From an uncultured Alphaproteobacteria bacterium (GTDB lineage Bacteria > Pseudomonadota > Alphaproteobacteria > Rhodobacterales > Rhodobacteraceae), in assembly GCA_902567635.1 (NCBI GenBank), contig CACFNV010000009.1, forward strand, positions 1 through 43,468: a stretch of 43,468 bases of DNA. Direction: 5' to 3'. The notes under the pieces are model-generated. The model did not search any database, was not told the origin of the DNA, and saw nothing but the letters and a program-made list of their open reading frames with translations. Both the position numbers and the translations under genes were made by a program. Below, piece after piece: positions 1 through 43,468 of this stretch (position 1 is its first letter; every line of letters starts with the position of its first letter).

Positions 1-1786
1 CACAAAGAGAGCAAACCCTATTTTGGTTTCCGTTTTTATCAACAAAAAGGTGGGGAGTGAGTTTTTCTTCTAAAGTAGCTAAGACTTCAGTTATTCTAAA
101 ACTCATAGCAAACTCAACAGAATCAGATAGTTCTTTCCAAAAATTATTGAGAACGTCTAACCATTTTTTTTGTCCATTTGAGATCTCATCTAAATGTTCC
201 TCCAGTTTGGCGGTATAATCATACTTGATGTACTGGTTGAAATATGCTTCTAAAAAGACGTTCAATATTCTTCCAGTATCTTCTGGTATTAGTCTATTTT
301 TTTCTTTTTTTACGTAATTCTTGTCTTGTATTTTAGAAATAATAGAAGCATAGGTTGAAGGACGGCCAATACCCTCCTCTTCTAAACGTTTTATTAAAGA
401 AGCCTCATTAAAACGAGGTGGAGGTTCTGTAAAATGTTGTTGTTTTTCTAATGATTTAAGGAGTGCGTTTTCGCTTTCTTTGACGTTAGGCAGGTTTTTT
501 TCATCATCCTCTTTTTTGGAATCCTTGTACACTTTTAAATGACCTTCAAAAATCAATATTTGTCCAGATGCTCTGAACGAATGTTCCTCGCACATTGAGC
601 TGATTAATATTGTCGTTTGTAACACTTCAGCTGCTCTGGCTTGAGAAGCCATGGCACGACGCCAAATTAAAGAATAAAGATTCAATTCGTCTTTATTTAA
701 TTTTTCAAAATTTTCAGGCAATTTGGAAAAGTCTGTTGGTCTAATGCATTCATGAGCTTCTTGGGCATTTTTGGCTTTATTTTTGTAAAAAATCGGCTTT
801 TCTGGTACAAAATCGTTGCCATATAGGCTAGCAATTTGTTTTCGGGCGCCGTTTATTCCTTCTGGAGCCATTTCTATGCCATCAGTTCGCATATATGTTA
901 TTAAACCTGCCTCATACAACTTTTGAGCAATAGACATCACGTCTCTAGGACTAATCCTTAGGGCATTGCTAGCATTTTGTTGAAGTGTTGAGGTAGTGAA
1001 GGGAGCATAGGGGTTTCTTTTCTTATTTTTGCTTTCAACCTTTTTAACAAAGTATTCCTCTCTCTCAAGGTTACTTAAAACATCTGAAGCACTTTCTTCA
1101 TCTTTGAATGAGAATTTTTCAATTTTTTCACCCTTGTAATAATTTAGGGTGGCTTCAAAATCTTTCCTTTCTTTAGATTGAAATTTTGAATTTATGGACC
1201 AAAATTCCTCTTTTTTGAATTTTTCAATCTCCATTTCTCTGTCTACCACCAATCTCAGAGCAGGTGATTGTACTCTACCTGCAGATTTGGGTCCCCCAGG
1301 AAGCCTTCTCCACAGAACTGGTGAAATATTAAAACCCATTAAATAATCTAGAGAGTTTCTGGCCAAGTATGCTTCTACCAAATCAATATCAATCTCTCTG
1401 GGCATATTCATGGCATTCAAGATAGCATTCTTAGTTACAGCATTAAAAACTACCCTTTCAACAACCATGTGATCTTTTATCGCCTTCTTTCTCTTAAGAA
1501 TTTCTAATAGGTGCCAAGAAATTGCTTCACCTTCTCTGTCAGGGTCAGTTGCTAAAATTAATCGATCACTATCTTTCAGTGCGTTTACTATTGCGTCTAT
1601 ATGTTTCTTGCTTTTAGAGTCTATTTCCCATGTAGCCTGAAAATTATTTAATACATCAATAGATCCGTTCTTTTGAGGTAAGTTCCTTACATGACCATAT
1701 GAAGCCAATACTTTAAAATCGCTTCCTAAATATTTATTGATCGTCTTTGCTTTTGCTGGAGATTCAACCACCACAACTTTTGACAT
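1..1786 (-). CDS. topA: DNA topoisomerase I, 5' part (C-terminus beyond the left edge)
   Basis: Type IA topoisomerase that relaxes negative supercoils by nicking and religating one strand. The reading frame is open from the ATG at 1786 to position 1, about 595 codons, without a stop. The N-terminal Toprim domain begins MSKVVVVESPAKAKTI and carries the metal-binding DPDREGE motif near residues 80-90. The catalytic tyrosine is Tyr298 in GLITYMRTDG, and PGGPKSAGRVQSPALRL is the conserved core segment. The visible sequence ends at VCSLC, which looks like the start of a C-terminal zinc-ribbon region. The gene is transcribed away from coxB, with a 244-nt gap between them. The start matches the usual TopA N-terminus. 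It is incomplete only because the window ends, with no sign of decay. Confidence 0.95.
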   Translation of the reverse strand, partial: MSKVVVVESPAKAKTINKYLGSDFKVLASYGHVRNLPQKNGSIDVLNNFQATWEIDSKSKKHIDAIVNALKDSDRLILATDPDREGEAISWHLLEILKRKKAIKDHMVVERVVFNAVTKNAILNAMNMPREIDIDLVEAYLARNSLDYLMGFNISPVLWRRLPGGPKSAGRVQSPALRLVVDREMEIEKFKKEEFWSINSKFQSKERKDFEATLNYYKGEKIEKFSFKDEESASDVLSNLEREEYFVKKVESKNKKRNPYAPFTTSTLQQNASNALRISPRDVMSIAQKLYEAGLITYMRTDGIEMAPEGINGARKQIASLYGNDFVPEKPIFYKNKAKNAQEAHECIRPTDFSKLPENFEKLNKDELNLYSLIWRRAMASQARAAEVLQTTILISSMCEEHSFRASGQILIFEGHLKVYKDSKKEDDEKNLPNVKESENALLKSLEKQQHFTEPPPRFNEASLIKRLEEEGIGRPSTYASIISKIQDKNYVKKEKNRLIPEDTGRILNVFLEAYFNQYIKYDYTAKLEEHLDEISNGQKKWLDVLNNFWKELSDSVEFAMSFRITEVLATLEEKLTPHLFVDKNGNQNRVCSLC

Positions 1787-1814
1787 AACAAAATCCAATT
1801 AACTAAATATGTGT

Positions 1815-1843
1815 TAAATCTTATTCAAAGACTTCAATGTCAA
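1815..1843 (-). promoter_or_regulatory. Candidate topA promoter
   Basis: On the minus strand a perfect TTGACA (1838-1843) lies about 50 nt upstream of the topA start. Seventeen nt further on is GATTTA (1815-1820), a poor -10 match. The -35 is convincing by sequence, but the -10 is weak, so this is a tentative sigma-70-type promoter. The rest of the 1787-2030 gap is AT-rich, and I found no good TTGACA/TATAAT pair facing coxB. Confidence 0.35.
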
Positions 1844-1912
1844 TCTTTTTTTTTTGAAGACGTTAAAATTCATACATTTATCATATTGCGACGTTATAAC
1901 CTAAAATATCAT

Positions 1913-1929
1913 TTGAAATTTATTTTCAA
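1913..1929. repeat. Perfect inverted repeat between topA and coxB
   Basis: TTGAAA-TTTAT-TTTCAA: a perfect 6-bp dyad around a 5-nt spacer, about 100 nt upstream of coxB and 130 nt upstream of topA. The half-site spacing does not fit the FNR/CRP consensus (TTGAT-N4-ATCAA). It could be an operator or chance in AT-rich DNA. Confidence 0.3.
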
Positions 1930-2030
1930 CCTAAATAGAGTGAATTTAACACTACACAGTTATAGTTTTATGACTATATAAGATTGTAGAGCCAACAGTT
2001 TAGTGTTAGAGACGAGATTAGGGGGATTAT

Positions 2031-2924
2031 ATGTTTAGGGTATTTAAATTGGCAAAGCTAATTACAATTTGTTGTATTGGTACGTTGTATAATATAATTT
2101 CGCACAGTTTAAGTCTGGCAAACGATGGAATAACAGAAGAATTACCAGTGATAGGGAAGCCTGTTTCTGGAGGAATTAATTTTCAACCTCCTGTCACAGA
2201 GCTTGCAAGAGACATTCTATGGCTAGATAATATATTGCTTATAGTAATCACGATTATTTCTGTATTTGTTTTGGGATTAATGCTTTGGGTTTTTGTCAGG
2301 TACAATAAAAGGGCAAATAAGGTTGCGTCTACAACAACCCACAACACTCCCATAGAAATAGCTTGGACTGTAGTTCCTGTTTTTATCCTAATCGGTATAG
2401 GAATAATTTCGTTGCCGATATTATTGAAACAACTCAGAATACCAGAGAGTGAAGTTGTGATTAAAGCAACTGGCAATCAATGGTACTGGACTTATGATTA
2501 TCCTCAGCATGATTTTTCATTCGACTCAGTTATGCTGGAAAAAGATGAGTTAGAAAAATATGGTTATAGTCAGGATGAATATTTACTGGCCACAGATAAC
2601 CCTGTAGTAGTTCCAGTTAATAAGAATATAACCGTGCAAGTCACTGCCTCTGATGTTATTCACGCTTGGAAAATTATGTCTTTTGGGGTCCACCAGGATG
2701 GGGTGCCAGGAAGACTCGCTGAACTATGGTTTAAGGCAGATAAGGAAGGTGTGTATTTTGGGCAGTGCTCAGAGCTTTGCGGATTGAATCACTCCTACAT
2801 GCCAATAGTGGTAAAAGTTGTAAGTCAGAAGAGTTATGAGGATTGGCTGATTAGGGCAAATGAAGCTTTTGCGAATAAAGGCAAAAAAATAAACAAAAAC
2901 ATAAAACTTGCAAAAAAGAAATAG
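2031..2924 (+). CDS. coxB: Cytochrome c oxidase subunit II (aa3 type)
   Basis: Subunit II accepts electrons from cytochrome c through the binuclear CuA centre and passes them to haem a in subunit I. The 297-residue product has a signal-peptide-like N-terminus (probable cleavage near Ala30), two membrane helices (about 67-90 and 110-132) and a C-terminal cupredoxin domain outside the membrane. All CuA ligands are present: His211 (DVIHAW), Cys246, Glu248, Cys250, His254 and Met257 ([14 protein letters not shown]). The aromatic electron-entry stretch QWYWTYDYP is intact. The segment after His211 reads [15 protein letters not shown], where relatives usually have a form like TIPAFGVKQDAVPGR. A purine-rich AGGGGGA just upstream supports the ATG. 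It is the first gene of the oxidase cluster. Subunit I is not adjacent, as in Paracoccus and Rhodobacter. Confidence 0.96.
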
Positions 2925-2958
2925 CATTTCTATTTCAAAATATGAATTAAGGTAGATT

Positions 2959-3894
2959 TTGACATTAGTTAATCAAATAAAAGTTGAACCGGATAATAAT
3001 GGTCTTATAGAACTATACCATCTTTTGAAACCTAGAGTAATGTGGCTTGCAGTTTATACCGCGGCTGTGAGTATGTTTCTAGCTCCTGGAGAAACAAACC
3101 TATTCCTTTGCATAGTTTCGATAATTTGTATATCCGTCGGTGCTGGTGCTGCCGGTGCATTGAATATGTGGTGGGATCAGGAGGTCGATAAGCTGATGGT
3201 AAGAACTAGTAACCGACCTCTTCCTTCTGGAAATATTAGCCCAGATGATGCTTTTGTCTATGGTATGTCTCTATCCATTTTCTCCGTAATGTTTTTAGGA
3301 TTAGTTGCCAACTGGCTTGCGGCCTTTTTGTTAGCGTTTACTATCTTTTTTTATGTTGTTATTTATTCAATGCTTTTGAAAAAAAGAACTGTTCAGAATA
3401 TAGTGATAGGTGGGGCCGCTGGTGCAATGCCTCCGGTAATTGGGTGGATAGCTGTCACAAGTAATTTTTCTGTGGAACCAATGCTTTTGTTTACCCTTAT
3501 ATTTTTTTGGACGCCTCCGCATTTCTGGGCCTTATCTGTAGTAATGAAAGATGATTATCAAAAAGCAAAAATTCCTATGTTTCCGGTAGTGTATGGCATT
3601 CAGGAAACAAGAAAAAAAATCTTCCAATATACTTTTTTGATTTTAGCTTGCTCTCAATTGGTAGCGTCTTCATCGGTCGGGGGATTATTTTTTTTCATTA
3701 TTGCAAATATATTGAATGCTTACCTACTGTATCTTTCTTTCAAAATTTTTAGAAAAAAATCAACGAATGATTGGAACTTAGAGCTTAAATTTTTTAAGTT
3801 TACAATTGTATATCTTTTCCTTTTTTTCGGGACCCTTGTAATCCAAAAAGTGATTGGGTCTAACGGCGTTCAATCCTTTTCTTGGTTAATTTGA
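2959..3894 (+). CDS. ctaB: Protoheme IX farnesyltransferase (haem O synthase)
   Basis: Membrane prenyltransferase that adds a farnesyl group to protohaem to give haem O, the precursor of haem A for the aa3 oxidase encoded around it. The 311-residue UbiA-family protein is almost entirely hydrophobic helices. It has the two aspartate-rich prenyl-diphosphate/Mg motifs: D73QEVD77 followed by LMVRTSNRPLPSG, and MKDDYQKAKIPMFPVV around Asp198-Asp199. The start appears to be TTG at 2959, preceded by AAGG six nt upstream, since no suitable ATG precedes the conserved LLKPRVM segment. It follows coxB by 34 nt. The symbol cyoE is also used for this family. Confidence 0.95.
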   Translation: MTLVNQIKVEPDNNGLIELYHLLKPRVMWLAVYTAAVSMFLAPGETNLFLCIVSIICISVGAGAAGALNMWWDQEVDKLMVRTSNRPLPSGNISPDDAFVYGMSLSIFSVMFLGLVANWLAAFLLAFTIFFYVVIYSMLLKKRTVQNIVIGGAAGAMPPVIGWIAVTSNFSVEPMLLFTLIFFWTPPHFWALSVVMKDDYQKAKIPMFPVVYGIQETRKKIFQYTFLILACSQLVASSSVGGLFFFIIANILNAYLLYLSFKIFRKKSTNDWNLELKFFKFTIVYLFLFFGTLVIQKVIGSNGVQSFSWLI

Positions 3895-3928
3895 GCGAAG
3901 AACTGAAAGAAATAGAGACTTAAAAATT

Positions 3929-4111
3929 ATGGAAAATGCAAAAAATCAATATAAAACATGGGGAAATATAAAAATTGGTCTTATGCTTTCTGCCGCTGTT
4001 ACTCTTATATTCGCCATCACCATTGTGAAATTAAAGCAAGGTTCATTGCTGCAAGGGTATGATCATGTTTTAAGGCAAAACCTGGTTGAAAAAAATGAAG
4101 TTGAAAAATAG
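3929..4111 (+). CDS. Small membrane protein of the cytochrome oxidase cluster (CtaF-like position)
   Basis: A 60-residue protein with a short polar N-terminus (MENAKNQYKTWG), one hydrophobic helix at about residues 15-33 and a charged tail. A one-helix protein between ctaB and ctaG is a regular feature of alphaproteobacterial oxidase clusters, and is sometimes called CtaF or CoxF. Identification rests on position, size and topology, not on a motif. Its last codons overlap the start of ctaG by 17 nt, which suggests translational coupling. A role in oxidase assembly is an inference from context. Confidence 0.7.
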   Translation: MENAKNQYKTWGNIKIGLMLSAAVTLIFAITIVKLKQGSLLQGYDHVLRQNLVEKNEVEK

Positions 4112-4631
4112 AGTTCCTATCTTACTTACTAGTTTGGTGTTTTTTATGTTGTCTGCATCATTTGCAGCAGTCCCTTTCTATAATTGGTTCTGCAAAGTCA
4201 CAGGTTACGGAGGAACTCCTATTTCCTCCGCTGAAACTTACAGTGGGGAAATTATTCAGCAGAAAATCAAAGTAAGGTTTGATGCTTCTAAAGCAAAAGA
4301 TATGCTTTGGGAGTTTACCCCTCTTCAGGACGAAATTCAGATTAAGCTGGGGGAAACGGCTTTAGTTTTTTATGAAGCATATAATCCAACTAATAAAACC
4401 ATTTCAGGTCAAGCTTCTTTCAATATCTTTCCGTTTTCAGCAGGCAACTATTTTAGTAAGATTGATTGCTTTTGTTTCGTTGAACAAAAATTGGAGCCAG
4501 GAGAAAGGGTAAAAATGCCGGTCACTTTTTACATCGATCCCGATATTATAAATAACATTGAAACAAAAGGCATAAAAACGCTAACTTTGTCCTACACTTT
4601 TTACAAACTTGACGATAAACTACAATCATAG
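4095..4631 (+). CDS. ctaG: Cytochrome c oxidase assembly protein CtaG/Cox11
   Basis: Copper chaperone that delivers copper to the CuB site of oxidase subunit I. The 178-residue product has one N-terminal membrane anchor (about 8-26) followed by the Cox11 signature YNWFCKVTGYGGT (Cys33). The copper-binding C125-F-C127-F pair follows, then the C-terminal MPVTFYIDPD motif. All are diagnostic for the family. I chose ATG 4095. An upstream in-frame TTG at 4086 would add only three residues. It overlaps the preceding small gene by 17 nt and has no clear ribosome binding site of its own, consistent with coupled translation. Its target subunit I (coxA) is not in this window. Confidence 0.95.
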   Translation: MKLKNRVPILLTSLVFFMLSASFAAVPFYNWFCKVTGYGGTPISSAETYSGEIIQQKIKVRFDASKAKDMLWEFTPLQDEIQIKLGETALVFYEAYNPTNKTISGQASFNIFPFSAGNYFSKIDCFCFVEQKLEPGERVKMPVTFYIDPDIINNIETKGIKTLTLSYTFYKLDDKLQS

Positions 4632-4651
4632 TTACTAAATTTGAGGTCTAA

Positions 4652-5440
4652 ATGGCACACGATAAAAATCATGATTATCATATACTTAACCCTAGTTTGT
4701 GGCCATTCCTAAGTGCTTTAGGAGCTTTTATTTTACTGTTCGGATCAGTATTATATTTTCATGGAAGCAGTATTTTTGTGGCAATTATTGGTTTGATATT
4801 AGTTCTGTATTGTATGTTTGCATGGTGGTCTGATGTTGTGATAGAGAGCAAAGACGGTGATCATACTCCAGTTGTACAAATTGGACTGCGATATGGAGTA
4901 ATTATGTTTATTACTTCAGAGGTAATGTTTTTTCTGGCCTGGTTCTGGACCTTTTTTAAGCATGCAATGTACCCTATGGAAGCAGTTGGTGGGGTTTGGC
5001 CTCCAACTGGGATAGAAACCTTTGATCCCTGGCATTTACCTCTTATCAATACCCTGATTTTACTATGTTCAGGTGCAGCTGCTACTTGGGCACACCATGC
5101 TCTGGCTCATGAAAACGATCGAAAAGGATTAGAAAATGGTTTGCTTCTGGCAGTTGGTTTAGGCGTATTGTTTACAGTTTTTCAAGCTTATGAATATAGT
5201 CACGCAGCTTTTGGTTTTGCGGGTAATATTTATGGTGCAACTTTTTTTATGGCAACAGGCTTTCATGGCTTCCACGTATTAATCGGGACTATATTTTTAA
5301 TCGTTTGTTATATAAGAGCTAAGAAAGGGCATTTCACTCAAGAAAAACATATCGGGTTCGAAGCCGCAGCTTGGTACTGGCATTTTGTTGATGTGGTGTG
5401 GTTATTTTTATTTGCAGCTATATACATTTGGGGCGCTTAG
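4652..5440 (+). CDS. coxC: Cytochrome c oxidase subunit III
   Basis: Subunit III stabilises the aa3 oxidase core and helps keep proton uptake active. The 262-residue protein has seven predicted hydrophobic segments and the typical start [17 protein letters not shown]. Further recognisable blocks are [32 protein letters not shown] and [14 protein letters not shown], and a C-terminus ending in [24 protein letters not shown] upstream supports the ATG. It lies 20 nt after ctaG. In many relatives a short DUF983 gene follows coxC, but here only 31 nt separate it from surf1. Confidence 0.96.
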
Positions 5441-5471
5441 TTTCAGATCCATATAATTTGACTGATCTTGC

Positions 5472-6146
5472 ATGATTAAAAATTGGATTTTTATTGTTTT
5501 AGTTTGTATCCCAGGGCTATTGGTTCTTTTATGGCTAGGTTCTTGGCAGCTACAGAGATTAGCTTGGAAGGAAAATTTAATTAACGAAATAGCAAATAGG
5601 CTTAACTCTGTTCCAGGAGACATGCCAATGTACCCAACTTTCAAAAATCATAACTACTTTATGACCAACATTGAAGGTCAAATTCAGAGTGATAGTATTC
5701 ATGTTCTGACATCAACCAAAAAAATAGGACCCGGTTTCAGAGTGATTTCACCAGCAATTTTGAAAGATGGTCGCTCAATTCTTATAGACCGCGGAATAAT
5801 TCCAGAAAAAGACAAGAACTTATCGCTCGGTTTAGGAGAAAATAGCATTACTGGGTATCTCTTATGGCCGAATGAAACTGATTATTTTACTCCCGAGCCA
5901 AATCTGGAAAAAAATATTTGGTTTGCAAGAGATTTGGAGAAAATGGCTAGCTTTTTAAGAACGGAGAAAGTTTTACTAGTTGCTACAAAGCTTCAACAGG
6001 GTTCAAATTTTAATGTTCAAAACCCAACAATAAATATTCCCAACAACCATTTGCAATATGCTATTACTTGGTTCTTAATGGGAGGTTTATGGTTGGCTAT
6101 GAGCGTTTATTTTTTCTTTAAAAATGTAAGAAAGCGTATCGATTGA
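5472..6146 (+). CDS. surf1: SURF1 family oxidase assembly protein
   Basis: Inner-membrane factor that assists haem A insertion into oxidase subunit I. The 224-residue protein has the SURF1 topology: an N-terminal helix (about 5-23) directly followed by the signature GSWQLQRLAWKE, a periplasmic domain, and a C-terminal helix (about 195-217). The conserved GPGFRVISPAIL, ILIDRGIIP and HLQYAITWF segments are present. The stop codon at 6144-6146 is immediately followed by the ATG of thrC, so the two genes are probably cotranscribed. Confidence 0.92.
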   Translation: MIKNWIFIVLVCIPGLLVLLWLGSWQLQRLAWKENLINEIANRLNSVPGDMPMYPTFKNHNYFMTNIEGQIQSDSIHVLTSTKKIGPGFRVISPAILKDGRSILIDRGIIPEKDKNLSLGLGENSITGYLLWPNETDYFTPEPNLEKNIWFARDLEKMASFLRTEKVLLVATKLQQGSNFNVQNPTINIPNNHLQYAITWFLMGGLWLAMSVYFFFKNVRKRID

Positions 6147-7532
6147 ATGAAATACAAATCCACTAGAGGCGGGTCCGAACCGAAAGATTTCGAGGAAGTA
6201 CTGCTTTCTGGTTTGGCAAAAGATGGGGGGCTTTTTATACCATCAGCATTTCCAAAATTATCTTTAGCTGAGGTTAATAATTTAGGTAGTCTGACTTACG
6301 AGCAATTGGCAGTAAGGATAATCTCATTATATACGGGTAATTTATTCTCAAACGAAGAACTTAAAGTCTTAGTAGAAAAATCTTATTCTCGATTCACTGA
6401 TGAAAAGAGAAGTCCTTTAATTAAATTGAGCGACAATCACTTTATGCTAGAACTTTTTCACGGACCTACATTGGCTTTTAAGGATTTTGCTATGCAGGTC
6501 ATTTCAAGAATGTTTGATTTTATTCTCGAAAAAAATAAAAGAAAAATTAGCATCATAACAGCAACCTCAGGAGATACAGGGTCAGCTGCAGTAGAGGCTT
6601 TCAAGTATTCTGAGAGAGCAAACCTATTTGTCTTGTATCCCTACAAGAGAATTTCTGAACTACAACGAAAGCAAATGACCACAGTGGGCTCTTCGAATAC
6701 TAAGATTTTTGCCGTAAAGGGTACTTTTGATGATTGTCAGGCAATCGTAAAAAATCTTTTTAAAGATATTGAGTTAAGAAAAGATGTTAATTTAGCAGGA
6801 GTAAACTCTATTAATTGGGCAAGAATTCTCATTCAAATTGTCTATTATTTTTCTGCCTATCTCCAGATACCAAGAGATAAAAACAATATAAATTTTTCTG
6901 TCCCGACAGGAAACTTTGGTGACGCTTATGCCGGGTACGTAGCTAAAAAGATGGGGCTGCCAATAGATAAGATAATAATAGCTACTAATCAGAATGATAT
7001 TTTGGATCGCATTATTCAAACCGGGGAATATTTCAAAGGTAAAGTATACAAGACGAACTCTCCGTCTATGGATATTCAAATAGCTTCTAACTTTGAAAGA
7101 CTTTTATTTGAAATTCTAGGCCAAAATCCAAATGAACTAGTTCGCTTAATGAATCGACTAGAAGCTAATAATGGCTTTACTATCAACTCGTACTTAAGAA
7201 ATTCTTTAGAGAAAGACTTTGCCAGTGGTTCCTTAAGTGACATTGAAACGATAAAGACAATAAATGATTATTATAGAGAAAGAAAAGTGCTCCTCTGTCC
7301 TCATAGCGCAATTGGAGTTAAAGTAGCTGAAGAGAGCATTGGCCCAAACAGTATTACTGTCTCTCTTGCTACAGCTCATCCAGGAAAATTTAAAGATACT
7401 GTTGAAAGAGCAATATCTGAACCAATACAATTACCAAAAAATTTAAGTGAAGTTGTAGAAAAAAAAGAAATTTACAAAGTTATTCCACCTGACATCAATT
7501 TGATAGCAGGTGAAATAAGAAAATATTTTTAG
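6147..7532 (+). CDS. thrC: Threonine synthase
   Basis: PLP enzyme converting O-phosphohomoserine to threonine, the last step of the pathway. The 461-residue length and N-terminus (MKYKSTRGGSEPKDFEEVLLSG as a motif in two parts, MKYKSTRGG and FEEVLLSGLAKDGGLF) fit the long bacterial ThrC form. The PLP-binding lysine is Lys112 in GPTLAFKDFAMQ. ITATSGDTGSAAVEAF is the phosphate-binding loop and NINFSVPTGNFGDAYAGY a conserved core block. The start directly abuts the surf1 stop codon. In Rhodobacterales a zinc protease (M16) commonly follows thrC, but here a GNAT gene follows after 37 nt. Confidence 0.96.
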   Translation: MKYKSTRGGSEPKDFEEVLLSGLAKDGGLFIPSAFPKLSLAEVNNLGSLTYEQLAVRIISLYTGNLFSNEELKVLVEKSYSRFTDEKRSPLIKLSDNHFMLELFHGPTLAFKDFAMQVISRMFDFILEKNKRKISIITATSGDTGSAAVEAFKYSERANLFVLYPYKRISELQRKQMTTVGSSNTKIFAVKGTFDDCQAIVKNLFKDIELRKDVNLAGVNSINWARILIQIVYYFSAYLQIPRDKNNINFSVPTGNFGDAYAGYVAKKMGLPIDKIIIATNQNDILDRIIQTGEYFKGKVYKTNSPSMDIQIASNFERLLFEILGQNPNELVRLMNRLEANNGFTINSYLRNSLEKDFASGSLSDIETIKTINDYYRERKVLLCPHSAIGVKVAEESIGPNSITVSLATAHPGKFKDTVERAISEPIQLPKNLSEVVEKKEIYKVIPPDINLIAGEIRKYF

Positions 7533-7569
7533 TAATTAAAGACATACTCTGTTTAGACGAATAGACATT

Positions 7570-8160
7570 ATGATTTTTGGAAATAAAGGAATAGAGATAA
7601 AAACAGAAAATCTTGTTCTAAGATTGCCTAAATATGATGATTTTGAAAGCTGGTTGGACTTGAGAACAGTCAGCAGGGATTTTTTGGAAGTTTGGGAGCC
7701 AAAAAGAGGTAGAGATTTTTTTAGACGAAGCGCTTTCAATAATAGAGTAAAATGGGCAATGGACAGTTTTAAAAAAAGGCAGGCGGCTCATTTTTTTATA
7801 TTCAATGACTCAGAAAAGCTCTTGGGTTCTATAACTGTCGACAATATAAGACGTAGTCCCTCAGAGTCAGGAACTATTGGGTATTGGTTAGGGGAGGCTT
7901 ACACAAAAAAAGGGTACATGACTGAGGCTTTGAAAAATGTTATTTATTACTCTTTTGAAGATCTAAAGTTGAGCCGACTTGAGGCAGCGACATTACCTGA
8001 GAATAGTGATTCTAGAAAGCTACTGGAGGGAGTTGGTTTTAAATATGAAGGAGTAGGCCAGAGTTACCTTCAAATTAATGGTCGATGGAGAAACCATATT
8101 TTATATGGCTTATTAAGCTCTGGAAGGCGGGGTCAGGTATCTATAGAAAAAGAGAGATGA
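7570..8160 (+). CDS. GNAT acetyltransferase, RimJ/RimL type
   Basis: Predicted N-acetyltransferase using acetyl-CoA. The 196-residue protein has the RimJ/RimL layout: a beta strand ending in ENLVLRLPKYDDFESW, the LLGSITVDNI strand, and the acetyl-CoA loop region GYWLGEAYTKKGYMTEAL (about 98-115). These are followed by RLEAATLPENSDSRKLLEGVGF, whose ENxxSxxLLEkxGF pattern is typical of ribosomal-protein alanine acetyltransferases. RimJ modifies S5 in enterobacteria; the substrate here is not shown by sequence. The stop overlaps the start of the next gene in an ATGA arrangement (8157-8160), so the two are translationally coupled. Confidence 0.85.
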   Translation: MIFGNKGIEIKTENLVLRLPKYDDFESWLDLRTVSRDFLEVWEPKRGRDFFRRSAFNNRVKWAMDSFKKRQAAHFFIFNDSEKLLGSITVDNIRRSPSESGTIGYWLGEAYTKKGYMTEALKNVIYYSFEDLKLSRLEAATLPENSDSRKLLEGVGFKYEGVGQSYLQINGRWRNHILYGLLSSGRRGQVSIEKER

Positions 8161-9566
8161 GTAAAAGTAGATTTGACAAATTTTTTGAATCAGTCAGAAA
8201 AGTTTTTGGCAAAAACTTTTTGTCTGAAATAACAGATACATATAGAGAAGAGCCTAGAGGGCTATTTGAAAATAAATCCAGGTATGTTGTTAAGCCAACC
8301 TCAACTAAGCAGGTTTCTGATTTCATGGGCCTAGCAACAAAGTATTCAATACCTGTGGTCCCAAGGGGAGGAGGTACTGGACTAGTTGGAGGTCAAATGT
8401 CGTCTAATGAAGATTGGATAATAATGTCGTTAGAAAAGATGGACAAAATAAAAAGTTTTTCCAGCTTAAATCAATCAATAGAGGTTGAGGCCGGTGTAAA
8501 CTTGGAAACGTTACAAGAATTTGTGAAACAAAAAAATTTTTTCCTACCCTTATCTATGGCTTCACAAGGTTCTTGTTTCATTGGAGGTAATTTAGCAACA
8601 AACGCTGGTGGTGTTAATGTTTTAAAATATGGTAATGCTAGGGACTTATGCTTGGGATTAGAAGTAGTCTTAGCAGATGGAACAATTTTTAATGATTTGA
8701 AAGTGTTAAAGAAAGATAACGCTGGATATGACATAAAAAACCTCTTCATTGGCTCTGAAGGTACTTTAGGAATTATTACATCGGCAATAATTCGGATATA
8801 CCCATTGCCTGAAAGGAAAGTTGTATCCCTTATGGCCATATCTGATCCGAAAAAAGCAGTCTCTTGTTATGAGAAAATATCTAGACAGCTGGGTAATTTT
8901 GTTCAAGCATATGAATTAATTAGTTCGGTAGGGATTGATTTTCTTAAGGAAAAAAACTTAAATTTTTTTCTTCCCTTTAAAAATAGGCCAAACTGGATTG
9001 TTCTAATTGAATTAGCGTTTGATAACCCTGAGGTTGAAGAAGAGTTTTTGGTTTGTTTGGAAAACCTTCAGAAACAGAGCTTAATAGAAGACGCTATAGT
9101 TTCCGAAAATTCTGCCAAGGCTCAGCGTATGTGGGCAATAAGAGAGTCAATCCCTGAAGCAAATAGATTAGTTGGGGCGATTTCTTCCAATGATATTTCC
9201 ATTCCTATCGACAAGATCAGTGATTTTATTAAATTCACAAATAAAAAAATTAAAAGATTAAATCCAGAGTTAAGAGTGAACTGTTTTGGTCACATCGGAG
9301 ATGGCAATCTACATTACAACGTTTTCCCTCCAAAGGGTGGTTTAAACAAGCTGTTTTTTTTGGAAAGGGATAAATTAAAAAAAATAATAAATGAGGGATG
9401 TTATAATTGCAAAGGTTCCATTAGTGCGGAGCATGGTATAGGACGACTAAAAGTTGAAGAGCTTAAAAAATATGGAGATAAAGGTAAATTATTATCAATG
9501 GCTAAAATAAAGAAAGCCTTTGATCCAGCTGGTTTACTAAATCCGGGAGTTATGTTCGAAAATTAA
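8157..9566 (+). CDS. FAD-linked oxidase (D-lactate / 2-hydroxyacid dehydrogenase type)
   Basis: A 469-residue flavoprotein of the GlcD/D-2-hydroxyglutarate dehydrogenase family, which oxidises D-2-hydroxy acids such as D-lactate, glycolate or D-2-hydroxyglutarate. The N-terminal FAD-binding PCMH domain carries VPRGGGTGLVGGQ (from Pro69) and GGNLATNAGGVNVLKYGNAR. The C-terminal oxidase domain has GHIGDGNLHYN (His379) and the terminal SAEHGIG motif (His426). I chose ATG 8157 because it gives the usual short N-terminus and an ATGA overlap with the upstream acetyltransferase; the frame stays open further upstream inside that gene but without family resemblance. The exact substrate cannot be told from the sequence. 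Confidence 0.9.
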   Translation: MSKSRFDKFFESVRKVFGKNFLSEITDTYREEPRGLFENKSRYVVKPTSTKQVSDFMGLATKYSIPVVPRGGGTGLVGGQMSSNEDWIIMSLEKMDKIKSFSSLNQSIEVEAGVNLETLQEFVKQKNFFLPLSMASQGSCFIGGNLATNAGGVNVLKYGNARDLCLGLEVVLADGTIFNDLKVLKKDNAGYDIKNLFIGSEGTLGIITSAIIRIYPLPERKVVSLMAISDPKKAVSCYEKISRQLGNFVQAYELISSVGIDFLKEKNLNFFLPFKNRPNWIVLIELAFDNPEVEEEFLVCLENLQKQSLIEDAIVSENSAKAQRMWAIRESIPEANRLVGAISSNDISIPIDKISDFIKFTNKKIKRLNPELRVNCFGHIGDGNLHYNVFPPKGGLNKLFFLERDKLKKIINEGCYNCKGSISAEHGIGRLKVEELKKYGDKGKLLSMAKIKKAFDPAGLLNPGVMFEN

Positions 9567-9591
9567 AAATCTTATAAATTAAAAAGTATTC

Positions 9592-10107
9592 ATGAGGAAT
9601 ATTGAAAGAAAATTTCTCGTTTTAGACGAGACAATTGATAATAACGATGAAGTGGAAAGCCTTCTCAATCTCGTATTTACACCACAGCGCAATAAGCTTG
9701 GCTCCTACTATTTTAGGGAGAACGTAAGCAGAGTGGAGTTTTTGTGTAAAGTAATTATGAATGACTATGGTCATATCATCGGATCAATAAGATATTGGCC
9801 GGTATACATAGGCAAAAAAAAATTTTCTTGTCTGTTGTTAGGTCCTTTGGCTGTACACCCCACTTGTCAGGGAGAAGGCATCGGTGCCAAACTAATTTTA
9901 AGAACTTTAAATTTAGCCGAAAAATATGGTTGGGAAAGGGTAATTCTAGTTGGAGACGAATCCTATTATTCCAGATTTGGATTTAAAAAGAAACTTGCTA
10001 AAGATTTAATTTTTCCAAAACCAGTCAACCAAGATAGATTGTTAGGATTGGAGTTAAAGCCCGGGTCTTTTAAGAGAGTAAAGGGATTGGTTTCTAGGTT
10101 TGAATAG
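9592..10107 (+). CDS. GNAT family N-acetyltransferase (YhbS-like)
   Basis: A 171-residue single-domain acetyltransferase. The acetyl-CoA binding motif is LLLGPLAVHPTCQGEGIGAKLI, seen as LGPLAVHP plus QGEGIGAKL. It is followed by VILVGDESYYSRFGF, which is characteristic of the YhbS-like subfamily. It lies 25 nt after the FAD oxidase on the same strand, so probably in the same transcript, and it converges on lysC with a 55-nt gap in which I see no strong terminator. The substrate is unknown. Confidence 0.82.
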   Translation: MRNIERKFLVLDETIDNNDEVESLLNLVFTPQRNKLGSYYFRENVSRVEFLCKVIMNDYGHIIGSIRYWPVYIGKKKFSCLLLGPLAVHPTCQGEGIGAKLILRTLNLAEKYGWERVILVGDESYYSRFGFKKKLAKDLIFPKPVNQDRLLGLELKPGSFKRVKGLVSRFE

Positions 10108-10162
10108 TTTATCAACATAGGTTTAGGGTTAATTTTAAAAATATATGGCACTGAAAATTAAA

Positions 10163-11383
10163 TTATATCTTTTCCAATTCGAAAGAATCGTGCAAACTTC
10201 GAACAGCGAGCTCAAGATATTTTCTTTCTATTAATACTGAAACTTTTATTTCTGACGTGGAAATAACGTGAATATTAATATTTTCCTCTGAAAGTGTTTC
10301 AAACATTTTTTGTGCGACACCCGCATGTGTTTTCATACCTATTCCTATAATTGAAACTTTAGCTACTTCACTATTAACAATTATATTTTTGTAGGTCAGG
10401 TCTTTTGATTTTGCTATAGCCTCCTTCGCGTGTTCCACTTCTTCAGCTGAACAAGAAAAAGTTAAATCAGTATTTCCGGTTTCTGAGCTGCTTTGTACTA
10501 TCATATCAACATTTATGCCTGCCTCAGCTAATGGCCCAAATATCTTGGCTGCAACGCCGGGCTTATCTTCAATGTTACTCAGAGTTATTCTTGCTTCATT
10601 CCTTTGAAACGCAATTCCTGAAATTATATTTTTTTCCATTATTTCCTCCTCATCACAAACAAGCGTGCCTTCTTCATTTGAAAAACTATTTAAAACTTGA
10701 ATTGGGGTCTTGCTCCGCATTGCTAATTCTACGGCTCTTGTTTGAAGTACATTAGCACCCAAAGAAGCCATTTCTAGCATTTCTTCAAAAGAAATTTTCT
10801 TTATTTTAGCCGCCTTGCGTTTTATCCTTGGGTCAGTGGTGTAAATACCAGATACATCAGTGTATATATCGCATCTTTCCGAACCGATACTTGCTGCTAT
10901 TGCTACTGCTGAAGTATCTGAACCTCCTCTGCCTAAAGTGGTTATTCTACTATTAGCTTCTACGCCTTGGAATCCAGATATCACAGCCACTTCAAGACCA
11001 TCTTTAAAAGATTGGATGAGTTTTTTGGTGTTCACGCTTTTTATTTTAGCGTTTGAGAAAAAACTGTCTGTATTTATAGGCAACTGCCAGCCTCTCCAAC
11101 TTCTTGCATGTATCCCTAATTTTTTTAGGGCTAACGCCAAAAGTGAAGCGGAAACATCTTCACCTGTTGAAACTAATGCGTCATATTCTGGGTCTATAGT
11201 TCCCTCTACTCCGAGATCTTTTGTTAGTTCTATTAACTTATTTGTTTGATCAGACATAGCTGATACAACAACAATAATTTTTCTATTCGGTCTTAATGCT
11301 GATCGTATTGTACCAGATACTGCTTTAATCCGAGCGACGTCTCCAACAGAGGTTCCTCCAAATTTCATAGTAAGAAACTTCAT
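10163..11383 (-). CDS. lysC: Aspartate kinase
   Basis: Phosphorylates aspartate, the committed step towards lysine, threonine and methionine. The 406-residue product has the kinase domain beginning MKFLTMKFGGTSVGD (nucleotide loop KFGGTS at residues 7-12) and the catalytic LGRGGSDTSAVAIAA block. It ends in two tandem ACT regulatory domains (about 265-335 and 345-406; visible in the IEDKPGVAAKIFGPLAEAGI repeat unit and NINVHVIS-like segment). The ACT pair implies feedback inhibition by end products such as lysine and/or threonine. It starts 11 nt after the DUF1178 stop and is the last gene of the gcrA-DUF1178-lysC run. ThrC of the same pathway lies 2.6 kb away on the other strand. Confidence 0.96.
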   Translation of the reverse strand: MKFLTMKFGGTSVGDVARIKAVSGTIRSALRPNRKIIVVVSAMSDQTNKLIELTKDLGVEGTIDPEYDALVSTGEDVSASLLALALKKLGIHARSWRGWQLPINTDSFFSNAKIKSVNTKKLIQSFKDGLEVAVISGFQGVEANSRITTLGRGGSDTSAVAIAASIGSERCDIYTDVSGIYTTDPRIKRKAAKIKKISFEEMLEMASLGANVLQTRAVELAMRSKTPIQVLNSFSNEEGTLVCDEEEIMEKNIISGIAFQRNEARITLSNIEDKPGVAAKIFGPLAEAGINVDMIVQSSSETGNTDLTFSCSAEEVEHAKEAIAKSKDLTYKNIIVNSEVAKVSIIGIGMKTHAGVAQKMFETLSEENINIHVISTSEIKVSVLIERKYLELAVRSLHDSFELEKI

Positions 11384-11394
11384 TTTAATTTCTT

Positions 11395-11811
11395 TTAGTT
11401 TAATTTATCATCATTCCAGGGAAGCGGAACAAAGGGTATTCCTTCTTTTGCCAATTCTATTGCTTCACCTTTTGTGGTTTTACCATAAATTGGTCTTTCA
11501 ACCGACTCGCCATAATGAATTGCTCTTGCCTCCGATGCAAATTCTTTCCCTACATCTTCCGCAGTGGTTTTTATTTTTTTCTTTAAGCTTAAAATTTCTT
11601 TTTCTAAAGCACCTTTGGTTGTCAAGAAGCCTTCTTTTTTCTTCTCCTCTGCTCTTAAGCTTGGAGCCATCAATGATTTTTCCACCTCTTTGGTTGAACA
11701 AATCTCACATTCCAAGTTTTTAGATTTTTGTAAATACTCAAACGAGTTATTATCAGAAAACCAGCTGTCAAACAGATGTCCATTTTTACATTTGAGTGAA
11801 TACTTTATCAT
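11395..11811 (-). CDS. DUF1178 family protein
   Basis: A 138-residue protein of the DUF1178 family, common in Alphaproteobacteria and of unknown function. The N-terminal part MIKYSLKCKNGHLFDSWF, together with the Cys pair in LECEICST, forms a four-cysteine zinc-ribbon-like module (CxxGH...CxxC). A charged middle region follows, and the C-terminus contains a YGESVERPIYGKTTKGEA-type block and ends in FVPLPWNDDKLN. I chose ATG 11811, because family members begin MI(K/R)Y; a GTG at 11820 would add three residues. It lies 61 nt downstream of gcrA and 11 nt upstream of lysC. Confidence 0.87.
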   Translation of the reverse strand: MIKYSLKCKNGHLFDSWFSDNNSFEYLQKSKNLECEICSTKEVEKSLMAPSLRAEEKKKEGFLTTKGALEKEILSLKKKIKTTAEDVGKEFASEARAIHYGESVERPIYGKTTKGEAIELAKEGIPFVPLPWNDDKLN

Positions 11812-11872
11812 TATTTGCACACTTTCTTTCGTAGTTTTAAAATACCGTTTGTGTATAAGTTTAGAAACAAAT

Positions 11873-12478
11873 TTAACTATCTTTTCTGGAACGTCTCTGT
11901 GTTAATTGCTGGAATGCAATAGATATATGAGTTTTACAATAAGGTTTCCCTGATTCAGATTCGTGTCCGCAGAACCAAAATTTTTCTGTAGCAGGGTCAC
12001 CAATGGGCCATTTGCAAGTTCTTTCAGTCAATTCCATCAGAGAAATTTTTTTAGATTTGCTCTCAATGTCTATTAGACTTTTAAGTGTTTCCTCACTTAA
12101 ATCGGATACAACTCCCAAGCTTTCGGAATCAGTTGCTTCCGAACTCCCTTTTGAAGCTTCTTTTTTTTCTGTTTTTTTATTAGTTATTCCCATAGATAAA
12201 TTGAGTTTTGCTCTTTTTGTATCTCTGGAAGATTTTTGTCCATCAACTATGGTTTGATTTTTACGAGGACGACCTCTTTTTTGAACTTTTTTTACCTCGT
12301 TGGAGCCCGTATCTCCCTTTAAAGATTTTATATCTCTATTTGAAAGACCTAACCGATGCACTTTACCAATTACTGCGTTTCTTGTAATTTCACCTAGTTC
12401 CTTAGCAATTTCACTAGCACTTTTACCGTCAAGCCACATTTTTGTTAATACCTCAACGCGTTCCTCGCTCCAACTCAT
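11873..12478 (-). CDS. gcrA: GcrA cell cycle regulator
   Basis: GcrA is an alphaproteobacterial transcription factor that acts with sigma-70 RNA polymerase at promoters carrying CcrM-methylated GANTC sites and controls cell-cycle genes. The 201-residue protein starts with the conserved helix-turn-helix MSWSEERVEVLTKMWLDGKS followed by SASEIAKELG and RNAVIGKVHRLGLSNR. A basic, low-complexity linker (RGRPRKNQ) follows. It ends with the conserved C-terminal domain ERTCKWPIGDP...FWFCGHESESGKPYCKTH, which binds sigma-70. It is somewhat longer than the Caulobacter protein because of the linker. It diverges from the ABC-2 permease gene across about 90 nt. I saw no GANTC site in that gap. Confidence 0.94.
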   Translation of the reverse strand: MSWSEERVEVLTKMWLDGKSASEIAKELGEITRNAVIGKVHRLGLSNRDIKSLKGDTGSNEVKKVQKRGRPRKNQTIVDGQKSSRDTKRAKLNLSMGITNKKTEKKEASKGSSEATDSESLGVVSDLSEETLKSLIDIESKSKKISLMELTERTCKWPIGDPATEKFWFCGHESESGKPYCKTHISIAFQQLTQRRSRKDS

Positions 12479-12569
12479 AGTTTCTCCAAACTTTATTATA
12501 TCTAAATTAAGAATAAAATCGTATACAATGAAAAAAAAAATAAATAAAGAAATAGTTATCTATTTACGT

Positions 12570-13367
12570 ATGGTACAGACAAATAAGAAGATCAACAATT
12601 TCTCTAACTTACTTGGGGTGTATACTCTAATAATTAGAGAAAAAAGACGTTTTACAACAATTTGGACGCAAACCTTACTAGCTCCGATAGTTACTTCAGG
12701 CTTATTCATTTTAATCTTTTCATTTGTCTTTATTGACAGAGGGCAAGATAGTTTAGCCACTGTTAACTATAGTCAGTTTCTTGCTCCAGGTATTTTAATG
12801 ATGGTAACATTACAAAACGCTTTTGCAAATACCTCTACATCAATCTTGGTTTCCAAAGTCAATGGTAATATAGTTGACACCTTAATGCCTCCCTTGACGG
12901 CAATAGAGTTAACAGTAGGCTTCATGATAGGTGGGATTTTAAGAGGCTTGTTTGTTGCGTCAGGGGTCTTAATTGTTATTTTCCCATCAGTTGGTTTGAT
13001 GCCGCATAATATTTTTTTGATTTTTATATATATTTTATTAGGTAGCATGACTTTTTCTCTAATGGGAATATTAGTTGGAATATACTGTAACAAGTTTGAT
13101 CAGATGAGTGCAGTGAATAATTTTTTAATAACGCCGCTCTCTTTTCTATCTGGCACCTTTTATTCTGTAAGCAGACTTCCACATCCTTTTAATGAGATTT
13201 CATTATTTAATCCTATTTTTTGGCTTATGGATGGTGTGAGGTTTGGCTCTATTGGAGAGATTGAATCAAATTTCTGGTTATGCCTTGGGGGAATATTGAT
13301 TATCAACGGTGTCTTGTTTTGTTTTGTTTGGAGGTGGTTTTCATGTGGATATTATCTAAAAAATTAA
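12570..13367 (+). CDS. ABC-2 type transporter permease
   Basis: Integral membrane subunit of an ABC-2 exporter (YadH-like family), about 265 residues with six hydrophobic segments. Family features are the amphipathic start LIIREKRRFTTIWTQTLLAPI, FLAPGILMMVTLQNAFANTS, PLSFLSGTFYSVSRLP and NPIFWLMDGVRFG. I chose ATG 12570, close to the conserved N-terminus; an in-frame ATG at 12528 would add 14 lysine-rich residues and is possible. A longer open frame upstream runs antisense through gcrA and is not believable as coding. No ATP-binding subunit lies beside it, although one normally accompanies this permease. Its cargo is unknown. argD follows after 42 nt. Confidence 0.85.
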   Translation: MVQTNKKINNFSNLLGVYTLIIREKRRFTTIWTQTLLAPIVTSGLFILIFSFVFIDRGQDSLATVNYSQFLAPGILMMVTLQNAFANTSTSILVSKVNGNIVDTLMPPLTAIELTVGFMIGGILRGLFVASGVLIVIFPSVGLMPHNIFLIFIYILLGSMTFSLMGILVGIYCNKFDQMSAVNNFLITPLSFLSGTFYSVSRLPHPFNEISLFNPIFWLMDGVRFGSIGEIESNFWLCLGGILIINGVLFCFVWRWFSCGYYLKN

Positions 13368-13409
13368 TCATAAAAGGACTTAAGCCAAGACACTAAAGAA
13401 AGAAAGTAA

Positions 13410-14606
13410 ATGAAAAGACTGACAAATAGAAAAAAAAGTAATTCTCTTTTGAATACATATAACCGGGCCCCTATATCCTTCGTGCAGGGGAAAGGTGTTT
13501 GGCTGATAGATAAAAAGGGTGAGAGATATTTAGACATAGCTTCTGGCATTGCTGTTAACTCCTTAGGCCATGCACATCCCCAGTTAATAAAGGCTTTAAA
13601 TAATCAAGCAACGAAACTGTGGCATACTTCGAACCTTTACAATATTCCAAACCAAGAAAAATTGGCAAAATTACTTGTACGCCAAACCTTTGCAGACAAA
13701 GTTTTTTTTACCAACTCTGGAGCAGAAAGTATTGAATGTGCTATAAAGATGGCAAGACGTTATTTCTTCTCAATAGGTGAAAAGACTAAAAATAAAATTA
13801 TTACCTTTTCTGGATCTTTTCATGGCCGAACTATAGGAACGATTGCTGCCGGAGGATCAAAAAAACTTTTGGAAGGATTTGGGCCTAAAGCATCAGGATT
13901 TAGTTCAGAAAAAATAGAAGAATTAGAAACTTTAGAGAAAAGAATTACAAAACGAACATGCGCTATTTTAATAGAACCGATTCTAGGAGAAGGTGGAATA
14001 ATACCCATGAATGGCAAGATTCTAAAAGAATTGAAGACGATTTGTAGAAAGAATGAAATTTTGTTAATTTTTGACGAAGTTCAAACAGGCGTCGGACGAA
14101 CAGGATATTTTTTGGCACATGAGAAATTTAAGGTAAAGCCGGACATTGTTGCTTTAGCCAAAGGATTGGGTGGAGGGTTTCCTATAGGCGCTTGTCTTGC
14201 TACTGAAAAAGTAGCAAAAGGGATGACTCCAGGGACGCATGGATCTACCTATGGGGGAAATCCTTTGGCTTGCGCGGTGGCGACAGTGGCAGTAAGCAAT
14301 ATTTTAAAGCCGGAATTCTTAGAAGATGTAAGGCAAAAAGGAAACTATTTTAAAATGGAGTTAAAAAGTCTCGTAAAAAAATACCCTCATCATTTAGAAG
14401 AAGTAAGAGGTGAGGGTCTGATGCTTGGATTAAAATGCTCCTCAAAGAATTTAAATTTAATCGAAGAATGCAGGAAGGAAAAACTATTAGTTGTTGCTGG
14501 GGGAGAGAACACTATTAGAATATTACCTCCTCTTACCATAAAAATTAATGAGATTAACCAGGCATTAAATAAGTTAGAAAAAGCCTTATCGAAATTGGAG
14601 CTTTAA
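13410..14606 (+). CDS. argD: Acetylornithine aminotransferase
   Basis: PLP-dependent class-III transaminase converting N-acetylglutamate semialdehyde to N-acetylornithine in arginine synthesis; the same family can serve as succinyldiaminopimelate transaminase in lysine synthesis. The 398-residue protein has LLNTYNRAPISFVQGKG at the N-terminus, FFTNSGAESIECAIKMAR, the PLP aspartate in LLIFDEVQTGVGRTG and the Schiff-base lysine Lys251 in ALAKGLGGGFPIGA. The first ~12 residues (MKRLTNRKKSNS) are a basic extension relative to many homologues. argF follows after 2 nt, giving an argDF pair. Confidence 0.94.
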   Translation: MKRLTNRKKSNSLLNTYNRAPISFVQGKGVWLIDKKGERYLDIASGIAVNSLGHAHPQLIKALNNQATKLWHTSNLYNIPNQEKLAKLLVRQTFADKVFFTNSGAESIECAIKMARRYFFSIGEKTKNKIITFSGSFHGRTIGTIAAGGSKKLLEGFGPKASGFSSEKIEELETLEKRITKRTCAILIEPILGEGGIIPMNGKILKELKTICRKNEILLIFDEVQTGVGRTGYFLAHEKFKVKPDIVALAKGLGGGFPIGACLATEKVAKGMTPGTHGSTYGGNPLACAVATVAVSNILKPEFLEDVRQKGNYFKMELKSLVKKYPHHLEEVRGEGLMLGLKCSSKNLNLIEECRKEKLLVVAGGENTIRILPPLTIKINEINQALNKLEKALSKLEL

Positions 14607-14608
14607 TT

Positions 14609-15538
14609 TTGAATAACTTTTTAAATATTAATGAAATCACTTTGACAGAATTAGAAAGTATACTTGAAGATGCTCACAGATTAAAAAAATCTCTTGAACC
14701 AGGTTTTAAGGGTTTAAGGAGAGATAATAGACTGGAGGGTTGCAATTTAGGCTTATACTTTCAGAAACCATCTACCAGAACTCGGTTATCATTTGAAACA
14801 GGAACTATGCAGTTGGGGGGCAAAGTAATCAATATTCGACCAGATGAGATCCATTTAAATGAAGGGGAAAGTATAGAGGACACAGCTAAGATTTTGTCGT
14901 TATTTTTGGACGCTATAGTAATTAGGTTATTCAAAGAAGAGCATTTGTATGAATTTGCAAACAGTGCAAATATACCGGTCATTAATGGCCTAACCAATGA
15001 TAGTCACCCTTGCCAGGTTTTGACAGATATTTTCACTTTTCAGGAACTCAGAGGAAATATTAGTGAAAAAACAGTTGTTTGGTTTGGGGTTGCAAATAAT
15101 GTTTTGAACAGTTTCTTGCATGCTTCCACTCATTTCAACTTTAAGATAATTTTCTGTGGCCCAGAAAAGTTCAAACCTCAAAAAAAGGTTTTAGATCTTA
15201 GGCCTAGGGGGAAGGAAAGATTTTTTGAAATCGAATCTGATCCTATCAAGGCTGTAAAACAAGCAGATTTAATTGTTACCGACAAATGGGTATCTATGCA
15301 TGATAAACCACTTAATGAAAAAGATTTAGAAGAACTTATGAGATTTCAAATAAACAAAACTCTTGTAGATAAAGGAAAGAAAGAAGTCCTTTTCATGCAC
15401 TGTTTGCCAGCTTCAAAAGGTTTAGAGGTTACAGACGAGATGTTTAAAGATAAGAGGTCAGTAGTTTTCGAAGAAGCAGAAAATAGAATGCATTTGCAAA
15501 AAGCTATATTGTGTTGGTGTTTGAAAAAAATTAGTTGA
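14609..15538 (+). CDS. argF: Ornithine carbamoyltransferase
   Basis: Forms citrulline from ornithine and carbamoyl phosphate. The 309-residue product has the carbamoyl-phosphate loop S55TRTR59 (KPSTRTRLSFE), H133PCQ136 and the ornithine-binding H264CLPA268. The usual SMG-type loop is partly replaced, with DKWVSMHDK in place. The start appears to be TTG at 14609, two nt after the argD stop, with GGAG at 14597-14600 inside the argD end giving good spacing. It ends tail to tail with the hypothetical gene on the other strand, only two nt apart, leaving no room for an intergenic terminator. In many relatives hslO (Hsp33) follows argF, but not here. Confidence 0.95.
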   Translation: MNNFLNINEITLTELESILEDAHRLKKSLEPGFKGLRRDNRLEGCNLGLYFQKPSTRTRLSFETGTMQLGGKVINIRPDEIHLNEGESIEDTAKILSLFLDAIVIRLFKEEHLYEFANSANIPVINGLTNDSHPCQVLTDIFTFQELRGNISEKTVVWFGVANNVLNSFLHASTHFNFKIIFCGPEKFKPQKKVLDLRPRGKERFFEIESDPIKAVKQADLIVTDKWVSMHDKPLNEKDLEELMRFQINKTLVDKGKKEVLFMHCLPASKGLEVTDEMFKDKRSVVFEEAENRMHLQKAILCWCLKKIS

Positions 15539-15540
15539 TC

Positions 15541-15984
15541 CTAAATAGTGTTTAAAATTAATATTCCAGTAAAGCAAATTAAAGAAAAGAAGAGCAAAAT
15601 ATATCTAAGCTTAAGTTTTTTAGATGATAACCCATCTAAAAGTTTCTTTGGAATAATGTTGGGATCAGTTTTTTTGTTTTTTTCCAGAAGATTTACATTT
15701 TGAATCGATGCAAGTTTTAAAACCTCACTATTTGAAGCTTTCTGTTCTTCTTCTAAAGAATTTAGTTGTTTATTAAAATATGCAATCATTTCTCTCTGAT
15801 GAGACTCTAGCTTGTCGATAGCAGTCTCTAACTCCTTGAAAGCATTATTCTGAGCATTTTGGAATTCATCTAGCCTTTCGTCTACCAAAGTTCTAACGTT
15901 TTGCCTAATTTCTTCAATTTGATTGCCAGAGAGAAACCTTTCTCTTACATCTTGAATACGGTCTTTTATAATGTTGTTTTCCAT
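15541..15984 (-). CDS. Unrecognised tail-anchored coiled-coil protein
   Basis: I do not recognise this 147-residue protein. Residues 1-30 are charged (MENNIIKDRIQDVRERFLSG). Residues of about 30-105 are rich in Glu, Gln, Asn, Lys and Leu with heptad-like spacing, suggesting a long helix or coiled coil (for example FKELETAIDKLESHQREM). A short basic stretch (LSSKKLK) precedes a single hydrophobic helix at the very C-terminus (about 128-145), ending in LNTI. There is no signal peptide, so the likely topology is a cytoplasmic coiled coil held by a C-terminal anchor. It overlaps nothing and stands alone between argF and tRNA-Leu. Codon use looks like its neighbours. Function unknown; a scaffold or membrane-associated adaptor would fit, but that is speculation. 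Confidence 0.75.
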   Translation of the reverse strand: MENNIIKDRIQDVRERFLSGNQIEEIRQNVRTLVDERLDEFQNAQNNAFKELETAIDKLESHQREMIAYFNKQLNSLEEEQKASNSEVLKLASIQNVNLLEKNKKTDPNIIPKKLLDGLSSKKLKLRYILLFFSLICFTGILILNTI

Positions 15985-16019
15985 AAGATTCGCTAAAAAT
16001 TAGACTCTGTTTTTAAGTA

Positions 16020-16065
16020 AACTGTAATGCAGTTAACTTAATAATGCAAAATTCATGCTAATTAT
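16020..16065. other. Two small AT-rich hairpins downstream of tRNA-Leu
   Basis: AACTG-TAATG-CAGTT (16020-16034) and an imperfect stem ATAATGCA...TGCTAATTAT (16041-16065, with a two-nt bulge) lie between the tRNA-Leu 3' end and the hypothetical gene. Neither is followed by a U-run in the tRNA direction, so they are not textbook terminators. They could help stop or process the tRNA transcript. Confidence 0.25.
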
Positions 16066-16099
16066 TTGATAAGAGTAATTATTTTCTCAACAAATGAAT

Positions 16100-16186
16100 T
16101 GGTGCCCGCTGCCGGACTTGAACCGGCACGACTGTTAAGTCGAGGGATTTTAAGTCCCTTGTGTCTACCAATTCCACCAAGCGGGC
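16100..16186 (-). tRNA. tRNA-Leu (anticodon UAA)
   Basis: On the minus strand an 87-nt tRNA runs from GCCCGCTTGGTGG to AGCGGGCACCA. Acceptor arms GCCCGCT/AGCGGGC pair fully. The anticodon stem GGGAC...TCCC surrounds CTTAAAA with anticodon TAA. A long variable arm (CTCGACTTAACAGTCG) marks a class II tRNA, and the T-arm holds GGTTCAAGTCC. The 3' CCA is encoded (16100-16102). It reads UUA codons (and UUG by wobble), frequent in AT-rich genes. Confidence 0.97.
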
Positions 16187-16212
16187 ATTCTCAAGACACA
16201 TCATGGAAATTA

Positions 16213-16241
16213 CATTAATATTATAAAGCTTTTAAGGTCAA
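16213..16241 (-). promoter_or_regulatory. Candidate tRNA-Leu promoter
   Basis: On the minus strand TTGACC (16236-16241) is followed after 17 nt by TTAATG (16213-16218), about 27 nt upstream of the mature tRNA 5' end. A TATAAT also lies between them but only about 10 nt from the TTGACC, too close for a standard spacing. Position fits a short 5' leader. This is a motif match only. Confidence 0.35.
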
Positions 16242-16319
16242 GAGGATATAATTAAACTTGATATCATAGAAAACATATTATCTATAAGAGCTGACAACAA
16301 TTTTAAGGAGGTGCTTAAA

Positions 16320-16739
16320 GTGTTCCAAATTATGATTTCTTATTTCACGATGCTAGTTGCATATGTTTCTATAGATTTTCTGTGGATTACGCTCTTTATG
16401 CAACCCTACTTCAATGCAAACTTAGGACATCTTCTGAGAGAATCTATTAGCACAAGTTTCCTATTATTTTATGGAAGTATCTTTTTCCTATTTTATGTTG
16501 CTGGTTTATATTGGTTTGGTGTTAGAGCTGGATTAGCTGAAAACTCCTCAATGGTAGCTTGCTTTTCTGGAGGTTTTCTAGGCTTCATTGCTTACGGCAC
16601 ATACGGACTTACCAACTTCATATTCTTCAAAGACTATCCAATACTAATAACGGTATTAGACATTTCTTGGGGCGTTATATTAGGAGGATTAGTCTCTTTT
16701 CTCGGCTATTTAACTTTTAGAGTTATTGTTGGGAGTTGA
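16320..16739 (+). CDS. DUF2177 family membrane protein
   Basis: A 139-residue integral membrane protein with four hydrophobic segments, matching the DUF2177 family (unknown function). The recognisable opening is YVSIDFLWITLFMQPYF in helix 1, and later AYGTYGLTNF and DISWGVILGG. The start is GTG at 16320: the very strong Shine-Dalgarno AAGGAGG (16305-16311) lies eight nt before it, whereas the GTG at 16311 overlaps the Shine-Dalgarno and the ATG at 16332 is too far. Such a strong ribosome binding site is unlike most genes in this window. It ends only 14 nt from the converging metG. Family members are widespread in proteobacteria without an assigned role. Confidence 0.85.
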   Translation: MFQIMISYFTMLVAYVSIDFLWITLFMQPYFNANLGHLLRESISTSFLLFYGSIFFLFYVAGLYWFGVRAGLAENSSMVACFSGGFLGFIAYGTYGLTNFIFFKDYPILITVLDISWGVILGGLVSFLGYLTFRVIVGS

Positions 16740-16753
16740 CTTCTAGCTAAATA

Positions 16754-18472
16754 TTAGTTGCCACCAAACTTGATTTGAAGCTCTGTAATTTTATCGTCAC
16801 CTATTTTTGAAAATAGATTTTCTATTACAAAAAAACTTTCTCCTCCTTTTAAATCAGAAAAAACTAATTCCTTATTTTCAGGCCATTCTTTCTCGTTATA
16901 ACTAATGTTTAAGCAACTTTTAATCTTCTGACAAGTTACTGGGATAAAGGGTTTTGATATATCACTATAAAAGTTTAGTAGGTTAAAACCAAATCTTACT
17001 ATTTTTCCTGCTTCTTCTGGATTTTTTTTAACCACAATCCATGGAGCAGAAGCTTGTAAATACTCGTTTCCCAAACTCCATATTTTTCTTAATAAATTAG
17101 CTGATTTCCTTATTTCCATAATTCCCATAGATTCTTCATATGCTTTGAAATATTTAAGAATTTCTAATATGGTATTTTTTTCTAAATTGCTATAATGGGA
17201 TCCAACCGGGATATGTTCTCCAAATTTTGACTTAGAAAATTTAATCAATCTACTAACAAAATTTCCCAAGACATCTGCCAAATCTTTATTGATACAACTT
17301 TGAAAACTCTTCCAAGTAAAATCAGAGTCAGAGGTCTCCGGGGCATTGGACAAAAGCCACCACCTCCAATAATCTGATGGAAAAATTTCTATAGCATCAT
17401 TCATAAAGATACCTCTTCGCATACTAGTTGAGAACTTTCCCCCTTCATAAGTCAACCAATTGAAACCTTTAATATAATCGACAAGCTTCCATTGTTCTTT
17501 TGTTCCCAGAAGTGTTGCTGGAAAGGACAAGGTATGAAAAGGAATATTATCTTTTGCCATAAACTGAACATAGTATACATCTTCTGCTCCATGATCATTC
17601 AACCACCAGGTTTTCCATTCATTGGGATCTTTTTTAGTTGCTTTAGTCCAGTCAACGGTTGCTGAAATGTAGGCTATGGGTGCATCAAACCATACGTAAA
17701 AGACTTTATCTTCCATACCCTCCCACGTTATTCCGTTAGTCTTTATAGGAATTCCCCACTCTAAGTCTCTGGTTATGCTTCTGTCCTGTAAACCTTCTCC
17801 GTCTGTAAGCCACTTTTTGGCAATTGATGTGGCAAGAATTGGCCAATCGTCTTTTTCATTTATCCACTCTTTTAATTTTTCTTGAAGTTTGCTCTGCAGT
17901 AAATATAGGTGATTGGTTTTTCTTAATTCTAATTTTGAAGATCCGGAAAGAACAGATTTTGGTTCAATTAGCTCAGCTCCTTGTAATTGTCTTGTACAGT
18001 TTTCACATTGATCTCCTCTTGCCCTCTCATAAGAGCATTCGGGACATTTTCCCACAACATATCTATCAGGTAAGAAACGACTGTCTTCCTGAGAGTAAAG
18101 CTGTTTTTCCTTAACAGTCTTGATCAAGCCTTCATTCTTAAGTGTAGTTGCAAAATCCTGAGTTAATTTGTAATTGCTTTCAGAGGAAGAGCGGCCAAAA
18201 AAATCAAAAGATAGATGAAATTGATCGGAGAGGTTTTTTTGTATTTTCCACATTTCAAGGCAATATTCGGCAGTTGAAGTATTTTTTTCTTTAGCAGCCA
18301 ATTCAGCTGGAGTTCCGTGTTCATCTGTTGCGCAAATAAAGGCCACTTCATATCCTTTTGCTCTCATAAATCTTGCATATAGATCAGCTGGCAATTGACT
18401 TCCAACCAGATTACCTAAATGTTTGACACCATTTATGTATGGTAATGCGGATGTTATTAAAATTCTTTTCAT
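16754..18472 (-). CDS. metG: Methionyl-tRNA synthetase
   Basis: Class I aminoacyl-tRNA synthetase charging tRNA-Met. The 572-residue product has the HIGH-type signature as H18LGN21 (PYINGVKHLGNLVGSQLP). The zinc knuckle has Cys143, Cys146, Cys156 and Cys159 (CPECSYERARGDQCENC). The KMSKS-type loop is K346FSTS350 (GGKFSTSMRRG). CATDEHGTP and YVWFDAPIAYIS are further conserved blocks. The protein is of the short form without a C-terminal EMAP-like dimer domain. It is transcribed divergently from tRNA-Trp across 148 nt of AT-rich DNA in which I found no convincing promoter pair. Confidence 0.96.
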   Translation of the reverse strand: MKRILITSALPYINGVKHLGNLVGSQLPADLYARFMRAKGYEVAFICATDEHGTPAELAAKEKNTSTAEYCLEMWKIQKNLSDQFHLSFDFFGRSSSESNYKLTQDFATTLKNEGLIKTVKEKQLYSQEDSRFLPDRYVVGKCPECSYERARGDQCENCTRQLQGAELIEPKSVLSGSSKLELRKTNHLYLLQSKLQEKLKEWINEKDDWPILATSIAKKWLTDGEGLQDRSITRDLEWGIPIKTNGITWEGMEDKVFYVWFDAPIAYISATVDWTKATKKDPNEWKTWWLNDHGAEDVYYVQFMAKDNIPFHTLSFPATLLGTKEQWKLVDYIKGFNWLTYEGGKFSTSMRRGIFMNDAIEIFPSDYWRWWLLSNAPETSDSDFTWKSFQSCINKDLADVLGNFVSRLIKFSKSKFGEHIPVGSHYSNLEKNTILEILKYFKAYEESMGIMEIRKSANLLRKIWSLGNEYLQASAPWIVVKKNPEEAGKIVRFGFNLLNFYSDISKPFIPVTCQKIKSCLNISYNEKEWPENKELVFSDLKGGESFFVIENLFSKIGDDKITELQIKFGGN

Positions 18473-18620
18473 TTTTTGCGAGCTCGATAAAATTTCATAA
18501 AATAATCAATATGTGTATAAAAGGTATTTTCAACATGTAAACATTATTGTTGTAATTAATGTTTCTACTTGCAACTTGATTATTAATTAAATTTTAGTTT
18601 ATGTTGTAATAGGCAATAGT

Positions 18621-18696
18621 AGGGGTTTAGCTCAGTTGGTAGAGCATCGGTCTCCAAAACCGAGGGTCGTGGGTTCGAGTCCCTCAGCCCCTGCCA
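18621..18696 (+). tRNA. tRNA-Trp (anticodon CCA)
   Basis: A 76-nt tRNA with encoded 3' CCA. The acceptor AGGGGTT pairs with AGCCCCT (one G-U pair). The D-arm is GCTCAGTTGGTAGAGC. The anticodon stem TCGGT/ACCGA encloses CTCCAAA with anticodon CCA, and the T-arm contains GGTTCGAGTCC. tRNA-Trp immediately before secE-nusG is a widely conserved bacterial arrangement. Confidence 0.97.
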
Positions 18697-18732
18697 TTTG
18701 CTTTGTAAATCCTTAATTTTTTATTAAAAAGT

Positions 18733-18762
18733 TTGTTGAATTTTAATTACCTTGAATATATA
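18733..18762 (+). promoter_or_regulatory. Candidate secE promoter
   Basis: TTGTTG (18733-18738) and TATATA (18757-18762) are separated by 18 nt, about 40 nt upstream of the secE start and downstream of tRNA-Trp. The match is moderate and the region is AT-rich, so chance is possible. The alternative is read-through from the tRNA-Trp promoter. Confidence 0.3.
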
Positions 18763-18800
18763 CCTTCAGTAGCAAACAATTTTCAAATGGGCTAAAACAA

Positions 18801-18992
18801 ATGACAAACGTGTTTAGGTTTATTCAGCAAACTAGGCAAGAAGCTGCTAAAATCTTGTGGCCGAATAGAAGAGAAACTGTTACAACCACGATCATGGTAT
18901 TTATAATGGTGGCAATATTGGCCACCTTCTTCTTTATAGTAGACTCCATAGTTGGTGTAATACTAAGATTGTTATTGTCTATAAACTTTTGA
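18801..18992 (+). CDS. secE: Preprotein translocase subunit SecE
   Basis: Small essential subunit of the SecYEG channel. The 63-residue protein is the short one-helix form: an amphipathic N-terminal region with the conserved FIQQTRQEAAKILWPNRRET motif, followed by TVTTTIMVF and one membrane helix (about 35-58). Length and motif are typical of alphaproteobacterial SecE. It lies between tRNA-Trp and nusG, the standard context. Confidence 0.95.
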   Translation: MTNVFRFIQQTRQEAAKILWPNRRETVTTTIMVFIMVAILATFFFIVDSIVGVILRLLLSINF

Positions 18993-19042
18993 TCGATGTA
19001 GATGTTAGGAATAAATTTTATTCTCAAATGAGATTCAATTGG

Positions 19043-19070
19043 TTGACCTTGGCGAATTTTTTGGTAAAAG
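19043..19070 (+). promoter_or_regulatory. Possible promoter between secE and nusG
   Basis: TTGACC (19043-19048), a 16-nt spacer and TAAAAG (19065-19070) lie about 30 nt upstream of nusG in an unusually long 108-nt secE-nusG gap. The -10 is weak. It is offered only as a candidate internal promoter. Confidence 0.25.
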
Positions 19071-19100
19071 AAATCAAAATTAGTAAACCGGAAAAAAATG

Positions 19101-19634
19101 ATGAGCATGCGATGGTATTCAGTTAGCGTCTTCTCAAATTTTGAGAAGAAGGTGGCTGAAAGTATTAAGGAAGTGGTTGCACAAAAAAATCTGCAGGATG
19201 AGATTTCGGAAGTTCTTGTGCCTACAGAAGAGGTGCTAGAAATCCGCAAAGGAAAGAAAGTACAGCGCGAACGTAGATTTATGCCCGGATACGTGCTGGT
19301 TAAAATGGATATGAATGAAGAGGTGTATCACGCCATCAAGGGAATAAATAGGGTTTCAGGGTTTTTGGGGGCTCAGGGAAAGCCTACCCCACTACCAGAC
19401 TCAGAGGTGGCAAGAATACTTAATCAAGTTGAAGAAGGTATAGAGGCGCCCAGATCACTGATAGCATTTGATATCGGAGAAAAAGTGAGTGTTACAGATG
19501 GACCTTTTGAAGGTTTTACAGGTACAGTCGAAGAAGTTGACGAAGTCAATTCGCGATTGAAACTCACAGTATCAATTTTTGGAAGAGCGACACCAGTGGA
19601 GCTTGAGTTCACGCAGGTTCAAAAACAAAGTTAA
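19101..19634 (+). CDS. nusG: Transcription termination/antitermination factor NusG
   Basis: Elongation factor that binds RNA polymerase, Rho and ribosomal protein S10. The 177-residue product has the N-terminal NGN domain starting RWYSVSVFSNFEKKVAE, with the conserved RRFMPGYVLVKMDM and INRVSGFLG segments. The C-terminal KOW domain contains VSVTDGPFEGFTGTVEEVD and ends in the VELEFTQVQK strand. Three in-frame ATGs (19098, 19101, 19107) are possible. I prefer 19101 because it lies eight nt after GGA at 19090-19092 and gives MSMRWYSV, close to the usual length. Confidence 0.95.
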   Translation: MSMRWYSVSVFSNFEKKVAESIKEVVAQKNLQDEISEVLVPTEEVLEIRKGKKVQRERRFMPGYVLVKMDMNEEVYHAIKGINRVSGFLGAQGKPTPLPDSEVARILNQVEEGIEAPRSLIAFDIGEKVSVTDGPFEGFTGTVEEVDEVNSRLKLTVSIFGRATPVELEFTQVQKQS

Positions 19635-19680
19635 CATATGGCTTTTTCACAATTTTAGAAACACAAGAAAGTAATTATAA

Positions 19681-20109
19681 ATGGCAAAAAAAATAGAGGG
19701 ATATTTAAAACTTCAAATTCCAGCGGGTAAAGCGAACCCTTCTCCACCAGTTGGGCCGGCATTAGGTCAGAGAGGTCTTAATATAATGGAATTTTGTAAG
19801 GCTTTTAATGCTCAAACTCAAGAAATGGAGCCAGGAGCTCCTTGCCCAACAATAATTACTTATTATGTGGATAAGTCATTTTCAATGGAGGTTAAAACGC
19901 CTCCAGCATCATTCTTTCTGAAAAAAGCTTCAGGACTTAAGTCAGGGGCTTCGACAGCAGGAAAGGAAACCGCTGGTTCTGTAACGACTAAACAAATTAA
20001 AGAGATCGCAGAGTCCAAAATGAAGGATTTAAATGCAAAGGATATTGATGGAGCTATGCAGATAATTTTGGGTTCGGCAAGGTCTATGGGTATCGAAGTA
20101 AAGGATTAA
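19681..20109 (+). CDS. rplK: 50S ribosomal protein L11
   Basis: Binds the GTPase-associated region of 23S rRNA, where EF-G, EF-Tu and RelA act. The 142-residue length is standard. The N-terminal [20 protein letters not shown] followed by [20 protein letters not shown] is diagnostic, as is the C-terminal rRNA-binding region [10 protein letters not shown]. It lies 46 nt after nusG and 18 nt before rplA, the partner gene in nearly all bacteria. Confidence 0.97.
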
Positions 20110-20127
20110 AATTGAAAGAGAATAAAA

Positions 20128-20820
20128 ATGGGTAAAGTTGGAAAAAAATATACCAAATCTAAAGAAAATTTTGGAGAGTTGGCTCATGTTAGTTTAGATG
20201 AAGCTGTAGAACTAGTTAAAAATAATGCCTCCGCTAAGTTTGATGAGACGATTGATATAGCAATAAACCTCGGGGTAGATCCAAAACATGCTGACCAGAT
20301 GGTGAGAGGCGTGTGCTCTCTTCCTCATGGAAATGGAAAAAGTGTAAGAGTGGCTGTTTTTGCAAAGGGAGAAAAAGCTGATGAAGCAAAAAAAGCAGGA
20401 GCCGATTTAGTTGGAGCAGAAGATCTTATGGAAATTGTTCAGTCTGGAAAAATTGAATTTGACCGATGTATAGCAACACCGGATATGATGCCGATAGTTG
20501 GAAGATTGGGAAAAGTTTTAGGTCCAAGGAATCTTATGCCTAATCCAAAGGTGGGTACGGTGACCATTGAGTTGGAGAAAGCGATTTCTTTGGCTAAGTC
20601 CGGCGAGGTACAATTCAAAGTTGAGAAATCTGGAGTAGTTCAAGTAGGGCTTGGAAAAGTATCATTTGACAAACAAAAAATAACAGAAAATATTAGTGCA
20701 TTCGTCGAATCAGTCAATAAGGCAAAACCATCAGGAGCAAAGGGTTCATACTTGAAGAGAATTTCCATAAGCTCAACAATGGGGCCAAGTATTACCATTG
20801 ACAATGGGCAATTTGGTTAA
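20128..20820 (+). CDS. rplA: 50S ribosomal protein L1
   Basis: Forms the mobile L1 stalk at the tRNA exit site and in several bacteria represses translation of its own L11-L1 operon by binding mRNA. The 230-residue protein has the usual [15 protein letters not shown] start, the conserved [15 protein letters not shown] and [12 protein letters not shown] blocks, and the signature [20 protein letters not shown]. It ends in [14 protein letters not shown] 255-nt gap follows before rplJ and holds the proposed L10 leader. Confidence 0.97.
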
Positions 20821-20863
20821 AAGAATTTATTGCAGGATTGGAAGGATTGTAAAGTAGAAATTT

Positions 20864-21075
20864 AGGTCAGAAAACCTTTTAATATTTTGACCTAGTCTGA
20901 GACGGTGGGTTTTTTTAAGTAAATCCTGCCTGAGACAGGTAGTTTAAGGCAGAAGAGTTCTGTGCTGGATAGGCGGCCTACCTGTTTAACTGAGAGAAAA
21001 TGCTTTCTAGCAATTTCTCTTTCCGCAACGGGATTAAAATCTCGTTTACGTAAAATTAGTATTGGAGTTGGATAG
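20864..21075 (+). promoter_or_regulatory. Structured rplJ leader (candidate L10 autoregulatory leader)
   Basis: Four stems can be drawn in the 255-nt rplA-rplJ gap. AGGTC...AAAA pairs with TTTTGACCT (about 20864-20892, small bulge). ACAGGTAG (20935-20942) pairs with CTACCTGT (20978-20985), an 8-bp perfect stem extendable by two pairs. AGAGAAA-A-TGC pairs with GCA-A-TTTCTCT (20993-21020; one A-A mismatch, 6-nt loop). AACGGGAT pairs with ATCTCGTT (21027-21046; one G-U, loop TAAA). In bacteria the L10-(L12)n complex binds a leader in this position to repress rplJL translation. The position and structure fit that role, but similarity to the Rfam model was not tested. Confidence 0.6.
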
Positions 21076-21082
21076 TTGGATA
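21067..21082 (+). repeat. Tandem 8-mer GTTGGATA x2 at the rplJ start
   Basis: GTTGGATA occurs twice head to tail (21067-21074 and 21075-21082). Each copy holds a TTG. Only the second (21076) is in frame with L10 and lies eight nt after GGAG (21064-21067), so it decides the start. The first TTG abuts the GGAG and opens a different frame. Confidence 0.8.
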
Positions 21083-21588
21083 GGAAAAGAAAAGAGCAAG
21101 TGGTCGGTGAACTAAAGGAAGTTTTCGAGACTTCTGGTATAATAGTTGCCGCTAGATATTCAGGTATCACAGTGGCAGAGATGTCTGATCTTAGAAATAA
21201 GATGAGAGAGCAAAATGCTTCGGTGAGAGTTGCAAAGAATAGGCTTGCGAGGATAGCAATAGATGGATCTCCAGCTGAGGGAATGAAAGATCTTTTAGTA
21301 GAACAGATAGTTCTTTTATACTCAGAGGATCCAGTTACTGCTGCAAAGATTTCTGTCGACTTCGCCAAAAAGAATGAAAACCTGAGAATTGTTGGCGGTG
21401 CAATGGGAAGTAAAGCTCTTGATTCCAATGGAATAATTGAAGTTTCAAAAATGCCCTCGAGAGATGAGATATTGTCTACTATTAGCTCTATTTTGACAAG
21501 TCCGGGTAGCTCACTAAGTTCACAATTAGGTGGACCGGCTTCAAATATATCGAGCGTATTAGCGGGTATAGAGGAGAATAGGCAGTGA
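21076..21588 (+). CDS. rplJ: 50S ribosomal protein L10
   Basis: Base of the L12 stalk that recruits translation factors; with L12 it usually represses its own operon. The 170-residue product starts DRKRKEQVVGELKEVFETSG, matching the alphaproteobacterial MDR..KE.V..EL start. RVAKNRLARIAIDG and the C-terminal helix that binds L12 dimers (residues about 140-170) are present. Initiation is at TTG 21076; no in-frame ATG gives this N-terminus. A TTG start together with a structured leader fits translational control. rplL follows after 45 nt. Confidence 0.95.
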   Translation: MDRKRKEQVVGELKEVFETSGIIVAARYSGITVAEMSDLRNKMREQNASVRVAKNRLARIAIDGSPAEGMKDLLVEQIVLLYSEDPVTAAKISVDFAKKNENLRIVGGAMGSKALDSNGIIEVSKMPSRDEILSTISSILTSPGSSLSSQLGGPASNISSVLAGIEENRQ

Positions 21589-21633
21589 TACCTTTCTTCA
21601 AAATTTTAACAAACAAAATATGGGTGAAACTAA

Positions 21634-22026
21634 ATGGCTGATTTAAAAAAAATAGCAGAGGAAATTTCAAAACTTACACTTATTGAAGCTGTGGAGCTTA
21701 AAAACATTCTTAAGGAAGAATATGGTATTGAGCCAGCTGCAGGTGGTGCGGTAATGGTAGCTGGCGCCGCGGGGGCATCCGGGGGCGAAGGTGGCGCTGA
21801 AGCTGGTGAGGAAAAAAGCGAATTTAATGTCATCTTAAAGGCTGCAGGAGATAAGAAAATCAATGTGATAAAAGAAGTTAGGACAATTACTGGACTAGGT
21901 CTGAAAGAGGCAAAAGATTTGGTTGAGGCTGGCGGCAAGGCCGTAAAGGAGGGTGTTGCAAAGGCAGAAGCAGAAGAAATAAAGAAAAAATTAGAGGAAG
22001 CGGGAGCTGAAGTGGAATTAACATAA
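21634..22026 (+). CDS. rplL: 50S ribosomal protein L7/L12
   Basis: Multicopy stalk protein that contacts EF-Tu, EF-G and IF2. The 130-residue protein has the N-terminal dimerisation and L10-binding domain ([20 protein letters not shown], residues 1-34). An Ala/Gly-rich hinge follows (about 36-58, [18 protein letters not shown]), then the globular C-terminal domain [20 protein letters not shown] with [13 protein letters not shown]. The hinge is slightly longer than in E. coli L12 (about 120 residues in total). Confidence 0.97.
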
Positions 22027-22072
22027 CGTTCCAAACTTTCTATCTTTAAATTGGTTCAATCTCTTTTCGGGA

Positions 22073-22089
22073 GTGCTTTGGGAAGGCAC
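22073..22089 (+). promoter_or_regulatory. Hairpin in the rplL-rpoB gap (candidate attenuator or processing site)
   Basis: GTGCTTT-GGG-AAGGCAC forms a 7-bp stem (one G-U pair) with a 3-nt loop in the 138-nt gap before rpoB. No T-run follows, so it is not a full terminator. In E. coli this gap holds an attenuator and an RNase III site; an equivalent role here is inferred from position only. Confidence 0.4.
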
Positions 22090-22164
22090 AAGAATTGAAA
22101 GAGCTTGGGGCTTATTACGTCTGATATCCCATGCAGAGAAAACAGAATTTTATTAGAGGATGGC

Positions 22165-25100
22165 ATGAGTCAAAGTAATTTTACAAGAAAGCGGATAAGA
22201 AAGTATTTTGGAAAAATCAGAGAGGTGGCTGACATGCCAAATCTGATAGAAGTGCAAAAATCATCATATGATTTATTTTTAAATTCAGGTGAAGGGAAAG
22301 AGCCGATAAAAGGCGAAGGTCTCAGAGGGGCTTTTGAGTCTATATTTCCTGTGTCAGATTTTAATGAGAATGCCGTTTTGGAATATGTAGCTTATGAATT
22401 AGAAAAACCAAAGTATGACCTAGAAGAATGCCATCAAAGGGATCTCACTTTCGGTGCGCCTTTAAAGGTCAAATTGAGACTGATTGTATTTGAAATTGAT
22501 GAGGAAACCGATGCCAAATCTGTTAAGGGGATAAAAGAACAAGATGTTTACATGGGAGATATCCCATTAATGACGCCGAACGGAACCTTTCTTGTAAATG
22601 GTACCGAGCGGGTTGTCGTTTCCCAAATGCACAGATCTCCAGGTGTATTCTTTGATAATGATAAGGGTAAAACTCATTCCTCAGGAAAAATTTTGTTTAC
22701 GAGTAGGATTATCCCATATAGGGGCTCTTGGTTGGATTTTGAGTTTGATGCAAAAGATTTGGTTTATGTTAGAATTGATAGAAGGCGTAAAATCCCAGTT
22801 TCTACTCTTCTTTATGCCTTGGGATTGGATCAAGAAAAAATATGTAAAGAATATTATAACGATGTTTCCTTTTCCCTCGGAGAAAACAACCAATGGGCAA
22901 CGCCCTTTTTTCCTGCGCGTTTCAGGGGAGTAAAACCGAGCTTCGACTTAATCAATGCAAAAACTGGTGAGATAATTGCTGAGGCTGGTAAAAAAATAAC
23001 CCCTCGTTTTGTTAAAGAAATGATAGATAGTAAAAAGGTCGATAAAATTTTGGTGCCTTTTGAGAGTGTGATAGGTAGGTATTCTTCAGTTGACGTAATA
23101 GATGAAGATACCGGAGAGATCTGGCTTGAAGCAGGAGAAGAAATAACTTGCGAGTTTGATAAGGATACTGGAGAAATTACGGGTGGAAATTTAAAGCAGT
23201 TGTTCGACAATGGTATAAGAGCATTACAAACATTGGATATCGATAACATTAACGTAGGGCCGTATATAAGAAATACAATGGTCTCTGACAAGAACTACAA
23301 TAGAGATATGGCGCTAGTTGATATATATAAGGTTATGAGACCGGGGGAACCTCCCACTATTGAAGCTGCTGCTGATCTTTTTAATTCTCTTTTCTTTGAT
23401 GAAGAAAAGTATGACCTTTCTGCAGTAGGAAGAGTAAAGCTAAATATGCGTTTGGATCTTGATGCCACAGATGTTGAACGGAACCTGCGTTCCGAGGATA
23501 TAGTTGCAGTAATTAGGGCATTAGTGGAACTCAGAGACGGTAAAGGCGAAATTGACGATATTGATCATTTAGGCAACAGAAGGGTTCGGTCTGTGGGAGA
23601 GCTGATGGAAAATCAATATCGTGTAGGTTTGTTAAGGATGGAAAGAGCAATCAGAGAAAGAATGTCATCAGTTGATATTGACGCCGTCATGCCACAGGAT
23701 TTGATTAACGCTAAGCCCGCGGCGGCATCTGTAAAAGAATTTTTTGGTTCGAGCCAACTATCACAATTTATGGATCAAACCAATCCACTCTCAGAAGTTA
23801 CTCACAAAAGAAGGCTATCTGCTTTGGGCCCTGGTGGATTAACCAGGGATCGTGCTGGATTTGAAGTCAGAGATGTGCACCCCACTCATTATGGTAGGGT
23901 ATGTCCTATAGAAACTCCTGAAGGCCCAAACATTGGTTTAATTAACTCATTGGCATCTTTCGCTAAGGTAAATAAATACGGCTTCATTGAAACTCCCTAT
24001 CGAAAAGTTAATGATAGAAAGGTAACAGATGAGGTTGTTTACATGTCAGCAACTGAGGAGATGAAATACACGATTGCTCAAGCAAATGCACAATTGACAG
24101 AAGCTGACGAATTCAAAAACGATCTAGTTTCAACACGTAGGTTTGGCGACTACATGCTGAATCCGTCTAACGCTGTAGACTACATTGATGTTTCACCAAA
24201 GCAATTGGTGTCTGTAGCTGCCTCACTAATTCCATTTTTAGAAAATGACGATGCAAACCGAGCTTTGATGGGATCAAATATGCAACGACAGGCTGTTCCT
24301 CTGCTAACAGCAGAAGCTCCATTTGTTGGGACAGGAATGGAAACAGTGGTCGCACGGGACTCGGGTGCTGCTATAGTAGCTAGAAGGTCCGGGGTTATCG
24401 ATCAGGTCGACGCAACCAGAATTGTTGTGCGTGTAACTGACGATGTGGAGATGGGTGATCACGGGGTAGACATTTATCGTCTTAGGAAATTTCAGCGATC
24501 CAATCAAAATACTTGTATCAACCAGAGACCTTTAGTTAAGAAAGGGGACACTGTTGCTAAGGGTGAAGTAATTGCAGATGGACCGTCTACAGATATGGGT
24601 GAACTAGCGCTGGGTAGAAATGTAACAGTCGCTTTTATGCCTTGGAATGGCTACAATTATGAGGACTCTATTCTAATTTCAGAAAGACTTGTTAAAGACG
24701 ACGTTTTTACTTCTATTCACATAGAAGAATTCGAGATTGCCGCCAGAGATACCAAACTTGGTCCTGAAGAGATTACAAGGGATATACCTAATGTAGGTGA
24801 AGAAGCATTGAGAAATTTGGATGAGGCAGGCATAGTCTATATTGGAGCAGAGGTGGGACCTGGAGACATTCTTGTGGGCAAGATTACCCCAAAAGGGGAA
24901 AGCCCAATGACCCCAGAAGAAAAACTTCTTAGAGCTATTTTTGGAGAAAAGGCTTCGGATGTTAGGGACACATCTTTGAGAATGGGTCCTGGGGATCACG
25001 GAACCATCGTTGAAGTAAGAGTGTTTAATAGACATGGAATTGAAAAGGATGAGAGAGCTCTTCAGAACGAAAGACACGAAATAGAAAGATTAAGTCGAGA

Positions 25101-26304
25101 CAGAGATGATGGGATAGAAATTTTAGAAAGAAACATTTACTCAAGATTGTCTGATTTATTAGAGAAGAAAAAAATTACAGATGGGCCCAAAGGGGTTACT
25201 AAAGGATCAATAATTTCAAAAGAAACGCTAGGTGAATTCTCCAGAGGTTTATGGTGGCAGTTTACACTTGAAAACGAGAATGACGCAAAAAAAATGGAAG
25301 CCCTGCATGCTCAATTTGAAAAGCAAAAGAACCTAGCAAACGAATCTTTCCAGGATAAAGTAGCAAAGGTTAGAAGAGGGGATGATTTGCCACCAGGCGT
25401 AATGAAAATGGTGAAAGTTTTTGTTGCTGTAAAGAGAAAATTGCAACCTGGTGATAAAATGGCGGGTCGTCATGGAAACAAGGGTGTTATTTCCAAAGTT
25501 GTGCCTGAAGAAGATATGCCTTTCTTAGAGGATGGAACTACTGTCGATTTGGTGCTTAACCCACTAGGTGTTCCTAGCAGAATGAACGTTGGTCAAATAT
25601 TAGAGACGCACATGGGGTGGGCAGCTAAAGAGTTAGGGAATTCCTTAAGCAAAGCACTTAAAGAGATAAAAAACAACAAAGACTTAAAAACTTTAGAAGA
25701 AGCGCTAAAAAATGCTTATGGAGAAGATGATTTCAAAAGACACTTTGGCGGAATGAGCGGCGAGGATATGAAGAGCGCAGCAAACAATATTACTGCTGGA
25801 GTCCCAATAGCCACTCCGGTTTTTGATGGTGCCAAAGAACTCGACGTTACTGAGGCTCTTGAGCGAGCAGGCTTAGATAAGAGTGCTCAATCTATTCTTT
25901 TTGATGGGCGAACAGGGGAGCAATTTTCCAGACCCGTTACTGTTGGAGTGAAGTATATATTGAAACTTCACCATCTTGTAGACGAAAAGATACATGCTAG
26001 GTCAACAGGCCCTTACAGCCTAGTCACACAGCAACCATTGGGCGGAAAGGCTCAGTTTGGAGGGCAGAGGTTTGGCGAAATGGAGGTTTGGGCTCTTGAG
26101 GCTTATGGAGCTGCTTACTCCCTTCAAGAAATGCTAACCGTAAAATCTGATGATGTTGCTGGCCGAACAAAAGTTTATGAAAGTATAGTTAAAGGTGAAG
26201 ACAACTTTGAAGCAGGTATCCCTGAGTCCTTCAACGTGCTTATTAAGGAGATTAGGTCTCTTGGTTTGAACATAGAATTATTAGATGAAGACTTAAATCA
26301 ATAA
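22165..26304 (+). CDS. rpoB: DNA-directed RNA polymerase subunit beta
   Basis: Second-largest RNA polymerase subunit, forming one side of the active cleft and the rifampicin pocket. The 1379-residue length matches alphaproteobacterial RpoB. The start is ATG 22165 ([20 protein letters not shown]) after AGAGGA at 22155-22160; the frame stays open another 60 nt upstream, but that part has no family similarity. The rifampicin region reads [20 protein letters not shown] then [20 protein letters not shown], the rifampicin-sensitive type. [15 protein letters not shown] and the C-terminal [20 protein letters not shown] (switch and clamp region) are present. rpoC follows after 35 nt. Confidence 0.98.
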
Positions 26305-26339
26305 AACTGAACGTTAATATTTTATAGGAAGAAGTCACA

Positions 26340-29300
26340 ATGAATAAAGAGATTGCCAACCCTTTCAATCAAAACCAACCTGTTAAGGCGTTTGACGAAA
26401 TAAGAATTTCAATCGCGTCGCCTGAAAGAATATTGAGTTGGTCTTTTGGAGAAATAAAGAAACCCGAAACTATAAATTATAGAACTTTCAAGCCTGAAAG
26501 AGATGGGCTGTTTTGTGCAAGAATTTTTGGTCCAGTTAAAGATTATGAATGCTTGTGTGGGAAATATAAGAGAATGAAATATCGTGGGGTTACTTGTGAA
26601 AAATGTGGTGTTGAGGTCACGCTACAAAAGGTAAGACGTGAAAGAATGGGGCATATTGAACTTGCTTCCCCGGTGGCACACATTTGGTTTTTGAAATCTC
26701 TTCCCTCACGTATAGGTCTGATGCTAGACATGACTCTTCGAGACCTTGAGAGGATTTTATATTTTGAACAATATGTTGTCATTGAACCGGGGTTAACAGA
26801 TCTAAAAAACGGACAGCTCCTTACCGAGGAAGAGCATTTGGACGCGCAAGATAAATATGGACTAGATGCTTTTACCGCGGGTATCGGTGCAGAAGCAATA
26901 AGAGAAATGCTTATGGCCATTGATGTTGAAGCTGAGGCCGAAAAATTAAGGCAGGAGCTGAGTGAGGCAACAGGCGAGCTGAAGCCAAAGAAGATCATAA
27001 AGAGGCTTAAACTGATAGAAAATTTTAGAGAGAGTTCTAATAGGCCTGAATGGATGATTATGACGGTAATTCCAGTTATACCTCCAGAACTTCGTCCTTT
27101 AGTACCCTTGGATGGGGGCAGATTCGCAACTTCTGATCTTAATGATTTGTATAGGAGGGTAATCAATAGGAATAATCGTTTAAAGCGGCTGATGGAATTG
27201 AAAGCTCCTGACATAATAATCCGAAACGAAAAGAGAATGTTGCAAGAATCGGTTGATGCTCTATTCGATAATGGTAGGCGTGGTAGAGTGATCACAGGTG
27301 GAAATAAAAGACCCCTTAAATCATTATCTGATATGCTTAAGGGGAAGCAAGGGCGCTTTAGGCAAAATCTTTTAGGTAAAAGGGTTGATTTCTCAGGTCG
27401 ATCAGTAATTGTTACTGGTCCTGGACTTAAGCTTCATCAATGTGGTCTCCCAAAAAAGATGGCGCTAGAGCTTTTTAAGCCTTTTATATATTCTAAATTA
27501 GAAGCAAGGGGACTATCTTCTACTGTAAAGCAAGCGAAGAAAATGGTTGAGAGAGAAAGGCCAGAGGTTTGGGATATATTGGAGGAGGTAATTCGTGAAC
27601 ATCCCGTCCTTCTAAACAGAGCTCCTACTCTTCATAGGTTAGGTATACAAGCTTTCGAACCAGTACTTATTGAGGGAAAAGCAATAAACTTGCATCCACT
27701 GGTTTGTTCTGCTTTTAATGCAGACTTTGATGGAGATCAAATGGCAGTGCATGTGCCTTTAAGTTTGGAGGCTCAGTTGGAAGCGCGAGTATTAATGATG
27801 TCAACAAACAATGTTCTGTCTCCAGCTAACGGAAAACCTATAATTGTTCCATCTCAGGACATGGTTCTAGGACTTTATTATATTTCGTTGCAAAGAAAAG
27901 GACAATTGGGTGAAGGAATGTCTTTTTCTTCTATAGAAGAGGTTGAACAAGCTCTCGAAGCAAAAGTAGTTCATATGCACTCAAAAATTGTAGCTCGAGT
28001 TGAGCAAATTGACGAAGAAGGGGTCAGCTATTTCAAAAGATTTGATACCACTCCTGGTAGGTTGAGGCTTGGGGCACTGTTACCCAAGAATCACAGAACT
28101 CCTTTTGAGATTGTTAACAGACTTCTGAGAAAAAAAGAAGTTGGGGAAGTTATAGACTTGGTCTATCGACATTGTGGCCAAAAAGAGTCAGTAATTTTTT
28201 GTGATCAGATAATGCAGTTGGGATTCCATGAAGCATTCAAGGCAGGAATATCCTTTGGGAAGGATGATATGGTGATTCCAGATAAAAAATGGAGCTTTGT
28301 CAACGACACTAGAGAACAAGTAAAAGAATTTGAAAGGCAGTATATGGACGGCCTGATTACTCAAGGGGAAAAATATAATAAGGTTGTTGATGCTTGGTCA
28401 AAATGTTCAGATTTAGTCGCAGATGCAATGATGGCTGATATATCCTCGCTTAAAACCGACGAGGAAGGCGGTGAACTCGAGCCAAACTCAGTATATATGA
28501 TGGCCCACTCAGGAGCCAGAGGCTCTTCTGCCCAAATGAAACAACTTGGGGGAATGCGCGGATTAATGGCAAAGCCCTCCGGTGCAATTATTGAGACACC
28601 AATCATAGCAAACTTCAAAGAAGGTTTGTCTGTATTAGAGTATTTTAATTCTACCCATGGTGCTAGAAAAGGTCTAGCGGATACCGCTCTCAAGACGGCT
28701 AATTCGGGTTATTTGACAAGGCGATTAGTAGATGTCGCCCAAGACTGCATCGTAAGGTCTGATGATTGTGGCACTGATAGGTCTATAAGTTGTGCTGCAG
28801 CTGTAAATGATGGAGAGGTTGTTGCTTCTATCTCAGAAAGAATACTTGGGAGAGTTGCTGCTGAAGATATAAAGCACCCAACTGATGAAAAAATAATTTG
28901 TAAAAAGGGAACTATTATCGACGAAAGAGTCGCGGACACTATACAAGAGCTGGAAATTTCTTCCATTCAAATTAGATCCCCGCTTACTTGTGAAGCAGAG
29001 GACGGGATATGTGCAAAATGTTACGGTAGAGATTTAGCAAGAGGTACTCAAGTAAATCTAGGTGAGGCTGTGGGTATCATAGCTGCACAGTCGATAGGAG
29101 AGCCTGGTACTCAGTTGACAATGCGGACGTTTCACATTGGTGGAATTGCTCAAGGTGGCCAACAATCTTTTGTTCAGGCAAACAATAATGGAAAAGTGAA
29201 ATTTAAAAATGCAAATATTCTTGAGAATAGCCAGGGTGAGCAAATAGTCATGAGCAGAAGTATGGAGCTTTTGTTGGAAAATGAGAAAGGCTTGATGTTT

Positions 29301-30536
29301 GCGTCTCACAAGCTTTCCTATGGTACAAAGCTGCATGTTAAAGAAAAGCAAAAAATTAAGTCGGGAGAAAAATTATTTGAGTGGGATCCATATACCCTGC
29401 CAATTATAGCTGAAAAAGGAGGCTTAGTGAAGTTTGTGGATTTGATTCCTGGAGTTTCAGTTAGGGAGGATACAGATGATGCTACAGGTATTTCACAAAG
29501 AATTGTGTCAGATTGGAGGTCGTCTTCTAAGGGTAGCTCCCTTCAGCCAGAGATAATCATTGTAGATAAAGATAGTGGTGACCCTGTGAGGCTTGATAAT
29601 GGAAATCCAGCGGTACACCAAATGTCTGTTGATGCCATAATGTCAGTCGAAGATGGGTCGGAGATCAAACCAGGAGATGTATTAGCACGAATACCAAGAG
29701 AAGGAGCGAAAACCAAAGACATTACGGGGGGTCTGCCGAGGGTAGCGGAGCTATTTGAAGCAAGAAGACCTAAAGATCATGCTATTATTGCTGAATTAGA
29801 TGGATATGTTAAATTTGGTAAAGACTACAAAAACAAGAGAATAATTTGCATAGAGCCTATGGATAAGGATATGGAGCCAATTGAATACACTGTTCCGAAA
29901 GGTAAGCATATTCCCGTGCAGGAAGGTGATTATGTAAAGAAGGGTGAGTATATTATGGACGGAAACCCCGCGCCCCATGATATCCTAGCAGTAATGGGGG
30001 TAGAGGCTCTAGCTGAATATATGATCAACGAGGTCCAAGACGTTTACAGACTTCAGGGAGTAAAGATTAATGATAAGCACATTGAGGTAATAGTTAGACA
30101 AATGCTGCAGAAATGGGAAATAAGCGATAGCGGTGGAACAATACTACTCAAAGGTGAGCAGGTAGATAGGCAAGAATTTTTAGAGGTCAATGAGAAAGCA
30201 GTGAAGAATGGATTAGAACCTGCAAAAGGAGGACCTGTACTTCTTGGAATTACCAAGGCAAGTTTGCAAACAAGAAGTTTTATATCGGCAGCTTCATTCC
30301 AGGAAACGACGCGTGTGCTTACAGAAGCTTCCACTCAGGGCAAAAAAGATAAATTAATTGGTTTGAAAGAAAACGTTATTGTCGGAAGGCTTATTCCAGC
30401 CGGATCAGGTGGGGCTGCCAGAGATATTAAGAAAGTAGCATCAGCCAGAGACCTAAAAATATTAGAGGAACGGGCAGCACTAGAAAGTGCCGTTGAAAAT
30501 ATAGAAGATGCTAGTCCAGAAGAGCCAAATAATTAG
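26340..30536 (+). CDS. rpoC: DNA-directed RNA polymerase subunit beta'
   Basis: Largest RNA polymerase subunit, carrying the catalytic Mg ion. The 1398-residue product has the N-terminal zinc ribbon Cys71, Cys73, Cys86, Cys89 ([20 protein letters not shown]). The active-site N460ADFDGD466 has Asp462, Asp464 and Asp466. The bridge-helix/trigger-loop region ([20 protein letters not shown]) is intact. The second zinc site has its cysteines in [12 protein letters not shown] and [25 protein letters not shown] upstream supports the ATG. It ends in an acidic tail ([10 protein letters not shown]). A 205-nt gap with promoter-like signals separates it from rpsL. Confidence 0.98.
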
Positions 30537-30584
30537 GATTTTGTGTCTTTATTGATAACAAATTAAAATAATATGTATTTGTTG

Positions 30585-30611
30585 TTGACAGTACGCAATT
30601 ATATTTATAAG
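30585..30611 (+). promoter_or_regulatory. Candidate promoter of the str operon
   Basis: A perfect TTGACA (30585-30590) is followed by TATAAG (30606-30611, 15-nt spacer); TAAGTT at a 17-nt spacer overlaps it. It lies in the rpoC-rpsL gap about 130 nt upstream of rpsL. The exact -35 in the right place makes it the best promoter match in the ribosomal block, although the spacer is short. Confidence 0.5.
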
Positions 30612-30697
30612 TTCGCGCAAATTTAGCAGTTTAGCTGAATAGAAAAATACATAAATTAAAAGCCAAGATTTTCAGAATCCTCTGGTAAAAGACTTTT

Positions 30698-30713
30698 TCA
30701 GGTATTTGCCTGA
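30698..30713 (+). promoter_or_regulatory. Hairpin in the rpsL leader
   Basis: TCAGGT-ATTT-GCCTGA forms a 6-bp stem (one G-U pair) 28 nt upstream of the rpsL ATG. A smaller stem, GATT-TTCAG-AATC, lies just before it. The transcript from the TTGACA promoter would carry both. A control role is possible but unproven. Confidence 0.35.
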
Positions 30714-30741
30714 TCTTGTTAAAAAAGGGATAGTAATAAGA

Positions 30742-31113
30742 ATGCCAACTATACAACAGCTTATTAGGAAGCCTAGAAAGCCAAGGACTTACAGACAAAA
30801 GTCAATGCACTTGCAAGCTTGTCCTCAAAAGAGAGGTGTTTGCACGAGAGTCTACACTACTACGCCAAAAAAGCCTAATTCTGCGATGCGAAAAGTGGCA
30901 AAAGTGCGATTAACAAATGGGTATGAGGTAATATCCTACATACCAGGAGAAGCTCATAATCTCCAAGAGCATTCAGTGGTTTTGATCAGGGGAGGTAGAG
31001 TGAAGGATTTACCCGGTGTTCGTTACCATGTCCTCAGAGGCGTTCTGGACACTCAGGGTGTTAAAGATAGAAGACAGCGTCGTTCAAAATATGGCGCAAA
31101 GAGGCCAAAGTGA
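30742..31113 (+). CDS. rpsL: 30S ribosomal protein S12
   Basis: Decoding-centre protein and site of streptomycin resistance mutations. The 123-residue protein begins [20 protein letters not shown] at ATG 30742; an upstream in-frame codon would add 12 residues unlike the family. The decoding loops [19 protein letters not shown] and [19 protein letters not shown] are intact; lysines at the PKKPNS loop are the wild-type sensitive form. The weak ribosome binding site (AAGGGA, about 12 nt upstream) is notable for so highly expressed a gene. rpsG follows after 12 nt. Confidence 0.97.
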
Positions 31114-31596
<483 letters not shown>

Positions 31597-31609
31597 AATA
31601 GAGAGTAAA

Positions 31610-33727
31610 ATGGCAAGAGAATATACTTTAGACTTCTATAGAAATTTTGGAATAATGGCGCACATTGATGCGGGTAAGACTACTTGTACTGAAAGAATTC
31701 TCTATTACACAGGCAAATCGCACAAAATTGGAGAAGTTCATGATGGGGCGGCAACAATGGACTGGATGGAGCAGGAACAAGAAAGAGGTATAACAATTAC
31801 CTCCGCTGCTACAACGACATTTTGGGAAAGAACAGAGGACGGAGTTGCAGCTCTATCTCCCAAGCATAGATTTAATATAATAGATACCCCAGGCCATGTT
31901 GACTTTACTATTGAGGTAGAAAGATCGTTGGCTGTGTTAGACGGAGCGGTTTGCGTGCTAGATGCAAATGCTGGCGTTGAACCTCAAACTGAAACAGTAT
32001 GGAGACAAGCAGATAGGTATAAAGTGCCTAGAATAGTCTTCGTCAACAAAATGGATAAGATAGGGGCTGACTTTTTTCAGTGCGTTAAAATGATAAAAGA
32101 GCGCACGGGGGCAAATCCTTGTCCTATTCAAATTCCCATCGGTTCTGAAACAAATCTTGAGGGAATTGTAGACCTCGTTACCATGAAAGAATGGACCTGG
32201 GCCGGGGAAGATTTAGGAGCAAGTTGGACCTGTCAGGAGATTAGAGACAGCCTTTTGGACGAAGCTCAGAGACTTAGGTCTGAGATGGTTGAGATGGCTG
32301 TTGAAATGGATGACGCAGTAATGGAAAAATATCTCGAGGGTGAAGAGCCGGAGATGGATGAATTACGAAGATTATTGCGTGAAGGGACGCTATCTATGAG
32401 CTTTATTCCAGTTCTCTGTGGGTCAGCTTTCAAAAATAAGGGTGTTCAGCCATTGCTAAACGCTGTTATCGATTATCTTCCAAGCCCACTTGATGTTCCA
32501 TCTTATAAAGGTTTCAAACCTGGTGATGATACTGAAACCAGAAATATAGAGAGGTCCGCTGATGACAGTCAGCCGTTCTCAGGGCTTGCATTCAAAATTA
32601 TGAATGATCCTTTTGTAGGCTCCTTGACGTTTACTCGGATATACTCCGGCGTAGTTAAGAAAGGGGATACTTTTCTGAACTCCACAAAAGGCAAAAAAGA
32701 GCGAATTGGTAGGATGATGATGATGCATTCCATTAATAGAGAAGAGATTGATGAGGCTTTTGCCGGCGATATTATAGCCCTTGCAGGTCTTAAAGACACA
32801 ACAACAGGTGATACGATATGTGATATGAATAAGCCAGTTGTTTTAGAAACAATGACTTTCCCAGACCCAGTAATAGAGATTGCAGTTGAGCCAAAAACTA
32901 AAAATGATCAGGAAAAAATGTCGGCGGGTTTGCAGAGGTTAGCAGCAGAAGACCCATCCTTTAGAGTTGAGACTGATTTGGAGTCTGGTCAGACAATAAT
33001 GAAAGGAATGGGTGAGCTGCATTTAGATATTTTAGTTGATAGGTTAAAACGAGAGTTTAAGGTTGAAGCTAACATAGGAGCTCCTCAAGTTGCTTACAGA
33101 GAAACGGTTAGTATGGAAGCAGAAATTGACTACACACATAAAAAACAATCTGGTGGTGCCGGCCAATTCGCCCGAGTCAAGCTGATCATATCCCCAACCC
33201 AGCCTGGAGAAGGATACTCCTTTGAAAGTAAGATTGTTGGTGGGGCGGTGCCGAAGGAATACATTCCAGGTGTAGAAAAAGGTATTCAGTCGGTGATGGA
33301 TAGTGGGCCTTTGGCAGGTTTTCCTGTTATTGATTTTAAGGTCGCTCTTATAGATGGAGCGCAACACGACGTGGACTCAAGTGTCTTAGCATTTGAAATA
33401 GCGTCCCGTTCAGCTATGAGAGACGGTCTAAAGAAAGCAGGAGCAAAACTCTTGGAGCCAATAATGAAAGTTGAGGTAGTTACTCCTGAGGAATACACGG
33501 GGAATATTATAGGTGATTTAACCTCAAGGAGAGGTATGGTTACCGGCCAAGAAACCAGAGGTAATGCTATAGTTGTAAATTCATTAGTGCCTCTTGCTAA
33601 CATGTTTGGCTACATAAATAATTTAAGATCAATGTCTTCAGGAAGAGCTCAATTCACAATGATGTTTGAGAAATATGAAGCTGTTCCATCTAATATTTCG
33701 GAAGAAATACAAGCTAAATACGCGTAA
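31610..33727 (+). CDS. fusA: Elongation factor G
   Basis: Translocase GTPase that moves tRNAs and mRNA through the ribosome. The 705-residue protein starts [20 protein letters not shown] at ATG 31610; an open frame inside rpsG upstream is discounted. The G1 loop is AHIDAGKTT (17-25), with DTPGHVDF and [11 protein letters not shown] as G3 and G4. [12 protein letters not shown] marks switch I. Domain IV contains YRETV and the conserved [14 protein letters not shown]. Domain V is complete. tuf follows after 41 nt. Confidence 0.98.
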
Positions 33728-33768
33728 TGAAATTAAATTCAATCTGCTCTATTCGATAGGAGAAAAAA

Positions 33769-34944
33769 ATGGCAAAAGAAAAATTTGAACGAAATAAACC
33801 TCATGTAAACGTTGGAACAATAGGTCACGTTGATCACGGTAAAACGACACTTACTGCCGCCATTACGAAACAGTTTGGCGATTTTAAAGCTTATGATCAG
33901 ATAGATAATGCCCCTGAAGAGAAGGCTAGGGGAATAACAATATCAACAGCACACGTTGAGTATGAAACTGACGCTAGGCATTATGCGCACGTTGACTGCC
34001 CAGGACATGCTGACTACGTAAAAAACATGATTACCGGAGCCGCGCAAATGGATGGAGCTATATTGGTGGTAAATGCAGCCGATGGTCCAATGCCACAGAC
34101 TCGAGAGCACATTCTTTTAGCTAGGCAGGTAGGAGTTCCTGCTCTTGTCGTATTTCTTAATAAGGTAGATCAAGTAGATGACCCTGAACTTTTAGAATTG
34201 GTAGAGATGGAAGTAAGGGAACTTTTATCATCTTATGAGTTTCCTGGTGACGATATTCCGATAATTTCAGGTTCAGCTTTAGCAGCTTTGGAAGATAGGG
34301 ATGAGGATATTGGATCAAAGAAAATAGCTGAACTGATGAAAGCAGTTGATGATTCAATACCGACGCCTGATCGACCGATAGACCAACCATTTTTAATGCC
34401 CATAGAAGACGTATTTTCCATATCTGGAAGAGGTACTGTTGTTACTGGGCGTGTTGAGAGAGGTGTTATCAATAACGGAGATGAAATAGAAATTGTTGGA
34501 ATAAGAGAAACATCTAAAACGGTTTGTACAGGTGTTGAGATGTTTAGAAAATTGCTTGATCGTGGAGAGGCTGGGGATAACATCGGAGCCTTGCTTAGAG
34601 GTACTGAAAGAGATGGTGTTGAGAGAGGTCAGTGTCTAGTCAAGCCTGGGTCGGTTACGCCTCATACCAAATTTGAGGCAGAGGCTTATATTCTCACAAA
34701 AGATGAGGGTGGACGACATACTCCTTTCTTTGGAAATTATCGTCCGCAGTTCTATTTCAGAACAACCGACGTCACTGGAACTGTCCAGTTGCCATCAGGT
34801 ACGGAGATGGTGATGCCCGGAGACAATTTAAAATTTGAGGTTGACTTGATTGCACCCATCGCTATGGAGGAAAAACTAAGGTTTGCGATACGCGAGGGTG
34901 GAAGAACTGTTGGAGCCGGTGTGGTTTCAAAGATTATCAAATAG
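33769..34944 (+). CDS. tuf: Elongation factor Tu
   Basis: GTPase that delivers aminoacyl-tRNA to the ribosome. The 391-residue length is the alphaproteobacterial form (a few residues shorter than in E. coli). G1 is GHVDHGKTT (19-27), followed by [16 protein letters not shown] in switch [21 protein letters not shown] for G3 and LNKVDQVDD for G4. Domains II and III are complete, ending [20 protein letters not shown] upstream supports the ATG. It joins rpsJ with a 15-nt gap, so the str and S10 clusters form one run. Only one copy is in this window; a second elsewhere is possible. Confidence 0.98.
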
Positions 34945-34959
34945 GGGATAGTTAGTTAG

Positions 34960-35268
34960 ATGCAAAACCAAAGTATACGTATTAGGCTTAAAGCTTTCGA
35001 TTATAGGGTGCTAGACGCCAGTACTCAGGAGATTGTATCTACAGCAAAAAGAACAGGCGCGCAGGTAAGAGGTCCAATTCCTCTTCCTAACAAGATCGAG
35101 AAATACACTGTTCTTAGAAGTCCACATGTTGATAAAAAGAGTAGGGAGCAATTTGAAACTAGGACGCATAAAAGACTCTTAGACATTATTGACCCTACAC
35201 CCCAAACAGTTGACGCGTTAATGAAGCTTGATTTAGCAGCAGGTGTCGACGTCGAAATTAAACTTTGA
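34960..35268 (+). CDS. rpsJ: 30S ribosomal protein S10
   Basis: Head protein of the small subunit that also binds NusB and NusG in antitermination and transcription-translation coupling. The 102-residue protein has [19 protein letters not shown], then the conserved [20 protein letters not shown] and [14 protein letters not shown] blocks. First gene of the S10 cluster; the large S10 leader of E. coli is absent because only 15 nt separate it from tuf. Confidence 0.97.
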
Positions 35269-35294
35269 TATATAGCAAGGAGCAATAGATCGAT

Positions 35295-36083
35295 ATGCGT
35301 ACCGGTGTGATTGCAAAAAAATTGGGAATGTCCAGAATTTTTAGAGATGATGGACGCCAAGTGCCTGTGACAGTACTGCAGTTGGATGCTTTAAAAGTTG
35401 TTGCGAAAAGAACAATGGAAAAAGATGGGTATACTGCTGTGCAGCTCGGAGCAGGTTTTTCAAAACCAAAAAATGTAAATAGGCCCTTAAGAAGTTATTA
35501 TTCTAAATCGAATGTAGAGACAAAAAGACTACTCCGTGAGTTTCGGGTTACAAGCGAGAATCTGATTGATGTCGGTGCCGAAATTACTGCAAATCACTAC
35601 GTAGAAGGACAGTATGTAGATGTTTCTGGGGTATCTATAGGTAAGGGTTTTGCAGGAGCCATGAAAAGGCATAATTTTAGAGGGTTGAGGGCTAGTCACG
35701 GTGTCTCTATTTCTCACAGATCTCACGGTTCGACAGGGCAATGCCAAGATCCTGGGAGAGTATTCAAAGGAAAGAAAATGGCTGGTCATATGGGAGCCAA
35801 AAAAGTAACTACTCAAAACTTAGAGGTGGTAAGTGCAGATGAGGAGACTGGGTTGATTTTAGTGAAGGGTGCTGTCCCGGGAGCTCGTGGAGGTTGGGTG
35901 ACTATTAACGACGCAACCAAGAAACCGTTTGAAGAAAAGAGTCCACTTCCTGGGGCAATAAAATCAGATAAGAAGGCCCAAGAAGCTCCTCCAAATGATA
36001 GTGATAAAGTTGACGACTCTAAAGATAATGAAGATAAACCATTAGATGCATCTAGTGATCAAGGAAGTGTAGATGAAAACTAA
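35295..36083 (+). CDS. rplC: 50S ribosomal protein L3 with acidic C-terminal tail
   Basis: Early-assembly large-subunit protein close to the peptidyl transferase centre. The 262-residue product starts [20 protein letters not shown]. The central [20 protein letters not shown] contains the glutamine that is methylated in E. coli L3, and [19 protein letters not shown] follows. The last 40 residues are an extension rich in Asp and Glu (13 of 40) and Ser/Lys, beyond the usual ~209-residue E. coli length; related Rhodobacterales also carry C-terminal extensions. Its stop lies 11 nt inside rplD. Confidence 0.95.
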
Positions 36084-36693
36084 AATATTGAATATAGATA
36101 CGGGTAAGTCGAAGGAACTCAGTGTTTTAGATAGTATTTTTGCAGTTTCACCGAGAAAAGATGTATTGAGCCGAGTTGTTAGATGGCAGATGGCAAAGAA
36201 ACAACAAGGAACTCACTCAGTAAAGACTAGGTCTGAAGGTAATTTTTCTAAGTCTAAAATTTATAAGCAAAAAGGAACTGGGGGTGCCAGACATGGCGAC
36301 AGGAATGCGCCAATTTTTAGGAAAGGCGGAGTGTACAAGGGCCCTGTCCCTCGAAGTCATGCTCACAAATTAAATAAAAAGTTTAGAGAGTTGGGTATAA
36401 AGCATGCCTTGTCTAGCAAAGCAAGCGCTGGAAAACTTTTATTCATAGAAGAATTTGCTGTTAAATCAGGAAAAACAAAGGACTTTGTCTCTAAGTTTCA
36501 GAAGTTTGGTTGGAAAAGTTTGTTGATTATAGATGGAGATAAGGGAGCAAAAGATCTTTCAAGATATACAAGTAGACTTTGTGACAAAGATGTTCTAAGT
36601 GTTCAGGGCGTAAATGTGTACGATATATTAAAGCGTGACCAGCTTGTTATTACATTAAGCGCACTGAAGTCATTGGAAGAAAGATTAAAATGA
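36073..36693 (+). CDS. rplD: 50S ribosomal protein L4
   Basis: Exit-tunnel protein; in E. coli it autoregulates the S10 operon, but the equivalent leader is not present here. The 206-residue protein has [20 protein letters not shown] and the tunnel loop [18 protein letters not shown] with [15 protein letters not shown] 36073 overlaps the end of rplC by 11 nt, implying coupling. The stop overlaps the rplW start by ATGA. Confidence 0.96.
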
Positions 36694-36977
36694 GAACAGA
36701 TTATGATATCATTAGACGCCCGATAATTACAGAGAAGGCTACATTGGCTTCGGAGAACGGCGGGGTAGTGTTTGAAGTGTCAATGGGAGCGAATAAAGTT
36801 GAAATAAAAAAAGCGGTAGAAAATTTGTTTAAGGTAAAGGTAAAAGCCGTAAATACAAGTATCACAAAAGGTAAACGCAAGCGTTTTAGGGGTAGAATGG
36901 GTAAACTAAGAAATATAAAGAGAGCGTATGTAATGTTGGAAGAGGGTAACACGATTGATGTTACTACCGGGCTTTAA
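36690..36977 (+). CDS. rplW: 50S ribosomal protein L23
   Basis: Sits at the tunnel exit and docks trigger factor and SRP. The 95-residue protein has [36 protein letters not shown] and the [20 protein letters not shown] basic loop. ATGA overlap with rplD (36690-36693). Confidence 0.96.
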
Positions 36978-36998
36978 GATGCTTGCTGAGGAAAAAAA

Positions 36999-37841
36999 AT
37001 GGCATTAAAGAATTTCAAACCTACTACACCTGGGCAACGCGGTCTTGTATTGGTTGACAAATCTGGTCTCTGGAAAGGTAAGCCAGAAAAGTCGTTAACC
37101 GTAGGGTTGAAAAAAAAAGGTGGCAGAAATAATCTAGGTAGAATAACCGTAAGGCATCAGGGTGGAGGTGCAAAAAGATTATACAGAAAAATTGATTTTA
37201 AAAGGCAGAAGATTGATTCTATAGGAATCGTTGAGCGTATTGAGTATGATCCAAATAGATCTGCTTTTATCGCTTTGATAGTCTATGAAGATGGAGAGAA
37301 GGCCTACATACTTGCTCCCCAGAGGTTGCAGGTTGGTGACCAAGTTGTTTCAGCTGATAAGGCTGATATAAAACCAGGTAACACAATGCCTTTTTCAGGT
37401 ATGCCCGTAGGAACTATAGTACATAACATCGAGATGAAAGTAGGTAAGGGTGGGCAAATAGCAAGATCAGCAGGGACATATGCACAGTTTATTGGTAGAG
37501 ATGGGGGTTACGCGCAGCTTAGGTTGTCATCTGGAGAGGTGAGGGTGGTCCGGCAAGAGTGCTTAGCAACAGTAGGGGCTGTGTCCAACCCAGACAACTC
37601 TAATCAAAACTTAGGAAAAGCGGGTAGGTCAAGGTACCTGGGTCGTAGACCGACAGTCAGAGGTGTAGTAATGAATCCAATCGATCATCCTCATGGGGGT
37701 GGAGAGGGCAGAACATCGGGTGGCCGGCATCCTGTTACTCCTTGGGGAAAGCCTACAAAAGGAGCAAAAACGCGTTCAAATAAGTCAACTGATAAATATA
37801 TTATTCGTTCAAGACACGTTAGAAAGAAAGGTAGAGGGTAA
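36999..37841 (+). CDS. rplB: 50S ribosomal protein L2
   Basis: One of the most conserved large-subunit proteins, needed for subunit association and peptidyl transfer. The 280-residue protein begins [20 protein letters not shown]. The active-site region [20 protein letters not shown] holds the essential histidine at residue 230 (His229 in E. coli). The basic C-terminus ends [11 protein letters not shown]. The rpsS ATG directly follows its stop codon. Confidence 0.98.
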
Positions 37842-38120
37842 ATGGCGAGATCTGCTTGGAAAGGTCCTTTTGTAGACTCTCATCTACTTAAGAAAGCTGA
37901 GATAGTCAGAGAAAAGGGAAGCAAAGAAGTTATTAAAACATGGTCACGAAGATCGACCATATTACCACAATTTGTAGGGTTGACCTTCGGCGTATATAAT
38001 GGAAGGAAGCATATTCCTGTTATGATATCTGAAGAGATGATTGGCCAAAAATTGGGCGAGTATAGTCCGACTAGAACATATTATGGTCACGCCGCTGATA
38101 AGAAAGCAAAAAGGAAATAA
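37842..38120 (+). CDS. rpsS: 30S ribosomal protein S19
   Basis: Head protein of the small subunit that contacts A-site tRNA. The 92-residue length is standard. [19 protein letters not shown], then [18 protein letters not shown] and [21 protein letters not shown] are diagnostic. It starts at 37842 immediately after the rplB stop. Confidence 0.97.
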
Positions 38121-38126
38121 GAGGCT

Positions 38127-38507
38127 ATGGGTAAAGAAAAAAATCCCCGCAGAGTGTCTGAAAATGAGGCTATGGCAAAGTTAAGAATGATTAAGAGCAG
38201 CCCTCAAAAGCTGAACCTTGTAGCTCAGTTAATTAGAAATAAACCTGTGTCGAAAGCATTGTCTGACTTAAAGTTTTCAAAAAAAAGAGTGGCGAATCAG
38301 GTAAGTAGTTGTTTACAAAGTGCAATTGCCAATGCTGAGAACAATCATAGTCTAGATGTTGACGAGTTAGTGGTACAAAGCGCTTATGTAGGAAAAAATA
38401 TGGTTTTAAAAAGAGGACGACCTAGAGCAAGAGGTAGATATGGTAGAATATTAAAGCCATTCAGTCAGATAACTATAGTGGTTAGGCAAAATAGGGAAGA
38501 GGATTAG
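38127..38507 (+). CDS. rplV: 50S ribosomal protein L22
   Basis: Lines the peptide exit tunnel. The 126-residue protein has the alphaproteobacterial start [20 protein letters not shown], then the conserved [13 protein letters not shown] and [18 protein letters not shown]. The tunnel loop is [15 protein letters not shown] run of 6 A (AAAAAA) around 38280 is unremarkable. Four nt separate it from rpsC. Confidence 0.96.
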
Positions 38508-38510
38508 TAT

Positions 38511-39239
38511 ATGGGACAAAAGATAAATCCTATTGGCTTAAGGCTTCAAGTAAATAGAACTTGGGAAAGTGTATGGTTTGCAGGGAGAAGGGAATTTGGA
38601 CAACTGCTACACCAAGACTTAGAAATTAGAAAATACGTAAAGAAAAATTGTTCCCAAGCTGGGATTAGCAGAGTTGTTATTGAGAGACCTCATAAGAAAT
38701 GCAGGGTAACTATACACGCTGCTAGACCTGGGGTAATAATTGGAAAAAAGGGAGCAGACATCGAAACTCTGCGTAGTGCTTTGGCCAGGCTAACAGACAG
38801 TGACCTGTTGCTTAACGTCCTTGAGGTTCGAAAGCCTGAGACAGACGCAACTTTAGTTGCAGAAAGCATAGCTCAGCAGCTTGAGAGAAGAGTTTCCTTT
38901 AGAAGAGCAATGAAAAGAGCGGTACAAAATGCAATGCGTATGGGAGCACTAGGAATAAGAGTAGACATAGCAGGTCGTCTGGGTGGAGCAGAAATAGCCA
39001 GAACTGAATGGTATTCAGAAGGTAGGGTTCCTCGCCATACTCTAAGGGCGGACATAGATTACTCATTAGCTAAAGCGGCAACAGCCTATGGAATTATAGG
39101 TGTGAAGGTATGGATCTTTAAGGGCGATATTATGGAACATGATCCAGCTGCTAGAGATAAGAAATTGGCTGAATTAAAAGATAACCCATCTAATAGAATG
39201 CAGAAAACCACCAGTTATGCTCAGGAAAGAACAATATAA
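38511..39239 (+). CDS. rpsC: 30S ribosomal protein S3
   Basis: mRNA-entry protein with helicase activity on incoming mRNA. The 242-residue protein opens [20 protein letters not shown]. It carries a KH domain with the GxxG loop G78KKG81 ([13 protein letters not shown]) and the C-terminal [20 protein letters not shown] block. Its TAA shares one base with the rplP ATG. Confidence 0.97.
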
Positions 39240-39652
39240 TGCTTCAACCTAAGAAGACAAAGTTTAGAAAACAACATAAAGGCAGAATTCATGGCCTCGC
39301 AAAGGGAGGTTATGATGTTAATTTTGGCAATTACGCGCTAAAAGCTACTGAACCAGAAAGAGTAACTGCAAGGCAAATTGAAGCAGCAAGAAGAGCTTTA
39401 ACTAGACATATGAAAAGGCAAGGTAGGGTCTGGATAAGAATTTTTCCAGATGTGCCTGTAACAGCTAAGCCGATAGAGGTTAGAATGGGTAAAGGAAAAG
39501 GGTCAGTTGACAGATGGGTGGCAAAAGTTAAACCAGGTAGAATTATGTTTGAAGTTGATGGCGTTTCAGAGGAAATCGCAAAAGAAGGCTTAAGGTTGGC
39601 CGCTATGAAGCTTCCTATTAAGTGCAGATTTATAAGCAGACAAGACTGGTAG
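39239..39652 (+). CDS. rplP: 50S ribosomal protein L16
   Basis: Positions A-site tRNA in the large subunit. The 137-residue protein starts [19 protein letters not shown] with the conserved [17 protein letters not shown] and [20 protein letters not shown] blocks. Overlaps the rpsC stop by one nt (TAATG), a clear coupling arrangement. Confidence 0.97.
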
Positions 39653-39675
39653 CGTTCAGTTAGGGAATTAAGGAA

Positions 39676-39870
39676 ATGAAACAAAGTGAATTAAAAGATA
39701 AGAATGTTGATCAGTTGAGAGAGGATCTAAGTTCCCTCAAGAAGGAGGCGTTCAATCTACGTTTTCAAAAAGCGAGCGGTCAACTTGAAAATACAGCGAG
39801 AGTAAGGGTTGTGAGAAGAAGTATAGCAAGAGTTCTAACGATCTTAAGTTCAAAAGAAGAGAATGTTTAA
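39676..39870 (+). CDS. rpmC: 50S ribosomal protein L29
   Basis: Small helical protein beside the exit tunnel. The 64-residue protein has [20 protein letters not shown] followed by [20 protein letters not shown], the family signature. AAGGA before the ATG gives reasonable initiation. Confidence 0.95.
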
Positions 39871-39882
39871 AAAGGAATTTTG

Positions 39883-40110
39883 ATGCCGAAGAGAATTTTA
39901 CAGGGAAGGGTAGTCAGCGACTTGAATTCGAAAACAGTAACAGTTTCTGTTGAGAGAAGATTTAAGCATCCAGTTTTGAAAAAAACTGTTAGAAAGTCAA
40001 AAAAATATAGAGCTCATGACGGAGCGGATAAACATAAAGTTGGTGACATAGTCAAAATAAGAGAGACTTTACCCATATCGCGTACCAAACGGTGGGAAGT
40101 GATAGAGTAG
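39883..40110 (+). CDS. rpsQ: 30S ribosomal protein S17
   Basis: Primary 16S rRNA-binding protein with an OB fold. The 75-residue protein begins [20 protein letters not shown] at ATG 39883, six nt after AAGGA (39872-39876); the TTG at 39880 directly before it is discounted. [20 protein letters not shown] and YRAHD are typical. It is followed by a 59-nt gap with a small hairpin before rplN. Confidence 0.96.
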
Positions 40111-40133
40111 AAAGATAGAATATTTAGTCGAAA

Positions 40134-40148
40134 CCAGAGTCAGTCTGG
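40134..40148 (+). promoter_or_regulatory. Hairpin in the rpsQ-rplN gap
   Basis: CCAGA-GTCAG-TCTGG is a perfect 5-bp stem in the 59-nt gap before rplN, the longest gap inside the S10/spc run. It precedes the point where the spc cluster starts in E. coli. Possible processing or translational signal. Confidence 0.35.
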
Positions 40149-40169
40149 CTCAAAGGTCGGGAGAAAAAG

Positions 40170-40538
40170 ATGATACAAATGCAGAGCAACCTAGAGGTTG
40201 CGGACAATTCTGGAGCAAAAAAAGTTCAGTGCATTAAAGTTTTGGGTGGTGCCAAGAGGAAGTATGCTTCGGTTGGAGACGTTATCGTCGTATCAGTTAA
40301 GGAAGCTATTCCTAGAGGAAGAGTAAAGAAGGGTGAGGTTAGACGGGCTGTAATAGTAAGAACTTCGAAGCAAGTGCAAAGATTAGATGGTAGCTCCATT
40401 AAATTTGATACAAACGCAGCCGTTTTACTAAGCAATTCAGGAGAGCCAATTGGAACAAGAATATTTGGTCCTGTAGTCAGAGAACTCCGACTTAAAAAGT
40501 TCATGAAAATTGTTTCTTTGGCTCCGGAGGTGCTGTGA
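40170..40538 (+). CDS. rplN: 50S ribosomal protein L14
   Basis: Forms intersubunit bridges and is first gene of the spc cluster. The 122-residue protein starts [20 protein letters not shown], with [20 protein letters not shown] and the C-terminal [24 protein letters not shown] upstream provides a plausible ribosome binding site. Its TGA overlaps the rplX ATG by one nt. Confidence 0.97.
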
Positions 40539-40852
40539 TGGCTGCTAAGATTAGAAAAGGTGATAACGTAATTGTTCTAGTAGGGAAAGATAAGGGTAAA
40601 AAGGGTGAAGTTAAGCAAGTGTTTCCAAAAGACAATAAAGTATTAGTTGAAGGTGTGAATACAGTGATTTCGCATCAAAAGCAGACAAAAGATAGTGCTG
40701 GTGGCCGAATATCGAAAAGCGCGCCAATAAATATATCTAATATAGCAATCATAGATCCAAAATCAGATAAACCGACAAGGGTAAGGTTTGAAACCAGAGA
40801 CGGTAAGAAGGTTAGGGTTGCTGCTAGGTCAGGGGAGCTAATAGATGGATAA
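40538..40852 (+). CDS. rplX: 50S ribosomal protein L24
   Basis: Assembly-initiator protein. The 104-residue protein starts [20 protein letters not shown] at ATG 40538, seven nt after GGAGG (40526-40530); the GTG at 40535 is discounted. The KOW motif [15 protein letters not shown] is present. The stop lies 8 nt inside rplE. Confidence 0.95.
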
Positions 40853-41396
40853 TTATAAACCCAGGCTAGAAATTCTTTACAAAAGTAAATTTCGTGAGGA
40901 ACTAAAATCGCAGTTTAACTATAAAAATGAGATGATGGTCCCTAAACTACAAAAGATTGTTTTAAATATGGGTATTGGAGAGGCCGTTGCAGACACCAAA
41001 AAGGTTAAATCGGCTCATAGAGATCTAATGGCTATAGCTGGTCAGTTGGCTGTTTTAACCAAGGCAAAAAAATCCATAGCTGGTTTTAAGGTCAGAGAAG
41101 GTATGCCGTTGGGAGCTAAGGTAACTTTGCGGCGAGCAAAAATGTATGAATTCTTAGATAGGTTGATAAATGTTGCGATGCCCAGAATTCGAGATTTTAG
41201 AGGTGTTTCGAAGAAGAGTTTTGATGGTAGAGGCAACTATGCTCTAGGTATTAAAGAACACATTGTATTTCCTGAAATTGACTTTGACAAAGTTGATGAG
41301 ATTTGGGGGCTGGATATCGTAATTTGTACAACAGCAAGAACAAATGAAGAGGCAAAATACATGTTGGGGTTATTTAATTTGCCCTTCAGAGAATAA
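40845..41396 (+). CDS. rplE: 50S ribosomal protein L5
   Basis: 5S rRNA-binding protein of the central protuberance. The 183-residue protein has [40 protein letters not shown] and [19 protein letters not shown] 40845 overlaps the rplX end by 8 nt. Confidence 0.97.
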
Positions 41397-41408
41397 AATG
41401 GAGTGAAA

Positions 41409-41714
41409 ATGGCTAAAGCATCTATGATTAACAGACAAAAAAAACGAGAAAAGTTGGTAGAAAAGTATAGGGAGAGGAGGCAAACCTTAAAAGACAAGGC
41501 GAATGATAGTTCCTTGAGTAACGAAGAAAGGTTTAAGGCTAGGCTCGCGTTGGCCAAGCTACCTAGAAACTCTTCTCCAACACGATTGCATAGTAGATGT
41601 ATGATAACTGGGAGGCCAAAGGGTTATTATAGGAAGCTTAAAATGTCTCGAATAGCCTTAAGGGAGTATGCTTCGTCTGGAGAAATCCCAGGAATGATAA
41701 AGTCTAGTTGGTAG
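41409..41714 (+). CDS. rpsN: 30S ribosomal protein S14 (zinc-free long form)
   Basis: Head protein of the small subunit. The 101-residue form without a CxxC zinc motif is typical of proteobacteria. It starts [19 protein letters not shown] at ATG 41409; a GTG at 41403 would add two residues. [20 protein letters not shown] and the C-terminal [11 protein letters not shown] are diagnostic. Confidence 0.96.
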
Positions 41715-41727
41715 GGAGATTGTAATA

Positions 41728-42126
41728 ATGTCGATGACTGATCCTTTAGGAGATATGTTAACAAGAATTCGGAACGCACAGCTTAGAAAAAAGGAGCATG
41801 TAATAACGCCAAATTCAAAGTTGAGAGCATGGGTATTGGACGTGCTGAAAAGTGAAGGTTACATCAGAAGCTATGAGATAGAAAAAGGGGAAGGAGGAAC
41901 TTCCTCGATAAAAGTTGAATTAAAATATTTTGATGGAGAACCGGTAATCAAAGAATTAAGAAGAATATCAACCCCAGGACGTAGGGTATATTTGGGGGTC
42001 GAGGAGTTACCTAAAGTAAGACAAGGGCTTGGCATTGCAATTGTATCAACTTCTAAAGGCATAATGTCTGATAATAATGCTCGGCAATCTAGAGTAGGCG
42101 GTGAAGTTTTATGTACTGTTTTTTAA
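41728..42126 (+). CDS. rpsH: 30S ribosomal protein S8
   Basis: Central-domain 16S rRNA-binding protein; in E. coli the spc operon repressor. The 132-residue protein begins [38 protein letters not shown] and [20 protein letters not shown] are signatures. ATG 41728 or 41734 are both possible, differing by two residues. Confidence 0.96.
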
Positions 42127-42135
42127 GGAAATAAA

Positions 42136-42669
42136 ATGTCTAGAATTGGTAAGAAATTAATTGAATTGCCTGAGGCCGTCAATGCGGTAATAGATAATAA
42201 TACTATTCAGGTAAGTGGCCCAAAAGGGTCAAGAGAGTTTAAATTTTCTGATAAATTAGAAGTATTGATCGCGGATAAAAATATTTCTGTCACTCCGAGA
42301 AATTCAGAAAAGAAGACCAGACAGTTGTGGGGTATGTCCAGGACGCAGATAGCTAATCTCGTCAAAGGTGTCGAAAAGGGGTTCTCTAAAGAATTAGAGA
42401 TAAATGGAGTTGGATATAGAGCAGCAGTTCAGGGAAATATTCTTAAGCTGTCATTGGGTTACTCTCATGATGTTGACTTTGAAATTCCTTCAGATGTAAA
42501 AATTACTTGTTCGAAACCAACTGAGATTAAAATAGAAGGGATTGACCAGCAAATTGTGGGAGAGGTGTCAGCAAAAATTAGGAAATGGAGATCACCTGAA
42601 CCTTACAAGGGAAAGGGCATTAGGTATAAAGGAGAATACATTTTTGCCAAAGAAGGTAAGAAAAAATAG
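42136..42669 (+). CDS. rplF: 50S ribosomal protein L6
   Basis: Large-subunit protein near the factor-binding site. The 177-residue product has two repeated domains. It starts [39 protein letters not shown] and the C-terminal [20 protein letters not shown] are diagnostic. AAGGA upstream supports the ATG. Confidence 0.97.
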
Positions 42670-42679
42670 GATTAAAATC

Positions 42680-43039
42680 ATGACAACTTTAAAAGAAAAA
42701 CTTTTTAAGAAAAGACAGTTAAGAGTTAGAAATAAGCTTAAAAAGACAGCATATGGAAAAATGCGTTTATCTGTTCATAGGTCCTCCAAAAATTTGTATG
42801 CTCAAATTATTGATGATAGAGAAGGAAAGACAATCGCTGCAGTATCAACTTTAGAAAAAAAGTTGGGAGTTATTGGAAAAAATAATATTGAGGTGGCTGC
42901 GAAGTTGGGAAAGGAAATTGCTAATAGAGCAAAAAAAGAGGGAATAACTGAAGTCGTTTTTGACAGAGGGGGTTTTTTGTTTCATGGCAAGATAAAAGCT
43001 CTAGCAAGTGCTGCGAGAGAAAATGGATTAAAACTATAG
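42680..43039 (+). CDS. rplR: 50S ribosomal protein L18
   Basis: 5S rRNA-binding protein that works with L5. The 119-residue protein starts [20 protein letters not shown] at ATG 42680; the longer open frame upstream inside rplF is discounted. [34 protein letters not shown] and the C-terminal [20 protein letters not shown] are typical. Confidence 0.96.
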
Positions 43040-43048
43040 AAGGTAAAA

Positions 43049-43468
43049 ATGGCTTTTGAAGATAAAAGAAAAATTGATAAAGAAGACAGCGAGTTTTCTG
43101 ATAGGTTGGTTGCTATAAACCGTGTTTCTAAAACTGTAAAAGGTGGAAAAAGGTTTGGTTTTGCGGCTCTTGTTGTAGTAGGAGACCAAAAAGGTAGAGT
43201 AGGCTATGGAAAAGGAAAAGCTAAAGAGGTCCCGGAGGCAATAAGAAAGGCAACTGAGCAAGCTAAACGCAAAACGGTCAAAGTTCCCTTAAGGGAAGGA
43301 AGGACACTTCACCACGATATGTATGGTAGGCATGGTGCGGGACGTGTAATTATGAGAACAGCTAAGCCAGGTACAGGTATTATCGCTGGAGGTCCTATGA
43401 GAGCTGTTTTTGAGATGTTAGGTATTCAAGATATTGTTGCAAAGTCCTTAGGATCACAAAATCCATAC
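43049..43468 (+). CDS. rpsE: 30S ribosomal protein S5, N-terminal part (runs off the right edge)
   Basis: Decoding-fidelity protein at the mRNA entry site. 140 codons are visible. The double-stranded RNA-binding fold appears as [20 protein letters not shown], then [39 protein letters not shown] and [20 protein letters not shown] follow. The gene is incomplete only because the window ends. If the rimJ-like gene at 7570 acts as in enterobacteria, S5 could be its substrate, but this is not shown. Confidence 0.96.

Follow-up and report, generated by a model that had tools for sequence, protein, structure and literature searches.

The stretch of DNA analyzed here (the window; 43,468 nt) belongs to an assembly of 1.5 Mb that is 58% complete. 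Its gene sequences, together with the Rhodo-rpoB RNA in family loci, point to an alphaproteobacterial source, probably of the Rhodobacteraceae. The gene order on its + strand is nusG-rplK-rplA-(gap)-rplJ-rplL-rpoB-rpoC; the products of rplA, rplJ, and rplL (i.e., L1, L10, and L12) were assigned with Pfam, and the identities of nusG, rplK, rpoB, and rpoC were read off the ORF translations. The rplA-rplJ gap measures exactly the 255 nt reported in a preliminary description of this DNA (20821 to 21075), with the rplA stop codon ending at 20820 and the TTG start codon of rplJ at 21076. The sequence, the ORFs, and the Pfam assignments confirm that the gap lies at the leader position of the rplJ-rplL mRNA. 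All 15 leaders of the genus (i.e., those of the window and 14 genus mates) have TTG as the rplJ start codon, whereas E. coli rplJ starts with ATG, and all 15 keep the sequence TTGGAGT at the Shine-Dalgarno (SD) site. A promoter-like TTGACA-17-AAGAAT (a consensus match only) is present at 20798 to 20826, at the very end of rplA. Two tRNA genes were also noted, one for tRNA-Trp 5' of nusG (18621 to 18696, + strand) and one for tRNA-Leu (16100 to 16186, - strand). The features of the gap and its flanking genes are as follows.

20128-20820, +, rplA (ribosomal protein L1), the gene 5' of the gap; ORF, Pfam PF00687, E = 2.1e-66
20862-20895, +, upstream hairpin H0, 11 bp (20862-20872 with 20885-20895); fold of the window and genus covariation
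20891-20942, +, putative L10(L12)4 recognition hairpin (kink-turn core); family model R1
20895-20903, +, kink-turn 5' side: C-stem GUC (20895-20897), 3-nt loop UGA (20898-20900), GA (20901-20902), C (20903); sequence, with counterparts in relatives
20904-20909, +, 5' arm GGUGGG of P2 (NC-stem), pairing with 20925-20930; compensatory changes in family and class
20920-20922, +, unpaired UAA on the 3' side above P2, 2 nt 5' of the P2 3' arm; sequence
20925-20930, +, 3' arm CCUGCC of P2 (NC-stem), pairing with 20904-20909; compensatory changes in family and class
20931-20936, +, kink-turn 3' side: U (20931), GA (20932-20933), C-stem GAC (20934-20936); sequence, with counterparts in relatives
20935-20942, +, P3 5' arm ACAGGUAG; 8/8 pairs kept in 14/14 genus mates and the window
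20978-20985, +, P3 3' arm CUACCUGU; 8/8 pairs kept in 14/14 genus mates and the window
20981-20991, +, segment CCUGUUUAACU, forming an 11-bp pairing with the rplJ start region (21074-21084) that excludes P3; minimum free energy (MFE) fold of the window
20992-21021, +, hairpin H4 (20992-20999/21014-21021 and 21001-21004/21009-21012); fold of the window
21027-21046, +, pre-SD hairpin AACGGGA/UCUCGUU; pair probability 0.71 to 0.93
21064-21067, +, SD sequence GGAG of rplJ
21076-21588, +, rplJ (L10), TTG start; Pfam PF00466, E = 8.6e-26

The main element of the gap is the hairpin at 20891 to 20942. The preliminary description listed four stems, of which the two that it located (20935-20942/20978-20985 and 21027-21046) are present and the other two were given without coordinates; its list did not name the kink-turn, the 6-bp stem, or the UAA. 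The core (20895 to 20936) reads GUC UGA GA C (GGUGGG) UUUUUUUAAG UAA AU (CCUGCC) U GA GAC, with the two P2 arms in parentheses. As a sequence pattern, UGA GA C facing U GA (20898-20903 and 20931-20933) corresponds to the tandem G.A pairs that adjoin the NC-stem of a kink-turn. Most leaders share the general motif GUC-NNN-GA-C-(P2 5' arm)-loop-UAA-NN(N)-(P2 3' arm)-NGA or UA-GAC, and the 3' side of the kink-turn is UA, not GA, in many leaders of the class and in E. coli. The C-stem has 3 contiguous pairs in 14 of the 15 genus leaders (4 in one mate), compared with 5 or 6 pairs in the 32 family leaders that were modelled (counting stopped at 6). On visual inspection, the genus leaders have a weak inner hairpin above P2.

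L10(L12)4 is reported to recognize a kink-turn together with an unpaired UAA in 23S rRNA and in the leader alike (PMC4538822); the kink-turn is also described as a binding determinant in PMC10931766, and in Geobacillus and Bacillus the UAA matters for binding by L10 (PMC4538822). The E. coli rplJL leader resembles that of the window in its kink-turn hairpin, 6-bp stem, UAA, second helix at the place of P3, and distance from the core to the rplJ start (177 nt, versus 176 nt in the window). It differs in having UA for GA on the kink-turn 3' side, a C-stem of 5 bp, and a well-formed inner hairpin. The rplJL leader of Bacillus subtilis and Geobacillus (RF00557) likewise combines a kink-turn and UAA hairpin with a mutually exclusive downstream helix (PMC4538822), but an intrinsic terminator closes the leader in Bacillus, whereas no terminator was found in the leader of the window and RF00557 does not match it.

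For comparison, 101 genomes (the source genome included) were searched for rplJ. The gene was placed in 88 of them, and leaders were drawn from 86 of these (i.e., without G011 and G077). Together with E. coli and 11 distant loci, the whole yield of a scan of genome contigs, they make up 98 rplJ loci. Cores were accepted in 84 of the 98 (genus, 15/15; family, 33/36; class, 31/35; gamma, 5/5). The loci left out were L033 to L039 (not Proteobacteria; another register or a core unclear to the finder), L061, L063, L089, and L093 (core unconvincing), and L070, L071, and L099 (no finder output). Since the core finder demands at least five of the six P2 pairs, its percentages of paired cells (including those for the class) and the choice of rows in alignment A3 (31 of the 36 family loci) are selected for pairing. 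The unselected evidence for P2 comes from alignment A1 (30 of the 36 family loci), which was cut without reference to P2, its 3' ends being set by the word GGAC.

RNAalifold applied to the 30 leaders of A1 found P2 unprompted: of the 180 cells of P2, 178 are paired, and two of its pairs show two-sided changes. The RNAalifold consensus consists of the C-stem and P2, and the outer pair and P3 are absent from it. In the 31 family cores, 99.5% of P2 cells are paired and three of the six pairs show two-sided changes, while 97.3% of C-stem cells are paired and the C-stem changes are all one-sided. When the partners were slid in these cores, pairing fell to 49 to 62%; slides of +1 and +2 also gave 2 and 3 two-sided pairs, at 54 to 59% pairing, and the number of pair types in this P2/C-stem test was not unusual (193 of 500 shuffles were as high). 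Among class and gamma leaders, in which the finder selected for pairing, P2 is replaced more widely, for example by CACUGG/CCAGUG, UGCAAG/CUUGCA, UGCAGG/CCUGCA, and CGCAGG/CCUGCG. P2 hardly varies within the genus and is thus uninformative for covariation. There, H0 provides the signal: when the 14 genus mates are aligned to it, 5 of its 11 pairs have two-sided changes and 92.2% of the cells are paired. When H0 and P3 were tested jointly in the 14 mates, 95.5% of cells were paired, compared with at most 48.7% after sliding, a -3 slide also having 4 two-sided pairs. Invariant columns in the 14 mates amount to 68% within the core (columns 67 to 122) versus 32% outside the core and P3. The covariation that the preliminary description proposed to look for is thus present, in P2 across the family and in H0 within the genus, and at the sequence level the compensatory changes support the P2 stem of a putative L10 hairpin. 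It is this comparative evidence of conservation, rather than any single stem, that makes the leader more than chance pairing.

A covariance model of 59 positions (R1) was trained on the 31 family cores with the genus of the window excluded. R1 scored the window at 36.9 bits (E = 6e-8), and its match at 20891 to 20942 was the only one at E values up to 10 in the 1.5-Mb source assembly. All 14 genus mates were matched (19.8 to 32.0 bits), as were 32 of 51 other loci at E values up to 1; the loci missed at that threshold were 6 of other phyla, E. coli (default filters), 3 of the family, and 9 of the class. With filters off, the E. coli leader ranked first in its locus, scoring 19.4 bits (E = 1.6e-4) against 5.9 bits for the runner-up. 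Among 115 genomes of the class (the source genome included), R1 matched 23 at E values up to 0.01 with strict filters, and 22 of the 23 matches lie 47 to 224 nt upstream of the rplJ match, the remaining one (G092) being on another contig. The 92 genomes of the 115 without a match under these settings reflect at least the limited reach of R1. As a model for the class, R1 is of use in that 22 of its 23 matches fall at rplJ.

The Rfam model for this RNA gave a different outcome. A match to L10_leader, suggested earlier as a check, was not obtained: RF00557 (gathering score, 44 bits) had no match in the whole window or the gap at E values up to 10, and none of the 101 genomes (the source genome included) exceeded the cutoff. 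Its two weak hits in the source genome lie away from the gap (E = 0.93 and 1.39), and the 18 matches in the 101 genomes (E up to 0.5, strict filters; best, 41.5 bits) include none at an rplJ place. In a control with 8 loci, RF00557 matched four, i.e., three from Firmicutes (L033 to L035) and one from Slackia (L036), and did not match L039 or three loci from Pseudoalteromonas. The E. coli K-12 rplJ leader was also unmatched at E values up to 10; the search control reported one weak match to E. coli at E values up to 10, its place not stated. Since the E. coli leader is also missed, the failed match is weak evidence against a proteobacterial L10 leader. The preliminary description would have given up a leader lacking both covariation and an L10_leader match; the match is lacking and covariation is present, and the Rfam half of that pair is not diagnostic. 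RF00557 sites numbering 108 have been reported for a set of 255 genomes that takes in alphaproteobacterial orders (PMC3766115). Our literature search found no description of an L10 leader in Alphaproteobacteria; most subscription papers lay outside its scope, and we claim no absence.

Another Rfam entry, RF02858 (Arrc08, "Actinobacillus sRNA 08"), gives weak alignments with two rplJ leaders, that of E. coli (L100, 1538 to 1805; 38.2 bits, E = 1.2e-7) and that of a family relative (L045, 729 to 966; 26.0 bits, E = 0.0028), both far below its gathering score of 219 bits, and has no match in the gap of the window at E values up to 10. On these alignments, Arrc08 may represent an rplJ leader that was entered as an sRNA under another name.

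The 8-bp pair noted earlier, which we call P3, is indeed perfect (20935-20942 with 20978-20985), and both arms are kept in all 15 genus leaders. Across the 14 mates, P3 is paired in 112 of 112 cells, and seven of its eight pairs are invariant; in the family, only the inner pairs are clear. As stand-alone evidence, the pair was rejected: of 1,000 dinucleotide shuffles of the gap, 238 contain at least one perfect 8-bp inverted repeat with a loop no longer than about 60 nt. P3 overlaps the C-stem of the kink-turn at 20935 and 20936, and because these two nucleotides are shared, P3 and the C-stem cannot fully coexist. A second helix sharing the 3' arm of the kink-turn is present in 15/15 genus leaders (as P3) and in E. 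coli, where it reads ACGGUGA/UCACCGU and differs from the P3 of the window on both sides. This overlap, common to the genus and E. coli, makes the transmission of a signal from a distant site to the start codon testable by paired mutations.

In the MFE fold of the window, the segment at 20981 to 20991 pairs with the rplJ start region instead. The energy of this duplex (20981-20991/21074-21084) is -13.6 kcal/mol, and about 1% of 200 shuffles were as good with either control. None of the 14 genus mates has such a duplex beyond shuffles, and one among 15 genus leaders examined is not very surprising. In 36 other leaders, L026, L040, and L041 reached 4% by one of the two shuffle controls and none passed both; the choice of P3 is often doubtful outside the genus, which makes this a poor test there. 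Start-codon sequestration is therefore unsupported as a genus-wide mechanism. For the lineage of the window, a three-state translational switch can be drawn, in which L10(L12)4 would lock the kink-turn stem, P3 would break, and 20981-20991 would then pair over the rplJ start at 21074-21084 and shut translation. We regard this switch as distinctly unlikely. If true, it would explain, in a single lineage, how a repressor sitting about 150 nt upstream acts on the start and would be a translational counterpart of the Bacillus attenuator.

The stem at 21027 to 21046 had been placed just before the start and proposed to control start access. The hairpin exists, but its placement was loosely worded, since 17 nt separate its end from GGAG and 29 nt separate it from the start codon, and the proposed control of start access is not supported. 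It neither contains nor touches the SD sequence (21064-21067) or the start, and its sequence is not conserved in the genus, though another hairpin fills its place by eye; neither the folding models nor the genus alignment gave evidence linking it to L10 binding. Forcing the kink-turn conformer changed the accessibility of the ribosome binding site (RBS) in no consistent direction: among 15 genus leaders it fell in 2 and rose in 2, and among 32 family leaders it fell in 5 and rose in 10. The leader as a whole (20821 to 21100) folds mildly better than shuffles (z = -2.0; 7 of 200 as good). Single-sequence folding of the window assigns low probabilities to P2 (0.03 to 0.05) and P3 (about 0.1), and the MFE structure, which favors other pairings over both, was rejected as evidence for stems.

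In leaders of the class (e.g., L066, L075, L080, and L085), the 5' arm of the C-stem, CCUGUCC, can also pair perfectly with a downstream segment, GGACAGG. Of 31 class leaders, 13 form at least 6 Watson-Crick pairs with this distal partner (4 were too short to test), and 12 stand at 5% of shuffles or fewer. In the family, 1 of 33 leaders has at least 6 pairs and none is beyond shuffles; in the genus, the count is 0 of 15, the longest pairing being 5 (L011), and the distal partner was rejected as part of the anatomy of the window. On sequence grounds, it suggests an alternative fold in class leaders, which the genus of the window lacks.

Taken together, the gap very probably encodes an rplJL mRNA leader to which L10(L12)4 binds, thereby repressing the operon that encodes it. 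Support for an L10-(L12)n binding leader, which the preliminary description expected here, comes from the hairpin with its kink-turn and UAA, from the covariation, and from model R1. The leader is an ordinary but divergent copy of the known L10 autoregulatory kind, single-copy in the assembly, in a lineage where RF00557 gave no hit at rplJ. Binding and autogenous repression would follow by analogy with E. coli and Bacillus. Repression by L10(L12)4 through the leader is established in E. coli (PMC4538822, PMC10931766); it acts on translation, and closing of the SD site has been proposed, not firmly established (PMC4538822). A 2024 review describes the transmission step in E. coli as unresolved, the site being far from the RBS (PMC10931766). 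In B. subtilis, L10(L12)4 stabilizes an anti-antiterminator, and termination is promoted (PMC4538822). The L10 leader has been named as a case of a single binding site with differing outputs (PMC4647458).

For the window, translational control would be the better guess because of the E. coli-like distance (176 versus 177 nt), the lack of a terminator-like site, and the overlap between P3 and the C-stem. In the mechanism that we propose, L10(L12)4 would grip the hairpin at 20891 to 20942 through its kink-turn, P2, and unpaired UAA, and binding would stabilize the lower kink-turn stem (20895-20897/20934-20936). The stabilized C-stem would open or shorten P3 (20935-20942/20978-20985) through the two shared nucleotides, and the refolding of the downstream leader would lower rplJ translation once L10(L12)4 exceeds free 23S rRNA.

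The same L10 target could instead act by transcription attenuation, the output used by Bacillus (PMC4538822), with a terminator located after the kink-turn and before rplJ. The three-part logic would be unchanged, the kink-turn stem excluding P3, and the 14 genus mates offer a candidate: at the place of H4, each has by eye a shorter hairpin with a GNRA-type loop followed by six U. This near-invariant AAAGGA-loop-UCCUUU (e.g., L006, columns 175 to 193 of alignment A5) lies between P3 and rplJ, runs into a U tract ending about 50 nt before rplJ, and looks terminator-like, but it contains only two G-C pairs, and an unsystematic look found no pairing that would make it conditional. The family leader L049 also has, by eye, a hairpin followed by UUUUGUUU, yet it is the exception among the family leaders inspected, the others having no such U run. 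The window itself has a longer, unrelated-looking hairpin at this place (20992 to 21021), which is followed by UCCGC rather than a U run, and the terminator scan found no intrinsic-terminator-like site on the + strand of 20600 to 21200. Attenuation in place of translational control is thus unlikely.

That the leader has decayed is less probable still. In such a case, the ancestral target would be kept in sequence, and the 3-bp C-stem and weak inner hairpin would no longer bind L10 usefully in the genus. The shortening of the C-stem in 14 of the 15 genus leaders, relative to the 5 or 6 pairs of the 32 family leaders, points this way, as does the missing distal partner of its 5' arm (0/15 genus leaders versus 13/31 class leaders with at least 6 pairs). 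Against this, the proportion of invariant columns in the 14 mates is higher in the core (68%) than outside the core and P3 (32%), UAA, GA/GA, and P2 are intact, and Firmicutes leaders above the Rfam threshold (L033 and L035) by eye also have short C-stems; we consider decay very unlikely. The remaining reading, in which the pairings arose by chance in an AT-rich gap and have no regulatory role, is extremely improbable. The frequency of the 8-bp inverted repeat in shuffles (238/1,000) and the z score of only -2.0 speak for it, but the single R1 match in the assembly, the placement of 22 of 23 class matches upstream of rplJ, and the compensatory changes in P2 and H0 speak against it; for the kink-turn hairpin, these comparative data already refute chance pairing.

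A subthreshold match to Rhodo-rpoB RNA (RF03074; 26.7 bits) was observed in the rplL-rpoB gap of the window at 22064 to 22137 (L003, 2489 to 2562). The same model matches two of nine genus loci at 33.6 bits (equal to its gathering score) and 29.1 bits and three family loci at 43.5 to 73.9 bits, and the match in the window is likely a divergent member.
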